Shown in pieces: positions 1 to 64,000 of a stretch of DNA of 64,000 bases. The stretch lies in the NCBI RefSeq assembly GCF_008364845.1, contig NZ_VTTP01000002.1:1-64000 (forward strand). The letters are read 5' to 3'. A program made the translations under genes and the position numbers. Under the pieces are notes generated by a model, which saw nothing but the letters and a program-made list of their open reading frames with translations, did no database searches and was not told the DNA's origin. How positions within the stretch are numbered: the first letter of the stretch is position 1; every line of letters begins with the position of its first letter. This stretch comes from Actinotalea subterranea. GTDB lineage: Bacteria > Actinomycetota > Actinomycetes > Actinomycetales > Cellulomonadaceae.

Positions 1-131
1 TACTACGCTGCCCACAGCCTCACGCCAACAGCGGAGGTCTCACACCAGTGAGTCTCCGGACACGCCGGGGCGGTTCACCCGCACAGTTGGCGAGCGTCTG
101 TGCAGTACTCGACCGTTGAGGTCCAGGACGC
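1..131. other. non-coding left edge of the window
   Basis: No gene is seen here. It lies downstream of the leftward aldolase gene that ends at 132. An imperfect stem-loop at 33-57 (GGAG/CTCC outer pairs, CTCAC/GTGAG inner pairs, ACCA loop) could be a weak transcription terminator for the leftward operon, but it has no T tract. Confidence 0.35.
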
Positions 132-920
132 CTACGACCGGACCCGAGCCTCCAGCATCGCGATTCGCGTATCGTCCTCATCTCGAAGAGTGTTGTAGTG
201 CTCGCGCTTGTTCAGCAGCCAAAGCAACTCAAACTCCATCGCGGCAAGTAGTGCTTGGCGCGAGGTCGGTCGGTCAAGGGCCTCGCCGCGGATGACGACC
301 TTACGTGTCTCGAATCGAGTTAGGTGCTCAGATCGCACATTCTCCAGTTCCGCTAACGAGTCGAGCGACACTCCACCGCCGACAACAAAGTCCAGCCCGC
401 GAAGGCGACAACTTCTGGCAGCCTCAAGAACGTAGTGAGTGATGGCTTCGGAGTTGACTGCGACGCGGTCCAACTGAAGACTCCCGGAGAAGTCCACGCG
501 CCCAAAGACCACGCCGTCCACGCCGTATGCTTCAGCGGCATGGTCGAGAATTTCTTCCCGGCGCTCAAAACACGTGATCGTTTCCATGTTGAACAGGAAG
601 CTTGTGTCATCTGTGGAGTCGGCGCCATACACTCGGTTCCTCGCCCCAATGTACTTCGACAGTGCAAATCGACTCTCGATCATTGGAGCCACGACGTAGC
701 TCGCCCCGAACAACCTAGCGTCCATCAGGTCGCGAACAGCCTCACATCCGCCGATCTTGATCGTCAACGGCAGCCCAGCGGCGTTGGCAATCTCGGCTAA
801 GCGCACCAGTTCGTCCGTACGGGTGCCCTCCGCCTCAAACTCCGCCTTGACGGATGCGTAGTCGAACTCTGACCGGCCAACTGTCAGGATCTCGACCATC
901 TGACGCTCGAACTCATTCAC
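132..920 (-). CDS. HpcH/HpaI aldolase / citrate lyase family protein
   Basis: Last gene of a leftward operon of five. The protein belongs to the aldolase/citrate lyase (HpcH/HpaI) TIM-barrel superfamily, whose members use a divalent metal to make or break a C-C bond next to pyruvate or acyl-CoA. Seen in sequence: an early VKAEFEAEGTR segment, LTIKIGGCEAVRDL, VAPMIES, FNMETI (candidate metal-binding Glu) and VFGRVDFSGSL, which matches the place of the family GPxDLxxS metal Asp loop. I chose GTG at 920 because a GGAG sits five bases before it and because family members begin shortly before this FEAEG segment; the frame is open up to ATG 1052, which would overlap the upstream gene by 47 bases. 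By context it may condense pyruvate with an aldose to give a 3-deoxy-ulosonic acid; this is inference. Confidence 0.8.
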   Translation of the reverse strand: MNEFERQMVEILTVGRSEFDYASVKAEFEAEGTRTDELVRLAEIANAAGLPLTIKIGGCEAVRDLMDARLFGASYVVAPMIESRFALSKYIGARNRVYGADSTDDTSFLFNMETITCFERREEILDHAAEAYGVDGVVFGRVDFSGSLQLDRVAVNSEAITHYVLEAARSCRLRGLDFVVGGGVSLDSLAELENVRSEHLTRFETRKVVIRGEALDRPTSRQALLAAMEFELLWLLNKREHYNTLRDEDDTRIAMLEARVRS

Positions 921-1005
921 AACTACTCCAAGGGTCGCGTTGTAAGCTGGCAAGACCTGCCGTGCGCGCGAAGGCGAGGGGCTCAACTGGCGACGGGCTG
1001 TTGCA

Positions 1006-2073
1006 TCAACGAGGAGCCGCCACCAGCGACTCAATGGCGGAAAGTGCTGCATGCTCTACCGATCGCCATCCGGCGCGACCGCTATCCGTCTCCACTTCCG
1101 AGACTCCTCCCCCCGGTCTGGGTAGGATAAGCCGGAACGCCGAGGCTGTGTGCTTCTTGTCGGAGCGGAAGGCTCTCTCAAAGGTAGCAATATCAAAACG
1201 GAGGAGCGCCGGCGGGAGATCGGGAGCCGAGGAGAGAAGTTCTCGAACGTGGGCTTCGAGCCTCTCGACAAGAGGTCCAGTGGACGCTGATGGGTGACGT
1301 ATCGCACACAGGATGCCGACGGCAACCGCGAGGCCGTGACTGAGCGAATGCCCCACGGCAGCCTCGAAGGCGTGCCCGAAAGTGTGTCCGAAATTGAGTA
1401 GCCGCCGCTCCCCATTATCGTACTCGTCAACCTCGACGAACCACTTCTTTGCGCGGAGGACTTGATCGATCAGCGCCGTGGGATTCGCGGCGAAGCCGTC
1501 ATAGTGCTCTAGATACTCCTGCATCGAGTCGGCGCCGCGGCAGTACGCAATCTTGGCCGCCTCGGCGAGACCCGCCGCGACCGCTGATTGTGTCAGGGAG
1601 GACAGAAAAGCCGGATCCACAAAGACTTGCTCAGGTGGGTGGAATCCGCCCACGACGTTCTTTATGCCGCCAGCGTTGATGGAACTCTTCCCGCCAATGC
1701 ACGAGTCCGCCATGGCCATTAGGGTTGTGGGTGCGTAGTCCCAATCTAGGCCCCGCATGTATACCTGCGCGACGAAAGACGTGAGATCTTGCGTGATCCC
1801 ACCACCGACCGCGAGGAGTCGGTCGCCACGCCTGATGTTCTCCTCCTTCAACCGGAGTATCAGGCTCTCGCAGGTTGCAAGCGTCTTCCCGCTCTCCACC
1901 GCTCCGATTTCCAGCACTGGCACATTGGTGACAGGGATGCGATCCCTCAAGGCGCTGTCGACGACAATCGCTGCCGGTTTGCAGTCTAGCGCATGGGTAA
2001 ACGCCCCTGGCCCGAGGCTCACATCGTAGGCCCCAGACGCTGACTGCACGCGAAACTTAGACTTGGTGACCAA
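1006..2073 (-). CDS. 3-dehydroquinate synthase family sugar-phosphate cyclase
   Basis: A 355-residue member of the dehydroquinate synthase/sugar phosphate cyclase family, NAD- and metal-dependent enzymes that oxidise, eliminate phosphate and close a carbocycle. Visible motifs: GGGITQDL (AroB usually has GGGVxGDL), PTTLMAMADSCIGGKSSINAG, the metal-ligand Glu in GLAEAAKIA, and both metal His positions in LLNFGHTFGHAFE and HGLAVAVGI, so the catalytic site looks complete. It is unlikely to be the housekeeping AroB: the NAD loop differs, the GC is low, and it sits between an aldolase, a dehydrogenase and a CMP-sugar synthetase. The start is TTG at 2073 with GGGG seven bases upstream; its first 17 bases overlap the SDR gene. 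It may cyclise the aldolase-derived 3-deoxy-ulosonate phosphate (inference). Confidence 0.85.
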   Translation of the reverse strand: MVTKSKFRVQSASGAYDVSLGPGAFTHALDCKPAAIVVDSALRDRIPVTNVPVLEIGAVESGKTLATCESLILRLKEENIRRGDRLLAVGGGITQDLTSFVAQVYMRGLDWDYAPTTLMAMADSCIGGKSSINAGGIKNVVGGFHPPEQVFVDPAFLSSLTQSAVAAGLAEAAKIAYCRGADSMQEYLEHYDGFAANPTALIDQVLRAKKWFVEVDEYDNGERRLLNFGHTFGHAFEAAVGHSLSHGLAVAVGILCAIRHPSASTGPLVERLEAHVRELLSSAPDLPPALLRFDIATFERAFRSDKKHTASAFRLILPRPGGGVSEVETDSGRAGWRSVEHAALSAIESLVAAPR

Positions 2074-2752
2074 TCGAATACCCCAAATCTACAACTAGGG
2101 ACTGGCCAGAGACGCCAGTGTTAAGAGGTGAGCAGAGATATGAGACAAGGGTCGCCACGGCTTCAGGTCTGATGAGTCGGTGGTGACCGGTGGAACGCTC
2201 GAACTCCTCGATCTGTCGGGCAGACAGCATTGCTCTGGTCATCGGGGTGTCGACAGGTCCCGGCAGAACTGCGTTGACGAGGACGCCGCGTCCCGCGAGA
2301 TCGAGAGCCGCGGCACGCACGAGCCCGGAGATCGCTGCTTTGGAGACCGTGTAGGTGAACTTACCGGGTCGCGCCGCGTTTGCCCAGATCGAGCTGACTA
2401 CGACGAGACGGGCGCCAGTGATGAGCCGCTCGGCTTCGATGAGCGATCGCATCTGCCGTGCAACGAGCGCAACGTTGGCCTCCAGAATCTGAGAGAGGTC
2501 CCGGTCTGAAAAGGTGGCGATGGAGTCGTTCACGTTCATGCCTTGTGCCCATACAACGGCGTGGAGTGTCGGAAGTCCCGTGACCGAGCCGTCGGCGGGA
2601 AGAATGACAGCCCCGGGTGATCCAGGTCTTGGCGTCCTAGACGACCGCAATACGTCGGATCCATCAGCGGCCAGTTGAGCGGCTATAGACGTGCCAAGCG
2701 CACCGAAACCCCCTATGACGAGCGCTCTTGGGCTGCGTGCGACTTCGCTCAT
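2057..2752 (-). CDS. short-chain dehydrogenase/reductase (SDR)
   Basis: A classical SDR of 231 residues, Rossmann fold, NAD(P)-dependent. The glycine motif GGFGALG lies near residue 15, a catalytic Ser in VVVSSIW, and the Tyr-x-x-x-Lys pair as YTVSK; the usual NNAG motif is replaced by WAQG. The start is ATG 2752 because AAGGAG stands seven bases before it; an in-frame GTG at 2758 would be only one base from that site. The 3' end overlaps the cyclase gene by 17 bases, suggesting translational coupling. Within this operon it probably reduces a keto intermediate of the CMP-sugar precursor, but the substrate cannot be read from the sequence. Confidence 0.85.
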   Translation of the reverse strand: MSEVARSPRALVIGGFGALGTSIAAQLAADGSDVLRSSRTPRPGSPGAVILPADGSVTGLPTLHAVVWAQGMNVNDSIATFSDRDLSQILEANVALVARQMRSLIEAERLITGARLVVVSSIWANAARPGKFTYTVSKAAISGLVRAAALDLAGRGVLVNAVLPGPVDTPMTRAMLSARQIEEFERSTGHHRLIRPEAVATLVSYLCSPLNTGVSGQSLVVDLGYSIGHQV

Positions 2753-2892
2753 CCTCACACTCCTTCGGGCGGTCGTTGCACGGAAGGTAGACGTCGTGCT
2801 GCTACCAATACGAGTAGAAGCTGCGCACGCTCAGTCCAGCGTTTTGTGTTGCAACTCTCGATGTGGATGCGAGTTCTAGTACTCGCGATGCG

Positions 2893-3603
2893 CTATACCT
2901 CAGCGCTGTTCTGCTCGAACTGCTGATAGAGGGGCCAAAGGAGTTCTGCAGTCCGGAGATCAAGGTCGTCGTCGACGTCGATGCCGGCCCATGAAGGGAC
3001 GATAAAGGCGGGATCTAGTGATTGAAACAGGGCTTCCGTGGCCATCACCTCCGACGTCCGTCTGAGCGAGAGGCCCCAGGTCACGCGGACCGGCGAAACG
3101 AGATCCTGGGAGTTGCGATGCGACCGGCCAGGAGTGAAATTCAACCACCTACCGTCATACCCGAAGTATCCGACGAGTCTCTCGACCGTCCCGAGGCCCG
3201 CGGTGCGTTGCACGTCGCTGATATGCGCGAATGTCTCAACCATCCCTCGGATGTGCCGTGGGCCGAAGAGCGGGGAAGTCGGGGGCGCCCATCCAAAGTA
3301 CTCGGTGCGTACAACCTGTGCGAGTGCGGTCACGACTTCGCTGAACGGAACGGTGGAAGACGCGAGGTAGTCTGAACGATGGTGCACGCCCACTCCTGCT
3401 TCCCTGGCGAGATGGAGGTAGGCTACGGAATCGGAGGACACCACGATTTGTTCGGTGGGAAACACCTGCTTCAACTGGTGCAACTTCCATGTCAACATCG
3501 TGTGGTCCGGAGCAAAGGAAAGCGGTGCGACGTTCTTACCTGGGAGGCGAGTGCTCCCTGAGCGTGCCGGCACAATCACTGTAATGTCGGAAGCTATCGT
3601 CAT
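2893..3603 (-). CDS. acylneuraminate cytidylyltransferase family protein (CMP-sugar synthetase)
   Basis: A 236-residue member of the NeuA/KdsB cytidylyltransferase family, which transfers CMP from CTP to the anomeric hydroxyl of an ulosonic acid. The N-terminal nucleotide-binding signature VIVPARSGSTRLPGKNV (residues about 9-25) is very clear, followed by VSSDS and a PPTSPL segment typical of the family. The C-terminal part ends with IDVDDDLDLRTAE, matching the family's metal-binding aspartates. Its ATG overlaps the stop of the upstream gene (ATGA), so the two are coupled. No NeuB-type synthase is next to it; the aldolase and cyclase stand in its place, so the activated sugar is probably not a standard sialic acid. 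Confidence 0.85.
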   Translation of the reverse strand: MTIASDITVIVPARSGSTRLPGKNVAPLSFAPDHTMLTWKLHQLKQVFPTEQIVVSSDSVAYLHLAREAGVGVHHRSDYLASSTVPFSEVVTALAQVVRTEYFGWAPPTSPLFGPRHIRGMVETFAHISDVQRTAGLGTVERLVGYFGYDGRWLNFTPGRSHRNSQDLVSPVRVTWGLSLRRTSEVMATEALFQSLDPAFIVPSWAGIDVDDDLDLRTAELLWPLYQQFEQNSAEV

Positions 3604-4913
3604 CTTCCGTCTCCTTGCTCGTTGCGCTCTGATTCTCTGACCGTGCTCCCTTGCTCGAGAAGCAAGTTCTCGAAGCGGACTCTGTCTGCGAGGAGGCCTC
3701 GGAGACGGTCGACGGTCTCTCCTGCGTCTGCCGTGCAGCCGAGGCCCACGACATCTAGCACTGCCAGGATCACTGACTCAACTTCCGATCGCGTCCAGTC
3801 GGAGACGCCGCCGTGGGACCTGGGGTCGATTCGGTCGAGTATCGCCGCGGCTTTTGTTCCGGAAGTGCTGACTTCCGGCACTTTGACGTCCATGCTGAAT
3901 TGCTGGGCGACGGCACGCTGAATGCGAATCGTCTCGGTTGTCGCAGCGGCGGCGGCCGGGTCGATTATGGCGTTGCGGATGAGTTCGGATGATGGCCATA
4001 TCACGCGAGTCCCGGGCTGGGTTGCGGATATGAGAATGTTCGGCGTGCCATCGTACCCAAAGAAGGCGCCGAGCCTCCAGTGTTCTGTGTAGGCGAAGCG
4101 GTCGAGGACATCGAGCGAGCCGAGGCTTGCGTCATACCCGATGAGGTCGGCCCAGGTTGTGAGCTCAACGTCTGGTGGAAGCACCTCTCGGATCCGTGCG
4201 AGCATCCGACGAAAGTCAACGAGTGACCGGGGGTCCGCTCGGACGATGAGGCGACGCGTCCCATGGGGCAGATCCAACTCCCCTAGGATGTCGGCGGCGG
4301 TCATCGCGCCACGCGTTGGGTACATCCGAGAGCGTCCCCAGTAACGCATAGCGACGAGCAGGTCATCCTGGTGCAGAACGTCCGATGGCCGGGGCCTCTC
4401 GGTCGGCCGCTCCCGCTCGAGCCACCGCCAGAACTCGCCGAGAGAGTCGACGGGGACTGTCTGCCAACTGACACTGCCCAGTTGTGTTGATACGAGTTGG
4501 TTGTGCAGTGTGTAGCCAAAGTAGAACAGCGAGCGGACGCGTTGTATGCCGGTATGTGGTGGATTGAATCGGAGTTCGTTTCGCAGTCCGTCGGCGCAGT
4601 AGTCGACGTGAGTAGTCTGGAGTGATTCGACGATGTCCTGCAAGTCCGCCCAGTGGGCGTAACTGTGTATCAGGACGGAGTCGTATATCCGTTTTCGAGC
4701 GGTCGCCATAGTCGTGGGCACTACTCCGACCGTACGAGCGAACGACTCGACGAGTTCGACACCTGGTTCGCGGGCACCGAGCACCACCAGATCGTGGTCG
4801 TCGTTCTGACGGAGTGCTACCGTCGCGAGCACGAGTGTGCTGAGGTAGGCACCGTTGGCGATCAGTAGGTGGCGCGTTATGGCGAACTCCTTTGTCGCTG
4901 GCCGAGCCTGCAC
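3600..4913 (-). CDS. putative CMP-sugar glycosyltransferase (sialyl/polysialyltransferase-like)
   Basis: A 437-residue protein that I cannot assign with certainty. The N-terminus (ITRHLLIANGAYLSTLVLA) followed by a long mixed domain resembles the polysialyltransferase and GT52 families, which use CMP-sugars and have a GT-B fold. Other visible landmarks are HVDYCADGLRNEL, FFGYDGTPNIL and a C-terminal charged tail. It is translationally coupled to the CMP-sugar synthetase downstream, which supports a role as the matching transferase (inference). The only conventional upstream start is GTG at 4913, but a strong AAGGAG lies six bases before an ATA codon at 4880, exactly where the conserved part begins; see findings. 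GC is far below that of the neighbours to the right. Confidence 0.6.
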   Translation of the reverse strand: MQARPATKEFAITRHLLIANGAYLSTLVLATVALRQNDDHDLVVLGAREPGVELVESFARTVGVVPTTMATARKRIYDSVLIHSYAHWADLQDIVESLQTTHVDYCADGLRNELRFNPPHTGIQRVRSLFYFGYTLHNQLVSTQLGSVSWQTVPVDSLGEFWRWLERERPTERPRPSDVLHQDDLLVAMRYWGRSRMYPTRGAMTAADILGELDLPHGTRRLIVRADPRSLVDFRRMLARIREVLPPDVELTTWADLIGYDASLGSLDVLDRFAYTEHWRLGAFFGYDGTPNILISATQPGTRVIWPSSELIRNAIIDPAAAAATTETIRIQRAVAQQFSMDVKVPEVSTSGTKAAAILDRIDPRSHGGVSDWTRSEVESVILAVLDVVGLGCTADAGETVDRLRGLLADRVRFENLLLEQGSTVRESERNEQGDGR

Positions 4914-5054
4914 TGTACGGTGACCGGTTGTCTAGGGGACGGTCCGTCAGTGCCTTCAGTGTAGCCGTGCCCCTCGACGGCGCTCCGTTCCTGTCTTCCA
5001 TACCCAGCGGTCCATCTTCGTTGGGCCCTGCTGGCGTGACGAACAACGGGGACC

Positions 5055-7286
5055 TCAGGAACCCGCTGCGGCCATGTGGCGCCGGCGGCCGGTAAGGGCC
5101 CGGGCGCGCGCGACTGTCAGAACTGCTGCAAGTAGGAGACCCGCGGCGGCAAGTGCATCGGCCAGACCCTCGAGTGGCGTCCGATAGGTGAGAGTGACTT
5201 GCCAGCTGCCCTCCGGGACCTGGAGCGCGATCATGCCTGCAGGGCCGAGCGTGGGTTCGCCGACGGTCGCTCGCCCTTGTTCGTCGACTAGGAGCGCGGA
5301 CCAGCCGGTGTAGTAAGCCTCGTTGAGGACGACCGTCATCGGCACCTCGGCTTCGATCTCGTAGACGAACGTGTCGACGGCGTACGCGACGGGCGTCGTG
5401 GTCACGCCGTTGCACTGGTGGTCTTCCACGCATCGAGCGACGGCATCGGGGCTAGGCAGGTCGCCCGTCCAACCGATCGCGATTCCCGGGGCTTCCAGGA
5501 GAGCCGCCGCGGCCTCTGCCGTCGCTGGATCATCGAGGGCCTTGTGCGCCTCGACGAACGATGCCGACATGTGAACGTTAAGGTACCCGCCGACGCTAGG
5601 TATCCCCGTGTAGTAGGCGCTGTTATATCGCGTGCCAATGAGGTCTCTGCGTGTCGCCTCGGTCGCTCGGGCAGATCGGCCAACGCGCTGCGTCGAATCC
5701 GTGAGATCAACGTGATGGGCTATGAGTTCCGTTGACGTGGCTCCCCACAGCGCCTCCTGCGCGACCACCGAGTCGACGCGCCACAAGTCGCTGATCGCGC
5801 GGACATAGGTCAGGCCGGACCCTGCGGCGAGGGCAACGACGAGGGCGGCGGCGGCCGTGCTCCAGATGCCCGGTACTCGGCCGGTCAGGACTCCGAGTGC
5901 CGCCACCACCAGGGCCGAGGCGACTAGGACGCCGAACGTCGGCTGCCAGGTGCCCTCTCCGAACCTACCAAGGACGAGGAAGGAGACTGCGGCGACAGGG
6001 ATCAGCACCACCACGACGAGCCTGGTCGAGAGCTGGCGCCCTTGCAGCGGCATGCCGCGAGCGTCCAGCAGGCGCGCCAGCCCGGACATCCCGCCGATGA
6101 CGAGCGGCAGCAGGACGAACGGGCGGAAGTCGTTCAGGCGGAACCGGCTGGTGCCGATGCCGGGCAGCATCTCCACCGCGTCCCGGAACGGCAGTTGCGG
6201 CACCGTGATGACGAGCGTCACCGCGAGTGCGACAAGGGCCGCCCGGACGGCCGGCGACCGGAAGGAGACGAACGCGGCGAGGAGCAGGACCGCGGCGGGA
6301 ACGAAGTACGAGTTCATCGAGTAGATCCCGGGCAGCCCGGGAAACTCGGGCAGCACGAACGTCCCGAGCGTCGACCGTGCCAGGACGGACAGATCCTCCA
6401 CATCCCCGGGCTTGAACGTCCGGAGCACGAGGAGAGGCAGATACTTCGGCATCGAGAGCAGGAGGGCAACGAGTCCAGCACCGACGGCGGGGAGTGCGAA
6501 CCGCCGCAACGGCGCACGGGTACCGATCTGCCATGCGATGGCCCAAGCCGCGCCGGCGTACGCATAGGCGGTGAGCATGCCTGGGTAGACCCCGACTGCC
6601 GCCTGCCAGAAGACCACAGCCGCCGCGGGCACCGCCCACACGCGACGCCACGGCCACAAAGGGGACAGGCACAGGAGGACCCAAGGTGCCAGCGCGTGAC
6701 CACGCACGATGTCTACGTACGGTGCGTTCGAGAAGAACCCGGTGGAGAGGGAGTACGCCACGAGCCCGAGGAGAGGGGCGATCCGCCCGAGTCCTGCGCG
6801 CCTCCCGAGCACATACACACCGAGCCCGGCGATCGCGACGTGCAGGGCCTGCAGGACGGCTGCAGCGTGGATGTCGAAGCCCACGAGCGAGGCAATGCCG
6901 GCAGGCAGGTACCAGCCGCTGTTCTGGATCGACGCCACCGCGGGGTAGCCGCCCCAGACGTAGGGCATCCAGTCTGGAGGATCGAGAAGCCCGCCGTCGC
7001 GCCACCAGGCAACCGGCTCGTTGCTGTAGAGGCCGAGGAAGTCACCGGCGGGGGATGCCGCGCCCCCGTAGTACGCGTGGAACACCACGACCTGGATCGC
7101 AACGAGCGCTCCCAGGACGACGAGTGCCTCGAGGAGTGTCGGCGCCGTCGTGGCGCGCGCCCGTCGGATGGCGCTGCGAGCCCGGTCGATCATGTGGTGG
7201 CCCGGGGGATCCGTCGGCGCGCCCGCTCGGACCGCCTTGCTGCCGCCGGGTGCGGACGGGGCGGCAGCCGCCGGGCGTGACGCCAC
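5055..7286 (-). CDS. YfhO-like multi-pass membrane protein
   Basis: A large integral membrane protein with about a dozen hydrophobic segments followed by a C-terminal extracytoplasmic domain (last ~200 residues) and one final transmembrane helix. It resembles the YfhO/GT-C-type membrane proteins often found in polysaccharide and teichoic acid loci, which take sugars from polyprenyl phosphate carriers on the outer face. The order is N-terminal helix, a loop with aromatic and acidic residues (GDFLGLYSNEP), then the multi-helix body. The start is uncertain: GTG at 7286 lies just after the upstream stop with GAGG nine bases before it; ATG 7193 (MIDRARSAIRR directly before the first helix) and ATG 7307 are alternatives. 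It is probably co-transcribed with the amino-sugar genes to its right. Confidence 0.7.
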   Translation of the reverse strand: MASRPAAAAPSAPGGSKAVRAGAPTDPPGHHMIDRARSAIRRARATTAPTLLEALVVLGALVAIQVVVFHAYYGGAASPAGDFLGLYSNEPVAWWRDGGLLDPPDWMPYVWGGYPAVASIQNSGWYLPAGIASLVGFDIHAAAVLQALHVAIAGLGVYVLGRRAGLGRIAPLLGLVAYSLSTGFFSNAPYVDIVRGHALAPWVLLCLSPLWPWRRVWAVPAAAVVFWQAAVGVYPGMLTAYAYAGAAWAIAWQIGTRAPLRRFALPAVGAGLVALLLSMPKYLPLLVLRTFKPGDVEDLSVLARSTLGTFVLPEFPGLPGIYSMNSYFVPAAVLLLAAFVSFRSPAVRAALVALAVTLVITVPQLPFRDAVEMLPGIGTSRFRLNDFRPFVLLPLVIGGMSGLARLLDARGMPLQGRQLSTRLVVVVLIPVAAVSFLVLGRFGEGTWQPTFGVLVASALVVAALGVLTGRVPGIWSTAAAALVVALAAGSGLTYVRAISDLWRVDSVVAQEALWGATSTELIAHHVDLTDSTQRVGRSARATEATRRDLIGTRYNSAYYTGIPSVGGYLNVHMSASFVEAHKALDDPATAEAAAALLEAPGIAIGWTGDLPSPDAVARCVEDHQCNGVTTTPVAYAVDTFVYEIEAEVPMTVVLNEAYYTGWSALLVDEQGRATVGEPTLGPAGMIALQVPEGSWQVTLTYRTPLEGLADALAAAGLLLAAVLTVARARALTGRRRHMAAAGS

Positions 7287-7290
7287 GACG

Positions 7291-8244
7291 TCACGCCTCG
7301 CGCCCATCGGACGACACGGAGCCGGCCAGGGCGCGAAACTCGTCGTAGTCACGGATGTAGTCGGCACCGTCGTACGGGTGGGACGCGAACACCGCGAGCA
7401 CCGCGTCAGCGGAGTAGTCGAACTGCGTCCCCCACGTCATGGGCGGCATGTACAGGCCCACGTCGGGCTGGTCGAGGACGACCTCGTCCCGGCGTTCACC
7501 GTCGTCGACGATGCAGCGGACGGACCCGCGCAGCGACACCAGGACCTGCGAGCACTCGCGATGGGCATGCTCACCCCGGACGTCCTTCGAGGGCACGCCG
7601 AACACGGCGAAGAACCGTGCGGGGACGAAGGGCAGGTCCCGGGACATCTCGACAGCCGCGAGGGAACCGCGGAGGTCCTGAGCCACCGTGATCGAGATCA
7701 GCCGGGCTCCACCGACGAGTGCGGTGCTGGACGCGGCGACGGTGGCGCCTGCGGGATGCGACCTCTCCTCCGCCTGGGCGTCCTTGACGTAGCCGCGAAT
7801 GCGCGCAGGGTTGCCGACGACGATGGCGTTGGCCGGGACGTCGCGCGTGACGACCGCCCCCGCACCGACCATCGCGCCACGGCCCACCCGGATCCCGGGA
7901 AGGATCACGGAACCGCCTCCGAGCGATGCGCCGTCGGCGATCACGGTGCGGGGGAACTGCGTCGGGTACTGCTTGCTGCGGGGGAAGCGGTCGTTCGTGA
8001 AGGTGACGTTCGGACCGACGAACACGTCGTCACCGAGGCGGACGCCGTCCCAGAGCTGGACACCCGACTTGATGGTGACGCGGTCTCCCACGGTGACGTC
8101 GTTCTCGATGAAGACGTGGTCACAGATGTTGCAGTCCCGGCCGACGACGGCCCCGGGCAGGACGTGTGCGTAGGCCCAGACGCGGGTCCCTTCGCCCACG
8201 TGCTCCGACTCGCAGATGCCCTGCGGGTGTACGTAGGGGCTCAT
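7291..8244 (-). CDS. bifunctional hexapeptide acetyltransferase / dTDP-sugar 3,4-ketoisomerase (FdtD-like)
   Basis: A 317-residue two-domain protein. Residues ~1-170 form a left-handed beta-helix acyltransferase with repeated hexapeptides (for example IGDRVTIKSGV-like turns, NVTFTNDRFPRSK, IVVGNPARIRGYVKD), as in the sugar-amine N-acetyltransferases WxcM-N/FdtC. Residues ~180-317 form a cupin of the WxcM-C/FdtA type with the active-site histidines in RGEHAHRECSQ, the fold of dTDP-4-keto-6-deoxyglucose 3,4-ketoisomerases. The same fusion is known as FdtD. With the aminotransferase at 9614 it would give a dTDP-3-acylamino-3,6-dideoxyhexose. Its ATG overlaps the GtrA stop (ATGA), giving tight coupling. 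The dTDP-4-keto precursor needs RmlA (27946) and an RmlB that is not in this window. Confidence 0.88.
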   Translation of the reverse strand: MSPYVHPQGICESEHVGEGTRVWAYAHVLPGAVVGRDCNICDHVFIENDVTVGDRVTIKSGVQLWDGVRLGDDVFVGPNVTFTNDRFPRSKQYPTQFPRTVIADGASLGGGSVILPGIRVGRGAMVGAGAVVTRDVPANAIVVGNPARIRGYVKDAQAEERSHPAGATVAASSTALVGGARLISITVAQDLRGSLAAVEMSRDLPFVPARFFAVFGVPSKDVRGEHAHRECSQVLVSLRGSVRCIVDDGERRDEVVLDQPDVGLYMPPMTWGTQFDYSADAVLAVFASHPYDGADYIRDYDEFRALAGSVSSDGREA

Positions 8245-8660
8245 CCCTGTGTCCTCTCGAGCGGATCGGTCGGTGCGGCGACGCCGCGGGTGAGGAGGAG
8301 GCGCCCACCGATGAAGGTCAGGGGCGCCGTGACCAGCACGACGAGGCCGCTCCCGATGTCCGGCATCCCTGCGGCGTCGGCAAGGGCGACGACACCAAGC
8401 CCGACGACGTAGACGAGGAGGTACATCGCCACGTACAGGACGACCAGGCGTCGAGTCATCGCCACGCCGAAGACGAACCCGCCCGCCAGCGCCACCGAGA
8501 TGCCGATGCCCACTAGGAACACGATCGTGTAGGCAAGGCGCGGATCGATCACCTGCGCGAGGAGGGAGAGGGCCACCCCTGTGACCAGGGTGTTGAAACC
8601 GCCCGCGACGACGAAACGCCACGCAGACGACGTCAGCGAACGCGGGGCGTCAGCGCTCAC
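8241..8660 (-). CDS. GtrA family membrane protein
   Basis: A 139-residue protein with four predicted transmembrane helices and the GtrA signature near the N-terminus (WRFVVAGGFNTLV). GtrA proteins are thought to move polyprenyl-phosphate-linked sugars across the membrane. It directly follows a GtrB-like glycosyltransferase and its start overlaps that gene's end, the usual pairing for making and flipping a lipid-linked sugar donor. The downstream gene overlaps it by four bases. The sugar concerned is probably the amino sugar made by the flanking genes (inference). Confidence 0.85.
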   Translation of the reverse strand: MSADAPRSLTSSAWRFVVAGGFNTLVTGVALSLLAQVIDPRLAYTIVFLVGIGISVALAGGFVFGVAMTRRLVVLYVAMYLLVYVVGLGVVALADAAGMPDIGSGLVVLVTAPLTFIGGRLLLTRGVAAPTDPLERTQG

Positions 8661-9633
8661 CGCCGAACACCTCCACGCTCATGGCGATCGCGACGGGTCG
8701 TGACTTGCTGTTCTCGAAGGTCCTCCAGACGTAGGAGCCCACGATCCCGAGGCCCGAGAGCAGCGTGAAGGTCGAGAACAGCATGACGAGCATCAGTGGT
8801 GTGTACCCGGGGTTCTCTATGCGTCCGGTCGCCCAGCCGGCGAACACGACGATCGCGGCCACCGTGGTCAACAGCCCGCCCACCAGCCCCACGGTGCTGA
8901 GCAGGCTGATCGGGATGTCGGTGAACGAGAAGACGCTGTCGAGCAGGTATCGCACCCGCTTGTGGAACGTCCACCCCGAGCGACCCTCGGTCCGCGCGGC
9001 GCGCTCGTAGGGCACCTCCGCGCGACGGTAGCCCACCCAGTACAGAAGGCCGACGAGGCTCGAGTGTGCCTCGTCGAGGCGGAGCAGCTCTGTGGCGACC
9101 TCGCGTGTGCAGCCGAAGACGTCGACGCCTCCCCGCGGGATCGCAGGGTTGATCACCTTCCGGTACATCCACCAGAAGGTGCGGGACGCGAAGGAGCTCA
9201 TACCGGGGTCGGCGCGAGACATCCGGCGGCCGACGGCGACGTCCGCTCCGCCCGATGCGAGCTCGGCAAAGAACTGCTCCATGAGCTCGGGTGGCTCTTG
9301 GAGGTCCGCTGCCATGACCCCGATGTACTCGCCGCGTGCGACCGAGAGTCCTGTGCGAATCGCGGGGAACGAACCGAAGTTGCGCGAGTGCACGACGAGC
9401 TGGCTGGGCAGGGCTGCACCAGGGAGCAGGCGGCGGAGCACCAGCAGGGACGCATCGGGCGAACCGTCCACGACGAAGACGGCCTCCATGGGCCCGTCGA
9501 GGCGGCTCGCGACCTCGGACAGGCGTTCGATCACGGCCTGGAGAGTCGCCTCGTTCCCGTACACCGGGATGACGACCGAGTAGCGGATCTCGACCCCCGT
9601 GCTGGTCGCGTCGTCAGAAGGAGCCGAGGGCAT
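8650..9633 (-). CDS. GT2 glycosyltransferase, GtrB/DPM-like
   Basis: A 327-residue polyprenyl-phosphate glycosyltransferase. The N-terminal GT-A domain shows YSVVIPVYGNEATL, a donor-binding Asp region around VFVVDGSPD, and the MAADLQEPPEL motif that matches the DADLQ signature of dolichol/polyprenyl-phosphate sugar synthases. Two C-terminal helices (about residues 235-265 and 270-300) anchor it, as in GtrB. With GtrA it would build and flip the polyprenyl-phosphate sugar used by a GT-C enzyme such as the YfhO-like protein at 5055. It overlaps the aminotransferase gene by 20 bases. Confidence 0.87.
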   Translation of the reverse strand: MPSAPSDDATSTGVEIRYSVVIPVYGNEATLQAVIERLSEVASRLDGPMEAVFVVDGSPDASLLVLRRLLPGAALPSQLVVHSRNFGSFPAIRTGLSVARGEYIGVMAADLQEPPELMEQFFAELASGGADVAVGRRMSRADPGMSSFASRTFWWMYRKVINPAIPRGGVDVFGCTREVATELLRLDEAHSSLVGLLYWVGYRRAEVPYERAARTEGRSGWTFHKRVRYLLDSVFSFTDIPISLLSTVGLVGGLLTTVAAIVVFAGWATGRIENPGYTPLMLVMLFSTFTLLSGLGIVGSYVWRTFENSKSRPVAIAMSVEVFGGER

Positions 9634-10705
9634 CGCACACTCTCTCGACCTCGGAGTCCGTCAGCTCCGGGAACACGGGGACGGACAGGATCTGGTCTGC
9701 GGCGGCCTCGGTGACAGGCAGGTGAAGGTCCGCGTACTCGCCGCGGAAGGCCGGCTGCCGGTGATCGGGGATCGGGTAGTGGACGTCCGTCCTGATGCCC
9801 TGGGCGGCGAGGTGGTCGCGCAGAGCATCCCGACGGGGCGTCCGCACGACCGCGAGGTGCCCTGCGTGAGACGGCCCCTCCGCAGGGAGCACCCTGACGC
9901 CCGCGCTCGCCCGCGCCGCGTAGGCGCCGATGATGTCGCGTCGTCGTGCGTTGCCGGCATCGAGGGCCGGAAGCCGACCCCGGAGGATCGCAGCCTGGAG
10001 CTCGTCGAGGCGGGAGTTGCGCCCGCCGTCCTCGCCGATCGTGTACTTGCCGTGCCAGCCGTACTGTCGAAGCGTGCGCACCCGGGCCGCGATGTCCGGC
10101 AGCGACGTCGCAACGGCCCCGCCGTCGCCGAGGGCGCCGAGGTTCTTCGTGGGGTAGAAGCTGAACGCCGCGATGTCGCCGAGCGAGCCGACGCGGCCTG
10201 CGTCCAGCCTCGCGCCGAGAGCCTGTGCGCAGTCCTCCAGCACCACGGCGCCGAGCGGGTGCGCGAGCTCGCGGAATGCACTGACATCCGCGGCGCGACC
10301 GTAGAGGTGGGTCACGACGACGACTCCCACGGTGTCGTCGAGGGCCTTCGCTGCGGCCGCCGGGTCGAGGAGGAGGGTGGCCTCGTCGATGTCGGCATAC
10401 CGGACCTCGAACCCCGCGCGGCGGGCGGCCGTCGTCGTGTACCCGCCGCAGTTGGCCGCGGTCAACACCGTCCGGCGTCCGGCGGGCATGCTCGCCCTGA
10501 GCGCGAGCTCGAGGGCGTCGGTGCCGCTCGCAACACCCACCGCCTGGTCGGCCCCCACGTACTGAGCGAGCGCGTCCTCGAAGGCGGCGTGCTCGGGTCC
10601 CTGGACCAGCCAACCGCTGTCGAGCGTTCCGGTGAATGCGGCCAGCAGCTGGTCCCGCTCTGCTGTCAGCGCACGGCCGAGGTCATTCATGGGAACCCAC
10701 TGCAT
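9614..10705 (-). CDS. DegT/DnrJ/EryC1/StrS family sugar aminotransferase
   Basis: A 363-residue PLP-dependent aminotransferase that puts an amino group on a keto-sugar nucleotide. Visible: the substrate loop SGTDALELAL (residues 60-69), the PLP-ring Asp in LEDCAQALGA (D158, Q161), and the Schiff-base lysine in SFYPTKNLGALGDGG (K187). Family length is about 365-390, so it is complete. ATG 10705 was chosen: it has GGAG ten bases upstream and gives the usual N-terminus; ATG 10690 is a close alternative. By its neighbour, the fused acetyltransferase/ketoisomerase, it is most like FdtB, making a 3-amino-3,6-dideoxyhexose, although amination at C4 is not excluded. Confidence 0.88.
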   Translation of the reverse strand: MQWVPMNDLGRALTAERDQLLAAFTGTLDSGWLVQGPEHAAFEDALAQYVGADQAVGVASGTDALELALRASMPAGRRTVLTAANCGGYTTTAARRAGFEVRYADIDEATLLLDPAAAAKALDDTVGVVVVTHLYGRAADVSAFRELAHPLGAVVLEDCAQALGARLDAGRVGSLGDIAAFSFYPTKNLGALGDGGAVATSLPDIAARVRTLRQYGWHGKYTIGEDGGRNSRLDELQAAILRGRLPALDAGNARRRDIIGAYAARASAGVRVLPAEGPSHAGHLAVVRTPRRDALRDHLAAQGIRTDVHYPIPDHRQPAFRGEYADLHLPVTEAAADQILSVPVFPELTDSEVERVCDALGSF

Positions 10706-10997
10706 GGGACGAGCTCTCCTTAAGCCTGGGGCCGGCGAGACGCGGTCGCCCCACGGATGCGGAGACGGCCGGGGCGAGCGTAGAACGGCATGCAGGGCGT
10801 GGCCTGGTCCCCGCAGCCGGACGGTGAACGGCGGATCGTGACGAAGGCCCGACCGCGCTCGCATCGCCCCCGAGGCAGGTCCGCCTGGCAACCATGACGT
10901 CGGCAGGTCCGGCCGGACATCGTCGAGAGCCTAGTCGATGCTCCGCGCAGCTTGCCGGGAATGGCGGTGCTGTACGAACGGCGTCCCCGACGCCCCT
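10706..10997. other. intergenic leader of the aminotransferase operon
   Basis: This 292-base stretch holds no convincing gene. On the minus strand two TAnnnT-type -10 boxes are visible, TACGCT at 10782-10777 and TAGGCT at 10933-10928; either could start a transcript for the aminotransferase and the genes to its left. No -35 box close to TTGACA stands 17 bases upstream of either, so both remain candidates. No T-tailed terminator for the acyltransferase gene was found. Confidence 0.35.
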
Positions 10998-13199
10998 TCA
11001 CGCGCCCCCGGCGAGCACCGACGCGAGCCGCTGCCCGATCACCCCTCCGAGCGAGCGCGAGTACGTGGCCGTGAGGTGGTTCCCGTCGCGGTAGACGAGC
11101 ACCCCGCCCACGACGGCGGCGCACGTGTCGGTCGGGCAGATCGAGTCGGTCAGGTCGACCACGTGGACGAGCTGCTTCCCGTCGGCCGCGGTCACCTCCG
11201 GGGGATCGGGCCAGAGGATGTCGGAGCGCTCCATGGCGCACTCCGTGAGACGGTCCGGGTTCGCCAGCACGCACTCGGGGACCAGGACGTCGGGCCGCGG
11301 GGTGTCCCGGAAGGACACGACGGGGATACCCGCGCGCGTGAACGGCTCCCACGCGTCCGCGAACCCCTCGGCCATCGCGGGCTTGCTCTCCTCGAGGCTC
11401 GGCACGTCGCCGTCGTCGTGGACCTGGTAGCGGCTCGTCGCGACGAGCAGCATCGACGGCGGCTCCTCGAGCAGGGCCGCCGTGACGTTGGCGTTGCGCT
11501 CGTCGCACGCGACGTTGGGGCGGCCGTCGAGGTCCACGGTCGTGGCCGTGAAGGGGCACGAGCCGCGCGTGTACACGTCGAGGCGCCAGCCGTTCGCGAC
11601 GGCCGCAGCCTCGACACCGGGGACCAGGTGGTCGGCGTGCGAGTCGCCGACGAGGGCGAGCACCACGTCGCTGTCGAGGTCGCCGAACGAGCACGGCGCC
11701 GCAGCGGTGGACGCCTCGTCGAGCGTGCAGCCGTGCCCGTCGATCTGGGGCGCGTCACCGGCGGCCGTGAGCGGGTCGGGCACCACCACCGGGAACGAGT
11801 CCACGGGCGCGCCGAGCGCCGGGTCACCCGTCAGCGCGGCGGCGCCGGGGGTGACCGCGGGGTCGACGACGGGCCCGCCCGGGGTGGTCGCCGTCGGCGA
11901 GCCCGCCCCACCAGCGCCCCCGGCGGCAGCCGCGGCGTCGCGCGCCGAGGTCAGCGCGACGTTCTGGAGGCCGAGCCCTGCGACGACCCCCACGAGCGTG
12001 CACACCGCGCCGAGCAGCAGGGACCGGCCGGCGTCGGACCGCAGCGCGCGCGACCGCAGCGCGGGGCGCTCGACGAACCGCAGGCTGAGCCACGCGGGGA
12101 TGAACGAGAGCGCGGCGACCAGCAGGCCGTGCCGGATCCGCAGCTCGCCGAGCTGCGCGGTCGCGATGACGATGAGGGGCCAGTGCCACAGGTAGAGCGA
12201 GTAGGACAGGCCACCGACCCACACCATCGGCCGCAGCGACAGGAGCCTGCCTGCGGGAGTCCCGCTCTGCTGGGCGCCGGCCCAGATCACCGCGGCGGCA
12301 CCGAGCGTCGGCAGCAGGGCCGCCGTCCCGGGGAACGGCGTCGCGCTCGTGTAGGTCACCGCCGCGACGACGATCGCCGCGAGGCCCAGCACGCCGACCA
12401 CCGCGGCCACGGTGCGGTGGGCCCGCAGGCGCGTCCCGAGGATCGCCAGGCCCGCGCCGATCGCGAGCTCCCACATGCGCGTCGTGGTCACGAAGTAGGC
12501 GGGGCCCGGGTCGGCCGACGTCAGGTGCACGGACCACGCGAGCGAGGGGAGTGCCACGACGGCGAGCGCGACGCCCAGGTCCGCAGCCGAGTGCCCCCGG
12601 GCGGAGCCGCGCACCCGGCGCAGCGAGGCGAGCCCACCCACGACGAGCACGAGCGTGAGCGGCCACACGAGGTAGAACTGCTCCTCGACCGCGAGCGACC
12701 AGAAGTGCTGGAGGGGCGACGCCGCCTGATCACGGGCGAGGTACTCGACGGAGCGTTCGGCCAGGTCCCAGTTGACGACGTAGGCGGCGCTCGTCACGAC
12801 GTCGCGGCCCAGGTCCAGCCAGCGGGTACGGGGGAGCAGGGCCACCGCGAGGGCCACGACCCCGAGCAGCGTGACCGTCGCGGCCGGGAGGATGCGCCGC
12901 GCGCGGCGCGCGTAGAACCCGGCCAGGGAGATGCGTCCGCTCGTCGACAGCTCACGCACGAGGCCCTGCGTGATGAGGAAGCCCGAGATGACGAAGAACA
13001 CGTCGACGCCCACGAACCCGCCCGGGAGCCACGGCAGGCCCGCGTGGTAGAGCACGACGACCCCGACGGCCACGGCCCGCAGGCCCTGGATGTCGAGGCG
13101 GAACGTGGGCGCCTGCGCCTGCGCGCCCGGCCTCCGCCGCCGCGCGCGGGCGTCACCGGCGGGCTCGGCGATCGTGGGCGTGGGCGTGCCGGCGGTCAT
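10998..13199 (-). CDS. OafA/YrhL-type acyltransferase with C-terminal SGNH domain
   Basis: A 733-residue two-domain protein. The N-terminal half (residues ~35-390) is an acyltransferase-3 membrane domain with about ten helices, beginning FRLDIQGLRAVAVGVVVLYHAG, which carries the catalytic His, and the GVDVFFVISGFLIT motif. The C-terminal part is an SGNH-hydrolase-like domain with block I as LVGDSHADHL and the late Asp-x-x-His as DGNHLT. Such fusions O-acetylate surface polysaccharides or peptidoglycan outside the membrane, using a cytoplasmic acyl donor. ATG 13199 has GAGGGG four bases upstream. It stands in the same leftward run as the glycosyltransferases to its right. Confidence 0.88.
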   Translation of the reverse strand: MTAGTPTPTIAEPAGDARARRRRPGAQAQAPTFRLDIQGLRAVAVGVVVLYHAGLPWLPGGFVGVDVFFVISGFLITQGLVRELSTSGRISLAGFYARRARRILPAATVTLLGVVALAVALLPRTRWLDLGRDVVTSAAYVVNWDLAERSVEYLARDQAASPLQHFWSLAVEEQFYLVWPLTLVLVVGGLASLRRVRGSARGHSAADLGVALAVVALPSLAWSVHLTSADPGPAYFVTTTRMWELAIGAGLAILGTRLRAHRTVAAVVGVLGLAAIVVAAVTYTSATPFPGTAALLPTLGAAAVIWAGAQQSGTPAGRLLSLRPMVWVGGLSYSLYLWHWPLIVIATAQLGELRIRHGLLVAALSFIPAWLSLRFVERPALRSRALRSDAGRSLLLGAVCTLVGVVAGLGLQNVALTSARDAAAAAGGAGGAGSPTATTPGGPVVDPAVTPGAAALTGDPALGAPVDSFPVVVPDPLTAAGDAPQIDGHGCTLDEASTAAAPCSFGDLDSDVVLALVGDSHADHLVPGVEAAAVANGWRLDVYTRGSCPFTATTVDLDGRPNVACDERNANVTAALLEEPPSMLLVATSRYQVHDDGDVPSLEESKPAMAEGFADAWEPFTRAGIPVVSFRDTPRPDVLVPECVLANPDRLTECAMERSDILWPDPPEVTAADGKQLVHVVDLTDSICPTDTCAAVVGGVLVYRDGNHLTATYSRSLGGVIGQRLASVLAGGA

Positions 13200-13281
13200 G
13201 GGTCCCCTCGACGCGGAACGGGTCGGGCGCGGTGCGCCGTCGATCCGGGGCGGCTGGGGCCCGCGGACCTGCGTGGCCGGC

Positions 13282-14409
13282 TCAGCCGACCGGGAACGAT
13301 GGTACGGCGGCGGCCCGGTAGGCACGCACGTGGCCCTCGGCGGACGCCGCCCACGTGTACCCGGCCGCGCGCGCTCTTCCGGCCGCACCGAGCTCGGGGC
13401 CCTCGGGGCCGAGGGCGCGCACGAGGCCCGCGGCGACGTCGGCCGGGTCCTGCGCGTCCACGAGCACCCCCGTGTCGCCCACGACCTCGGCCATGGAGGT
13501 GCCGCGCGACGTGACGACGGGTGTGCCCATCGTCATCGCCTCGAGCGCGGGCAGGCCGAACCCCTCCCAGATCGACGGGAAGCAGAAGGCCGAGGCCGCG
13601 GCGTACAGCGCCGCGAGGTCCCCGTGCGCCACGCGACCCGTGTGGTGCACGCGCGACGCCCACGGACCCTGCGGCCGCGGCTGGGCCTCGCCCCACCCGG
13701 GCGGCCCGACGAGCACGAGGTGCACGTCCGGGTCCGCCTCGGCGACCAGCGCGAACGCGTCGAGCAGGACGCCCAGGTTCTTGCGCGGCTCGAGCGTGCC
13801 GCACCACAGGACGTACCGCTGCGGCAGGTCGAAGCGCTGCCGTGCCCGCTCGACGTCCTGGGGCGTCACCGACCATGCGGGGGCGCCGTGGGGGAGCACG
13901 TGGACGCGCGAGCGCTCGATGCCCGCGGCCACGCAGTCGTCCGCGGTCGCCTCGGACGGCACGACGACGGCCGCGGCCTCGTCGCGCGTGCGGTCCAGCG
14001 CGCGCGTGAAGAAGCGGACGCCGCGCGGCGTGAAGTGCTCGGGGTCGCGCAGGAACGCCACGTCGTGCACCGTCACGACCAGGGGCTTGCGCGTCGCGGG
14101 GATCGCCCACGTCGTGGCATGCACCACGTCCGCGCCGGGCACGAGGCCCTCGGCGCGCGGGTGACCCGCGGCGTTCCAGGCCCGGTACAGCGCGTACCGC
14201 GGCAGCCGCGACGCGCGCACGGGCACCGGCGGTGCGAGCTCGGGGCGGGGCGGATCGCGGTGCGCGGCCGAGATCCCGGTGACCGTCACGTCGTCCCGCT
14301 CGGCGAGGGCCCGGGCGAGCTCGAGGATGTACGTCGCCGAGCCGCCCGGCACGCGCTGCCAGCACTGCTCGACGGTCATCGCCACAGCCAGGCGTGGGTC
14401 GGGGCTCAT
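13282..14409 (-). CDS. GT4 family glycosyltransferase
   Basis: A 375-residue GT-B glycosyltransferase. The glycine-rich acceptor loop is VPGGSATYILEL, and the C-terminal donor domain shows LWCGTLEPRKNLGVLLDAF and the EX7E motif in EGFGLPALEAM. It ends with a short tail and lacks transmembrane segments, so it acts at the inner membrane face, adding mannose, rhamnose or a similar sugar to a lipid-linked chain. The ATG overlaps the stop of the upstream GT2 gene (ATGA), so the two are coupled and probably act on the same glycan. The GT4 protein at 25105 has a similar EPRKN motif. Confidence 0.88.
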   Translation of the reverse strand: MSPDPRLAVAMTVEQCWQRVPGGSATYILELARALAERDDVTVTGISAAHRDPPRPELAPPVPVRASRLPRYALYRAWNAAGHPRAEGLVPGADVVHATTWAIPATRKPLVVTVHDVAFLRDPEHFTPRGVRFFTRALDRTRDEAAAVVVPSEATADDCVAAGIERSRVHVLPHGAPAWSVTPQDVERARQRFDLPQRYVLWCGTLEPRKNLGVLLDAFALVAEADPDVHLVLVGPPGWGEAQPRPQGPWASRVHHTGRVAHGDLAALYAAASAFCFPSIWEGFGLPALEAMTMGTPVVTSRGTSMAEVVGDTGVLVDAQDPADVAAGLVRALGPEGPELGAAGRARAAGYTWAASAEGHVRAYRAAAVPSFPVG

Positions 14410-15401
14410 GCGCCGGCCCGCGTCGCGAGAGGGGCCCGGGAGGAGAGGTAGGCCGCGACCTCGCGGCGCGACGTCGAGGCGCCTGCCCAGAGGGCACGTC
14501 GCTCACGCAGGGTCCGTGGCGCCCGGAGCACCGCGTCCCGCAGCGCCCGGCCACGCGCACGGGGCAGCGCACCCGTGGGCCCGTCGGCCACGCACGAGCG
14601 CAGCCAGCCCAGGGTCTGCCGCGCGAAGGACCCGACGACCACGGCGAGGGGCGCGTGCCGCCCGAAGACGATCAAGGAGTTCCTCGTGTTCTGGTAGCGG
14701 AACAGCGCGGACGTCGTGTCCGACGACGCCGCGTGCCGGTGGTGCGCGACGGCCGTCGGCTCGTACCGCACCGCCCAGCCGCCCGCGCGCAGGCGCCAGC
14801 TCAGGTCGGTGTCCTCGTAGTAGAGGAAGAGGCCCGGGTCGAACGAGCCGACCTCGTCGAGCGCGGCGCGGCGCAGCAAGGCCGCTGCCCCGCAGAAGCC
14901 GAACACGTCCGGGTCGCTCGACTCCTCGCCGTCGGGCACCAGCCAGTCGCGGTCCGCGCCCGTCCCGGCGCGCGAGACCACGGAACCCGTCGAGTTCACC
15001 AGGACGGGGCCGTCGCCGTCGGGCACCAGCAGAACCTTCGCCGTCACCGCACCGACGCGCTCGTTGCCCGCACGCCGTGCGCAGTCGACCAGCGCCTGGA
15101 CCGCGCCCGGTGCGAAGACCGCGTCGTTGTTGAGCAGCACCACGAACTCGCCCGCGAACCCCTCGATGCCGAGCGCCGCACCGCCCGCGAACCCCAGGTT
15201 CTCGGGCGAGCGCACGAGCACCGCGCCGGGGAAGTCCCGGCCCACGAGCTCGGCCGTCCCGTCGACGGACGCGTTGTCCACCACGACGACCTCGAGGCCA
15301 CCGTCGACAGCCTGCTCCTCGAGCGAGCGCAGGCACGGCGGCAGCAGGTGGGCACCGTTCCAGGTGACCACGACGGCGCGGACGAGCGGGGGCGTGGGCA
15401 C
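14406..15401 (-). CDS. GT2 glycosyltransferase, WbbL/rhamnosyltransferase-like
   Basis: A 331-residue GT-A enzyme. It begins VRAVVVTWNGAHLLPPCLRSL, has VVVDNASVDGTAEL and the donor/metal-site motif LNNDAVF, then FLYYEDTDLSWRL, which is typical of WbbL-type rhamnosyltransferases that use dTDP-L-rhamnose. dTDP-rhamnose genes are nearby (rmlC, rmlD, rmlA), which fits. The GTG start at 15401 is supported by a TAGACT -10 box six bases upstream, implying a leaderless transcript. It is the first gene of the leftward run that reaches to 132, and it is divergent from the GT2 gene at 15471. Confidence 0.88.
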   Translation of the reverse strand: MPTPPLVRAVVVTWNGAHLLPPCLRSLEEQAVDGGLEVVVVDNASVDGTAELVGRDFPGAVLVRSPENLGFAGGAALGIEGFAGEFVVLLNNDAVFAPGAVQALVDCARRAGNERVGAVTAKVLLVPDGDGPVLVNSTGSVVSRAGTGADRDWLVPDGEESSDPDVFGFCGAAALLRRAALDEVGSFDPGLFLYYEDTDLSWRLRAGGWAVRYEPTAVAHHRHAASSDTTSALFRYQNTRNSLIVFGRHAPLAVVVGSFARQTLGWLRSCVADGPTGALPRARGRALRDAVLRAPRTLRERRALWAGASTSRREVAAYLSSRAPLATRAGA

Positions 15402-15407
15402 TGCCGC

Positions 15408-15413
15408 AGTCTA
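15408..15413 (-). promoter_or_regulatory. -10 box for leftward glycosyltransferase gene (leaderless)
   Basis: TAGACT stands six bases before the GTG at 15401 on the minus strand. The transcript would start at or next to the GTG, and there is no Shine-Dalgarno sequence. It is back-to-back with the box at 15457. Confidence 0.5.
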
Positions 15414-15456
15414 GGCGTGCGCAGGCGGCCTCCCCGGAGGCCGGCCCGGCTGGCGA

Positions 15457-15462
15457 TAGGGT
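15457..15462 (+). promoter_or_regulatory. -10 box for rightward DPM-like gene (leaderless)
   Basis: TAGGGT stands eight bases before the GTG at 15471, with no Shine-Dalgarno sequence between. Together with the minus-strand box at 15408 it makes a compact divergent promoter in a 69-base gap. Confidence 0.5.
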
Positions 15463-15470
15463 GACTCCCC

Positions 15471-16208
15471 GTGGACCAGGCGCCGACCGCGAGACTCCTC
15501 GTGATCATCCCTGCCCTCAACGAGGAGGAGTCCCTCCCGCAGGTGCTGGCCGACCTGCGGGTCGCGGTGCCGCACGCCGACGTCCTCGTCGTCAACGACG
15601 GGTCGACCGACCGCACCGCGCACGTGGCCCGTGCCGGCGGAGCCCTCGTCCTCGACCTCGCCCTGAACCTCGGGGTCGGCGGTGCGATGCGCGCCGGCTT
15701 CCGCTTCGCGCAGCGCGAGGGGTACGACGTCGCGGTCCAGGTCGACGCGGACGGCCAGCACGACCCGGCCGACCTCCAGCGGATGCTCGACGCGCTCGTC
15801 GCCGAGCAGGCCGACGTGCTCATCGGCGCCCGGTTCGCCGGGCGCGGCGCCTACGCCGTCCGCGGCGCGCGACGCTGGGCGATGACGGTGCTCGCGTTCG
15901 TCCTGTCCCGCATCGCCGGCACGAGGCTGACCGACACGACGTCCGGCTTCCGCGCCGCGAACCGGCGCGCGATCGACCTGTTCGCGGCCGAGTACCCCGC
16001 CGAGTACCTGGGCGACACCATCGAGTCGCTGGTCATCGCGTGCCGCGCAGGCCTGCGCGTGCGGCAGGTCGGCGTCGAGATGCGTCCCCGCGCCGGCGGC
16101 GCGCCGTCGCAGAGCCCCGTCAAGGCCGCCGTCTTCCTCGGCCGGGCACTGCTCGCGATGCTCATCGCGCTCTCGCGTCCCATGACCGAACGGGAGGTCC
16201 GCCGGTGA
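15471..16208 (+). CDS. GT2 glycosyltransferase, polyprenyl-phosphate (DPM-like)
   Basis: A 245-residue soluble GT2 enzyme. It has LLVIIPALNEEESLPQVL, VLVVNDGSTDRT, the DADGQHDP catalytic motif and a typical dolichol-phosphate-mannose-synthase GARFAG segment, so it likely attaches a sugar to polyprenyl phosphate. It has no C-terminal helices of its own; the DUF2304 membrane protein that follows overlaps it by four bases and probably supplies the membrane part. The GTG start is set by the -10 box at 15457 and gives a normal N-terminus. Confidence 0.87.
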   Translation: MDQAPTARLLVIIPALNEEESLPQVLADLRVAVPHADVLVVNDGSTDRTAHVARAGGALVLDLALNLGVGGAMRAGFRFAQREGYDVAVQVDADGQHDPADLQRMLDALVAEQADVLIGARFAGRGAYAVRGARRWAMTVLAFVLSRIAGTRLTDTTSGFRAANRRAIDLFAAEYPAEYLGDTIESLVIACRAGLRVRQVGVEMRPRAGGAPSQSPVKAAVFLGRALLAMLIALSRPMTEREVRR

Positions 16209-16693
16209 GCGGCTACGCCTTCGCCCTGGGTGCCTGCGTCCTGCTCGTCGGGTTCCTCGTCGTCCTGCTCCGCACGCGGCGCCTGCGCGAGAAGTACGCG
16301 GTCGCGTGGATCGTCGTCGGCGTCGGGGTGTGCGTCTTCGGCGCCTTCCCCGGGGCCGTCGAGTGGCTCGCCCGGGTCGTCGGCGTGCAGACGCCCAGCA
16401 ACCTGCTCTTCGCGCTCGCGCTCATCGTGCTGCTGCTCGTCTGCATCCAGCTCAGCGCCGAGATCACGACGCTCGAGGAGGAGACCCGCACCATCGTCGA
16501 GGAGGTCGCCCTCCTGCGCCTCGACGTCGAGCGCGCGCTGCTGCGCTCGGTCGCGGGTGACGCCGAGCTGCCGCTGCCCGCCGACGGGTACTCGCCGCTC
16601 GACGCCGCGGCGCCCCTCGACGGCGTGCCCGCCGACCACGTCGGCGCCTCCCTGGACCCCGCGGCCCCGGGCGACGGCGAGACCTCCGCATGA
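16205..16693 (+). CDS. DUF2304 domain-containing membrane protein
   Basis: A 162-residue protein with three hydrophobic helices (about residues 4-22, 32-52, 66-85), with RTRRLREKYAVAWI between the first two, the typical DUF2304 pattern. A predicted coiled-coil stretch follows (EITTLEEETRTIVEEVALL), then an acidic proline/alanine tail. DUF2304 genes usually sit next to a DPM-like glycosyltransferase, as here; the start is a GTG whose last bases overlap the upstream stop. It is too short to be an enzyme and may act as anchor or flippase partner for the lipid-linked sugar. Its end overlaps the next gene by four bases. Confidence 0.8.
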   Translation: MSGYAFALGACVLLVGFLVVLLRTRRLREKYAVAWIVVGVGVCVFGAFPGAVEWLARVVGVQTPSNLLFALALIVLLLVCIQLSAEITTLEEETRTIVEEVALLRLDVERALLRSVAGDAELPLPADGYSPLDAAAPLDGVPADHVGASLDPAAPGDGETSA

Positions 16694-17604
16694 CCGACGG
16701 CTCCGCGGCCCCGCCGCGGGGCGACGTCGACGTCGTCATCCCGTACTGGGGCGAGCCCGAGTACCTGCGCCAGGCGGTCCAGAGCGTCCTCGCGCAGACC
16801 GTGCCGCACTGGCGCCTCACGGTGCTCGACGACGCCTACCCGTCCGACTGGGCCGGCGCCTACCTCGAGGGCCTCGACGACCCGCGGATCCGGTACGTCC
16901 GCAACGCCGAGAACCAGGGCATCACCGCCGCGTTCCAGCGGTCCGTCGAGCTCGCGACCGCCGACATCGTCGTCGTGTGCGGCTGCGACGACCTGCTGCG
17001 GCCCACGTACGTCGAGACCGTGCTGCGCGCCTACGCGGAGCACCCCGACGTGGACATCGTGCAGCCGGGCGTCGACGTCATCGACGGCGACGGACAGGTG
17101 GTCCGCACGCTCGCCGACACCGTCAAGCAGCGGCTCATCCGCCCCCGCGTGGCCGGGCCCACGGTCCTCGGGGGAGAGGCGCTCGCCGTGACCCTCCTGC
17201 ACGGGGACTGGCTGTACTGGCCCTCGCTCGCGTTCCGGCGCTCGCGGCTCGCCGCCACGCCGTTCAGGGCGGGGTTCCCGATCGTGCTCGACCTCGCGGT
17301 CGTCATGGACCTGCTGTGCGACGGCGCGACCATGCTGCTCGAGCCCACCGTCTGCTTCGCGTACCGGCGCCACCACGCGAGCGCGTCATCCGTCGAGCTC
17401 CTCGACGGCGACCGGTTCGCGGGGGAGCGCGACTACTTCCGCCTCGCCGCCGGCCTCGTCGCCGAGAAGGGCTGGCGCCGTGCCGCCCGTGCCGCGCGCC
17501 TGCACGTCTCCTCGCGCCTGCACGCGCTCACCCTGCTGCCCACCGCGGTCCTGCGGCGCCCCCGCGCCGTGCCGATGCTGCTGCGCCACGCCCTCGCGCC
17601 CTGA
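16690..17604 (+). CDS. GT2 family glycosyltransferase
   Basis: A 304-residue GT-A enzyme: VDVVIPYWGEPEYLRQAVQSVL at the N-terminus, donor Asp around TVLDDAYPSD, and a CGCDDLL metal-site motif. A WLYWPSLAFRR segment and a basic C-terminus follow. It is the last gene of a three-gene rightward operon with overlapping starts (ATGA with the DUF2304 gene). The acceptor and donor cannot be read from the sequence. A 25-base tandem repeat begins directly after its stop. Confidence 0.85.
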   Translation: MTDGSAAPPRGDVDVVIPYWGEPEYLRQAVQSVLAQTVPHWRLTVLDDAYPSDWAGAYLEGLDDPRIRYVRNAENQGITAAFQRSVELATADIVVVCGCDDLLRPTYVETVLRAYAEHPDVDIVQPGVDVIDGDGQVVRTLADTVKQRLIRPRVAGPTVLGGEALAVTLLHGDWLYWPSLAFRRSRLAATPFRAGFPIVLDLAVVMDLLCDGATMLLEPTVCFAYRRHHASASSVELLDGDRFAGERDYFRLAAGLVAEKGWRRAARAARLHVSSRLHALTLLPTAVLRRPRAVPMLLRHALAP

Positions 17605-17605
17605 T

Positions 17606-17655
17606 CAGGCCCGACGCCTGCGGCGCAGCTCAGGCCCGACGCCTGCGGCGTAGCT
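17606..17655. repeat. 25-bp tandem duplication between convergent genes
   Basis: Two copies (17606-17630 and 17631-17655) differ at one position. The right copy contains the last codons and stop of the leftward flippase-glycosyltransferase gene; the left copy is a duplication just outside it. Each copy holds a short AGGC/GCCT inverted repeat, so the pair may act as a weak bidirectional terminator between the convergent genes. Confidence 0.8.
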
Positions 17656-19705
17656 CACGGACGCAGCGCACCAGCATCCAGCGCGACCTGGCCACCTCTC
17701 GGGGGCCACGGGGCCGCGCGGTGCTCGCGTTCGCCTCGTGGAACCGTCGCTGGACCGAGCGCAGCTCGAGGTGCGTCATGCTGCCCGCGACGTTGCCGTA
17801 CAGGGCGATCCACAGGTCGTGCGACTCGGTGAGCAGCGCAGGGAACGGCAGCACCCGGGCGAGCGCGGAACGCCGCACGCCCATCGCGCAGCCGTAGTAC
17901 GGCCGGTTGCCGGCGAGGACCCCGAGGACGTTGCGCACGTGCCGCGTGCTGTCCGCGGCGCGCAGGTGCCAGTCCGCCTGACCGTACGGGCCGCGCAGGC
18001 GCTCGGGCCCGCCCAGCGTGCCCAGGTTGGTGGCCACGACCTGCGTCCGGTCCAGCGCCTCGACCATCGCTGCCACCCGCCCGTCGACCCACACGTCGTC
18101 CTGGTCGCACAGGAGCACGTACTCGCCCCGCGAGCGGCGCAGGGCCTCCTCGAACGTGCGCACGTACCCGCGGTTCTGCGCATGCTCCACGAGCACGACG
18201 CGCGGGTCGCCGATCCCGCGCACCACCGCGACCGTGTCGTCCCGGGAGGCGTCGTCGACGACGACGACCTCGTCGTCCGGGCCGAGCTGCCCGAGCACTG
18301 AGGAGAGCTGCTCGACGACGTACGCGGCGCCGTCGTACGTCGCGAGGCACACGCTCACGCGAGGGGTGGGGTGCGGCGCGTCAGGGGCGAGGGAGGCGTC
18401 GGCGGGTGCCGGGGGCGCCTCGGTGGCTGCCGTGCCGGTGCGGACGTCCCGCAGGAGCGCCCACAGGTGCACCGCGACGCCGAGCACCGGCCCCGCCGCG
18501 AGCGCCAGGATCGCGCGCGGCGCGATGTCCAGGGGGGTGAGCAGCACCCCGACCGCGGCGACGACCGCCACGACCCAGCCGCCGAGGAACGGGACGTGCA
18601 GGGTCAGCGCCTGGCACAGCGCACCCGTCAGGGTCAGCAGCGCGATGGCCGTCGCGGCGAGCGTGAGGCCCGCGAGGACGGGGCCCTCGACCCGGTACCC
18701 GGGACCCAGGAGACCCATGATCCAGGGCCCGACGAGCCAGGCGGCACCCGCACCCGCCACGCCCACGACGGCGACGAGCCGGGCGATCGGCGCGAGCGCG
18801 CGCAGGCCGCGGTCGCGATGGATCACGAAGTGGGAGACCGCGACGCCCTGGTAGGCGGTCAGCGGGATCATCAGCGGCGCCCGGGTCAGGGAGATCGCCA
18901 GCAGCAGCGGCGCCGCACCGGCGTACTGCGCGGCAGGTGTCGTCGCCGACAGGAGCACGGGGAAGCCGACCACGAGGAGCGCGCTCGCCCCGGACGCGAG
19001 CCCCGCCGCGAGCACGCGCCGCAGGAACACCTGCAGGCTGCTGTCGAGGCGGGCCCCCGCCGCCGAGCGCGCCTCACGCGAGACGAGCAGGTACCCGGCC
19101 CAGGTGAGGGTCGCGGCGACCGCGCCGGCGGCGGCGCCCAGCACCGTCCCGACGGCGACGAGCCCGAGGGCAACGAGGGCCAGGCGCACGAGCGAGTCGG
19201 CCGCGACGACGCCCGAGTACGTGCGCCAGCTCCGCCGGCCCGCGAGGGAGCCGACGACGACGGAGTGCGCCGCGAACGCCGCGACGGCGAGGCAGACGAG
19301 TGCGGCGAGCCGGCCCGGCTCCGCGGGGAAGAGTCGGGGCGCCCACCACGGGGCGCTCGCGCCGAGCACCGCTGCGAGCGCGAGCCCGGCGCCCAGGCCC
19401 ACGGCCAGCACCCGGGGCCGGCGCGGCGCGGACCCGTCCGGCGTCGGCGCCAGACGCGCGGCCGTCACGGCCCGTGTGGTCTCGACCGACATGCCGCTCA
19501 GGACGCCGAAGCACGCGAAGAGCGCCGACCAGAAGGTCACGAACTGCGTGTTGAGCGACACCGGCAGGAGCAGGCGCGCAGCGAGCACCAGGGCGATGTA
19601 GCCGGTGCCCGCGGACACCGCCGTCGCGACCGCGATCCGCACGCTGTCGGCGCGACCGATCGTCGGCTCGGGAGGCGCCTGGGCCGGTGTCTCGGCCGCG
19701 CTCAT
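17630..19705 (-). CDS. fusion of polysaccharide flippase-like membrane domain and GT2 glycosyltransferase
   Basis: A 691-residue protein. Residues ~20-430 are very hydrophobic, with about twelve helices resembling MOP-superfamily (Wzx/MATE-like) polysaccharide exporters, including a loop around ATTPAAQYAGAAPLLLA and an early ETTRAV. After a linker rich in Ala, Pro and Asp (about 430-455) comes a complete GT-A domain: RVSVCLATYDGAAYVVEQL, VVVVDDASRDDT, LLCDQDDVW, and a C-terminal W/R-rich segment, all typical of GT2 rhamnosyl or galactosyl transferases. A single open frame spans both parts, so the fusion looks real. GAGGGG lies six bases before the ATG at 19705. It may couple chain completion to export (inference). 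Confidence 0.8.
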   Translation of the reverse strand: MSAAETPAQAPPEPTIGRADSVRIAVATAVSAGTGYIALVLAARLLLPVSLNTQFVTFWSALFACFGVLSGMSVETTRAVTAARLAPTPDGSAPRRPRVLAVGLGAGLALAAVLGASAPWWAPRLFPAEPGRLAALVCLAVAAFAAHSVVVGSLAGRRSWRTYSGVVAADSLVRLALVALGLVAVGTVLGAAAGAVAATLTWAGYLLVSREARSAAGARLDSSLQVFLRRVLAAGLASGASALLVVGFPVLLSATTPAAQYAGAAPLLLAISLTRAPLMIPLTAYQGVAVSHFVIHRDRGLRALAPIARLVAVVGVAGAGAAWLVGPWIMGLLGPGYRVEGPVLAGLTLAATAIALLTLTGALCQALTLHVPFLGGWVVAVVAAVGVLLTPLDIAPRAILALAAGPVLGVAVHLWALLRDVRTGTAATEAPPAPADASLAPDAPHPTPRVSVCLATYDGAAYVVEQLSSVLGQLGPDDEVVVVDDASRDDTVAVVRGIGDPRVVLVEHAQNRGYVRTFEEALRRSRGEYVLLCDQDDVWVDGRVAAMVEALDRTQVVATNLGTLGGPERLRGPYGQADWHLRAADSTRHVRNVLGVLAGNRPYYGCAMGVRRSALARVLPFPALLTESHDLWIALYGNVAGSMTHLELRSVQRRFHEANASTARPRGPREVARSRWMLVRCVRELRRRRRA

Positions 19706-19802
19706 GCTCGTCCCCTCGCCGGAGTCCGCCGACGGTGCGTCGGCCGGGCCCGGCCGGTCCTGCTCCGGTCCGTGCGCCGGCCGGTCGCGAGCCGCCCTAG
19801 TG

Positions 19803-19808
19803 TACGTT
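19803..19808 (+). promoter_or_regulatory. -10 box deciding the start of the GT2 gene at 19816
   Basis: TACGTT ends seven bases before the ATG at 19816, and no Shine-Dalgarno sequence is present, so this would be a leaderless transcript. The in-frame TTG at 19807 overlaps the box and is therefore not a likely start. Confidence 0.45.
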
Positions 19809-19815
19809 GACCGCC

Positions 19816-20835
19816 ATGCCGAACGGCCCCGAACCGCACGCGTCGGGCGCCTCGCACCCCGCCCGGGCGGGGGACGCCGTCGGCGCCGTCGTCACCGCGT
19901 TCAACCCCTCCGCGGGCCTCCTCGACGCGTGCCGCAGCCTCGTCGGCCAGGTCGCCCTCGTCGTGGTCGTGGACGACGGCAGCACCCGGCCCGACGACGC
20001 GCTCCTCGACGGCTGCGCCGAGCTCGGCGCCGTCGTCGTGCGGCACGGCTCGAACCGGGGGATCGGCGCGGCGCTGAACACGGGCGTCCGCGAGGTGCGC
20101 GAGCGGCTCGGCTCGGCGTGCGAGCACGTGCTGACCCTCGACCAGGACTCCGTCGTGCCGCCCGGGTACGTCGCGGCGCTCCTGCGGGCCGGCCGCCAGG
20201 CGCACGCCGCGGGCCTGCGCGTCGCGATGGTGGGCCCCGCCCGCGCGGGCAGCATCCGACCCGCCGCCGCGCGCCGGGGCCCGGGACGTGGCGCCTCGGC
20301 CGGGCCGAGGTCCGACCGCGCGGACCACCCGGACCACCCGGACCACCCGGCGAACCACCCCGCCGTCGTGCACAGCCGCGAGCCGATCCAGTCCGGCCTG
20401 CTCGTCGCGTGCGCCGCGCTCGACGAGCTCGGGACGTTCGCGGACGAGCTCTTCATCGACGGCGTGGACACGGACCTCTACCTGCGCGCGACCGGCCGAG
20501 GGTGGGCCGCCGTCGCGGCGCCGGGCACGCACCTCGAGCACGCGCTCGGGCAGGTGCACGCCGTGGGTGGTCGGGACGGAGGCCGGCCGCGCCTCTCGCT
20601 CGTGCACGCCGCACCGTTCCGCTACTACTACATCGTGCGGAACCGGGTGCACCTCGTGCGGCGGCACGGCAGGCGTGCACCGGCCTGGGCGGCGACCGCG
20701 GTGCTGCGCGACGCCCGCCACCTGCTCGTGACGACGGCGCTCGTCCCCGGTCGCCGCGCACGTCTCGCGCACGCGGCGACCGGGCTCGTGCACGGTCTGC
20801 GCGGCGTCGTCGGGCCGCGCACGCCGGGTCGCTAG
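19816..20835 (+). CDS. GT2 family glycosyltransferase (rhamnosyltransferase-like)
   Basis: A 339-residue protein. It begins VGAVVTAFNPSAGLLDACRSL, has VVVVDDGSTRPD and the LTLDQDSVVPPGY motif, then QSGLLVACAALDELG and FIDGVDTDLYLRA, which match rhamnosyltransferases of the RfbF/GTF2 type. Between the two halves a 25-residue insert contains three Asp-His-Pro repeats encoded by an exact 9-base tandem repeat (20323-20349); it probably sits in a surface loop. The C-terminal region RYYYIVRNRVHL is a common feature of these enzymes. It is divergent from the flippase fusion. Confidence 0.85.
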   Translation: MPNGPEPHASGASHPARAGDAVGAVVTAFNPSAGLLDACRSLVGQVALVVVVDDGSTRPDDALLDGCAELGAVVVRHGSNRGIGAALNTGVREVRERLGSACEHVLTLDQDSVVPPGYVAALLRAGRQAHAAGLRVAMVGPARAGSIRPAAARRGPGRGASAGPRSDRADHPDHPDHPANHPAVVHSREPIQSGLLVACAALDELGTFADELFIDGVDTDLYLRATGRGWAAVAAPGTHLEHALGQVHAVGGRDGGRPRLSLVHAAPFRYYYIVRNRVHLVRRHGRRAPAWAATAVLRDARHLLVTTALVPGRRARLAHAATGLVHGLRGVVGPRTPGR

Positions 20836-20866
20836 GCCGTCGGGCTCCGCGGCGTCCGCACGTTGC

Positions 20867-20872
20867 TAGGGT
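20867..20872 (+). promoter_or_regulatory. -10 box for the membrane protein gene at 20902
   Basis: TAGGGT lies 29 bases before ATG 20902 and would give a leader of about 22 bases carrying GAGG. Unlike most boxes in this window it feeds a conventional leadered mRNA. Confidence 0.4.
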
Positions 20873-20901
20873 GAGGCGCCCTTCCACGACTCCCGAGGAC
20901 G

Positions 20902-22905
20902 ATGCGCCGGCCGATGAGCTCAACCGACACCGCCCCCAGTCGGCCGACCGGCGCCGCGGCGGACGCCGCTCCGGCCGCCCCGCGCACGAGCCTGCCGCAC
21001 CTGCTCCGCTCGCTCAGGGGACGGTCCTGGTGGGTCGCCGGGCCGCTCGTGCTCTACGCGGTCCTCGTGCTGCTGGGCGTCACGCAGTCCTCGATCGGCA
21101 TCACGGGCCTGCGCGAGGACCCCTCGGCCTCCGACCCGGCGATGATCGGCGGGGCCGTCGGGATCCGCAGCGACGAGTACCTCACGTCGACGCCGCTCCT
21201 GCTGGGCATCACCGCGACCGGCTCCGCCGACGACCAGAACCCGCTCACGGCCCCGCAGGGCTTCACGACGCAGATGCCCTCGGGCGTCGTCTCGTCCGTC
21301 GTGCTCTTCGACGGCACGATGCTCCAGGCGGGCCCGCTGCTGCCCGACCAGATGCTCATCGCGGCACGCTGGTGGCTGCCGTTCCTGCTGCTGTTCCTCG
21401 GCGCGCCCGCGTTCGTCCACACGCTCACCGGGAACCGCTGGCTCGGGCTCGTCGCCGCGCTCCTCATCGTCGCGACACCCGGCAGCGCGTGGTGGTCGTT
21501 CAGCCCGCTCGGCATCCTCGGCTTCACGCTCGCCGGGGCCGCCGCGATGCAACGCGTCCAGGCGAGCCTCGAGCTGCGGCGCTATGGCCGTGCGGCCGCG
21601 TGGTGCGCGGGCGGCGGCATCCTGCTCGCCCGGACGCCGCTGCACTACCAGCCGTGGGCCATCGTGGTCGGGCTCACCATCCTGGCCGTCGCGATCGCCG
21701 GCATGGTCGCGACCCGGGAACGCCTGCGCAGCGGCCTCGTCGCGGTCGGCGCGACCGGCGGCCTCGCACTGCTCCTCGCGGGCGGCGTCCTGCTCGAGAA
21801 CCTCGAGTCCATCCGCGCGACGCTCGGCACGAGCTATCCCGGCGCGCGGGTCGCCGCAGGCAGCCCCAACCAGATCGAGGAGATCTTCGGCGCGACGAGC
21901 CTCGTGAACCTCAAGCACCTGACGGTGCTCGAGTCGAACCCCAGCGAGGTCGCCTCGGCGTTCGCGGTCGCTGCGGTCTGGGCCGTGCTCCTGCTCGTCG
22001 CGGGCGTGCGGTTCCGCGACCGCGGGCACCGCGTGGCCACCACGACCATGCTCGGCTTCACGGGCTTCTGGTTCGCGTGGTCCATGGTCGAGTTCGGTGG
22101 GTGGGCCACCCACATCCCGCTCCTGAGCATGGTCCCGGCGAACCGCTCGACCGACGTGCTCGGGTACCTGGCGGTCCTGCTCCTGTGCCTCGTGCTGCCC
22201 GGCGCCCCCCGCGCGGGCCTGCGACGCTCGGCACTCGTCGCGGGGTCGATCGCCCTCCTCGCGGCGTACGCGGGCTCCATGATGTGGGCGCACACGATCC
22301 CCGACATGTCGACGACGACCATCTGGGTCTCGAGCCTCCTCCTCGGCGCCGTCGTCCTCGTCGTGACCCGTCGGCCCGACTGGTGGGTCGGGTACGCCGC
22401 CGCGGTTGCCCTCGGTGCGCTGCTCATCTGGAACGTCAACCCCGTGCTCTTCGGTCTCGCCGACCTGCGCGGCAGTGCGACCGCGCAGGCGATGCTCGCC
22501 GACGGCGCCGAGGCGCGCGCCGACGGCGAGGTGTGGGCCACCGACGACCTCTACGTCGACGCGCTCCTGACCGCGACGGGCGTGCCGTCGCTGTCCAGCC
22601 GCCAGCTCGCCGGGCCGGTCGAGGACGCGTGGCGCGAGCTCGACCCGACGGGCGCGAACGAGCTCGCCTGGAACCGTGGCGGCTCGTTCATCACCTTCGA
22701 GTGGACGGACGCCGAGGAGCTCGTCTTCACCAACCCGGCCCCCGACGTCATCCGGGTGTCCGGCTCCCCGTGCGAGGTCGCCGAGCGCCTCCCGGCCCTG
22801 ACGACGGTCGTCTCGGGGCGCGAGCTGACCGACACCTGCCTCGTGCCCGACGGGACCATCACGTGGGGCGGGGCGCCGCGCTGGGTCTACACGGTCACGG
22901 GCTGA
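20902..22905 (+). CDS. large multi-pass membrane protein of polysaccharide loci (unknown function)
   Basis: A 667-residue protein with about a dozen transmembrane helices and a C-terminal soluble domain of about 140 residues (from near residue 520). The first external loop has SIGITGLREDPSASDPAMIGG and GIRSDEYLTSTPLLLG. This layout, a GT-C-like membrane body with an outer C-terminal domain, is common in actinobacterial surface-polysaccharide clusters, but I do not recognise a characterised member. ATG 20902 has GAGG three bases upstream; ATG 20914 is an alternative. By position it may be a lipid-linked-sugar-using transferase, or help polymerise or export the glycan. Confidence 0.7.
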   Translation: MRRPMSSTDTAPSRPTGAAADAAPAAPRTSLPHLLRSLRGRSWWVAGPLVLYAVLVLLGVTQSSIGITGLREDPSASDPAMIGGAVGIRSDEYLTSTPLLLGITATGSADDQNPLTAPQGFTTQMPSGVVSSVVLFDGTMLQAGPLLPDQMLIAARWWLPFLLLFLGAPAFVHTLTGNRWLGLVAALLIVATPGSAWWSFSPLGILGFTLAGAAAMQRVQASLELRRYGRAAAWCAGGGILLARTPLHYQPWAIVVGLTILAVAIAGMVATRERLRSGLVAVGATGGLALLLAGGVLLENLESIRATLGTSYPGARVAAGSPNQIEEIFGATSLVNLKHLTVLESNPSEVASAFAVAAVWAVLLLVAGVRFRDRGHRVATTTMLGFTGFWFAWSMVEFGGWATHIPLLSMVPANRSTDVLGYLAVLLLCLVLPGAPRAGLRRSALVAGSIALLAAYAGSMMWAHTIPDMSTTTIWVSSLLLGAVVLVVTRRPDWWVGYAAAVALGALLIWNVNPVLFGLADLRGSATAQAMLADGAEARADGEVWATDDLYVDALLTATGVPSLSSRQLAGPVEDAWRELDPTGANELAWNRGGSFITFEWTDAEELVFTNPAPDVIRVSGSPCEVAERLPALTTVVSGRELTDTCLVPDGTITWGGAPRWVYTVTG

Positions 22906-23053
22906 CGATGCCCGGAACGGCTCACGAACCCGTGTCGACGAGCCGATGAGCAAGGAGAGCCCGGCGCAGCAGCGCCGACCAGGCGAGCCCGGACCCCGCT
23001 CCGCCGCAGCACGACCGGACGCCACGACCGACGCACCGCACTGGGAGCAGCAC

Positions 23054-25051
23054 ATGCAGACTCGGCCTGCCCTCGAGGACCACGGCCGCCAGGGGATCAG
23101 GCGCGCATGGGGCCTCACCCTCGCCACCGCCGTCGCCCTCACCCTCCCGCAGGGTGCGGCCTTCGCCGACGACGGGGACGGCTCGACGACGCTGACCGTC
23201 GACGCGACCGCGATCACCCTCGTGGTCGAGGGTGCGACCGAGACGTCACCGTCGAGCACCGACGCGCTGGTCGAGGTCGACGGCAGGCTCTACGACGTGC
23301 CCGACGACCTCGCCGGCGACGTCGAGACGGGCGACGGCGTCACCGTCACGCTCGAGGCCGACGCAGGGCTGACCGGCGTGGCCGCGCTCGAGGCGGCCGC
23401 CGCGGAGGACCCGCAGACGCAGGCCACCGCACGGGTCGTCGACGTCGAGCAGGTCACCGCCACGGTGGACCCCGGGACGGCGACCGACGGGCTCGTGACC
23501 GACGAGGTCGTCCTCGGGGCGCACACCCTGACCGTGCTCCCCGTGCACTTCGGCAGCCAGCCGAGCGTCGACCTCGCGTCGACCGCGACGGCCTCCGCGC
23601 AGTACTGGACCGAGCAGAGCGGCGGACGCATCTCGATGACCGCGCAGGTGCGGGGCTGGGCGCAGGTCGCCAAGCCGGCGTCGTGCACGCGGGACGACCT
23701 CAACGCGCTCTTCGCCGCCGCGCTCGTGGCGAACGGCGTCGGGGCGCCGACCGACACCCACCACGTCGCCGTGTACTTCCCGAACCTCTCCGCGTGCAGC
23801 TGGGCGGGTCTCGGCTCGGTCGGCAGCGGCTACGTCTGGGTCAACGGCATCAACCTCGTGGACGTGATCGCCCACGAGGTCGGCCACAACCTCGGCCTCG
23901 GCCACGCCAACGCGTACACGTGCCAGTCGGGTGCGACGCGCGTGCCGCTGTCCGCCACGTGCTCCGCGGTCGAGTACGCCGACGCCGCCGACGTCATGGG
24001 CTTCGCGCGGAACGCGGTGACGGGCAGCCTCAACACGGCGCTCGCGGACCTGCTCGGCCTGACCGTGTACACCGACGCCGGGTCGGTCGCGGCCGGCACC
24101 GCGCTGACCCTGTACCCCCTGACGTCCGTCACGGCGCCCCGGGCGCTGCGCATCACGGCGCCCGAGGGGCACCTGTTCGTGGACTTCCGGCCCGCCGTGG
24201 GCCGCGACGTGCGCCAGTCGGCGTGGGCCGGCGTCCAGGTCCACCTACGGCCCTACGGCAGCAACCAGAGCTACCTCCTCGACATGCAGCCGCAGACCGT
24301 GACGCCGTTCAGCGCCGTGAGCCTGCGTGCCGGGACCACCTGGGTGGTCCCGTCCACCGGAACCTCCGTGACGGTGCAGGGCGTCGGCTCAACGGCCCAG
24401 GTCGTGGTCAACGCCGGCACCGGCGGCACCGATGCGATCACGTCGTACATCACACGCGTCTACCGTGACCTGTTCGACCGCCCCGTCGACCAGGGCGGGC
24501 TCGACGCCTGGTCGGGCGCCCTGCGCAACGGCACGCCGCGCGTGGCCGTCGCCAACTCGATCACGTACTCCGACGAGTACCGGCTCGCCCTGATCACCGA
24601 GTCCTACCGGACGTACCTCTACCGCGAGCCGGAGCCGGCAGGTCACCGCGGCTGGCTCTCCGAGATGCGTCGCGGCGTGACGATCCAGGAGATGGAGGGC
24701 CTGTTCCTCGCCTCCGACGAGTACTACGCGCAGGCGGGCGGGACCGACGCGGCGTGGGTGCGGCGGATGTACGGCCACGTGCTCGACCGGCAGCCGTCCG
24801 CGGCCGAGGTCGCGGGCTGGGTGGGTGAGCTCGGGCGCGGCGCGGTCTCCCGGTACGGGGTCAGCATGGGCTTCCTGCTCTCGACCGAGTACCTCACGAC
24901 CGTCGTCGACGGCTACTACCAGCACCTCCTGGGCCGTCCGGTCGACGCGGGCGGTGCGCACACCTGGGTCACGGCGATCCAGCACGGCGCTCGCGTCGAG
25001 GCCATCATCGGGTCGATCGTCTCGAGCGACGAGTACTTCTACCGTCCCTGA
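23054..25051 (+). CDS. secreted M11-like zinc metalloprotease with C-terminal DUF4214 repeats
   Basis: A 665-residue secreted protein. Residues 1-38 form a signal peptide (twin Arg RRAW, hydrophobic core, AFA before DD). A propeptide-like region with V-rich beta strands follows, then the catalytic domain with the zinc site HEVGHNLGLGH (H274, H278, H284) and a Met-turn in ADVMGF; this fits the gametolysin-like (M11)/metzincin group. Cys pairs flank the site (SCTRDDL, SACSW, YTCQSG, ATCSA). Residues ~462-665 carry four copies of a DUF4214-type unit (YxxxLxRPVDxxG-like). ATG 23054 has GGGAG six bases upstream. There is no sortase motif, so it is secreted or glycan-associated. Confidence 0.85.
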   Translation: MQTRPALEDHGRQGIRRAWGLTLATAVALTLPQGAAFADDGDGSTTLTVDATAITLVVEGATETSPSSTDALVEVDGRLYDVPDDLAGDVETGDGVTVTLEADAGLTGVAALEAAAAEDPQTQATARVVDVEQVTATVDPGTATDGLVTDEVVLGAHTLTVLPVHFGSQPSVDLASTATASAQYWTEQSGGRISMTAQVRGWAQVAKPASCTRDDLNALFAAALVANGVGAPTDTHHVAVYFPNLSACSWAGLGSVGSGYVWVNGINLVDVIAHEVGHNLGLGHANAYTCQSGATRVPLSATCSAVEYADAADVMGFARNAVTGSLNTALADLLGLTVYTDAGSVAAGTALTLYPLTSVTAPRALRITAPEGHLFVDFRPAVGRDVRQSAWAGVQVHLRPYGSNQSYLLDMQPQTVTPFSAVSLRAGTTWVVPSTGTSVTVQGVGSTAQVVVNAGTGGTDAITSYITRVYRDLFDRPVDQGGLDAWSGALRNGTPRVAVANSITYSDEYRLALITESYRTYLYREPEPAGHRGWLSEMRRGVTIQEMEGLFLASDEYYAQAGGTDAAWVRRMYGHVLDRQPSAAEVAGWVGELGRGAVSRYGVSMGFLLSTEYLTTVVDGYYQHLLGRPVDAGGAHTWVTAIQHGARVEAIIGSIVSSDEYFYRP

Positions 25052-25060
25052 CGGCCGTGC

Positions 25061-25096
25061 CGTAGGTGGCGCACGGACGCCCGTGCGCCACCTACG
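25061..25096. terminator. perfect 16-bp hairpin after the metalloprotease gene
   Basis: CGTAGGTGGCGCACGG (25061-25076) and its exact complement (25081-25096) enclose a four-base ACGC loop. It starts nine bases after the metalloprotease stop and could end that transcript, though no T tract follows. Its right arm overlaps the TACGAT -10 box of the next gene, so it may also be a regulatory palindrome. Confidence 0.65.
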
Positions 25097-25098
25097 AT
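25093..25098 (+). promoter_or_regulatory. -10 box deciding the GTG start of the GT4 gene
   Basis: TACGAT ends six bases before GTG 25105, and no Shine-Dalgarno sequence lies between. An in-frame GTG at 25066 lies inside the hairpin and upstream of this box, so it is rejected as a start. Confidence 0.5.
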
Positions 25099-25104
25099 CA
25101 CTGC

Positions 25105-26229
25105 GTGCGACTGATCCTCGACGCCACGGCGATCCCTGCTGACCGAGGCGGCGTGGGTCGCTACGTCGACGCGCTGCTGCCCGCGCTCGCCGCGCAGGGG
25201 CTGGACCTCGTCGTCGTGTGCCAGGAGCGCGACGCCGCGGCGACGGCCGCGCTGGTCCCCGCCGCGGAGGTCGTGACCGCGCCGGCCGGGATCGCGCGCC
25301 GGCCGGTGCGCATGGCGTGGGAGCAGGCCGGCCTCCCGGCCCTCGTCCGGCGCACCCGCGCCGACGTGCTGCACAGCCCGCACTACACGCTGCCGCGTCT
25401 CGCGGCCGTCCCCACGGTCGTCACCCTGCACGACGCGACGTTCTTCAGCCACCCCGACCTCCACTCGCCCGTCAAGGCGCGCTTCTTCCGCGCGGCGATC
25501 CGTGGGGCCGTGCGCCGCGCCGCCGCGCTCGTCGTGCCGTCGGAGGCGACCCGCGACGAGGTGCGCCGCTACGCGGGCGGGGCGGCGGAGCGCTTCCACG
25601 TCGCCTACCACGGGGTCGACACCGAGATCTTCCACCCCGTCGACGAGTCGGAGAGCGCGCGCGTCCGCGCCTCCCTCGGCCTCGCCGACGAGGAGTACGT
25701 CGGCTTCCTCGGGACGCTCGAGCCGCGCAAGAACACGCCCGCGCTCATCCGCGGCTGGGTGCGCGCCGTCGAGGGCATGGACGCGCCACCCGCACTCGTC
25801 CTCGCCGGCGGACCCGGCTGGGACGAGGGCGTCGGCCCGGCCGTCGACGCCGTGCCCGCCCACCTGCGGGTGCTCCGCACCGGCTACCTGCCGCTCGACG
25901 ACCTCGCGGGCTTCCTGTCCGCGGCCCGCGTCGTCGCGTACCCCAGCCTCGGCGAGGGCTTCGGCCTGCCCGTGCTCGAGGCGATGGCGTGCGGCGCGGC
26001 GGTGCTCACGACGCGCGAGCTCTCGCTCCCGGAGGTCGGCGGCGACGCCGTCGCCTACTGCGGGACCGACGACACGTCGATCGCGACCGAGCTGCGCGCG
26101 CTGCTCGACGACGCGCCCCGACGCGCGGTGCTCGCCAGGGCGGCCGTCGAGCGCGCCGCCGGCTTCACGTGGGAGGCAGCCGCGGCCGTGCACGTCGAGG
26201 CGTACGAGCAGGCGCTGCGCAGCCGCTGA
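25105..26229 (+). CDS. GT4 family glycosyltransferase
   Basis: A 374-residue GT-B enzyme beginning MRLILDATAIPADRGGVGRYV, with the acceptor-side glycine loop GGVGRY. The donor domain has GFLGTLEPRKNTPALIRGW and the EX7E motif in EGFGLPVLEAMACG. GT4 enzymes with this N-terminus commonly use GDP-mannose or dTDP-rhamnose. The start rests on a -10 box six bases upstream. The gene is convergent with rmlC, only 21 bases away. It is a relative of the GT4 protein at 13282 (shared EPRKN and EGFGLP motifs), and both probably act on the same cell-wall glycan. Confidence 0.87.
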   Translation: MRLILDATAIPADRGGVGRYVDALLPALAAQGLDLVVVCQERDAAATAALVPAAEVVTAPAGIARRPVRMAWEQAGLPALVRRTRADVLHSPHYTLPRLAAVPTVVTLHDATFFSHPDLHSPVKARFFRAAIRGAVRRAAALVVPSEATRDEVRRYAGGAAERFHVAYHGVDTEIFHPVDESESARVRASLGLADEEYVGFLGTLEPRKNTPALIRGWVRAVEGMDAPPALVLAGGPGWDEGVGPAVDAVPAHLRVLRTGYLPLDDLAGFLSAARVVAYPSLGEGFGLPVLEAMACGAAVLTTRELSLPEVGGDAVAYCGTDDTSIATELRALLDDAPRRAVLARAAVERAAGFTWEAAAAVHVEAYEQALRSR

Positions 26230-26250
26230 GCCGGTGCCGGCCGCCGCCGC

Positions 26251-26871
26251 TCACTCGGCCGGGAGCGACTCCACGTAGGCACGCACCGCGTCGTGGTCCG
26301 GCAGCAGACCCGCAGCGACCGCCTCCGCGAGGCTGGGGGCGGCCTCGTCCTTGGCCGAGAGCTGCGGGACCAACGGTGACCCGTCCCGCGCCGTCGTCGG
26401 CCACACGATGCCCACCTGCGGGTCGAGCGGGTGGATGCCGTGCTCCCGGCCGGGCGCGTACGGCGTCGAGCACAGGTACAGCACGGTCGAGTCGTCCTCG
26501 AGCGAGATGAACGCGTGGCCCAGGCCCTCGGACAGGTACACGGCGCGCCGGTCCACGTCGTCGAGCAGCACGGTGTCCCACGTCGCGAACGTGGGCGAGC
26601 CCACCCGCAGGTCCACCACGACGTCGAGCACCGCGCCCTTGGCGCACGTCACGTACTTGGCCTGGCCGGGCGGGACGTCCGCGTAGTGGATCCCGCGCAG
26701 CACCCCCGCCGCGGAGACCGAGCAGTTCGCCTGCTGGAGGTCGAACGCGTGCCCCGTGGCCTCGCGGAAGGGCGCGCCCTGGAAGTACTCGAGGAAGACG
26801 CCGCGAGGGTCTCCGTGCTGCTTCGGGGTGATCTCCCAGGCGCCCGGGACCGCGAGCTCGCGGTACGTCAT
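26251..26871 (-). CDS. rmlC: dTDP-4-dehydrorhamnose 3,5-epimerase
   Basis: A 206-residue cupin enzyme that converts dTDP-4-keto-6-deoxy-D-glucose to the L-rhamnose precursor. It has FLEYFQGAPFREATGHAFDLQQANCSVSA, then VLRGIHYADVPPGQAKYV with the catalytic His, VLDVVVDLRVGSPTF, and YLSEGLGHAFISL with the active-site Gly-His-Ala. ATG 26871 is preceded by AGAGG. It is divergent from rmlD across 100 bases that hold two opposed -10 boxes. Length is within the family range (about 180-205). Confidence 0.93.
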   Translation of the reverse strand: MTYRELAVPGAWEITPKQHGDPRGVFLEYFQGAPFREATGHAFDLQQANCSVSAAGVLRGIHYADVPPGQAKYVTCAKGAVLDVVVDLRVGSPTFATWDTVLLDDVDRRAVYLSEGLGHAFISLEDDSTVLYLCSTPYAPGREHGIHPLDPQVGIVWPTTARDGSPLVPQLSAKDEAAPSLAEAVAAGLLPDHDAVRAYVESLPAE

Positions 26872-26903
26872 GGTGGTCCTCTCGTCCGGCAGGCAGTCGG
26901 GCA

Positions 26904-26909
26904 AGCCTA
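26904..26909 (-). promoter_or_regulatory. -10 box for rmlC
   Basis: TAGGCT on the minus strand lies about 33 bases before the rmlC ATG at 26871. It is ten bases from the opposed rmlD box, so both promoters share the same short control region. Confidence 0.45.
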
Positions 26910-26919
26910 CCGAGACCGC

Positions 26920-26925
26920 TACCCT
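26920..26925 (+). promoter_or_regulatory. -10 box for rmlD
   Basis: TACCCT lies about 46 bases before the rmlD GTG, giving a short leader with the GAGGAG ribosome site. It is back-to-back with the rmlC box. Confidence 0.45.
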
Positions 26926-26971
26926 GCAGTCGGCCGTGAGCGGCCGAGGACCACGACGACGAGGAGACGGT

Positions 26972-27841
26972 GTGCGCTGGTTGGTGGCGGGATCCAACGG
27001 GATGCTCGGGCAGGACCTCGTGGCGATGCTGCGTGAGCGCGGCCACGACGCCGAGGGCATCGACCGCGCCGAGGTGGACATCACCGACCCCGCCGCGACC
27101 GTCGACGTCGCGCGCGGGTTCGACGTGCTCGTGAACTGCGCCGCGCACACCGCCGTCGACGCGGCCGAGGAGGACGAGGGCTCCGCCTTCACGGTCAACG
27201 CCGTCGGCGCCGCGAACCTCGCACGCGCCGCGCACGCCGCGGGGGCGCGCATGGTCCAGATCTCGACGGACTACGTGTTCCCGGGCGACGCCACGGCCCC
27301 GTACGCGGAGGACGCGCCCATCGGGGCCCGCTCCGCCTACGGACGCACCAAGGCCGCGGGGGAGTGGGCCGTGCGCGCGGAGTGCCCCGACCACCTCGTG
27401 GTGCGCACGGCGTGGCTCTACGGCGCGCTCGGCGCGTGCTTCCCCAAGACGATCGTGCGCGTCGCACGGGAGCGGGGCGGGCTGGACGTCATCGCCGACC
27501 AGGTGGGCCAGCCGACCTGGACCCAGGACCTCGCCGACCTCGTGATCCGGCTCGTCGAGGCGCACGCGCCGTCGGGCACGTACCACGGCACGTCGTCGGG
27601 CAGCACGTCGTGGCACGGGTTCGCGCAGGCCGCCGTGGCAGCCGACGGGCTCGACCCGGCGATCGTGCGTGAGACGACGAGCGACGTGTACGTCCGCCCC
27701 GCGCCACGCCCCGCGTACTCGGTGCTCGGCCACGACGCCCTGCGCCGCGTCGGCGTCGAACCCATCGGCGACTGGGCCGCGCGCTGGGCGCAGGCCGCGC
27801 CGACCGTGCTGGCCGAGGTCACGCCGAGCGCGCCTGCCTGA
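26972..27841 (+). CDS. rmlD: dTDP-4-dehydrorhamnose reductase
   Basis: A 289-residue NAD(P)H-dependent reductase that makes dTDP-L-rhamnose. The cofactor loop is AGSNGMLGQDL (residues 6-16), then VDITDP, NCAAHTAVDAAEED, ISTDYVFPGD and the catalytic YGRTKAAGE (Tyr, Lys), followed by VVRTAWLYG, all diagnostic of RmlD. The start is GTG 26972, with GAGGAG three bases upstream. It converges on rmlA, with a duplicated 19-base repeat in between. rmlB, the 4,6-dehydratase that feeds this step, is not in the window. Confidence 0.94.
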   Translation: MRWLVAGSNGMLGQDLVAMLRERGHDAEGIDRAEVDITDPAATVDVARGFDVLVNCAAHTAVDAAEEDEGSAFTVNAVGAANLARAAHAAGARMVQISTDYVFPGDATAPYAEDAPIGARSAYGRTKAAGEWAVRAECPDHLVVRTAWLYGALGACFPKTIVRVARERGGLDVIADQVGQPTWTQDLADLVIRLVEAHAPSGTYHGTSSGSTSWHGFAQAAVAADGLDPAIVRETTSDVYVRPAPRPAYSVLGHDALRRVGVEPIGDWAARWAQAAPTVLAEVTPSAPA

Positions 27842-27855
27842 CGCCGCCGCGCCGT

Positions 27856-27893
27856 CCCGTCAGAGGCCTGCGGGCCCGTCAGAGGCCTGCGGG
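27856..27893. repeat. 19-bp tandem repeat between convergent rmlD and rmlA
   Basis: Two identical 19-base copies (27856-27874, 27875-27893). Each contains an AGGCC/GGCCT inverted repeat with a TGCG loop, so the pair can form two small hairpins and may be a bidirectional terminator in the 104-base convergent gap. Confidence 0.8.
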
Positions 27894-27945
27894 CCTGTGA
27901 CGGGACCGGCAGCGCCGTGCGGTTCAGCGCCGTGCGAGGGTTCGG

Positions 27946-28815
27946 TCAGCGCTCGGTCTCGAGCAGGCTCAGCAGGTAGCTGCCGTAGCCCGACTTCACG
28001 AGGACCTCGGCGCGCGCGCGCAGGTCCTCGTCGCTCAGGAAGCCCTTGCGCCAGGCGACCTCCTCCGGCGAGCCGATCTTGAGGCCCTGGCGGTGCTCGA
28101 CGGTGCGCACGTAGTCGGACGCCTCGAGCAACGAGTCGAACGTCCCCGTGTCGAGCCATGCGGTGCCGCGCGGCAGGACCTCGACCTGCAGGCGCCCCTG
28201 CTCGAGGTACACGCGGTTGACGTCCGTGATCTCGTACTCGCCGCGCGCCGACGGCGCGAGGTCCCGCGCGATCGCGACGACGTCGTTGTCGTAGAAGTAC
28301 AGGCCCGGCACGGCGTAGCTGCTCTTGGGCCGCGCGGGCTTCTCCTCGAGCGACAGCGCACGGCCGTCGGCGTCGAACTCCACGACGCCGTAGCTCGTCG
28401 GGTCGGCGACCCGGTACGCGAAGACCGCTCCGCCGTCGATGTGCTCGAACCGCTCGAGACGGGTGCCGAGGCCGGGGCCGTAGAAGATGTTGTCGCCCAG
28501 CACCAGCGCGGCCGAGTCGTCGCCCACGAAGTCGGCGCCGAGCACGAAGGCCTGCGCGAGCCCGTTCGGCACGGCCTGCACCGTGTAGCTGATCGAGATG
28601 CCGAACTGGGAGCCGTCGCCCAGGAGCCGGTGGAACTGCTCGGCGTCGTGCGGGGTCGTGATCACCAGCACGTCGCGGATGCCCGCGAGGATGAGGGTCG
28701 ACAACGGGTAGTAGATCATCGGCTTGTCGTAGACAGGCACGAGCTGCTTGCTGACGCCGAGGGTGATCGGGTGCAGGCGCGTCCCTGAGCCCCCCGCCAG
28801 GATGATTCCTCGCAT
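27946..28815 (-). CDS. rmlA: glucose-1-phosphate thymidylyltransferase
   Basis: A 289-residue nucleotidyltransferase that joins dTTP and glucose-1-phosphate to give dTDP-glucose, the first step for both dTDP-rhamnose and the dTDP-amino sugar suggested at 7291-10705. The N-terminal signature is [16 protein letters not shown] with the loop GGSGTR and Lys in [26 protein letters not shown] and the catalytic Asp region GVVEFDADG follow. Length matches RmlA (about 290). It is transcribed leftward from a 107-base gap that it shares with manA. Confidence 0.94.
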
Positions 28816-28882
28816 GGTGGGTCAGTGTGTCGCACCCGGTGCCGTCCTGACGAATCGCACGTGGCGGGCGCCGACCCGTGGA

Positions 28883-28888
28883 TATCAT
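28883..28888 (+). promoter_or_regulatory. -10 box for manA
   Basis: TATCAT is one of the best TATAAT matches in the window. It would start a leader of about 28 bases with GAGG before GTG 28923. An in-frame GTG at 28878 precedes the box and is rejected. Confidence 0.45.
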
Positions 28889-28922
28889 CCCCTGGACCCG
28901 TCGCCGACTCGCCGAGGTGCTC

Positions 28923-30119
28923 GTGCACGTCCTGACCCCCCACCTGCAGCACTACGCGTGGGGCTCCACCGACGCGATCCCCGACCTGCTCGGGCTGACG
29001 CGCACCGGCGCCCCCGTCGCCGAGTGCTGGATGGGCGCCCACCCGAGCGGCCCGTCGGGCGTCGGCACCAACCCGGGCCTGCGCACCCTGGACCGCCTGA
29101 TCGCGGCCGACCCCGAGGGTGCGCTGGGGGACGACGTCGTCGCGAGGTTCGGCACGACCCTGCCGTACCTGCTCAAGGTCATCGCCGCGGACGGGCCGCT
29201 GTCCCTCCAGGTCCACCCGAACATCGAGCGCGCCCGCGTCGGCTTCGAGCTCGAGGAGGCCGCGGGCATCCCCGTCGACGCCCCGCACCGCAACTACCGC
29301 GACCGCAACCACAAGCCCGAGCTCGTGTACGCGCTGACCCCGTTCGAGGCGCTCTGCGGCTTCCGGGCCCCCCGGCGCGCCGCGGAGCTGCTCGCGGGCC
29401 TGGACGCGCCGCTCACGCGCTCGCTGGCTCGCGTCCTGCGCGCGGCGCCGTCCTACGAGGGCATCCGGACGGCGTTCCGCCAGCTCCTCGAGCCCGAGAC
29501 GCGCCCGTCGGCCGAGGCCGTCGCGGAGGTCGTCGAGGCGTGCCGACGCCGGCTCCTCGACGGCTCGCCCTCGCCGCGCGTCGACCGCACCGTCGTCCTC
29601 CTCGCGGAGACGTACCCGGGCGACCCGGGCGTCGTGACGTCGCTGCTGCTCAACCCCGTCACGCTCGAGCCCGGCGACGCGATGTTCGTCCCGGCCGGCG
29701 GCGTGCACGCGTACCTGCGCGGGGTCGGCGTCGAGATCATGGCGAGCTCGGACAACGTGCTCCGCGCGGGGCTCACGTCCAAGCACGTCGACATCACCGA
29801 GCTCCTCGCGAACGTCGACTACGTCGCGGCACCGCCGATCCGCATCGCACCCGAGATCTTCCACGGCGCGACGCGCGTCTTCTACGCGCCCGTCGACGAC
29901 TTCGAGCTGTCCGTGACGACCGTGGACGACGCGGACCGGCACCCGCTGCCCGGCCGCGGCCCGCGCATCCTGCTCTGCCTGGACGGCGAGCTGACGATCA
30001 CCGCCGCGGGCGACGGCGGCATCACGCTCAAGCGCGGGGAGTCGGCGTTCGCGTCGGCGCTCGACGGGCCCCTGAGCGTGTGGGGCCGGGGCTCCCTCGT
30101 GCAGGCGGACGTGCCCTGA
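28923..30119 (+). CDS. manA: mannose-6-phosphate isomerase, class I
   Basis: A 398-residue type I phosphomannose isomerase that interconverts fructose-6-phosphate and mannose-6-phosphate with a catalytic zinc. Visible: HLQHYAWGS near the N-terminus, APVAECWMGAHPSGPS, the zinc ligands in SLQVHPN and NHKPELVYAL, and PGDAMFVPAGGVHAYLRG with the third His. GTG 28923 was chosen because GAGG stands five bases upstream and homologues begin at VHVLTPHLQHYAWG. With ManB (39266) it supplies mannose-1-phosphate for GDP-mannose. Clustering with manB matches the mycobacterial order. Confidence 0.93.
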   Translation: MHVLTPHLQHYAWGSTDAIPDLLGLTRTGAPVAECWMGAHPSGPSGVGTNPGLRTLDRLIAADPEGALGDDVVARFGTTLPYLLKVIAADGPLSLQVHPNIERARVGFELEEAAGIPVDAPHRNYRDRNHKPELVYALTPFEALCGFRAPRRAAELLAGLDAPLTRSLARVLRAAPSYEGIRTAFRQLLEPETRPSAEAVAEVVEACRRRLLDGSPSPRVDRTVVLLAETYPGDPGVVTSLLLNPVTLEPGDAMFVPAGGVHAYLRGVGVEIMASSDNVLRAGLTSKHVDITELLANVDYVAAPPIRIAPEIFHGATRVFYAPVDDFELSVTTVDDADRHPLPGRGPRILLCLDGELTITAAGDGGITLKRGESAFASALDGPLSVWGRGSLVQADVP

Positions 30120-30124
30120 CGCGC

Positions 30125-30160
30125 CCCTGACCTGCCCTGACCTGCCCTGACCTGCCCTGA
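30125..30160. repeat. 10-bp tandem repeat after manA
   Basis: Three exact copies of CCTGCCCTGA (30131-30160) with a partial copy before them. The repeat lies in the 58-base gap between the convergent manA and the AMP-binding-like gene. It has no clear hairpin; slippage-type variation in copy number between strains is likely. Confidence 0.75.
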
Positions 30161-30177
30161 GCCGGACGGGCCGTCGG

Positions 30178-30945
30178 TCAGCCGGTGACGCGCTCGGTCG
30201 CGAGCAGGCGCGCCAGGCGCTCCGGGTCGCCTGCCAGCTCGACGCCCACCTCGGGCGCGCACAGGACGAGCGAGCCGTCCGCGCGCCAGGCCGCGAGCGC
30301 GTCGCCGAGCGCCGCCAGGGGTGCGGCAGAGGCGTGCCACCGGCGGGGCTGGTCGCCGTCCGGCGCCGGGGTGGGCCACCCGAGGAGCTCGCGATGGCGC
30401 ACGAGGACGCCCGCGGCCTCGAGCGCGGGCTGCTCGGGGTCCGTCGGCGGCACCCAGCCGAGCGCGTCCCCGTAGGTCATCACCGCCGCGGCCGCGTCGG
30501 TCGCCCCCGGCGGCAGGTCGCCGTCGAAGCGACGCGCCAGGGCGGGCAGCGCGACGGCCACCACCTCCGCCCCGGTCTCGGCGTACGCGCCGGGACGGTC
30601 GGTCACCACGACGTCGACGCCCGCGGCCTCGGCAGGGCCGACGGTGCGTGCCTCGCCCGTCCCGGGCAGGACGACCGTCGCACCCACCCGCCAGGCGGCG
30701 AGCGCCCAGACGAGCGTCCGCCAGTGCGGGGGGAGGTCGAGCAGCACCCGGGTCCCGGGGGCGGCGTCGTACTCCTCGAGGAGGAGGTTCGACGTCTTGG
30801 AGACCCAGTTGTCGAGCACGTGCCCGGACAGCTCGGTGCGCTCGCCCCCTGGCCCGTACCAGGTGAGGCGGGGGCGACCGGGATCAGCCTTGAGCAGGTC
30901 CATCAGGGTGGCGACGTCGGTGGGGCGGGACAGGTCGGTGCGCAC
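30178..30945 (-). CDS. TIGR03089-type protein (truncated AMP-binding-like)
   Basis: A 255-residue protein resembling the N-terminal part of acyl-adenylate-forming enzymes: RLTWYGPGGERTELSG, LDNWVSKTSNLL, LDLPPHWRTLVWALAAWRVGATVVL. It lacks the ATP-binding STG-type loop and the C-terminal domain, so it is not a complete ligase; the family is a known actinobacterial group near whiB2 and manB. A TACGCT -10 box six bases before the GTG at 30945 fixes the start and implies a leaderless transcript. Function is unknown. Confidence 0.8.
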   Translation of the reverse strand: MRTDLSRPTDVATLMDLLKADPGRPRLTWYGPGGERTELSGHVLDNWVSKTSNLLLEEYDAAPGTRVLLDLPPHWRTLVWALAAWRVGATVVLPGTGEARTVGPAEAAGVDVVVTDRPGAYAETGAEVVAVALPALARRFDGDLPPGATDAAAAVMTYGDALGWVPPTDPEQPALEAAGVLVRHRELLGWPTPAPDGDQPRRWHASAAPLAALGDALAAWRADGSLVLCAPEVGVELAGDPERLARLLATERVTG

Positions 30946-30951
30946 GCCCCA

Positions 30952-30957
30952 AGCGTA
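30952..30957 (-). promoter_or_regulatory. -10 box for the TIGR03089-type gene (leaderless)
   Basis: TACGCT on the minus strand, with six bases to GTG 30945 and no ribosome-binding site. Confidence 0.5.
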
Positions 30958-31066
30958 GGCGCGAGGCCGAGGGGGCCATTTCGGGCATAGCGGGCGGCCA
31001 TCCGCCCGTTGTCGGCATTTCACCCGCTCGGGTGTCCGCGGTGGCGATGATCTAACACATCCCGGC

Positions 31067-31095
31067 TTGACTCTCGTGGACGACACGCGTGTAAT
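31067..31095 (+). promoter_or_regulatory. consensus-like sigma promoter of whiB2
   Basis: TTGACT (31067-31072), a 17-base spacer and TGTAAT (31090-31095) form the most canonical housekeeping promoter in the window. It would start an mRNA near 31102 with an untranslated leader of about 96 bases before the whiB2 ATG at 31198. The surrounding 252-base gap is noticeably less GC-rich and holds no other gene. Confidence 0.65.
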
Positions 31096-31197
31096 TCCAT
31101 CAATGCAGTTCGTGAACTCAAGGAGTCGCGGGCTGCGACGGCGGAGGATCGAGCGGCAACCCTGAGGGGCACCGAGGCGGGCACGGAGGCTCTGAAC

Positions 31198-31521
31198 ATG
31201 TGGAACTTGCTCAACGACGATGCAGCGTTCCCGACCGACCATGCACGCCCGTCCGAGGTCGCGCCCGTCGTCCCTCTCTTCGGCACCCCCGAGGACGACG
31301 CGGTCATGGGGTGGCAGGAGCGGGCCCTGTGCGCGCAGACCGACCCGGAGGCGTTCTTCCCTGAGAAGGGCGGCTCGACGCGCGAGGCCAAGAAGGTCTG
31401 CACCGGCTGCGAGGTCCGCGCCGAGTGCCTCGAGTACGCGCTGGCCAACGACGAGCGGTTCGGCATCTGGGGCGGCCTGTCCGAGCGCGAGCGCCGCAAG
31501 CTCAAGAAGCGCGTCGTTTGA
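31198..31521 (+). CDS. whiB2: WhiB-family iron-sulfur transcriptional regulator
   Basis: A 107-residue Wbl protein. The four cluster-binding cysteines are C45, C68, C71 and C77 (CxxC plus outer pair), followed by the GIWGG turn (89-93) and a basic C-terminus (ERERRKLKKR) that contacts DNA. The length and the position near manB, DUF3499 and the metallopeptidase-family gene match WhiB2/WhmD, the regulator of septation and cell division in mycobacteria; the symbol rests on that synteny. A GGAGG eight bases before the ATG and a strong promoter 100 bases upstream suggest high expression. Confidence 0.92.
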   Translation: MWNLLNDDAAFPTDHARPSEVAPVVPLFGTPEDDAVMGWQERALCAQTDPEAFFPEKGGSTREAKKVCTGCEVRAECLEYALANDERFGIWGGLSERERRKLKKRVV

Positions 31522-31551
31522 CTGCGCCCGCGTGGCGCATGATGGGACCCG

Positions 31552-34500
31552 ATGACTGAGGCTCGCACGCAGGCGACGACGCCCGACGGCCGGCCCCCGA
31601 CGGTCGAGGTCACCGCCGTCGTCGTCACCCGCGGAGTCACCGAGTACCTCCCCGACACCCTCGCGGCGCTGGCCGCCGGGACGCGCCCGCCGCAGCGCGT
31701 CGTGGTCGTCGACGCCGCGCACACCGACGACGCCGCACAGCCGGGCGAGCTCGACGCCCTCGTCGCACCCCTGCGCGACGTCACCCACGTGACGGTGACA
31801 ACAGCCTCGGCGGCCCGCACGTTCGGCCACGCGGTCCGCACCGGCCTGGACCAGGTCCACGCGCCCGGGGGCGGCTGGCTCTGGCTCCTGCACGACGACA
31901 GCGCCCCGGCGCCCACCGCCCTCGCCCAGCTCCTGCGCGCCGTCGAGGTCGCACCCTCCGTGGCCGTGGCCGGCTGCAAGCAGCACACGTGGTCGGGGCC
32001 CGTGCGCGTCCTCGAGGTCGGCCTCGCGACGTCGCGCTTCGGCCGCCGGATGACGGGGCTCGAGGAGCCCGAGGTCGACCAAGGCCAGCACGACGGTCGC
32101 GACGACGTGCTCGCCGTCGGGGTCGCGGGCGCCCTCGTGCGGCGAGACGTGTGGGAGACGCTCGGGGGGACGGACCCGGCCCTCGGACCGTACGGGGACG
32201 GCCTCGACCTGTGCCGCCGGGCCCGGCTCGCCGGTCACCGCGTCATCGTGGTCCCCGGTGCCGTCGTGCGGCACGCCCAGGCGTCGCTCGGCCTGCCGGT
32301 CGGCGGCGCCGTCCTCAACCGGTCCGGCTGGGACGCCCGCCGCTCGGCGCAGGCCAGGCGCGAGGCGTACCTCCACGCCCAGCTCGTCCACGTCCCCCTC
32401 GGGCTCGTCCCGGTCGTGAGCCTGCTCGCCGTCGTCAGCGGCCTCGTCCGGGCGCTCGCGCGCTTCGTGACCAAGGAGCCGCACCTCGTCGTCGCCGAGC
32501 TCGCCGCACCCTGGCGGGTCCTCGCACGGCCCGGCCGGGTCGTTGCCGCACGCCGCAGGGCGACGGCCACGCGCAGGCTGCCGCGCAGGTCGCTGCGACC
32601 GCTCGAGGCCAGCTGGCGCGACGTGGTGCGGCAGGAGCGCGACCGCAGGCTCACGGCGGCCGAGCGGCGCCGGGTGCGGCAGGCACCGAGCGAGCTCGAG
32701 GTCGCCGAGCTCGCGGCGCTGCGGACCCGGCGACGGGTGACGCTCGCGGCAGTCGTGGTTGCCGCCGTGAGCCTCACGGCGCTCGTCGTGGGCCCCCTCG
32801 TCACGCGCGTCCTGGCGGGGGAGCGGCTGACCGGCGGGTCCCTGCCGTTCGGCGACGCGGACCTCGGCGAGCTGTGGGCCGCCGCCACGTCGGGCTGGGT
32901 CCCGGGCGGGCTCGGCGCCGCCGGGCCCACGGACCCACTGCTCCTCGCGCTCTCGCCGCTGACCGCCCTGACCGGGACCCTCGGCGGGGCGGGCGCGCTC
33001 GTGATGCTCGGGGCGCTCGTGCTCGCCGCCCTCGGCGCGTGGTTCGCCGCCGGCGCCGTCACACGCTCCGTCGGGCTGCGCTCGTGGGCGGCCCTCGTCT
33101 GGGTGGCCGCCCCGGCCCTCCTCCTGGGCATCGACCAGGTTCGCCTGGGCGCCGTCCTCGCGCACGTCATGCTGCCGTGGGTGGCGCTCGGCGTCGCACG
33201 CGCGATCGGCGTGGCGCGGGTGGACGCGGTCGAGTCCGGGCTCGTGGGCGCCCAGCGCCTCGGCGTCGTGCACCGGTCCGTCGCGCTGCACGAGTCCGGA
33301 CGGGCCCGTGCGCAGGCTCGGTGGGACGCGGAGGAGACCGGCGAGCTGCCGCTCCCGCCGCCGCGGGACGACGAGCCCGACCTGGTCGTGGACCGTGGCG
33401 TCCTCGAACGGGAGCCCCACGAGGAGGGGGCTGACGCTCCGGAGCCCCGCTCGCCGCAGGACCTGCCGCTGGACCGCCTGCCGTCCGAGTGGCTGCCGTC
33501 CGAACGTGTGCGCTCGGACCGGGCGCTGCCGGACGCGCCGCCGACGGAGCCCGGACCGGTGCTGCGCGCGGTCGCGGCCGTGCGCACCGCCGAGCCGTCT
33601 CTCGCCGCCGCCGCCGGCGCGGGGCTCGCGTTCGCCGTCGCGGTCGCCGGCGCGCCCGTGCTCCTGCCCTTCGGCATCCTCGCGCTGCTCGTCGTCGCGG
33701 TGCCCGCGCGGCGGCGTCGGCGCCTCGTGTGGGTGGCGCTCCCGGCCCTGGTGCTGCAGGGGCCCATGGTCGTCGAGGCGGTCCGGACCTGGTCCACGGG
33801 CGGCTGGCGCCTGCTGCTCGCCGACCCCGGTCTGCCCGTGGCGTCGACCGCGGCACCCGCGTGGCAGCAGCTGCTCGGCTGGCCCGTCGACGCCGCCGCG
33901 ACCCTCGACGGGCCGTGGACCGGGCTGCCCGACCCCTGGCCGCTCGTCGTGCCGCTCGCCTGCACGGGTGTCGTGGCGATGCTCGCGGTCCTCGCGCTCG
34001 CCGTCGGCGCCCCCCGCGCGCGGGGCATCCGTGCCGCCTGGCTCGTCGCCGCTACCGGGCTCGCCGCCGCGGTCGCCGCCGGCGCCGTCGAGGTCGCGAT
34101 CGCCGACGGCTCGACGCCGGCGGGCGACCCGCTCGGCCCGACCACCGTGCTCACGGCCGCCTGGGCCGGGCCAGGGACGAGCCTCGCGCTCCTCGGCCTC
34201 CTCGCCGCCGCGCTCGCGGGCGCGAGCGGGGTGCGCGCCGCCATGGCGCATGCCACCTTCGGGTGGCGGCAGGTCGGTGCGGCCGCGCTCGTCGTCGTCG
34301 CCGTCGCGGGTCCGGGTCTGCTCCTCGGCACGTGGACGTGGCAGGCCCGCACCGGTGACGGGCCCGCCCTGCGCACCTCGGGCGTCGCCGTGGTGCCCGC
34401 CGTCGGCAGACAGATGCAGGACGGGCCGGACGGCGCACGCGTGCTCTCCCTGAGCGTTGACGCGAACGGCGACGTCGAGGCGACCCTGCTCCGGCACGAC

Positions 34501-35220
34501 GGCGTCCAGCTGAGCGAGCTCTCCCGGGCCGTCACCGCCCGGGCCCTCACGGGCCTGCCCGGCGCCGCGGAGGCACTCGGGCCCGACGCCGCGGACACCG
34601 CGCTCGCCGAGGCCGCCGCGCACCTCGCGTCCGGGGCACCCGGTGAGGTCGCGGCCGACCTCGCGGACCTCGGTGTGGGCGCGGTCCTCATGCCGCCCGT
34701 CCGCGTGCCGAGCGACGGCGTCCTCGACCCTGGACCGGCGGACGCGGACGCCGACGCCCACGAGCGCTCGCTCGTGGCGGGCCGTATCGACTCGACCCTG
34801 GGCCTCGAGCGCGTGACGGAGACGGAGTCGGGCATCATCTGGCGCGTCGCCGCGGCGGACGTCGGCACGACCGCGGCCTGGGCCCGGCTCGTCGGCGGGG
34901 ACGACGGAGCGCTCCTGGCGAGCGTGGAGAGCGCGGATGGCGCCGTCGACACCGACATCCCGGCCGGTGAGCAGGGCCGCGTCCTCGTCCTCGCGGACCG
35001 GGCCGACGGCGGCTGGCACGCAACGCTGGACGGGCGGCCCCTGCGCTCCGTGGAGCGCGGCTGGCACCAGGCGTTCGAGGTCGGGCCCGACGGCGGGCGG
35101 CTCGTCGTCACGCACGACGCCGCGGGTCGCGTGCCCTGGCTCGCGCTCCAGGGGACGGTCGTGCTCGTCACGGTCCTCCTCGCCGTCCCGACCCGTCGAC
35201 GCCGAGGAGGGGTGCGATGA
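31552..35220 (+). CDS. giant GT2 glycosyltransferase / multi-pass membrane protein
   Basis: A 1222-residue protein. Residues ~18-260 form a GT-A domain (VEVTAVVVTRGVTEYLPDTL, RVVVVDAAHTDDA, WLWLLHDDSAPAPTALAQLL), where the LLHDD motif holds the donor/metal Asp. It then passes the membrane many times (first helices near 285-310, main block ~395-960), with a long charged loop around 560-670, and ends with an outer domain (about 960-1195) and a final helix (VVLVTVLLAVPTRRRRG). Proteins of this layout stand downstream of whiB2 in many actinobacteria. It probably transfers sugars to a wall glycan from the outer face, but no substrate can be named. ATGA overlap couples it to the next gene. Confidence 0.82.
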   Translation: MTEARTQATTPDGRPPTVEVTAVVVTRGVTEYLPDTLAALAAGTRPPQRVVVVDAAHTDDAAQPGELDALVAPLRDVTHVTVTTASAARTFGHAVRTGLDQVHAPGGGWLWLLHDDSAPAPTALAQLLRAVEVAPSVAVAGCKQHTWSGPVRVLEVGLATSRFGRRMTGLEEPEVDQGQHDGRDDVLAVGVAGALVRRDVWETLGGTDPALGPYGDGLDLCRRARLAGHRVIVVPGAVVRHAQASLGLPVGGAVLNRSGWDARRSAQARREAYLHAQLVHVPLGLVPVVSLLAVVSGLVRALARFVTKEPHLVVAELAAPWRVLARPGRVVAARRRATATRRLPRRSLRPLEASWRDVVRQERDRRLTAAERRRVRQAPSELEVAELAALRTRRRVTLAAVVVAAVSLTALVVGPLVTRVLAGERLTGGSLPFGDADLGELWAAATSGWVPGGLGAAGPTDPLLLALSPLTALTGTLGGAGALVMLGALVLAALGAWFAAGAVTRSVGLRSWAALVWVAAPALLLGIDQVRLGAVLAHVMLPWVALGVARAIGVARVDAVESGLVGAQRLGVVHRSVALHESGRARAQARWDAEETGELPLPPPRDDEPDLVVDRGVLEREPHEEGADAPEPRSPQDLPLDRLPSEWLPSERVRSDRALPDAPPTEPGPVLRAVAAVRTAEPSLAAAAGAGLAFAVAVAGAPVLLPFGILALLVVAVPARRRRRLVWVALPALVLQGPMVVEAVRTWSTGGWRLLLADPGLPVASTAAPAWQQLLGWPVDAAATLDGPWTGLPDPWPLVVPLACTGVVAMLAVLALAVGAPRARGIRAAWLVAATGLAAAVAAGAVEVAIADGSTPAGDPLGPTTVLTAAWAGPGTSLALLGLLAAALAGASGVRAAMAHATFGWRQVGAAALVVVAVAGPGLLLGTWTWQARTGDGPALRTSGVAVVPAVGRQMQDGPDGARVLSLSVDANGDVEATLLRHDGVQLSELSRAVTARALTGLPGAAEALGPDAADTALAEAAAHLASGAPGEVAADLADLGVGAVLMPPVRVPSDGVLDPGPADADADAHERSLVAGRIDSTLGLERVTETESGIIWRVAAADVGTTAAWARLVGGDDGALLASVESADGAVDTDIPAGEQGRVLVLADRADGGWHATLDGRPLRSVERGWHQAFEVGPDGGRLVVTHDAAGRVPWLALQGTVVLVTVLLAVPTRRRRGGVR

Positions 35221-36905
35221 CGACCGAGCCGACGGGCGACGCCCCGACGACCACCCCGACGTCCCCGACCACTCCGACGGGTACGAAGCCGACCGCGGAC
35301 GTGCCCGGACGCGGCGCGCGCCTGCGGCGTGGCCTCGCACGCGGCCTGACCGCGCTGCTCGTGCTCGGCGTCACGGCGGGCGTCGTCGTCGCCGGCACCC
35401 GGTACGCACCACCCGCCGCGCCCGAGGCCGTCGACCTGCCGCGCGTCGCCGTCGACGCGGCAGCGACCCGGCTCGTGTGCCCCGGTGCGCTCCGCCTGGC
35501 CACGGAGCCCGAGCCCGGCGACGACGTCGCGTACGACCCGCAGTTCGACCCGTCGCCCGGGGAGTCCACGGTCACGGTCCGCGCCGCGACCGTCGAGCCG
35601 GCCGCCGGGCAGGACCGTGACGACGCCGGCGCCGGTCGCCTGACCGACCTCGCCGGTGAGGCGACCACCGCCGAGCTCGAGCCCGTCGGCGCGGGTGACG
35701 TGGTCGGCGTCCAGGCGCCCGCGAGCACCCCCGTGATCGAGGTCCGACCCGCCGGGCACGTGGCCGCGTGGGCCGCCGGTGCGGTCGGTGTCACGACGGC
35801 GCTGGGTGACCTCCGGGGCCTCGCTGCCGCGTCCTGCCAGCGCGCGTCCGCGCAGACCTGGCTCGTCGGCGGGAGCACGTCGCTCGGGTCGAGCGCGCGG
35901 CTGGTCCTGCAGAACCCGGGGCGCACGGCCGCCACCGTCCGCGTCGACCTGTGGGGCCCGTCGGGCGCCGTCGAGCTCGCCGGCGCACCCGAGTTCCTCG
36001 TCCCGGCCGGGGCGGAGCGCGTCGTGCTCCTCGAGGGCGTCGCCGCCGAGCAGAGCCGCATCGTGACCCGCCTGACGTCGTCGGGCGGCGTCGTCAGCGC
36101 GTACCTCCAGGACAGCCAGCTGCGTGGCCTCGTGCCTGCGGGCGTCGACTACGTGGTCGCCGGACAGGAGCCCGCGACGCGCCAGGTCGTGCCGGCGCTG
36201 TCGGTCACCGCCACGCAGCTCGAGGGTGCGGACACCAGTGTCCTGCGGCTCCTCGCACCCGCGGACGACGCCACGGCGACGATCACCCTGCACGGCCGGG
36301 ACGGCGAGGTGCTGCTGCCCGGTGCGCAGCAGGTGGAGCTCGACGCGGGCGTCGTCCTCGACCTGCCCCTCGACGGGCTCCCCGTGGGCGACTACACGGC
36401 CGTCGTCGAGAGCGACGTGCCCGTCGTGGCCGGTGCACTGCTGACCCGGGGAGCGGGCGTGGGCCTGCCCGCGGCGGGCACCGGCTCCCAGCTGCCCCTC
36501 GACCGCGCGTGGGTGCCCTCGTCCGACACGTCGGCGTCGGGCGGCGGCGTGCTGGCCCTCCCGGCGGGCACCGACGGCCGCCTCGTCGTGGGTGTGACCG
36601 GGGAGTCCGGCGCCCCCGCCGACGTCGCGCTCGAGGTGCTCGACCAGACGGGCGCCGTGGTCGGCGAGGCGGACCTGACCCTGCAGGCGGGTACCACCAC
36701 GTCGCTGGCCCTGAGCGCCCTCGCCACCGCCGGGGGAGCGGGCGTCGTGCCGCAGCCTGCGGCCGTCGTCGTGCGGACCGACGACGACCGTGTCGCGTGG
36801 GCGGCCGTGCTGCTGACGCCCGACCCGGCCGGGGACCTCGTCTCGGTGCTCGCACCCGTCACCGCACCCGCCCTGCAGCCCGACGTGGGGGTCCGGACCC
36901 GCTGA
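35217..36905 (+). CDS. DUF5719 family membrane-anchored extracellular protein
   Basis: A 562-residue protein with a Thr/Pro-rich cytoplasmic N-terminus, one transmembrane helix (about residues 43-61) and a long extracytoplasmic part of repeated beta-sandwich-like segments (SSARLVLQNPGRTAATVRVDLWG, QSRIVTRLTSSGGVVSAYLQDS). This is the DUF5719 family, found next to giant membrane glycosyltransferases. The start overlaps the upstream gene's stop, so the two proteins are made together and probably form a complex at the cell surface. Function is unknown. Confidence 0.82.
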   Translation: MTTEPTGDAPTTTPTSPTTPTGTKPTADVPGRGARLRRGLARGLTALLVLGVTAGVVVAGTRYAPPAAPEAVDLPRVAVDAAATRLVCPGALRLATEPEPGDDVAYDPQFDPSPGESTVTVRAATVEPAAGQDRDDAGAGRLTDLAGEATTAELEPVGAGDVVGVQAPASTPVIEVRPAGHVAAWAAGAVGVTTALGDLRGLAAASCQRASAQTWLVGGSTSLGSSARLVLQNPGRTAATVRVDLWGPSGAVELAGAPEFLVPAGAERVVLLEGVAAEQSRIVTRLTSSGGVVSAYLQDSQLRGLVPAGVDYVVAGQEPATRQVVPALSVTATQLEGADTSVLRLLAPADDATATITLHGRDGEVLLPGAQQVELDAGVVLDLPLDGLPVGDYTAVVESDVPVVAGALLTRGAGVGLPAAGTGSQLPLDRAWVPSSDTSASGGGVLALPAGTDGRLVVGVTGESGAPADVALEVLDQTGAVVGEADLTLQAGTTTSLALSALATAGGAGVVPQPAAVVVRTDDDRVAWAAVLLTPDPAGDLVSVLAPVTAPALQPDVGVRTR

Positions 36906-36932
36906 CCGGACGTCCCGTCGCTGCTGGCCCCC

Positions 36933-37793
36933 TCAGCGCGCGCGACGCAGCTCGAGCGCCTGGCGCACCGCGAGACCGGTCCGGATCGCGACCCGCACGG
37001 GCCACTCGAACCACCTGTCGTACCGGCGCGTGAGGTAGCGGGCGGCCGACGCGTGGTGCGCGCGGATCATCGGCGCGGGCCGCGCACGCCATGACGTGCC
37101 GCCCACGTGGGTGACCCGGGCGGACGGCACGTGCACGTTCGCCCACCCGGCGCGGCCGAGGCGCTCACCCAGGTCCAGGTCCTCGAAGAACATGAAGTAG
37201 CCGGGGTCGAACCCACCGACCTCCTCGAACGCCTCACGCCGCAGCAGCAGGCAGGCGCCCGACAGCCATCCCGCCGTGCGCTCGACGTCCGTCACCGTCT
37301 CCTGGCGACGGTGGTAGGCCCGCGTCCACGGGTTCGCGGGCCAGAGCCGGCCGAGGAGCGCGTGGCCCACACCCTGGGTGAGGGACGGCAGCTCACGCGC
37401 CGACGGGTACCGCGTCCCGTCGGGGTCCAGCACGGCCGGGCCGAGGGCGCCCGCGCGGGGGTGCCGCTCACCGGCGTCGAGCAGCGCGTCGAGCGATCCG
37501 GGGTGCCACTCGATGTCCGGGTTGGCGACGACGAGCCACGGCGCCGACGCGTCACGCGCGCCGAGGTTCGCGGCCCGGCCGTAGCCGAGGTTCTCTCCCG
37601 AGGCGACGACCCGGGCGCCGTGCCGCGCTGCGACGTCGTGCGTGACGTCGTGCTCCTGGCCGTTGTCGACGAGCACAAGCTCGACGGGCCGTCGTGTCGC
37701 GTCGGCCAGGGTCCGTGCGAAGTCGTCGAGCTCCGGGCCGGGGTTGTAGGTCACGCAGACGACACGGACGACGGCAGGCTCGGTCTCGCTCAT
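36933..37793 (-). CDS. GT2 glycosyltransferase, rhamnosyltransferase WbbL-like
   Basis: A 286-residue GT-A enzyme. Motifs: VRVVCVTYNPGPELDDFARTL, LVLVDNGQEHDV, VVANPDIEWHPGSLDALL (donor/metal-site Asp) and FMFFEDLDLGERLGRAGW, which is typical of WbbL, the enzyme that adds rhamnose to the decaprenyl-diphosphate-GlcNAc linkage unit. In mycobacteria wbbL lies in the same neighbourhood as whiB2 and manB, which supports this. A TAGGGT box lies nine bases before the ATG (37808-37803 on the minus strand). Confidence 0.87.
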   Translation of the reverse strand: MSETEPAVVRVVCVTYNPGPELDDFARTLADATRRPVELVLVDNGQEHDVTHDVAARHGARVVASGENLGYGRAANLGARDASAPWLVVANPDIEWHPGSLDALLDAGERHPRAGALGPAVLDPDGTRYPSARELPSLTQGVGHALLGRLWPANPWTRAYHRRQETVTDVERTAGWLSGACLLLRREAFEEVGGFDPGYFMFFEDLDLGERLGRAGWANVHVPSARVTHVGGTSWRARPAPMIRAHHASAARYLTRRYDRWFEWPVRVAIRTGLAVRQALELRRAR

Positions 37794-37802
37794 GGTGCCT
37801 CA

Positions 37803-37808
37803 ACCCTA
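37803..37808 (-). promoter_or_regulatory. -10 box for the WbbL-like gene
   Basis: TAGGGT on the minus strand with nine bases to ATG 37793, so the leader would be only one to three bases long. No Shine-Dalgarno sequence fits in that space. Confidence 0.4.
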
Positions 37809-37873
37809 GGGCGTGCCCGGCGCCGGGTCGCCCCGCACCACGGGTCCGGTGCCCCGACGGCACGGACCGTCCG

Positions 37874-38332
37874 TCAGCCGCGGTACCCGGGGTCCACGTC
37901 CTCCGGGGCGCGCGAGAGCATGTGCGCGACCTGCTCGACGAGCACGTCCCGCACGAGGTCCGCCAGGTCGGCCTCGTCGATCGCGCGGGTCTCGACCGGC
38001 CGCCGGTAGACGACGATGCGCGCGGGCATCCCCGCGTCGGTGGGGAAGTAGCGCCCCAGGGGGACGCCGCCGTGCTCCCACGGGGCGGGGTGCGACGGCG
38101 GGACGTCCTCGACGGCGAACTCCGCGCCCTCGAGCTGGCGTGCCCAGCGGCGCTCGAGGCGTTCGACGGCGGACAGCACGTGCTCGTCGAACCGCTCAGC
38201 CCGCGAGCGGTAGGCCGGGAGGGTCGAGGGGACCAGCGGCCCGCGCAGGCCGCGGCCCCGCCGGTCACGACGCCGCGCACCGAGCGGCGCGCCGTCGACC
38301 GCCGTCCGCCTCCGGCCAGGCACCGTGCTCAC
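37874..38332 (-). CDS. metallopeptidase-family (zincin-1) protein with degenerate active site
   Basis: A 152-residue protein of the small metallopeptidase family seen beside DUF3499 and manB (position of mycobacterial Rv3259). Its core has FAVEDVPP, GRYFPTDAGMPARIVVYRRPVE and VRDVLVEQVAHML. Where active members have HExxH, this protein reads EQVAH, so only one of the two zinc His remains and peptidase activity is doubtful. It has a basic N-terminus (RRRDRRGRG). The GTG start at 38332 is fixed by a TACAGT box six bases upstream. Confidence 0.8.
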   Translation of the reverse strand: MSTVPGRRRTAVDGAPLGARRRDRRGRGLRGPLVPSTLPAYRSRAERFDEHVLSAVERLERRWARQLEGAEFAVEDVPPSHPAPWEHGGVPLGRYFPTDAGMPARIVVYRRPVETRAIDEADLADLVRDVLVEQVAHMLSRAPEDVDPGYRG

Positions 38333-38338
38333 GCGCCC

Positions 38339-38344
38339 ACTGTA
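38339..38344 (-). promoter_or_regulatory. -10 box for the metallopeptidase-family gene (leaderless)
   Basis: TACAGT on the minus strand lies six bases before GTG 38332. There is no Shine-Dalgarno sequence. Confidence 0.5.
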
Positions 38345-38488
38345 CGACGGCGGCCCGGATGGACGGACTCGGCGGACCGGCCCGGTGAGCGGACGGGCAC
38401 GGCGGGCGGCCCGGCGAGCGGGTGCGGCGGACAGGTGGCCCGTCGGGCGCGGACGGCGTGGTGATGGGCTCCGGCCGGGCGCGGCGGG

Positions 38489-38494
38489 TAGTGT
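38489..38494 (+). promoter_or_regulatory. -10 box for the DUF3499 gene (leaderless)
   Basis: TAGTGT lies eight bases before GTG 38503. It supports the short, family-typical N-terminus over more upstream in-frame starts such as ATG 38422. Confidence 0.45.
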
Positions 38495-38502
38495 CCCGTC
38501 TC

Positions 38503-38862
38503 GTGAGGTCAGGACGACAGTGCTCCCGCAGCGCCTGCGGGCGTCCTGCTGTCGCGACGCTCACCTACGTGTACTCCGACTCGACGGCCGTCCTGGGCCC
38601 CCTCGCGCAGCTCGCGGAGCCGCACTCGTACGACCTGTGCAGCGAGCACGCCGGCCGGCTGACCGCCCCGCGGGGCTGGGAGGTCGTCCGCCTGACCCCC
38701 GAGTTCATCCCGACGGGACCGAGCCCGGACGACCTGCTCGCACTCGCCGACGCCGTGCGTGAGGCGGGACGCCCGCGTGCGCTCCCCGTCGAGCCCGAGC
38801 CGGCCGCGACCGAGATCACCCGCCGCGGGCACCTGCGCGTGCTGCGCGGCGAGGGCGGCTGA
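38503..38862 (+). CDS. DUF3499 family protein
   Basis: A 119-residue protein with the DUF3499 N-terminus: Cys pairs in RQCSRSACGRPAVATLTYVY and a third in YDLCSEHAGRLT, probably a small zinc-binding fold. This family is conserved in Actinomycetota, lies next to manB, and is of unknown function. Downstream, a tiny zinc-ribbon gene begins four bases after the stop, and manB follows, so the three may be transcribed together from the box at 38489, although manB also has its own promoter. Confidence 0.88.
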   Translation: MRSGRQCSRSACGRPAVATLTYVYSDSTAVLGPLAQLAEPHSYDLCSEHAGRLTAPRGWEVVRLTPEFIPTGPSPDDLLALADAVREAGRPRALPVEPEPAATEITRRGHLRVLRGEGG

Positions 38863-38865
38863 CGC

Positions 38866-39102
38866 GTGGCTGGGCCCACCCCCTCGGAGTCGGCCGGACG
38901 GCACCAGCCCGGTGTCTGCTCGACCTGCGGCAGCGGAGAGCTGACGAGGCTGCCGATGGTGCTGGCCGACGGCACGGACGTCACGTTCGTCTCGTGCCAC
39001 CGCTGCGAGCGTCGGGAGTGGCTCACGGCGGACGACGACGGCACGTGGCGGGCCATCCCGATCGAGTCCGTCCTGCAACGGTCCGCACGCAAGCCGCGCT
39101 GA
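38866..39102 (+). CDS. small zinc-ribbon protein
   Basis: A 78-residue protein with two Cys pairs, CSTCGSGEL and VSCHRCERREWL, spaced about 20 residues apart, the pattern of a rubredoxin-like zinc ribbon. A Trp-rich C-terminus follows (TWRAIPIESVL). It starts with GTG only three bases after the DUF3499 stop, so it is translationally coupled to it. I recognise it as a conserved companion of DUF3499 genes but know no function. Confidence 0.75.
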   Translation: MAGPTPSESAGRHQPGVCSTCGSGELTRLPMVLADGTDVTFVSCHRCERREWLTADDDGTWRAIPIESVLQRSARKPR

Positions 39103-39116
39103 CGGGCAGCGCCCAC

Positions 39117-39196
39117 GGCCGACCTCCCTCGGGACCGGCCGGGCCCCTCCGGGCTGGCCGACCCCCCGTCGGACCGGCCGACCTCTCCTTCGGGCT
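39117..39196. repeat. four imperfect ~20-bp tandem repeats before manB
   Basis: Units at 39117, 39137, 39156 and 39176 each begin GGCC(G) and end with CGGG or CGGA plus CC/CT, 19-21 bases long. They fill half of the 163-base gap between the zinc-ribbon gene and manB. Each unit has short complementary G- and C-runs that could pair, so the array may act as a terminator for the upstream pair. Confidence 0.6.
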
Positions 39197-39252
39197 GAGG
39201 CCGCCCGCGAGACGCGCGGGGCCGTGCCGCGGGTGGAGCGGCCCGTTCCAAC

Positions 39253-39258
39253 TAGGCT
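39253..39258 (+). promoter_or_regulatory. -10 box for manB (leaderless)
   Basis: TAGGCT ends seven bases before GTG 39266. It favours that start over the in-frame codon at 39224. Confidence 0.5.
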
Positions 39259-39265
39259 TGCGCCC

Positions 39266-40807
39266 GTGACTCCCACGCCCGAGACCCCTGACCTGCCGGA
39301 CCTCACGACCCTGATCAAGGCGTACGACGTGCGCGGGGTCGTCCCGGACCCGTTCAGCCCCGCGGTGGCACGCGCGATCGGCGCGGCGTTCGCCGACGTC
39401 GTCGTGCTGCCCGACGCCGAGGCCGCGGGTGCGGCGGACGGTGAGCCTGCCGCCGGGGCCACCCGCCCGCGCGTCGCGATCGGCCAGGACATGCGTCCCT
39501 CCGGTCCCGAGCTCGTCGCGGCGTTCGCGGAGGGCCTCACGAGCCGGGGGGTCGACGTCGTGCGGATCGGCCTGTGCTCGACCGACGGGCTCTACCACGC
39601 GTCCGGGGCGCTCGGGGTGCCCGGTGCGATGTTCACCGCGAGCCACAACCCCGCCGAGTACAACGGGATCAAGCTGTGCCGCGCGGGTGCCCGCCCGGTC
39701 GGTGAGGCCACCGGGCTCGCGGACGTCCGCGACCTCGCGGCGCGCTACCTCGCCGGCGGGATCCCGCAGGCGCCCGAGGCGGGGCAGGTCGGTGACCGCG
39801 AGATGCTCGGCGACTACGCCGTCTTCCTGCGCTCGCTCGTCGACCTCAGCGCCAGCCGCCCCCTCAAGGTCGTCGTGGACGCGGGCAACGGCATGGCGGG
39901 CCTGACGGTCCCGGCCGTCCTCGGCTCGGCCACCGGCCTCGAGGCACTGCCGCTCGAGATCGTCCCGCTGTACTTCGAGCTCGACGGGACCTTCCCCAAC
40001 CACGAGGCCAACCCGCTCGAGCCCGAGAACCTGCGCGACCTCCAGGCCGCCGTCGTCGAGCACGGCGCGGACATCGGCCTCGCCTTCGACGGCGACGCGG
40101 ACCGCTGCTTCGTGGTCGACGAGCGCGGCGAGCCCGTGAGCCCGTCCGCGATCACGGCGCTCGTCGGCCTGCGCGAGGTCGCCCGCGAGGTGGCCGCCGG
40201 CCGTCGGCCCACGGTGATCCACAACCTCATCACCTCGCAGGTCGTCCCCGACCTCCTGGGCGCCGCGGGCGCGACCACCGTGCGCACGCGCGTCGGCCAC
40301 TCGTTCATCAAGGCCGAGATGGCTGAGCACGACGCCGTCTTCGGCGGTGAGCACAGCGCGCACTACTACTTCCGCGACTTCTTCTTCGCGGACACCGGCA
40401 TGCTCGCCGCCATGCACGTGCTCGCGGCGCTCGGGGAGGCACGGACGCCCGACGGTGCACCCGTCGCGCTGAGCCACCTCGCCGAGGCGTACCAGCCCTA
40501 CTCCGCGAGCGGCGAGATCAACTCGCGCGTCGCCGACGTCCCGGCCGCGCGGGCCCGCGTCGTCGACGCCTACGTCACGCGCGAGGGCGCGGGCCCCGTC
40601 ACCGTCGACGAGCTCGACGGCCTGACCGTGTCGCACTGGGACACCCAGCCCCGCTGGTGGTTCAACCTGCGTGCCTCCAACACGGAGCCGCTGCTCCGGC
40701 TCAACGTCGAGGCCGCCGACGAGGACATCATGGTCAAGGTGCGCGACGACGTGCTCGCACTTGTGCGTGCCGACCTCGCTGCCGACGACGCGGCCGGGAA
40801 GGCCTGA
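39266..40807 (+). CDS. manB: phosphomannomutase/phosphoglucomutase
   Basis: A 513-residue alpha-D-phosphohexomutase that converts mannose-6-phosphate to mannose-1-phosphate. Its four domains show the phosphoserine loop TASHNPAEYNGIK (S126), the metal loop AFDGDADRC (D275, D277, D279), the sugar-binding FGGEHSAHYYFRD, and a C-terminal phosphate-binding RASNTEPLLRLN. It works after ManA (28923) to feed GDP-mannose. GTG 39266 sits seven bases after a -10 box, and TTLIKAYDVRG follows as expected. The Trm112-like gene starts two bases after the stop. Confidence 0.94.
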   Translation: MTPTPETPDLPDLTTLIKAYDVRGVVPDPFSPAVARAIGAAFADVVVLPDAEAAGAADGEPAAGATRPRVAIGQDMRPSGPELVAAFAEGLTSRGVDVVRIGLCSTDGLYHASGALGVPGAMFTASHNPAEYNGIKLCRAGARPVGEATGLADVRDLAARYLAGGIPQAPEAGQVGDREMLGDYAVFLRSLVDLSASRPLKVVVDAGNGMAGLTVPAVLGSATGLEALPLEIVPLYFELDGTFPNHEANPLEPENLRDLQAAVVEHGADIGLAFDGDADRCFVVDERGEPVSPSAITALVGLREVAREVAAGRRPTVIHNLITSQVVPDLLGAAGATTVRTRVGHSFIKAEMAEHDAVFGGEHSAHYYFRDFFFADTGMLAAMHVLAALGEARTPDGAPVALSHLAEAYQPYSASGEINSRVADVPAARARVVDAYVTREGAGPVTVDELDGLTVSHWDTQPRWWFNLRASNTEPLLRLNVEAADEDIMVKVRDDVLALVRADLAADDAAGKA

Positions 40808-40809
40808 CG

Positions 40810-41079
40810 ATGACCGGACCGACCTCGCAGGGCCCGGACCCGCAGGGCCAGGACCCGCAGGGGGGCGCGGCCGCGCCGGGCGCGCTCGTCCTCGACGGCT
40901 GGCTCCGTGACGTGCTGCGCTGCCCGGCCTGCGGGTCAACGCTCGCGGACGGCGAGGCGCCCGACGGCGCCCCGCGCCTCGTGTGCGAGGGCGACGCGTG
41001 TGCGCTCGCCTACCCCGTGCGGTCGGGGATCCCCGTGCTGCTCGTCGACGAGGCCGAGCCGGCCGCAGGAACGGTGTGA
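40810..41079 (+). CDS. Trm112 family small protein
   Basis: An 89-residue protein. A polar, Gln/Asp/Pro-rich N-terminal arm (1-28) precedes the Trm112 core: WLRDVLRCPACGSTL, then a second Cys region VCEGDACALAYPVRSGIPVLL. In bacteria these small proteins are of unknown role; the eukaryotic relative activates methyltransferases. The usual C-x-x-C is present once (CPAC), with two more cysteines in the second half. It starts two bases after manB and ends one base before the CDF gene, so the three form one operon. Confidence 0.85.
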   Translation: MTGPTSQGPDPQGQDPQGGAAAPGALVLDGWLRDVLRCPACGSTLADGEAPDGAPRLVCEGDACALAYPVRSGIPVLLVDEAEPAAGTV

Positions 41080-41080
41080 G

Positions 41081-42031
41081 GTGTCCGCAGGTGGCAGCAG
41101 CAGGGCGATCGTCGCGGCGCTGAGCGCCAACCTGGGGATCGCGGTCACGAAGTTCGTCGCGTTCCTCCTCACGGGCTCGAGCTCGATGCTCGCGGAGTCG
41201 GTGCACTCCGTCGCCGACTCGGGCAACCAGGTGCTCCTGCTCGTCGGCGGCAAGCGTGCGAGGCGTGAGGCCAGCCCCGCCCACCCGTTCGGGTACGGGC
41301 GTGAGCGGTACCTCTACTCGTTCATCGTCGCGATCGTGCTCTTCTCGGTCGGCGGCCTGTTCGCGCTGTACGAGGCCTGGCACAAGTGGGCGGACCCGCA
41401 CGGGCTCGAGGGCCGGTGGTGGTGGGTCCCGATCGTCGTGCTCGTCGCGGCCATCGGCATGGAGTCGTTCTCCTTCCGCACCGCGATCGTCGAGTCCAAC
41501 CACGTGCGCGGCAAGCAGTCGTGGGTGAGCTTCGTGCGGTCGGCGAAGGCTCCCGAGCTGCCGGTCGTCCTGCTCGAGGACCTCGGGGCCCTCATCGGCC
41601 TCGTGCTCGCGCTGTTCGGCGTCGGGCTGACGCTCGCGACGGGTGACGGTCGCTGGGACGCCGCGGGCACGGCGTGCATCGGTGTGCTGCTCGTCATCAT
41701 CGCCGTCGTCCTGGCCGTCGAGACGCGGTCACTGCTCCTCGGCGAGTCCGCGAGCCAGGAGAACATCGCCGCGATCGGCGCCGCGCTCGTCGGGCCCGGC
41801 GTCCTGTCGGTCATCCACATGCGCACGCAGCACGTCGGCCCGGAGGAGCTGCTCGTCGCGGCGAAGATCGAGGTCGCGGCGACGGGCACCGCGGCGTCGG
41901 TGGCCGAGGCGATCGACGCCGCCGAGAAGCGTGTGCGGGCCGCCGTGCCCATCGCGACGCTCATCTACCTGGAGCCCGACCTGCGGCACGCCGTCGCCGT
42001 CGCCGAGGCCACCGGGGACGCCACGCACTAG
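41081..42031 (+). CDS. cation diffusion facilitator (ZnT9-like)
   Basis: A 316-residue membrane protein of the CDF family with six helices and a short cytoplasmic tail (residues ~220-316). TM2 carries the metal pair ESVHSVADSGN (His and Asp). In TM5, where most CDF transporters have HxxxD, it reads LLEDLGALIG, the Glu-Asp form seen in ZnT9-type members, so zinc transport is not certain. The GTG start one base after the Trm112-like gene gives the expected N-terminus (AIVAALSANLGIAVTKF). It probably exports or exchanges Zn or a similar ion. Confidence 0.85.
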   Translation: MSAGGSSRAIVAALSANLGIAVTKFVAFLLTGSSSMLAESVHSVADSGNQVLLLVGGKRARREASPAHPFGYGRERYLYSFIVAIVLFSVGGLFALYEAWHKWADPHGLEGRWWWVPIVVLVAAIGMESFSFRTAIVESNHVRGKQSWVSFVRSAKAPELPVVLLEDLGALIGLVLALFGVGLTLATGDGRWDAAGTACIGVLLVIIAVVLAVETRSLLLGESASQENIAAIGAALVGPGVLSVIHMRTQHVGPEELLVAAKIEVAATGTAASVAEAIDAAEKRVRAAVPIATLIYLEPDLRHAVAVAEATGDATH

Positions 42032-42095
42032 GCACGAGCACGGCCGACGGACGGCCCGGGCAACGCGCGACGAGCGTGCCGCCCGGGCCGTCCGA

Positions 42096-42101
42096 CATAC
42101 T
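42096..42101 (+). promoter_or_regulatory. -10 box for the M15 peptidase gene (leaderless)
   Basis: CATACT ends six bases before GTG 42108. A GGAGG further on lies only two or three bases before the in-frame ATG 42126, too close to serve it well. Confidence 0.4.
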
Positions 42102-42107
42102 CGTCCG

Positions 42108-42866
42108 GTGCGCGGCACGGAGGTCATGAGGGTCGTCGCCCCGGGCCTGGCAAGCCTGGTGCTCACGGCGCTCGTCGTCGTGGGTGGGGCGAGTGATCGG
42201 CTCGCGGCGGCCGACGGCGACACGGGCGCTGACCCCGCCGAGAGCACGGCCGGGCAGGCGCGGTCGCTGCCGGCCGCCCAGCCCGCCGTGCCCCAACCGT
42301 TCTACCGGGCGCGCGTCGACCCCGTCGGCCCCGAGGTCGCGGCGCGCATGACCGCCTCCTGGCGGCCGGGATGCCCCGTCCCCCTCGAGGACCTGCGGTA
42401 CCTCACCGTGGAGCACCTCGACGGCGCGGGCGGCATCGTCGTGGGCGAGCTCGTGGTGCACGCCGACGTCGCGGACGGACTCGTCGGCGTGTTCGCCGCC
42501 CTGTTCGAGGCCCGCTACCCCATCCGGTCGATGCGGCTCGTCGACGACTTCGGTGCCGACGACAACGCGTCGATGGCGGCGGACAACACCTCGGCGTTCA
42601 ACTGCCGGGCCATCACGGGCGGGACGGCCTGGTCCGAGCACGCCTACGGCCGCGCGATCGACGTCAACCCGGTCGAGAACCCCTATGTGCTGGGCCGGCA
42701 CGTGGCACCGCCCGAGGGGCGCGCGTTCGCGTCACGGCCCGACGTGCCGGCCGTGATCCACGCCGACGACGAGGTCGTCCGGGCGTTCGCCGCCGCGGGG
42801 TGGAGGTGGGGCGGCGACTGGTCGGGACCGATCGACTACCAGCACTTCTCCGTCAGCGGGCGCTGA
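42108..42866 (+). CDS. secreted M15-family peptidase (D-Ala carboxypeptidase-like)
   Basis: A 252-residue exported protein. A signal peptide or anchor (about residues 7-34) is followed by an Ala/Pro linker and a catalytic domain of the M15 (VanY/L-alanyl-D-glutamate peptidase) type. Zinc ligands: His and Asp in SEHAYGRAIDVNP, and the late His in WSGPIDYQHFSV. It probably trims peptidoglycan stem peptides outside the membrane. Its own promoter box and convergent placement to the RDD gene suggest a single-gene unit. Confidence 0.86.
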   Translation: MRGTEVMRVVAPGLASLVLTALVVVGGASDRLAAADGDTGADPAESTAGQARSLPAAQPAVPQPFYRARVDPVGPEVAARMTASWRPGCPVPLEDLRYLTVEHLDGAGGIVVGELVVHADVADGLVGVFAALFEARYPIRSMRLVDDFGADDNASMAADNTSAFNCRAITGGTAWSEHAYGRAIDVNPVENPYVLGRHVAPPEGRAFASRPDVPAVIHADDEVVRAFAAAGWRWGGDWSGPIDYQHFSVSGR

Positions 42867-42890
42867 GCGCGCGGCGGTCGCCGGCGGCCG

Positions 42891-43709
42891 TCAGTGGATC
42901 GGGTCGGGGACCGCGTGCGGGAGGCGGTGCAGCAGGAGCGCCTCGGTGGAGGCACGACGCGCCGCCTCGGCCGCGTGCACGAACTCCCGGTCCCGGCGCT
43001 CCGCGAGGACCGCGGCGATGAACCGCTCGGGGTGCGTGCCCGGCGGGGGGCCGGGGGCGACGTAGCGCTCGATCTCGCCCGCGAGCTGGACCCCGAGGCG
43101 GACCCGCGACGCCATGTGCAGCCGCCCGGCGCGCCCGAGGAACTGGCGGGCCGACAGCGCGAGCCCGTCCGGGAGCCGGCGGATGTCGGCGGTCCGTGCC
43201 CAGCCCGCGAGCTCCATCGGCATGACCAACGGCGGCAGGGCCTTCTGGCCGCCGCGCACCCGCACCGCGTAGGTGCCCGCGAGCAGGTCGCCGAGCCGCT
43301 TTCCCTGCGGGTGCACGAGCGAGCTGATGAGGGCGATCGACCCGAACGTGAACCAGAGCTCGAGCACGCCCACGAGCGCCCTGATCAGCGCGTGGCGCAC
43401 GCGCACGGGGCCACCGTCGTCACGGACGATGCGGATGCCCAGCGCAAGCTTGCCCAGCGAGCGGCCGCGCGTCAGGGTCTCGACCGTGGCCGGGACGCCC
43501 ACGAGCATGACCACCAGCGCCGTGATGCCCAGGGCCGCGGCGGCCGCCTCGTCGAGCGCCTGGCCGAACGTCGCGGCGACGATGATGAGGATCCAGCCGA
43601 GCACCCCCACGACGGCGACGTCGATCGCCGCACCCAGCATGCGCGTCGCGAACGATGCGGGCCGGGCGTCGAGGACGACACCTTCGCCGATGAGGATCTC
43701 GTCCTGCAC
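42891..43709 (-). CDS. RDD family membrane protein
   Basis: A 272-residue protein. An RDD domain covers about residues 15-155, with the Arg-Asp pattern in FATRMLGAAIDVAVVGVL and GRSLGKLALGIRIVRDDGG, and three to four helices. A soluble C-terminal part (160-272) is helical and charged. RDD genes are frequent partners of SpoIIM, DUF58 and MoxR genes, as here. GTG 43709 has GGGAGG five bases upstream. It diverges from the SpoIIM gene. Confidence 0.86.
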   Translation of the reverse strand: MQDEILIGEGVVLDARPASFATRMLGAAIDVAVVGVLGWILIIVAATFGQALDEAAAAALGITALVVMLVGVPATVETLTRGRSLGKLALGIRIVRDDGGPVRVRHALIRALVGVLELWFTFGSIALISSLVHPQGKRLGDLLAGTYAVRVRGGQKALPPLVMPMELAGWARTADIRRLPDGLALSARQFLGRAGRLHMASRVRLGVQLAGEIERYVAPGPPPGTHPERFIAAVLAERRDREFVHAAEAARRASTEALLLHRLPHAVPDPIH

Positions 43710-43813
43710 GTGCCCTCCCGGACGCTCGCGGTATGCCCGTGCAGGGTACCGTCGCGGCGCACCCGGGCGCAGGTCGCACGTCAGGGGCGCCGCGCTGTGG
43801 CAGGCTACCGGCC

Positions 43814-44812
43814 GTGGACCTCGACGCGTTCTCCGCCGTGCACGGCCGCACCTGGGCTCGTCTCGACGAGCTCGCCAAGCAGCGGCGGCTCTCCGGCGCC
43901 GAGGGCGACGAGCTCGTCCGCCTCTACCAGGAGGTCGCGACCCACCTGTCGATGGTGCGGTCGACCGCGCCGGACCCGTCGGTGGTCTCGCGGCTCTCGG
44001 ACAGCCTCGGCCGGGCGCGCTCCGCGATCGCGGGCTCGCACGACCCCTCCTGGTCCGACCTCAAGCGGTTCGTCGTCCTGAGCCTGCCCGCAGCGTTCTA
44101 CCGGCTGCGCTGGTGGACCGTGGCGGTCATGGTCGCGTGCTGCGCGATCGCCGTCGTGGCGGGCGTCAACGTGTACACCGACCCCGAGGCGCAGGCCGCC
44201 ATGGGCACGCCGAGCCAGCTCGAGTCGTACGCCGAGCAGGAGTTCGCCAACTACTACACGAACCACCCGGGCCAGAGCTTCGCGGCGCAGGTGTGGACCA
44301 ACAACGCCTGGATCGCCGCGCAGTGCGTCGCGTTCGGCATCACGGGGTTCTGGCCCGTCATGGTGCTCGTGCAGAACGCCGCGGGCGTCGGCGCCGCGGG
44401 TGGCGTCATGGCGCTGCACGGGGGCCTCGACGTGTTCTTCCAGCTGATCCTGCCGCACGGCCTCATGGAGCTCACGGCGATCTTCATCGCCGGCGCAGCG
44501 GGCCTCAAGATCTTCTGGACGATCCTCGCGCCGGGTGGCCGCCCGCGCAGCCGTGCCCTGTCGGAGGAGGGCCGCGCGCTCTTCACGGTGGCGATCGGCC
44601 TCGTGGGTGTGCTCGGCGTCTCGGGTCTCGTCGAGGGCTTCGTCACGCCGTCGACGGTCCTGCCCTGGTGGCTCAAGATCGTCATCGGCGCGCTCGTCCT
44701 GGCCGCGTACTGGACCTACACGCTCGTGCTCGGGCGCAGGGCGGTGCGCGCGGGGGAGACCGGTGACCTGCGGGCCGACCACAACGTCGACCAGCTCCCG
44801 CTCGCGGCCTGA
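43814..44812 (+). CDS. stage II sporulation protein M (SpoIIM) domain membrane protein
   Basis: A 332-residue protein. An N-terminal helical cytoplasmic part (LDAFSAVHGRTWARLDELAKQ) precedes five or six transmembrane helices of the SpoIIM type: QVWTNNAWIAAQCVAFGITGFW, GGLDVFFQLILPHGLMELTAIF and a final pair near 270-310. In this non-sporulating context the family is known as a companion of RDD, DUF58 and MoxR. GTG 43814 gives the family N-terminus; a CAGGCT box lies seven bases before it, which is weak support. Confidence 0.85.
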   Translation: MDLDAFSAVHGRTWARLDELAKQRRLSGAEGDELVRLYQEVATHLSMVRSTAPDPSVVSRLSDSLGRARSAIAGSHDPSWSDLKRFVVLSLPAAFYRLRWWTVAVMVACCAIAVVAGVNVYTDPEAQAAMGTPSQLESYAEQEFANYYTNHPGQSFAAQVWTNNAWIAAQCVAFGITGFWPVMVLVQNAAGVGAAGGVMALHGGLDVFFQLILPHGLMELTAIFIAGAAGLKIFWTILAPGGRPRSRALSEEGRALFTVAIGLVGVLGVSGLVEGFVTPSTVLPWWLKIVIGALVLAAYWTYTLVLGRRAVRAGETGDLRADHNVDQLPLAA

Positions 44813-44843
44813 GCCGCACGCCGGCGCCCGGCCGGGGCGGGCC

Positions 44844-46136
44844 TCAGAGGCGCCCGGCGGCCTTGAGGGCGAGGTAGGTGTCCGCGAGCCGGGGGGCGAG
44901 GTCGTCGGGCAGCGCGTCGACGACCTCCACACCCCGCTGCCGCAGACGGACCGTGACGGCGGCGCGCTCGAGCTCCGTGCGCTCGGCCGCCGCGGCGTCG
45001 TACACCTCGGCGGACGAGGCGCGCTGCGCGCGCAGGGCCGCGACCTCCGGGTCGGCGACGGAGGCCAGCACGACCATGTGGTCCTTGGCGAGCGGCGCCA
45101 GCACGGGCAGCAGCCCGCTCTCGACCGCTGCGGGCTCGAGCGAGGTCAGGAGCACCACGAGCGCACGCTGGGAGAGACGCTGCTGGATCGCGGACACCAC
45201 ACCCGGCCAGTCGGTCTCCACGAGTGCCGGGTCGATCGGGGCGAGGGCGTCGGCGAGCGCGGGCAGCAGGCGCGGGCCCGAGGCGCCCGCGACCTGTGCG
45301 CGCACGCGGCGGTCGAACGCGATGAGGTCGACCCGGTCCCCGGCCCGCGACGCGAGCGCCGAGAGCAGGAGCGCCGCCTCCATGGACGCGTCGATGCGCG
45401 GCAGGTCCCCGATCCGCGCAGCGGACGTGCGCGAGGTGTCGAGCACGATCATCACGCGGCGGTCGCGCTCGGGGCGCCACGTGCGCACCACGACCTCGGA
45501 GCGCCGCGCCGTCGCACGCCAGTCGATCGAGCGGACGTCGTCGCCGATCACGTACTCGCGCAGCGAGTCGAACTCGGTGCCGGCGCCCCGCACCTGGACG
45601 GCGGTGCGGCCGTCGAGCTCGCGGAGCCTGGCGAGGCGGCTCGGCAGGTGCCGCCGCGAGGCGAACTCGGGGAGCACACGCAGGCGCCCGGGGACCTGGA
45701 GGGACACCTGACGTGCGGCGAGCCGCATGGGGCCGAACGACCGGATCGTCACGCGGTCGGCCCGTCGGTCCCCGCGCCGCGTCGGGACCAGCGCGGTCCG
45801 CACCCGCGTCGCCTCGCCGGGCCGCACGTCCACCGCGTGCCGGTTGGGGCCCGCGCCGGCGGACGGCTGCCACGCGTCGCGCACGACGGCGCGCAGCCGG
45901 CGCCGGGACCGGTTGGTGAGCGTCAGCGTGGACCGCGCCTGCTCGGTGAGGCGTACGGCCCCCGGGACCGCGCGGCTGACCGCGACCTCGCGCGGGGACG
46001 CCGCGAGCGCGACGTCGACCCCGCACAGGAGCACGACGAGCACCGTCCACCCGACCACCATCGCGGTGACCGGGACGAGCAGCACCGCGACGACTCCGAG
46101 GGCGGTCAGCGCGACCGCCCGCCACGTGATGGCCAT
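44844..46136 (-). CDS. DUF58 domain-containing protein
   Basis: A 430-residue protein. Two N-terminal helices (about 7-45) lead into a region ending in the DUF58 signature FDSLREYVIGDDVRSIDWRATARRSEVVVRTW, then a von Willebrand A-like domain beginning RRVMIVLDTSRTSAARIGDL. DUF58 proteins pair with MoxR ATPases, which are thought to act as chaperones for metal-ion-dependent vWA partners. It is the last gene of a leftward operon of five with overlapping or close ends (MoxR, DUF4350, DUF4129, GPDP-membrane). Confidence 0.88.
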   Translation of the reverse strand: MAITWRAVALTALGVVAVLLVPVTAMVVGWTVLVVLLCGVDVALAASPREVAVSRAVPGAVRLTEQARSTLTLTNRSRRRLRAVVRDAWQPSAGAGPNRHAVDVRPGEATRVRTALVPTRRGDRRADRVTIRSFGPMRLAARQVSLQVPGRLRVLPEFASRRHLPSRLARLRELDGRTAVQVRGAGTEFDSLREYVIGDDVRSIDWRATARRSEVVVRTWRPERDRRVMIVLDTSRTSAARIGDLPRIDASMEAALLLSALASRAGDRVDLIAFDRRVRAQVAGASGPRLLPALADALAPIDPALVETDWPGVVSAIQQRLSQRALVVLLTSLEPAAVESGLLPVLAPLAKDHMVVLASVADPEVAALRAQRASSAEVYDAAAAERTELERAAVTVRLRQRGVEVVDALPDDLAPRLADTYLALKAAGRL

Positions 46137-46147
46137 CCGTCAGCCGG

Positions 46148-47301
<1,154 letters not shown>

Positions 47302-47305
<4 letters not shown>

Positions 47306-48555
47306 GTGCGATGAACCTCGCTCTCGAGCTCGTCCAGCTGTCGGGCCAGCGCGAGCAGCCCGTCGTCGTCGGTGGGTGGTGGTCCGTACAGCAGGTGCGC
47401 GACCTGCTCCGTGCTGCGCCCGGTCGCCCGGGCGAGGCCGTCGATGACCTCGGGTGCCCCGGCGGACCGGGGGAGACCGAGCCGGGCCGCGCCGCGGCGC
47501 GCCATCCCCGCACGCAGGGCGGCCGCTGCGTGCCCGCGTGACCGGGCCCGACGGTACAGGCGTCCGCGTCCCAGGGTCGCCTCGACGGCGCGGACGGTGA
47601 CCGGGAGCGGCTCGGTCACGACGCGTCCGAGGGCCCGTCCCTGCCACAGGGCCAGGGCCAGGGCGAGCACCAGCAGCTGGAGGCTCACGGGGCCGGCCCA
47701 GGCGGGCAGGACCGCACCCGCGCTCGTCCCCGCCTCGCCGCCCAGGTCGTTGATCGAGGGCACGTACCAGACGAGCGAGTCGTGGCGGCCCAGGGTGCGC
47801 AGCGCGAGGGCGGCGTTCCCGTCCTCCGCCAGGCGGGCGTTCATGAAGAGGGTGGAGTCGTCGATCACGACGACGCGCCGGCCGTCGGCCTCGACCGAGG
47901 CGTACGCACCCGTGAGCGGGGTGTCGCCGTTGAGGAAGCAGAGCTCGACGTCGGGGGACAGGGCGGTGAGCCCGTAGCCGTCGCTGTCGATGGAGCCGGC
48001 CGCCTGGGCGTCCGGGTCGTCGCACGACGCGTCGACCTCCCCCGTGCCGGTCGCGTAGCCGAGGTCCACGGCGCCGTCGGTGAGCTCGTGGATGTGCCAC
48101 GACTCGGCCTCGAGCAGCACGAGGTCCGCCTCGGTGCTCGCGAGGTCCTCGACCTGCTCGTCCATGAGGAGGTACGAGCCGGCGAGCAGGAGCGTCGTGC
48201 CCTCGCGTGCCGCCGCGACGGCCTGGCCCGACGTCCGCACGTACCTCACGTCGACGCCCTGGTCCGCGAGGATCTGGGCGAGGGCGCGCGAGCCCGCACC
48301 CTCCGGGTTGTCGGGCGCCAGGGGGGTCGTGGACGTCGCGGGGCGCAGGACGACGATGAGGACCGCGACGAGCGCGAGCGTCACGAGGACGGCGAGGGGC
48401 CACACGACGCGGCGCCAGCGCGACCGTGCCCGGGACCGTGCGGAGGTCCCGTCGCCGACGACTGTCGGCGCGGTCGTGGTGACGCGCTCCGAGGCCGACC
48501 CCGTGCCCCGCTCGTGCGGCTGGGTCGGGGGTGGCACGGTCGCGGGCGCGCTCAT
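47302..48555 (-). CDS. DUF4350 domain-containing membrane protein
   Basis: A 417-residue protein with an N-terminal helix (VVWPLAVLVTLALVAVLIVVL), an extracytoplasmic DUF4350 domain (PDNPEGAGSRALAQILADQGVDVRYV, then VVVIDDSTLFMN), a second helix near residue 280, and a cytoplasmic helical tail with LDELESEVHRT. This family stands between DUF4129 and MoxR genes in actinobacteria; role unknown. ATG 48555 overlaps the DUF4129 stop (ATGA) and its own end overlaps the MoxR start. Confidence 0.85.
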
Positions 48556-49280
48556 CGCGGGACCTCGAGACGGTCGGTGGCCGCGGCGCTCGCCACGGCG
48601 GCGGGACGCGTCGCAGCGACGCGCTCGTCGAGCTCGCGCAGCCAGGCGTCCTGCTCCGGCGTCGCCTCCGCGTCCCCGTAGCAGACGTCGTCGAACAGGC
48701 GGCCTGCCGTGCGCAGGTCGGCGGCGCAGGTGGGCAGGCGCAGGCTCGCGTCCTCGGCGGCCTCGTGCGCGGTCCGGCCTGGGCGCGGGTCGAGCAGGGC
48801 GCGGTCCTCGAGCGAGCGCAGGATCGCACGGAACCGGTCGAGGACGGCGAGCGACCACTGGCCGTCACGCGCGAGGGCGTCCGCGCTCGCCCGCAGCTCC
48901 GCGGCGCTACGGGTGTCATCGCCGAAGACGTCGGTGGAGGCCCGCGCGGCCCGGCGCGACGAACGCACCGGCCCGGCGACGACGAGCGCGACGGCCACGC
49001 CGACGACGACGACCGACGCGACGATCAGCGCCGCCATGCGCGGGTCGACGTCACGCACGGCGATCTCGAGATCGCTCAGCTGCTGCGAGATCCAGTCGAG
49101 GAGGCGCTCGAGCAGGCTCGGCCGCTGGTGGTAGATCGGGTCGAGCAGCTCCTCCTCGGCCCACCGTCGCGCGGTCTCCGCGTCGGGGTCGACCGGAACA
49201 CCCGTCAGCAGGGCGCGGGCATGGAGGGGCACCACGGACGTCAGGGTCACGATCAGGACCGCTGCCCACCGCCGGACCAC
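48552..49280 (-). CDS. DUF4129 domain-containing protein
   Basis: A 242-residue protein. It starts with a signal-like helix (MVRRWAAVLIVTLTSVVPLHARALL), has a second helix at about 84-104, and then a cytoplasmic DUF4129 segment (WSLAVLDRFRAILRSLEDRALLDPRPGRTAHEAAEDA). DUF4129 is found with transglutaminase-like or MoxR/DUF58 modules. It overlaps both the GPDP-membrane gene (28 bases) and the DUF4350 gene (4 bases). Confidence 0.84.
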   Translation of the reverse strand: MVRRWAAVLIVTLTSVVPLHARALLTGVPVDPDAETARRWAEEELLDPIYHQRPSLLERLLDWISQQLSDLEIAVRDVDPRMAALIVASVVVVGVAVALVVAGPVRSSRRAARASTDVFGDDTRSAAELRASADALARDGQWSLAVLDRFRAILRSLEDRALLDPRPGRTAHEAAEDASLRLPTCAADLRTAGRLFDDVCYGDAEATPEQDAWLRELDERVAATRPAAVASAAATDRLEVPR

Positions 49281-50650
49281 GCGCCGTCAGCGCGTTCGGC
49301 CTCCTGGGCTGCCGTCTCGGCGGCCCGGCCGAGCTCGACGTCGAGGCCTTCGCGACGGATGCGCACATCGACGTAGAGCAGCGCGACGACGGCGGACGTG
49401 AAGACGATCGACGGGATCATCGACACCGCCATGCTCAGGGTCATGAGGACCGCGTACCCGAACGACTGCGTGTCCGGGAACACGAACATCGCGATGAGCG
49501 TGAACGGCGTCGTGATGAGCTGCTGGAGCACGTAGGTGATCACCGAGGTGAGCAGGTAGATGCCGAGGAGGCGCCAGAAGCTGCCCCGGGACAGGCGCCA
49601 CCCGCGCACGATCGACGAGCGGACGGGCGCGCCCTCGAGCACGAGGGCCGGCGGGACGAGCAGGATCCGCACGCTGAACCAGACGCCGGCGACCGCGGAC
49701 GCGACTCCGAGGAGCAGCCCGAGCACGACGGCGAGGCCCACCTGGCCGGCCGCTCCGAGCGCGATGAGCCCGATGACCAGCGCGGCGAGGAGCACGACGA
49801 AGACGACGTACAGCGCCGTGTTGAGCCCGAGCAGGATGAGGGCGCGGCGCCAGTACTGGCCCCACAGCTCGCCGACCGTGATCTTGCGCCCGATGACGGA
49901 CTGGCTCACGGATGCCGTGAGGAGTCCCGTGAGCACGGGGGTCACGAGGCTCAGCCAGGGCAGGGCCCCGAAGAGGCTGAGGGGGCCCGCGATGGACTCG
50001 GCGAGCCCTGCGGTCCCGGTGGGGTCGATGTCCGTGCTGAAGTCGGTCACCGCGCCCGCGATGAACGGGATGAGGAGCATCTGGGTGATGACACCGAGCA
50101 CGGACGCCGCGCCGACCACCATCGCCGTGAAGCCGAACATGACGCGCGGGTTGGACCGCACCGACCTGAAGGCACCGTCGAAGATCTCGCCGAGGCCCAG
50201 GGGCCGCAGCGGGATGATGCCGCGCTGCACCGGGAGCCCGGTGGGGGCGCCGAAGCCCGCGCCGTACTGAGGCTGGCCGTACTGCGGTTGACCGTACTGG
50301 GGCTGGCCGAACTGGGGGGCCCCGTACTGGGGCTGGCCGAACTGGGGGGCCCCGTACTGAGGCTGGCCGTACTGGGGCTGCCCGGGCTGCTGGCCGTACT
50401 GAGGCGGCTGGCCCTGCTGCGGCTGCTGGCCGTACTGCGGCTGCTGGCCCTGCTGAGGTGGCTGGCCCTGCCCGTACTGGCCCTGGCCGTACTGGGGTGC
50501 GCCGTACTGGGGCACGCCGGGCTGCGGTGCCCCGGAGGGAGGCTGCGCGCCGGGCGTCGGGCTGCCCTGCGCGGGCGTGCCGGGGCCGTAGCCCGGCGGC
50601 TGCCCGGGCGGGGGCCCCCATCCACGCGGTGCCTCGTTCGGTTCGCTCAC
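49253..50650 (-). CDS. GPDP membrane-domain protein with Tyr-Gly-Gln-Pro repeat arm
   Basis: A 465-residue protein. The first ~140 residues are a low-complexity cytoplasmic arm made of YGQPQ, YGAPQFGQPQ and QGQPPQYGQ units. The rest has six to seven helices of the membrane domain known from glycerophosphodiester phosphodiesterases (PLRPLGLGEIFDGAFRSVRSNPRVMFG), but there is no catalytic phosphodiesterase domain, so it should not be called an enzyme. It is the first gene of the DUF4129/DUF4350/MoxR/DUF58 run. GTG at 50650 has an AGGGG-type site upstream. Confidence 0.82.
   Translation of the reverse strand: MSEPNEAPRGWGPPPGQPPGYGPGTPAQGSPTPGAQPPSGAPQPGVPQYGAPQYGQGQYGQGQPPQQGQQPQYGQQPQQGQPPQYGQQPGQPQYGQPQYGAPQFGQPQYGAPQFGQPQYGQPQYGQPQYGAGFGAPTGLPVQRGIIPLRPLGLGEIFDGAFRSVRSNPRVMFGFTAMVVGAASVLGVITQMLLIPFIAGAVTDFSTDIDPTGTAGLAESIAGPLSLFGALPWLSLVTPVLTGLLTASVSQSVIGRKITVGELWGQYWRRALILLGLNTALYVVFVVLLAALVIGLIALGAAGQVGLAVVLGLLLGVASAVAGVWFSVRILLVPPALVLEGAPVRSSIVRGWRLSRGSFWRLLGIYLLTSVITYVLQQLITTPFTLIAMFVFPDTQSFGYAVLMTLSMAVSMIPSIVFTSAVVALLYVDVRIRREGLDVELGRAAETAAQEAERADGAWSGGGQRS
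50245..50545. repeat. in-frame nucleotide repeats encoding the YGQPQ arm
   Basis: On the plus strand the segment is a run of imperfect units such as GGCTGGCCGTACTG and GGGGCCCCGTACTGGGG. Exact copies exist (CTGGGGCTGGCCGAACTGGG occurs twice), so copy number is likely to vary. In the minus-strand gene it codes the Tyr/Gly/Gln/Pro arm. Confidence 0.8.
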
Positions 50651-50797
50651 GTCACTTCCCCTGCGGTCCGGTCGGGCGCCGGCGCGGCCCGTCGGGGCCT
50701 GGACGTGCGTCCATGCGGCGCGCGCCCCATCGTGCCACGTCAGGACCGTGCGGGACGGCGTCCGGCGTGGGTGTCCTCACCCGGGACCCCGGGATGA

Positions 50798-50803
50798 CAC
50801 GAT
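50798..50803 (+). promoter_or_regulatory. -10 box for mtrA (leaderless)
   Basis: CACGAT ends six bases before the mtrA ATG at 50810. The GGGG that follows the box is too close to the ATG to be a Shine-Dalgarno site, so a leaderless mRNA is the simpler reading. Confidence 0.4.
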
Positions 50804-50809
50804 GGGGCC

Positions 50810-51493
50810 ATGAAGGGTCGCATCCTCGTGGTCGACGACGACGTCGCGCTCGCCGAGATGATCGGGATCGTGCTGCGGTCGGAGGGCTTCGAGCCCTCGT
50901 TCTGCGCGCACGGGGACGAGGCGCTCGGCGCTTTCCGCACCCACCAGCCCGACCTCGTGCTCCTCGACCTCATGCTGCCGGGCAAGGACGGCACCGAGAT
51001 CTGCCGGCTGATCCGCGCCGAGTCGGGCGTGCCCGTCGTCATGCTCACCGCGAAGAGCGACACGGTCGACGTGGTGCTCGGCCTCGAGTCGGGCGCCGAC
51101 GACTACATCTCGAAGCCGTTCAAGCCCAAGGAGCTGATCGCGCGCGTCCGTGCCCGGCTGCGCCGCACCGACGAGCCCACGCCCGAGCACCTGACGATCG
51201 GGGACCTCGAGATCGACGTCACGGGGCACCGCGTCACACGCGCCGGTGAGCTCATCCCCCTGACCCCGCTCGAGTTCGACCTGCTCGTCGCGCTCGCCCG
51301 CAAGCCGTGGCAGGTGTTCACGCGGGAGGTGCTGCTCGAGCGCGTGTGGGGCTACCGCCACGCCGCCGACACCCGGCTCGTCAACGTCCACGTGCAGCGC
51401 CTGCGCTCCAAGATCGAGCACGACCCGGAGCACCCGGACATCGTCGTGACCGTCCGAGGTGTGGGCTACAAGGCGGGCTCCGGCGCGGCGTGA
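50810..51493 (+). CDS. mtrA: response regulator MtrA
   Basis: A 227-residue OmpR-type regulator. The receiver has the acidic pair at D10/D11, phospho-acceptor D53 in LLDLMLPGKDG, T80 and K102 (ISKPF). The winged helix (about 130-225) ends in the recognition segment RLVNVHVQRLRSKIEHDPEHP and VRGVGYKAG. MtrA controls cell-wall hydrolases, septation and osmotic response in actinobacteria. It is followed by mtrB and lpqB in the classic order, and the histidine kinase start lies 14 bases after its stop. Confidence 0.95.
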   Translation: MKGRILVVDDDVALAEMIGIVLRSEGFEPSFCAHGDEALGAFRTHQPDLVLLDLMLPGKDGTEICRLIRAESGVPVVMLTAKSDTVDVVLGLESGADDYISKPFKPKELIARVRARLRRTDEPTPEHLTIGDLEIDVTGHRVTRAGELIPLTPLEFDLLVALARKPWQVFTREVLLERVWGYRHAADTRLVNVHVQRLRSKIEHDPEHPDIVVTVRGVGYKAGSGAA

Positions 51494-51506
51494 CCATGGC
51501 GTCGTC

Positions 51507-53264
51507 ATGAGCGCGCCGGCGCCGGGGGCGGCGAGGACTCCGGGGACCGCCGTCCGCGTGCGGGGCTCGCGCCGTGAGCGCGTGCGCCGGACGTTCCTCG
51601 TGACCCGCCTGCGCACGGTCCACGCGGTCTGGCGCGTGTGGCACCGGTGGCGCTCCTCGTTGCAGGTCCGTGTCATCACCTCGACGCTCGTCGGCGGGAT
51701 CGTCGCGGTCGGGCTCCTGGGCGGCTACCTGTCGAACCAGATCAGCGACGGCCTCTTCGAGCAGCGCCGCGACCAGGTGCTCGAGGAGGCCGCGCGCTCG
51801 ACCCAGCAGGCCCAGGCGAGCTTCGACAGCTCGCTCGTCGCGACGGGCCCGCAGGTGCAGGGGCTGTTCAACCAGCTCGTGCAGGCGCTCCAGACGGGCG
51901 GGACGAGCGAGGAGGTCGCGCTGCGCCGGTCACCCGCCGACGTGCTGCCCGTGATCGTGAACGACGTGTCCTCGCGGTCGGACCCGTACCTGAGCGACCT
52001 GGTGACACCCGAGCTGCGCGCAGCCGTCCGGGCCGAGGACCTGCAGCGCTGGATGTCCGTCGCCGTGCCGTCGGACGACGGCGGCGTCGTGCCCGGCATC
52101 GTCATCGGGTCCACCGTCGCCGTGCCCGTCGTCGGCGAGTACGAGCTCTACTACCTCTACAGCCTCGAGTCGGAGCAGCAGACGCTCGAGTTCATCCAGC
52201 GCGTCCTGCTCGTGGCGGGGCTCGGGCTGATCGCCCTGCTCGGCGGCATGACCTGGCTCGTGACCCGCCAGGCCGTGCAGCCCGTGCGCAACGCCGCCCG
52301 TGTCGCCGAGCGCCTCGCGGACGGCCACCTCGCCGAGCGCATGACGGTCAAGGGCGTCGACGAGATGGCGACGCTCGCGAGGTCGTTCAACGAGATGGCG
52401 GAGAGCCTCCAGGACCAGATCCGCCGGATGGAGGAGCTCTCGCACCTCCAGCGTCGCTTCGTCTCCGACGTCTCCCACGAGCTCCGGACACCCCTGACGA
52501 CCGTGCGCATGGCCGCCGAGGTCATCCACGCGGCCCGCGGCGACCTCGACCCCGCGGCCGCGCGCTCCGCCGAGCTCCTGACGACCCAGCTCGACCGCTT
52601 CGAGGACCTGCTGGCCGACCTCCTGGAGATCAGCCGGTTCGACGCCGGGGCCGCGATGCTCGACGCCGAGGGACGCGACGTCCGGGACGTCGTGACGGGT
52701 GCGGTCGAGCAGGCGGCGCCCCTGGCCGAGCGGCGCGGCGTCTGGCTGAGCGTGGACCTGCCGGAGAAGGCGGTCATCGCCGACGTCGACCCGCGGCGCG
52801 TGGAGCGCGTGCTGCGCAACCTCCTCGTCAACGCCGTCGAGCACGCCGAGGGACGACCTGTGGAGGTACGGCTCGCCGCCGACGCGCACGCGCTCGCGGT
52901 CACCGTGCGGGACCACGGCGTCGGCATGACCGAGGAGGAGGCCGAGCACGTGTTCGACCGCTTCTGGCGTGCCGACCCCGCACGGGCGCGGACCACGGGC
53001 GGGACCGGGCTCGGCCTCGCGATCTCCATCGAGGACGCGCACCTGCACGGGGGCTGGCTCGAGGCGTGGGGCCAACCTGCCCACGGCGCATGCTTCCGCC
53101 TGACCCTGCCGCGCCGCGCCGGCATCGTGCTCACGAGCTCCCCGCTGCCGCTCGCACCCGAGGCGACGGCCCCCGAGCCCGCGGTCTCCTACGCCTCGAG
53201 CGTGGGACGTCCCGGGCTCGACCCGGCCGCCGTCCCCGACCTGGACTCGCTGGAGGCCCGATGA
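51507..53264 (+). CDS. mtrB: sensor histidine kinase MtrB
   Basis: A 585-residue kinase. A basic cytoplasmic N-terminus is followed by TM1 (about 54-75), an extracellular sensor of about 155 residues, TM2 (232-253), HAMP (254-306), the H-box VSDVSHELRTPL with H324, and the ATPase domain with an N-box (RNLLVNAVEHAE) and G1/G2 boxes (DHGVGM, GTGLGLAI). It phosphorylates MtrA. ATG 51507 was chosen over in-frame codons further left that overlap mtrA. Its stop overlaps the lpqB ATG (ATGA). Confidence 0.95.
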   Translation: MSAPAPGAARTPGTAVRVRGSRRERVRRTFLVTRLRTVHAVWRVWHRWRSSLQVRVITSTLVGGIVAVGLLGGYLSNQISDGLFEQRRDQVLEEAARSTQQAQASFDSSLVATGPQVQGLFNQLVQALQTGGTSEEVALRRSPADVLPVIVNDVSSRSDPYLSDLVTPELRAAVRAEDLQRWMSVAVPSDDGGVVPGIVIGSTVAVPVVGEYELYYLYSLESEQQTLEFIQRVLLVAGLGLIALLGGMTWLVTRQAVQPVRNAARVAERLADGHLAERMTVKGVDEMATLARSFNEMAESLQDQIRRMEELSHLQRRFVSDVSHELRTPLTTVRMAAEVIHAARGDLDPAAARSAELLTTQLDRFEDLLADLLEISRFDAGAAMLDAEGRDVRDVVTGAVEQAAPLAERRGVWLSVDLPEKAVIADVDPRRVERVLRNLLVNAVEHAEGRPVEVRLAADAHALAVTVRDHGVGMTEEEAEHVFDRFWRADPARARTTGGTGLGLAISIEDAHLHGGWLEAWGQPAHGACFRLTLPRRAGIVLTSSPLPLAPEATAPEPAVSYASSVGRPGLDPAAVPDLDSLEAR

Positions 53265-55018
53265 GACCCGCGACGCGCCACGGCGCCGCCGAGCGCGCGC
53301 GGGCCCGGTCCCGGCGCCGCGCCACCCGGGTGGGCGCCCTGCTGCTCGCCGTGGCCGCGGGCCTCGCCGGCTGCGTCGGGATCCCGACCTCCGGTCCGAT
53401 CGGGACCGGCGACGCACCCGTGGACGAGCCGGGCCGGCCCGTGCCGCTGGCCGACGACCCGGTCCTGGACGCCGAGCCGCAGGCCATCGTCTCGGGCTTC
53501 CTCAACGCGGGCTCGGCGGGCCTCGCCGACGACTTCGCGACGGCACGCAAGTACCTGACCTTCGGGGCCTCGGACAGCTGGGACCCCCGCGCCCGTGTCC
53601 TGGTGTACCCCGAGCAGAGCCGTGGGCCGCAGCTCGAGGAGCGCGACGACGGGTCGATCCTCGTCACCGTCCCCGTGCAGTCCGTCGTCGACTCCGCAGG
53701 CCGGTACGCCGAGGCGGTGCCCGGGGCGCGCCCCGAGGAGATCGTCTTCGAGCTCATGGTCGACGGTGCCGGGCAGTGGCGGATCTCCGGCCTCGACGAC
53801 GGCGTGGTCATGAACGCCTCGAACTTCGACAGCCTCTACCGTCGCGCACCCGTGTACTTCGCGAGCAAGGACGGCACGCACCTGGTCCCCGACCTCAGGT
53901 GGTTCGCGACCACCAAGACGGCGACGCTCGCGGCCGCCGCGCTGCTCGAGGGGCCGTCGCCGTGGCTGCGTGACGCCGTGACGAGCGGCGCCCCCGAGGG
54001 CGTCCGGCTCTCGACGGACGCCGTGCCGGTCTCGGAGACGGGTGTCGCGCTCGTCGACCTCGCGGCGGACGCCGCGCTCGCGGACCAGGGGAGCCGCAAC
54101 CTGCTGCAGGCCCAGCTCGAGGCGACGCTCGAGGGGCTGCCCGGCACCGCGATCAGCGCGGTCGAGGTCACCGTCGGCGGGGTTCCCTGGGAGGCGACGC
54201 AGGTCCCCGAGCTCCTCCTGGACGTCGTCCCGGCGAGCGGCCCGTACGTGCTGCAGGACGAGCGGCTCGCGGTCGTCGTGGAGGGTGAGGTCGTGCCGGT
54301 CGAGGACGCGTGGCCGCTCACGGGGCTGTCGCCGAGCAGCCCGGCCGTCAGCCCCGACGAGTCCCTGCGCGTCGTCCTCGCTGGTCTCAGCCGGCTCCTC
54401 CTGCTGCCGGCGTCGGCGGAGCCCGTGACCCTCCTGACCGGGACCCGTCTGGTGCCGCCGTCGATCGACCGGTTCGGCTGGGTGTGGACCGGCGAGACGA
54501 TCTCGCACGGCACCCTGACGGCAGTCGCCGCCGACAGGGAGGTCCTGACCGTCGCCGCGGACTGGCTCGAGGGGCGCGCCGTGCGGTCGGTGCGCGTCTC
54601 GCGCGACGGGACGCGCGTCGCCGTCGTGTCGGCCGGTGCCTCGCCCGAGGACGTCGTGATCGACGTCGCCGGTGTCGTGCGCGACGAGGAGGGCAGGCCG
54701 CAGTCCTTGGGTGGCACGGAGGAGCCGCTGCGGGTCGGTGCCGCGCTGACCGACGCGACGGAGCTCGCATGGGTCGACGAGGTGACCCTCGCGGTGCTCG
54801 GCACGAGCGGGGGGATGAGCAACCCGACCATGCACCTCGTGCCCGTCGGGGGCCCCACCCGGGCCCTGGCGACCGTCGAGGGGACGGTCGGCATCGCGGC
54901 CGGCCGCGGCGAGCGCGCGCTCTACCTCGTCGACGCCGAGCACGCGCTCCTCTCGAAGCAGGGGACGAGCTGGAAGACCGTCGCGACCGACGTGCGGGAC
55001 CCGGTCTTCCCGGGCTGA
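53261..55018 (+). CDS. lpqB: lipoprotein LpqB
   Basis: A 585-residue lipoprotein that works with MtrB. The signal peptide ends in the lipobox LAGC (C38), followed by VGIPTSGPIG. A GerMN-like region and a C-terminal beta-propeller part with VSRDGTRVAVVS follow. In mycobacteria LpqB binds MtrB's sensor and affects its activity. The length is normal for the family (about 580). Translation is coupled to mtrB by ATGA; the ComF gene follows after 69 bases. Confidence 0.93.
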   Translation: MRPATRHGAAERARARSRRRATRVGALLLAVAAGLAGCVGIPTSGPIGTGDAPVDEPGRPVPLADDPVLDAEPQAIVSGFLNAGSAGLADDFATARKYLTFGASDSWDPRARVLVYPEQSRGPQLEERDDGSILVTVPVQSVVDSAGRYAEAVPGARPEEIVFELMVDGAGQWRISGLDDGVVMNASNFDSLYRRAPVYFASKDGTHLVPDLRWFATTKTATLAAAALLEGPSPWLRDAVTSGAPEGVRLSTDAVPVSETGVALVDLAADAALADQGSRNLLQAQLEATLEGLPGTAISAVEVTVGGVPWEATQVPELLLDVVPASGPYVLQDERLAVVVEGEVVPVEDAWPLTGLSPSSPAVSPDESLRVVLAGLSRLLLLPASAEPVTLLTGTRLVPPSIDRFGWVWTGETISHGTLTAVAADREVLTVAADWLEGRAVRSVRVSRDGTRVAVVSAGASPEDVVIDVAGVVRDEEGRPQSLGGTEEPLRVGAALTDATELAWVDEVTLAVLGTSGGMSNPTMHLVPVGGPTRALATVEGTVGIAAGRGERALYLVDAEHALLSKQGTSWKTVATDVRDPVFPG

Positions 55019-55087
55019 CGCCCGACCTGTCGCCGTCGGGGCTGTGGACCGCGGCTCCGGCGCGCCGCGCGCGGGCATGCTCGGCGC

Positions 55088-55900
55088 ATGCGTGACGACC
55101 ACGGGCAGCCCGACGCACGCGGGGTCGTCGGCGTCGGGGGCCACGGGCGCCTCGGGCACCTCGGGGGTCGCCTGCGCGACGTCGGGCGGCTCGTGCTGCC
55201 CGTCGAGTGCCCCGGCTGCGGCCTGTGGGACGTGGTGCTGTGCGCCGCGTGCGCGGGCGTCCTCGACGCCCCGGTCGACCGCTTCGAGCAGCACGTGCCC
55301 AGGCTCGACCGCATGGACGGGACGGCCCCCCTGCCCGTGTGGGCGGTGGCGCCGTACACGGGGCCGGTGCGTGGCGTGGTCGTCGCCTGGAAGGACCGCG
55401 GGAGGGCCGACCTCGGCCGGCACCTCCTGCGCACGGCGGCCCGGATGGGCGCGGAGGTCGCGCCCGACGTGCGCGCGGCGCTCGGGACGCAGACCCTGCA
55501 CGTCGTCCCCGTCCCGTCCGCCCCGGGCGCCCGCCGACGCAGGGGCGCCGACCTCGTGCGCGGGCTCGCAGGCGCCGTGGCCGACGGGCTCGCGTCGCAG
55601 GGCGTCTCCGCGCGGCTCGCGCCCGTCCTGGTCCAGCGGCGCGGCGGACGGGACCAGGTCGGGCTCGGTGCGCGCGCCCGCGGCCGCAACACGACGGACC
55701 GCATCCGGCTTCGGACAGGACCCGTGCGCCGCCCCGCGCCGGCCGGGCGATGGCACCTGCTCGTCGACGACGTGGTGACGACGGGGTCGACGCTCGCAGC
55801 CGCCGGGGAGGTCCTGTCCAGGAACGGGGGGTTCGTCCTGGCCGCGGTCGTGCTCGCGGCAACTCCACCCCCTGCACGCCCGCCCGTCGGCTTCTCGTAG
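55088..55900 (+). CDS. ComF family phosphoribosyltransferase-fold protein
   Basis: A 270-residue protein of the ComF family. A zinc-finger-like N-terminus has CPGCGLWDVVLCAAC, then KDRGRADLG, and the PRPP-binding motif LLVDDVVTTGSTL near residue 225. Family members relate to competence proteins and to PRT-fold enzymes of unknown substrate. It lies between lpqB and hpf, as in mycobacteria (Rv3242c). The N-terminus is Gly-rich and less certain; GTG 55045 is a possible alternative start. Confidence 0.87.
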   Translation: MRDDHGQPDARGVVGVGGHGRLGHLGGRLRDVGRLVLPVECPGCGLWDVVLCAACAGVLDAPVDRFEQHVPRLDRMDGTAPLPVWAVAPYTGPVRGVVVAWKDRGRADLGRHLLRTAARMGAEVAPDVRAALGTQTLHVVPVPSAPGARRRRGADLVRGLAGAVADGLASQGVSARLAPVLVQRRGGRDQVGLGARARGRNTTDRIRLRTGPVRRPAPAGRWHLLVDDVVTTGSTLAAAGEVLSRNGGFVLAAVVLAATPPPARPPVGFS

Positions 55901-56103
55901 CAGCGTCCGGGGACTAACGTCAGTGCATGGAGCGGTACCCGGGAGGCACAGGAGGCGGGCCGCGAGGCCGCCGGACCACCGCGGGCCGCTCCCCGCATGA
56001 CTCCTCGCGGAGGAGGTGGTGCGCGCCGTCCGCCCCATGAGGGTGTTCCCCGCAGTCCACCGGGCGGCGGCAAGGCCCGCCGCCCCACCCCAGGAGGTCA
56101 GCC

Positions 56104-56724
56104 ATGGAGATCGTCGTCGTCGGTCGTCACACGGACGTGCCCGACCGGTTCCGCCGCCACGTCGAGGACAAGCTCGCCAAGATCGGGCAGCTCGCTCCGC
56201 GCGCGCAGCGGGTCGACGTGGAGGTCACCCACGAGAAGAACCCGCGGCAGTCAGGCGTCTGCGAGCGGGTCGAGCTGACCGTGCGGGGCAAGGGCCCCGT
56301 GGTCCGCGCCGAGGCGAGCGCGGACGAGCCGTACGCCGCCCTGGACGCGGCGACCACCAAGCTCCTCGAGAGGCTCAGGCGCGCCCGGGACCGGCGTAAG
56401 GACCACCACAAGGACACCCCGCTGGCCCCCGTCGACGTGCGGCCGCCCGCGGTCGAGGCGCCGCCCGAGCCGCCTCCGGCACCGGGTGACGCCGTCGAGT
56501 CGTCATGGGGCGACTCGCCCGTGGTGATCCGCGAGAAGCTGCACCGCGCGCAGCCCATGACGCTCGACGACGCGCTGTACGAGATGGAGATGGTCGGCCA
56601 CGACTTCTTCCTCTTCATCGACGCCGAGACCGCCCTGCCGTCGGTGGCCTACCGCCGCCGCGGGTGGAGCTACGGCGTGATCCGGCTCGACGCACCGGTC
56701 GCGGCGAGCGCCCAGGCCGTGTGA
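56104..56724 (+). CDS. hpf: ribosome hibernation-promoting factor, long form
   Basis: A 206-residue long-form HPF. The N-terminal beta-alpha domain (1-100) begins MEIVVVGRHTDVPDRFRRHVEDKLAKI and binds the 30S decoding centre; after a Pro-rich linker the C-terminal domain (about 138-206: SPVVIREKLHRAQPMTLDDALYEMEMVGHDFFLF) dimerises to form 100S ribosomes. An AGGAGG six bases before the ATG is one of the strongest ribosome sites in the window. The 203-base leader has a possible TAACGT -10 box at 55914. A perfect hairpin follows the gene. Confidence 0.95.
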   Translation: MEIVVVGRHTDVPDRFRRHVEDKLAKIGQLAPRAQRVDVEVTHEKNPRQSGVCERVELTVRGKGPVVRAEASADEPYAALDAATTKLLERLRRARDRRKDHHKDTPLAPVDVRPPAVEAPPEPPPAPGDAVESSWGDSPVVIREKLHRAQPMTLDDALYEMEMVGHDFFLFIDAETALPSVAYRRRGWSYGVIRLDAPVAASAQAV

Positions 56725-56740
56725 CCCCGCCCTGACCCTG

Positions 56741-56774
56741 ACGGGCTCCCCGCACCAGCGTGCGGGGAGCCCGT
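56741..56774 (+). terminator. 15-bp perfect hairpin after hpf
   Basis: ACGGGCTCCCCGCAC (56741-56755), a CAGC loop and the exact complement (56760-56774) start 16 bases after the hpf stop. No T run follows, as is common in high-GC actinobacteria. It probably ends the mtrA-hpf transcripts. Confidence 0.75.
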
Positions 56775-56914
56775 CGCACGTCCGGGCCGTGAGGTGCGCG
56801 GCGGGGCGCGTGCGCGCGCGCTCCGGCGGGGGCACGTCCGTGCCCGTCCGGCCCGGCCGTGCACGGCCGGGCCGTCGCTCTGGCCGCCGGCGGGCCCGTG
56901 TCGGTGCCCCGCGT

Positions 56915-56920
56915 CAGGAT
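56915..56920 (+). promoter_or_regulatory. -10 box for the YcaQ-like gene (leaderless)
   Basis: CAGGAT ends six bases before GTG 56927, and no Shine-Dalgarno sequence is present. Confidence 0.4.
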
Positions 56921-56926
56921 GGCCTC

Positions 56927-58204
56927 GTGACGTCGACACCCCGCCCCGCCTCCGTGCTCGAGGCGCCACCCCGCGCTGCCGAGCTCTCCCTGAGCCAGGC
57001 ACGTCGCGTCGCCCTGCGCGCGCAGGGCCTCGACCGGCCGCGGCGGGCGGGAGGCCAGGCGACCATGCGGCACCTGCAGCAGGTCGTCGACCGGCTGGGC
57101 CTCCTGCAGATCGACTCGGTCAACGTCCTGGCGCGGGCGCACCTGATGCCGGCGTTCTCCCGCATCGGTCCGTACGACACCGCGCTGCTCGACCGCGCCG
57201 CGGGGCGCTCGCCACGGCGGCTCGTCGAGTGCTGGGCCCATGAGGCGTCGTTCGTCCCTCCTGCCACGTACCGCCTGCAGGGCTGGCGGCAGCGCGCCTA
57301 CCGCGAGCAGGCCTGGGGGACCATCCGCGACGTGCCCCTGCAGCACTCCGACGTCCTGGACGAGATCCGCGCGATCGTGGCGGACCGCGGCCCCGTCACG
57401 GCACGTGAGGTGCACGCGTTGTACGAGAGCGAGCACCCGCGGGTGCGCACCGGCTGGGGCTGGAACTGGACGGTCGCCAAGCGCGTGCTCGAGTTCCTGT
57501 TCTTCACGGGTGAGGTCACGGCCGCGTACCGCAACGCCGCGTTCGAGCGGTGCTACGACCTCACGGCGCGCGTGCTGCCGGCCGAGGTCCTCGCGATGCC
57601 CGAGCCGGCGGAGGCCGACGCCGTGCGTGCGCTTGTGGAGATCGCCGCTCGTGCGCACGGCATCGGCACGGCCGCCTGCTTCGGCGACTACTTCCGGATC
57701 AGGGGTGGGGGCCGCGTCGCCCGCGCCGTCGACGAGCTGGTCGAGGAGGGCGCCCTGCTGCCCGTGCGCGTGCGCGGCTGGGAGCGGACGACCTACCTGC
57801 ACCGCGACGCGACTCTTCCGCGCCGCGCCTCGGGTCGCGCCCTGCTGAGCCCGTTCGACCCGCTGGTCTTCGAGCGGCGGCGCCTCGAGGAGCTCTTCGG
57901 CACGCGGTACCGCATCGAGATCTACGTCCCCGCCGCACAGCGCGTGCACGGCTACTACGTGCTCCCGTTCCTCCTGGGCGAGGTCGTCGCGGCCCGGGTG
58001 GACCTCAAGGCGGACCGCAGGGCAGGTGAGCTCCTCGTCCAGTCCGCGCATCTCGAGCCCCACGCGCCGGCCGCCACAGCGGCCGAGCTCACGGCGGAGC
58101 TCCGTGAGCTGGCGGGCTGGCTCGGCCTCGAGCACGTCGTGGTCCCCGACGGCGCCGGCGGCGACCTCGCCCCGGCCCTCCCGCCGCGCGTCGCCGCGTC
58201 CTAG
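56927..58204 (+). CDS. winged helix DNA-binding protein, YcaQ-like
   Basis: A 425-residue protein of the YcaQ (DUF1006) family of winged-helix DNA glycosylases that act on interstrand crosslinks. It has SLSQARRVALRAQGL, LGLLQIDSVNVLARAHLMPAFSR, then ECWAHEASFVP, and a late GRALLSPFDPLVFERRRLEELFG, all family hallmarks. The active QxQ-like residues cannot be placed with confidence. GTG 56927 is set by a -10 box. It is an independent unit downstream of the hpf terminator. Confidence 0.85.
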   Translation: MTSTPRPASVLEAPPRAAELSLSQARRVALRAQGLDRPRRAGGQATMRHLQQVVDRLGLLQIDSVNVLARAHLMPAFSRIGPYDTALLDRAAGRSPRRLVECWAHEASFVPPATYRLQGWRQRAYREQAWGTIRDVPLQHSDVLDEIRAIVADRGPVTAREVHALYESEHPRVRTGWGWNWTVAKRVLEFLFFTGEVTAAYRNAAFERCYDLTARVLPAEVLAMPEPAEADAVRALVEIAARAHGIGTAACFGDYFRIRGGGRVARAVDELVEEGALLPVRVRGWERTTYLHRDATLPRRASGRALLSPFDPLVFERRRLEELFGTRYRIEIYVPAAQRVHGYYVLPFLLGEVVAARVDLKADRRAGELLVQSAHLEPHAPAATAAELTAELRELAGWLGLEHVVVPDGAGGDLAPALPPRVAAS

Positions 58205-58207
58205 GAT
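58202..58207 (+). promoter_or_regulatory. -10 box upstream of the EamA gene
   Basis: TAGGAT overlaps the stop codon of the YcaQ-like gene and ends seven bases before a GTG at 58215 that opens a 12-codon reading frame. It would start the mRNA of the EamA transporter with a leader of about 137 bases. Confidence 0.5.
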
Positions 58208-58214
58208 CACCCTC

Positions 58215-58253
58215 GTGCTCCGACTCACGACGACCCCGCCGCCGCACCGGTAG
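58215..58253 (+). CDS. candidate leaderless leader peptide (12 aa) upstream of EamA gene
   Basis: GTG followed by Leu-Arg-Leu-Thr-Thr-Thr-Pro-Pro-Pro-His-Arg and TAG. Its start stands seven bases after the TAGGAT -10 box, the same geometry as the other leaderless starts here. The three Thr and three Pro in a row are unusual for so short a frame. Downstream, before the transporter start, two short inverted repeats are seen: GCGGG/CCCGC (58253-58267) and CCACCG/CGGTGG (58278-58292). This resembles an attenuator-type leader, but it could also be chance. Confidence 0.4.
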   Translation: MLRLTTTPPPHR

Positions 58254-58351
58254 CGGGGCCGGCCCGCGCGCTGACGTCCACCGTCGCGGTGGCCGCCTCG
58301 GCGCGCCCTGCGGTGCCCCTCGTCCCCCCTCCCACGGACTCTGGAGCACCC

Positions 58352-59317
58352 ATGGACACCTTCGACACCGGCCACCACGCGCGAGCCCTCCTCTCGGCCC
58401 GCACCCATCCGCGGGCCGAGCCCCGTGATTTCCTGCTCGTCGTCCTCGGCGCCGTGCTCTGGGGCACCGGCGGCCTCGCCGGAGCCGCACTCGCGACCGA
58501 CGCCGACCTCGGCATGCTCACGGTCGCCGCCTACCGGCTCCTCGTCGGCGGCGGCCTGCTCCTCGTGGTGCTCGCGGCCGTCGGGCGCCTGCACCTGAGG
58601 CCCTCGCGCGCCGTCGGGCGCCGCATCGTCGTCACGGGCGTCCTCGCGGCGCTGTACCAGGGCTGCTACTTCGTCGCCGTGGCCTGGACGTCCGTGAGCG
58701 TCGCGACCGTCGTGGCCCTCGGCGCCGCCCCCGTCCTCGTCGCGGCCGCGACGGCCGTCACCTCGCGCCGGCGCCCTTCCGCGCGCACCGTCGTCGCGCT
58801 CGCGTCCGCGACGACCGGGCTGCTGCTGCTCGTGGGTCTGTCCTCGGGCGGCGGCGCGCGTCCGGTCGCAGGTGCGCTGCTCGCGCTCGGGTCGGCCGCC
58901 GGATTCGCGACCATGACGATGGTCAACCGGGCGCCCGTGGAAGGGCTCGGCCCGCTGGCCCTCACGGCGACGTCCTTCACCGTCGGCGCCGTGCTCCTGG
59001 TCCCCGTCGTCGCCGTCGCCGGCGGGTGGGGCGCGCCCGTCACGGCCGGCGGGTGGGTCCTCGTGCTCTACCTCGGGGTGGGCCCGACCGCGGCCGCCTA
59101 CGCCGCCTACTTCAGCGGCCTGCGGACGGTCCCCGCGACCACGGCCTCGCTCGTGGCGCTCCTCGAGCCCTTGACCGCGGCGCTCGGGGCCTTCGTCCTG
59201 CGGGACGAGCGGGTGGGCGTGTCCGGCCTGGTCGGCGCGGCGCTCCTGGTCGTCGCCGTGGTCGTGCTTCGCCCGCGGGCCGTCGCCTCGCCTACGATGG
59301 ATCTCGGTCTGCGCTGA
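58352..59317 (+). CDS. EamA/DMT family transporter
   Basis: A 321-residue protein with ten transmembrane helices in two EamA repeats: LLVVLGAVLWGTGGLAGAAL starts the first and GALLALGSAAGFATMTMVN the second. The C-terminal half carries AAYAAYFSGLRTVPATTASLVALLEPLTAALGAFVL, the typical EamA conserved end. Members export amino acids or other small metabolites (RhtA-like), but the substrate is not visible. ATG 58352 has GGAG six bases upstream. A candidate leader peptide precedes it. Confidence 0.9.
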   Translation: MDTFDTGHHARALLSARTHPRAEPRDFLLVVLGAVLWGTGGLAGAALATDADLGMLTVAAYRLLVGGGLLLVVLAAVGRLHLRPSRAVGRRIVVTGVLAALYQGCYFVAVAWTSVSVATVVALGAAPVLVAAATAVTSRRRPSARTVVALASATTGLLLLVGLSSGGGARPVAGALLALGSAAGFATMTMVNRAPVEGLGPLALTATSFTVGAVLLVPVVAVAGGWGAPVTAGGWVLVLYLGVGPTAAAYAAYFSGLRTVPATTASLVALLEPLTAALGAFVLRDERVGVSGLVGAALLVVAVVVLRPRAVASPTMDLGLR

Positions 59318-59398
59318 GCCCTCGTTCCCACGGACACGGGGACGGCGCGGGCGACCCGCCGCCGTCCGGCGCGGGAAGCTGACGAGTCTGGAGCAAGC

Positions 59399-62332
<2,934 letters not shown>

Positions 62333-62350
62333 CCGCACCAGGCCCTGCAC

Positions 62351-62391
62351 GCGGAAGGCGTCGACCCCGTTCGGGGGTCGACGCCTTCCGC
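62351..62391 (+). terminator. 18-bp perfect hairpin between convergent secA and Rv3235-like gene
   Basis: GCGGAAGGCGTCGACCCC (62351-62368), a five-base GTTCG loop and the exact complement (62374-62391) start 18 bases after the secA stop. It is symmetric, so it can serve both the rightward secA and the leftward gene ending at 62439. Confidence 0.85.
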
Positions 62392-62438
62392 GTCTCGCGT
62401 GCCGAGTGCTGGGTCCGCCGTACCCGGGCGCCGTCGCG

Positions 62439-63074
62439 TCAGCCGATCTGCATCACGGTCACGCGCCAGCGCCCCCGATGCGTCTCCAGACGGATCGCGG
62501 CGGCACGGACGCGGTCACCGTCGTGGATCACCACGCTCGCCTCGACGGTGTCCGGCCCGATGCGTGAGACCACGGTGCTGCGGACGGTGGCCTGGCCGGC
62601 GCGAACGGGTCGGCCGCGTACCGCGCCGGCGCGCGGACCGGCGACCTCAGCGGGCGCGACCGGCCTGGCCCTGCGCGCTGCCGCCGCCGCGGATGCGCGC
62701 TCGGTCGCTGCCGTCGAGCACGCGCGCGTGAGGTCGTCGTAGACCTCTGAGGTGACCCAGCGCGTGAGCTGGGCGAGCGGACGACGGCCCGCGACCGCCT
62801 CGATCGCCGCGAGCACGACGGCGCCGCACAGGGGAGCGGGGTCGGGTGGGCTGGCGGGGGTCACCGTGGCGGCCACGGAGGCGATCGGCCATGAGGCCTC
62901 CGTGACGGGCGACAGCACCGAACGTCGCAGGGGCCCGGCGAGGTGGCTCGCGGTCCGCGCGGTGCGCACGGACTCGGGCTCCGCGCGGGGCGGGAGAAGG
63001 AGTCGCGGGCGGGGCGTGGTGCGGTGGGCGAGGGTGCGGTGCGCAGAGGCGGGGGAGACGGTCAGGGCGGTCAC
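62439..63074 (-). CDS. Rv3235 family protein
   Basis: A 211-residue protein of the Rv3235 family, which lies beside secA in many actinobacteria. The N-terminal half is basic and Pro-rich; the conserved C-terminal half has AVVLAAIEAVAGRRPLAQLTRWVTSEVYDDL and ends VIHDGDRVRAAAIRLETHRGRWRVTVMQIG. Function is unknown. GTG 63074 has GAGGAG six bases upstream. The upstream LysM gene ends 42 bases before it, so both may be in one operon. Confidence 0.85.
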   Translation of the reverse strand: MTALTVSPASAHRTLAHRTTPRPRLLLPPRAEPESVRTARTASHLAGPLRRSVLSPVTEASWPIASVAATVTPASPPDPAPLCGAVVLAAIEAVAGRRPLAQLTRWVTSEVYDDLTRACSTAATERASAAAAARRARPVAPAEVAGPRAGAVRGRPVRAGQATVRSTVVSRIGPDTVEASVVIHDGDRVRAAAIRLETHRGRWRVTVMQIG

Positions 63075-63116
63075 AGGTGCTCCTCGGTGGCGTGGGCGGG
63101 TGGCGGTGTCCGGGGC

Positions 63117-64000
63117 TCAGGCGGGCGGCGCCGCGAGCCTCTGACCTGGCTGGATCACGTCGGGGTCGTCCCCGATGACGGCGCGGTTCGCGGAGTACCA
63201 CCGGGGCCACGCGGCGGCGACGTCGGCATCCGTCGCGTCCGGGGGCAGGTGGGCGGCTGCGATGGCCCAGAGCGTGTCGCCGGGAGCGACCTCGTGCTGC
63301 TGGGCCGCGGCAGCGGGTCCGTCGGACGCGGGGGCGGCCGACCGGTCGAACCCCGCAGGGTCGCCCGTCGGCGCCGTCGCCTGGGTGCCGGTCGCGCCCG
63401 TCGTACCGACCGTGCCGGTCGCGCCGGTCGGCGTCGAGGCGGCTGCGGTCGCACCCTCTGGGGCGGGCCCGTGCTCCAGCCCCGACGGCCCCGGTGCGGC
63501 GGGGGCCGCGCCCGTGAGGGCCGCGGTGCCCGCACCGGTCCCCGAGGGTCCTGTCGTCGTGGCGGCCTCCGAGCGGTCTGCAGCGACGGTGCCCTGCGGG
63601 TCGGTCCCGGCCACGGGCGCGGTGCCGGAGGTCGGTGTCTCGACGGCCGTGCCGACCGACGTGCCGGCCGACGTGCCGGCCGACTGCTCGCCGGGTGCGA
63701 CGGGCGCGGTCGTCGTCAAGTCGAGCGGCGCGGCGCGCTCGGAGGTCGCGGCCCCGGAGGCCGTCACGGTCCAGCCGAGGTCCGGCTCGGCCGCGGTCGC
63801 GAGGCCGGCCGTCGCGCCGAGGCTGAGCCCTGCGGTGACGGTGACGGCGAGCGCTCGTCGGACGACGGCGGGGGTGAGCCGGGCTCCCGCGGCCTCGAGC
63901 CGGCGGCCGCCGAGGCCCACGGCTCGAGTGGCCGCCGAGAGCGCGAGGAGTGCGCACCCGAGCGCCAGGACGACCGCGGCGACCGCGCCCGCGCCGAGGA
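63117..64000 (-). CDS. LysM domain protein, 5' end cut by the window edge
   Basis: The reading frame is open to the last base of the window, so the start lies beyond 64000. The visible N-terminal part encodes a helix (AGAVAAVVLALGCALLALSAA) then a second (ALAVTVTAGLSLGATAGLATA), a long Thr/Gly/Ala/Pro linker with GTSAGTSVGT and TGATGTVGTTGATG runs, and a C-terminal LysM unit (HEVAPGDTLWAIAAAHLPP ... YSANRAVIGDDPDVIQPGQRL). It is a membrane-anchored peptidoglycan-binding protein. An internal GTG at 63920 could be mistaken for the start, but the frame before it encodes a good helix. Confidence 0.8.
   Translation of the reverse strand, partial: LGAGAVAAVVLALGCALLALSAATRAVGLGGRRLEAAGARLTPAVVRRALAVTVTAGLSLGATAGLATAAEPDLGWTVTASGAATSERAAPLDLTTTAPVAPGEQSAGTSAGTSVGTAVETPTSGTAPVAGTDPQGTVAADRSEAATTTGPSGTGAGTAALTGAAPAAPGPSGLEHGPAPEGATAAASTPTGATGTVGTTGATGTQATAPTGDPAGFDRSAAPASDGPAAAAQQHEVAPGDTLWAIAAAHLPPDATDADVAAAWPRWYSANRAVIGDDPDVIQPGQRLAAPPA

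Follow-up and report, generated by a model that had tools for sequence, protein, structure and literature searches.

A contig-end gene cluster of Actinotalea subterranea as a candidate module for a CMP-activated 3-deoxy-2-ulosonic acid, with an aldolase as the likely substitute for NeuB

The window, i.e. the whole stretch of 64,000 nucleotides from Actinotalea subterranea that was analyzed, carries close to its first letter a cluster of five leftward ORFs (132..4913, minus strand), all of them intact, and four of the five products match protein families (Table 1). The SDR and cyclase genes overlap by 17 bases, a length which is identical in the related clusters L024 and L026, and the cytidylyltransferase gene overlaps the gene of the orphan protein 'st' by 4 bases. 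Of the overlaps claimed in an earlier note on this DNA, these two hold, whereas the one between the aldolase and cyclase genes vanishes if the aldolase starts at the GTG at 920, which leaves a gap of 85 bases. This start is the most likely one from the sequence, since the relatives of the aldolase start near MNKTERQM.

Table 1. Features of the cluster and its surroundings in the window.
Feature	Position	Strand	Remarks
HpcH/HpaI-type aldolase (ald)	132..920	-	PF03328; GTG start at 920 likely; frame open to 1052
AroB-like cyclase/phospholyase (cyc)	1006..2073	-	PF01761/PF24621; TTG start as in relatives
SDR	2057..2758	-	PF13561, 108.6 bits; 17-base overlap with cyc
NeuA/KdsB-type cytidylyltransferase (ctp)	2893..3603	-	PF02348, 60.4 bits
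Orphan protein 'st', 437 aa	3600..4913	-	no family match; possible glycosyltransferase by position only
Contig-end repeat	1..77		insertion-sequence-like; blastn
GtrA-type flippase and GtrB-type GT2 (context)	8241..9633	-	PF04138 (26.8 bits, gathering 26.1) and PF00535

The cluster forms a low-GC island at the contig end (58-61% GC versus 67-75% in the neighbouring genes) and is probably a laterally acquired module. The contig stops 131 bases beyond the aldolase gene, so that further cluster genes may be missing. A blastn comparison with 48 loci, 47 of which are contig ends or small contigs, recovered bases 1-77 at five contig ends besides this one and shorter pieces of the repeat, 27-34 bases long, at another five loci. 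The GtrA/GtrB pair lying upstream of the cluster is a possible exporter of a lipid-linked sugar, and relatives of both families are also present in many of the aldolase clusters described below.

Assignment of the first gene to the HpcH/HpaI aldolases stands by a narrow pass (25.6 bits against a gathering threshold of 25 for PF03328). The protein is 54-61% identical to 15 aligned relatives and gave no significant match in the PDB; its residues E113 and D143 (P0001) align, at E 0.34, with two motifs of YfaU (2vws), VES and GPADLS, which we take to be the metal-binding Glu/Asp sites of this aldolase family. The families proposed for the SDR (adh_short_C2) and the cytidylyltransferase (gathering threshold 22.6) were likewise confirmed by Pfam. 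The window SDR is 64% identical to the one adjoining the Cellulomonas L024 cyclase. The PDB chains nearest to the cytidylyltransferase are NeuA and KdsB (9t4z, 9ftb, 3oam), and its scores lie below the equivalog cut-offs of PseF (46.5 vs 205.7) and kdsB (19.1 vs 155.2). The fifth product had been described as sialyltransferase-like, a resemblance that was not recovered: a Pfam search up to E 10 returned nothing for 'st', the PDB gave a single chain of no significance (E 0.081), relatives were found neither in plasmids nor in phages or viral contigs, 396 genomes yielded its own copy and one weak match only, and there was no similarity to the GT99-type protein encoded next to a related cytidylyltransferase. 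Its predicted structure is unreliable (mean pLDDT 41.8).

The cyclase matches the Pfam families DHQ_synthase (111 bits) and DHQS_C (85.7 bits). Its best NCBIfam match is TIGR04425, with 263.6 bits for a cut-off of 400, and it also falls below the cut-off of TIGR01357 (233 bits vs 305); PDB entries 2d2x and 4p53 were weaker matches than AroB chains. Whether this gene is the housekeeping AroB was a check named beforehand in the earlier note. This identity is ruled out, as the genome has its own AroB-like gene, separate and on a different contig, and as all 13 aldolase-linked cyclases fall together (support 100/99), apart from the 25 other rows of a tree built without EEVS, DOIS and EboD sequences (22 AroB-like rows, one beside a DAHP synthase and a polyketide synthase gene, one beside a DHQ dehydratase and one long-branch row). 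E171, H230 and H246, presumably the metal ligands, are kept in all 13, which bears out the claim of an intact metal site. The catalytic positions that are invariant across the 22 AroB-like rows are kept as well, which leaves room for real ring closure. Position 210 is K or R in 13/13 aldolase-linked cyclases versus A in 22/22 AroB-like rows, which suggests a different substrate.

The cluster was compared with 32 others (non-redundant), which belong to pathways leading to C4-branched sugars, caryophyllose among them. A YerE-like thiamine enzyme is found in 30 of the 32 and CDP-dideoxyhexose genes are usual; in L026, for instance, RfbF, RfbG and RfbH pass the NCBIfam cut-offs and the thiamine enzyme has 8rph as its best PDB match (7.1e-91, the next being at 1.1e-54). 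The aldolase is present in 25 clusters and NeuB instead in the other 7, never both. In Mycobacterium, where clusters were gathered by their thiamine enzyme, 346 genomes contained 16 of them, 9 with the aldolase and 7 with NeuB, none having both or neither (PF03102, applied to three of the seven, identified NeuB with 128-137 bits; in the other four it was called by phmmer). Because a cluster holds either aldolase or NeuB, the most likely role of the aldolase is to form a 3-deoxy-2-keto acid in NeuB's place. That it stands in for NeuB we regard as likely, and the earlier proposal of an unusual route to an acid, with an aldolase replacing the PEP-dependent synthase, is thereby strengthened.

A second alternation concerns the cyclase. 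Sixteen of the 32 clusters carry the cyclase with its SDR, 11 a HAD phosphatase, 5 neither and none both (hypergeometric 3.4e-5 for rows that are not independent; HADs were detected with queries from these same loci, so that distant ones could be missed). With the window scored as cyclase-bearing and three rows with neither state left out, no fewer than four switches from one state to the other are needed on the aldolase tree, and L025 (cyclase) and L028 (HAD) are a sister pair. The window aldolase itself is a long branch, whose nearest row by path is L028. The cyclase was found only in aldolase-type clusters (16/25, versus 0/7 of the NeuB type). Fifteen of these 16 contain the YerE-like thiamine enzyme and the remaining one, L036, is truncated where its contig stops; one cluster, L106, has a HAD alongside the aldolase but no thiamine enzyme. 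SDR and cyclase travel as a pair to differing positions in the clusters, and an FGGY kinase adjoins the cyclase in six of the seven mycobacterial cyclase clusters. Cyclase plus SDR and HAD phosphatase probably both serve to remove the phosphate of the aldolase product, and there is a somewhat better than even chance that the cyclase works on that product as the alternative to a phosphatase.

The window keeps aldolase, cyclase and SDR, but a CMP-transferase takes the place of the thiamine and CDP genes. The lack of an adjoining NeuB/KdsA-type synthase extends to the entire assembly (completeness 100), in which neither NeuB (PF03102) nor a KdsA-type synthase (PF00793) was matched at E<=1. The cytidylyltransferase is the sole PF02348 match of the assembly at E<=0.01, no second one being found elsewhere in the genome. 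A close YerE-like thiamine enzyme is absent from the genome (best match 32% identity), no TIGR02622 match over the cut-off was found for a CDP-glucose dehydratase, and the window showed no counterpart of the NAD-epimerase-type gene that the relatives carry. Contig ends were searched by tblastn with the aldolase, cyclase, SDR, cytidylyltransferase, 'st', thiamine enzyme and epimerase (CDP genes left out) over 48 loci, up to ~3 kb per end, except for the distal ends of C14, C15 and C21. Only weak matches and one SDR of another kind were returned, and nothing better than E 0.04 for the thiamine enzyme or the epimerase. Cytidylyltransferase and 'st' co-occur with the aldolase in the window and in 0/32 other clusters; their link to it thus rests on a single operon.

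These gene families, their linkage, the two alternations and the absent partners are best explained, we propose, by a module that would make, activate and perhaps transfer a 3-deoxy-2-ulosonic acid, with the cyclase acting without ring closure onto C2. We give this reading, every reaction of which is put forward on sequence grounds, a probability of about 0.45. The aldolase would join pyruvate to a phosphorylated aldose to yield a 3-deoxy-2-keto acid phosphate and would thus substitute for NeuB or KdsA without using PEP. The AroB-like enzyme would then oxidise this compound, eliminate the terminal phosphate and re-reduce, leaving the ring unclosed at C2, and the SDR would reduce the resulting methyl ketone to a terminally deoxygenated 3-deoxy-2-ulosonic acid; with a tetrose phosphate as acceptor, the product would be 3,7-dideoxy-heptulosonate. 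The NeuA/KdsB-like enzyme would convert the acid to a CMP-sugar, for which 'st' is a possible transferase. In the relatives, the same kind of acid would be decarboxylated by the YerE-like thiamine enzyme and added to C4 of a CDP-3,6-dideoxy-4-ketohexose. According to PMC12247030, the YerE-like enzymes ErwE and MMAR_2332 use hydroxylated alpha-keto acids and MygE, linked to gastriose, accepts C3 to C8 alpha-keto acids, while use of a ketone acceptor in vitro is described there as not demonstrated for MMAR_2332 and MygE. The caryophyllose branch, given as 1,3,4,5-tetrahydroxyhexyl in PMC5706390, fits a 3,7-dideoxy-heptulosonate donor.

For the absence of ring closure at C2, taken by itself, we would put the odds just short of even. 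Elimination without ring closure is favoured over a carbocycle, as both kinds of consumer, the thiamine enzyme and the CMP-transferase, need a free 2-keto group, which closure of the AroB type destroys. According to PMC7144000, there is little evidence for participation of the enzyme in the last two AroB steps.

The carbocycle is nevertheless the alternative that survives best. In this version of the earlier note's proposal, aldolase and cyclase would form a quinate-like acid, the cyclase working as a true AroB does; after reduction by the SDR, CMP would be placed on a tertiary hydroxyl. Such chemistry would suit the AroB catalytic positions kept in 13/13 cyclases, the proximity of cyclase and aldolase, the restriction of the cyclase to aldolase-type clusters and an aldolase product that can be DAHP-like. 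However, it leaves a NeuA/KdsB-type enzyme without an anomeric hydroxyl, it sits badly with the 2-keto acid user that accompanies the cyclase in 15 of 16 other clusters and with the exchange of cyclase and SDR for a plain phosphatase, and the K/R at position 210 suggests another substrate. We therefore consider the carbocycle, in the form proposed, unlikely. Its full consequence, a CMP-activated carbocyclic ulosonic acid that would combine a PEP-independent aldolase, ring closure by a new clade of the AroB family and CMP on a tertiary carbinol without ring oxygen, also seems rather doubtful; we know of no nucleotide-activated carbasugar acid of such kind.

Aldolase, cyclase and SDR could alternatively be the remnant of a YerE-type cluster that has lost its thiamine and CDP genes, with cytidylyltransferase and 'st' as chance neighbours. 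The repeat at the contig end, the thiamine gene gone from its slot between cyclase and aldolase and the long branch of the window aldolase would agree with such a loss, but the five genes are all open, tightly spaced, on a single strand and of similar GC, and a permissive tblastn search of the 85-base gap for a scar of the thiamine gene gave, among the matches listed, short ones at chance level and no convincing trace. We hold this improbable. Poorer still are the prospects of a cyclase acting first, so that a cyclitol or deoxysugar made from a sugar phosphate would, after the SDR, be the acceptor of the aldolase: the mobility of the SDR-cyclase pair and the FGGY kinase beside most mycobacterial cyclases speak for it, but no AroB-family product is known to offer an aldolase an aldehyde, and the exchange with a phosphatase is better explained by a cyclase that works on what the aldolase has made. 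An ordinary C4-branched CDP-sugar pathway with its thiamine and CDP genes hidden in an assembly gap, as the contig break next to the aldolase and the core shared with 16 other clusters (15 with the thiamine enzyme) might suggest, is very improbable in view of an assembly (completeness 100) without close thiamine enzyme or CDP-glucose dehydratase over the cut-off, the examined contig ends and the CMP-transferase, seen in none of the 32 other clusters.

If the proposed reading of the cluster is right, a non-PEP aldolase can replace NeuB for acids feeding C-branched sugar pathways and, here, CMP activation, and the donor of caryophyllose- and gastriose-type sugars gains candidate genes. The cluster would be a test case for an AroB-family enzyme working as a phosphate lyase without ring closure, in partnership with a reductase of the methyl terminus, and the sibling clusters that differ mainly in cyclase plus SDR versus phosphatase are a natural experiment. 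We know of no characterised pathway with this five-gene set, and a literature search (titles and abstract openings, subscription literature being mostly outside its coverage) found none apart from the review on thiamine enzymes.

Like the NeuB-NeuA and KdsA-KdsB systems of sialic acids and Kdo, the window has a NeuA/KdsB-type cytidylyltransferase, whose expected substrate is a 2-keto-3-deoxy acid; unlike them, its assembly has no NeuB or PF00793 synthase and the HpcH/HpaI aldolase is there instead. The cyclase shares sequence family and catalytic positions with 3-dehydroquinate synthase (AroB) and aminoDHQS, but groups separately with its aldolase-linked relatives (100/99, in the tree described above). 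TIGR04425, an AroB-related putative sugar phosphate phospholyase (cyclizing) for which we know of no tested function, is the top NCBIfam match of both the window cyclase (263.6) and the Mycobacterium bohemicum cyclase (324.7), although both stay below its cut-off of 400; the family name did not turn up in the papers listed by a literature search for it. EboD of the ebo operon resembles the window cyclase as a member of a sugar phosphate cyclase clade with unknown substrate in a conserved operon, as described in PMC5133447, whose main text does not contain the words 'aldolase' and 'cytidylyl'; the ebo operons described there carry, unlike the window, a UbiA-type prenyltransferase and other genes. 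In gene content there is a likeness to the YerE-like pathways of yersiniose, erwiniose, caryophyllose (MMAR_2332) and gastriose (MygE) covered in PMC12247030, since the clusters that hold relatives of the aldolase, cyclase and SDR have a thiamine enzyme of the YerE type and, for the most part, RfbF/G/H and GtrB/GtrA. The assembly of the window, by contrast, is without a close thiamine enzyme or a CDP-glucose dehydratase over the cut-off, and possesses a CMP-transferase.

Scanning the genome collection with a two-row aldolase alignment yielded 17 loci. A profile search recovered the aldolase in 5 of 396 genomes of the phylum, the window's included, and a further search recovered it in 6 of 248 genomes of Mycobacterium, a genus assigned because some loci are identical to named ones. 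With the M. bohemicum thiamine enzyme, a YerE-like enzyme of C4-branched CDP-sugar clusters, as query, 16 clusters were obtained among 346 Mycobacterium genomes. After repeats had been removed (L119=L039, L120=L037, L141=L035, L143=L034) and L144 joined with L040, 32 clusters besides the window were retained, of which 25 carried the aldolase and 7, found via the thiamine enzyme, did not. A NeuB-family gene was present in all seven aldolase-free clusters (L142, L145 and L146 were checked against PF03102 and all three matched; the other four were recognised by phmmer), and none of the 32 contained both genes. The 16 clusters selected by thiamine enzyme alone comprised 9 with aldolase and 7 with NeuB, none having both or neither. 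The earlier note's idea that the aldolase stands in place of a PEP-dependent, NeuB-type synthase thus gains real support. The thiamine enzyme itself was present in 30 of 32 clusters (exceptions: L036, cut by a contig end, and L106), at about 13 kb from the aldolase in genome G863, where the two loci concerned, L040 and L144, are on a contig of equal length.

In cluster L026, RfbF, RfbG and RfbH all scored above their cut-offs and the PDB chain closest to the thiamine enzyme was 8rph, which we take to be JanthE, well ahead of acetolactate synthases. According to one study (PMC12247030), YerE acts on pyruvate and, after decarboxylation, transfers the resulting activated acetaldehyde to CDP-3,6-dideoxy-4-ketoglucose. 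Hydroxylated keto acids are the preferred substrates of the YerE-like ErwE and MMAR_2332, and MygE, which is tied to gastriose, uses keto acids of C3 to C8 when benzaldehyde is the acceptor; ketone acceptance is there still pending for MMAR_2332 and none was detected for MygE. The donor acid needs a source, and the presence of either an aldolase or NeuB next to the thiamine enzyme accounts for its supply.

The clusters also differed in a second respect: 16 carried the cyclase and SDR, 11 a HAD phosphatase (Pfam-confirmed in L028, L034, L146 and L149, the others by similarity to these), 5 neither (L033, L035, L121, L142, L145) and none both. The hypergeometric chance of this exclusion was 3.4e-5, for rows that are partly related (L149/L150 98.9% alike, L147/L148 94.7%). 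All 16 cyclase-SDR clusters were of the aldolase type (0/7 NeuB-type). L142 and L145, both NeuB-type, have the thiamine enzyme, with neither phosphatase nor cyclase detected. Well-supported branches of the aldolase tree (23 labelled rows, the window as cyclase) force at least 4 changes between the two states, and 190 of 500 label shuffles needed as few, so that the label tracks the tree no better than chance. Because of this, the two sets seem to have been exchanged repeatedly while the rest of the cluster stayed. We read them as alternative routes for removing the phosphate of the aldolase product. Of the 7 cyclase clusters from mycobacteria, 6 (L037, L039, L122, L123, L124, L144) have an FGGY sugar kinase adjoining the cyclase, which may supply the phosphate; no such kinase was detected in the 9 remaining clusters with a cyclase.

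The window spans the leading 64 kb of contig C21, in an assembly of 4.03 Mb and 28 contigs, and retains the aldolase, cyclase and SDR. GC is 58-61% in the module genes versus 67-75% in neighbours out to 13 kb and 73.5% in the whole window, which suggests lateral gain.

Features of the window and of two related clusters
Feature	Position	Strand	Remarks
Five module genes, all leftward	window 132-4913	(-)	open reading frames
77-base repeat	window 1-77		again at five other contig ends (six in all); marks a multi-copy element
770-aa protein	window 5055-7367		membrane-like by eye; no Pfam match at E<=1e-5, no NCBIfam match at E<=1e-10; perhaps a GT-C transferase
FdtA/hexapeptide-acyltransferase reading frame, DegT aminotransferase, GtrB, GtrA	window 7291-10891		adjoin the module; probably 3-amino-3,6-dideoxyhexose supply and export set
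FGGY sugar kinase	L037:12689-13966		adjoins cyclase
NeuB-family synthase with cupin domain, 505 aa	L146:7964-9481		in mycobacterial thiamine-enzyme cluster

No CDP-glucose dehydratase above cut-off, close thiamine enzyme, NeuB or PF00793 match was found in the window's assembly. The module's cytidylyltransferase, the only PF02348 protein of the assembly, has NeuA and KdsB as nearest PDB relatives, and a 35% relative in Subdoligranulum adjoins a protein of GT99 type, GT99 being a Kdo transferase family. Several points weigh against the proposed pathway from the aldolase to a CMP-activated acid. The CMP link comes from one operon, cytidylyltransferase and 'st', the fifth protein, being present in 0/32 other clusters. 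The aldolase clears the HpcH_HpaI cut-off by a small margin (the margins are wide for cyclase, SDR and cytidylyltransferase) and is distant in sequence from characterised aldolases. The contig ends 131 bases beyond it, which hides any further genes. The five-gene module described earlier stands; the sialyltransferase label for 'st' finds no support, no Pfam or NCBIfam family having matched this protein, and its predicted structure model was unusable. Finally, L106 (G568) has a distant aldolase relative without thiamine enzyme, together with a HAD phosphatase and GtrB; an ATP-grasp protein and an NAD-dependent epimerase are close by, and the same acid may be put to a different use there.

The cyclase is distinct from housekeeping AroB: the genome's own AroB lies on a different contig and is 35% identical. 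The top NCBIfam model for the cyclase was TIGR04425, below cut-off, and across a 199-genome relatives sample the best match to this model after the window's own was in G039, a genome of the same family, on a Cellulomonas MAG contig. In a tree of 38 cyclases, with some long branches, 3 of the 25 other rows identified by annotation and EEVS, DOIS and EboD absent, the 13 aldolase-linked cyclases, including the window's, formed one group (support 100/99) separate from those 25. All 13 keep the catalytic positions invariant in AroB but differ from the AroB-like rows at two sites: position 210, next to the invariant K209, is K or R (A in 22/22 AroB-like rows), and position 130 is S (T in 22/22).

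Ring closure by AroB consumes the C2 carbonyl. To generate an acyl anion the thiamine enzyme depends on this carbonyl, and enzymes of NeuA/KdsB type require the hemiketal hydroxyl that the carbonyl forms; this disfavours plain AroB chemistry, and the carbocycle first proposed from aldolase and cyclase is possible but not favoured. Under phosphate loss, a reductase would instead trap a methyl ketone, giving a methyl-ended 3-deoxy-2-ulosonic acid. No sugar structure is known to us from any of the species compared. The branch of caryophyllose, 1,3,4,5-tetrahydroxyhexyl (PMC5706390), would match this putative product.
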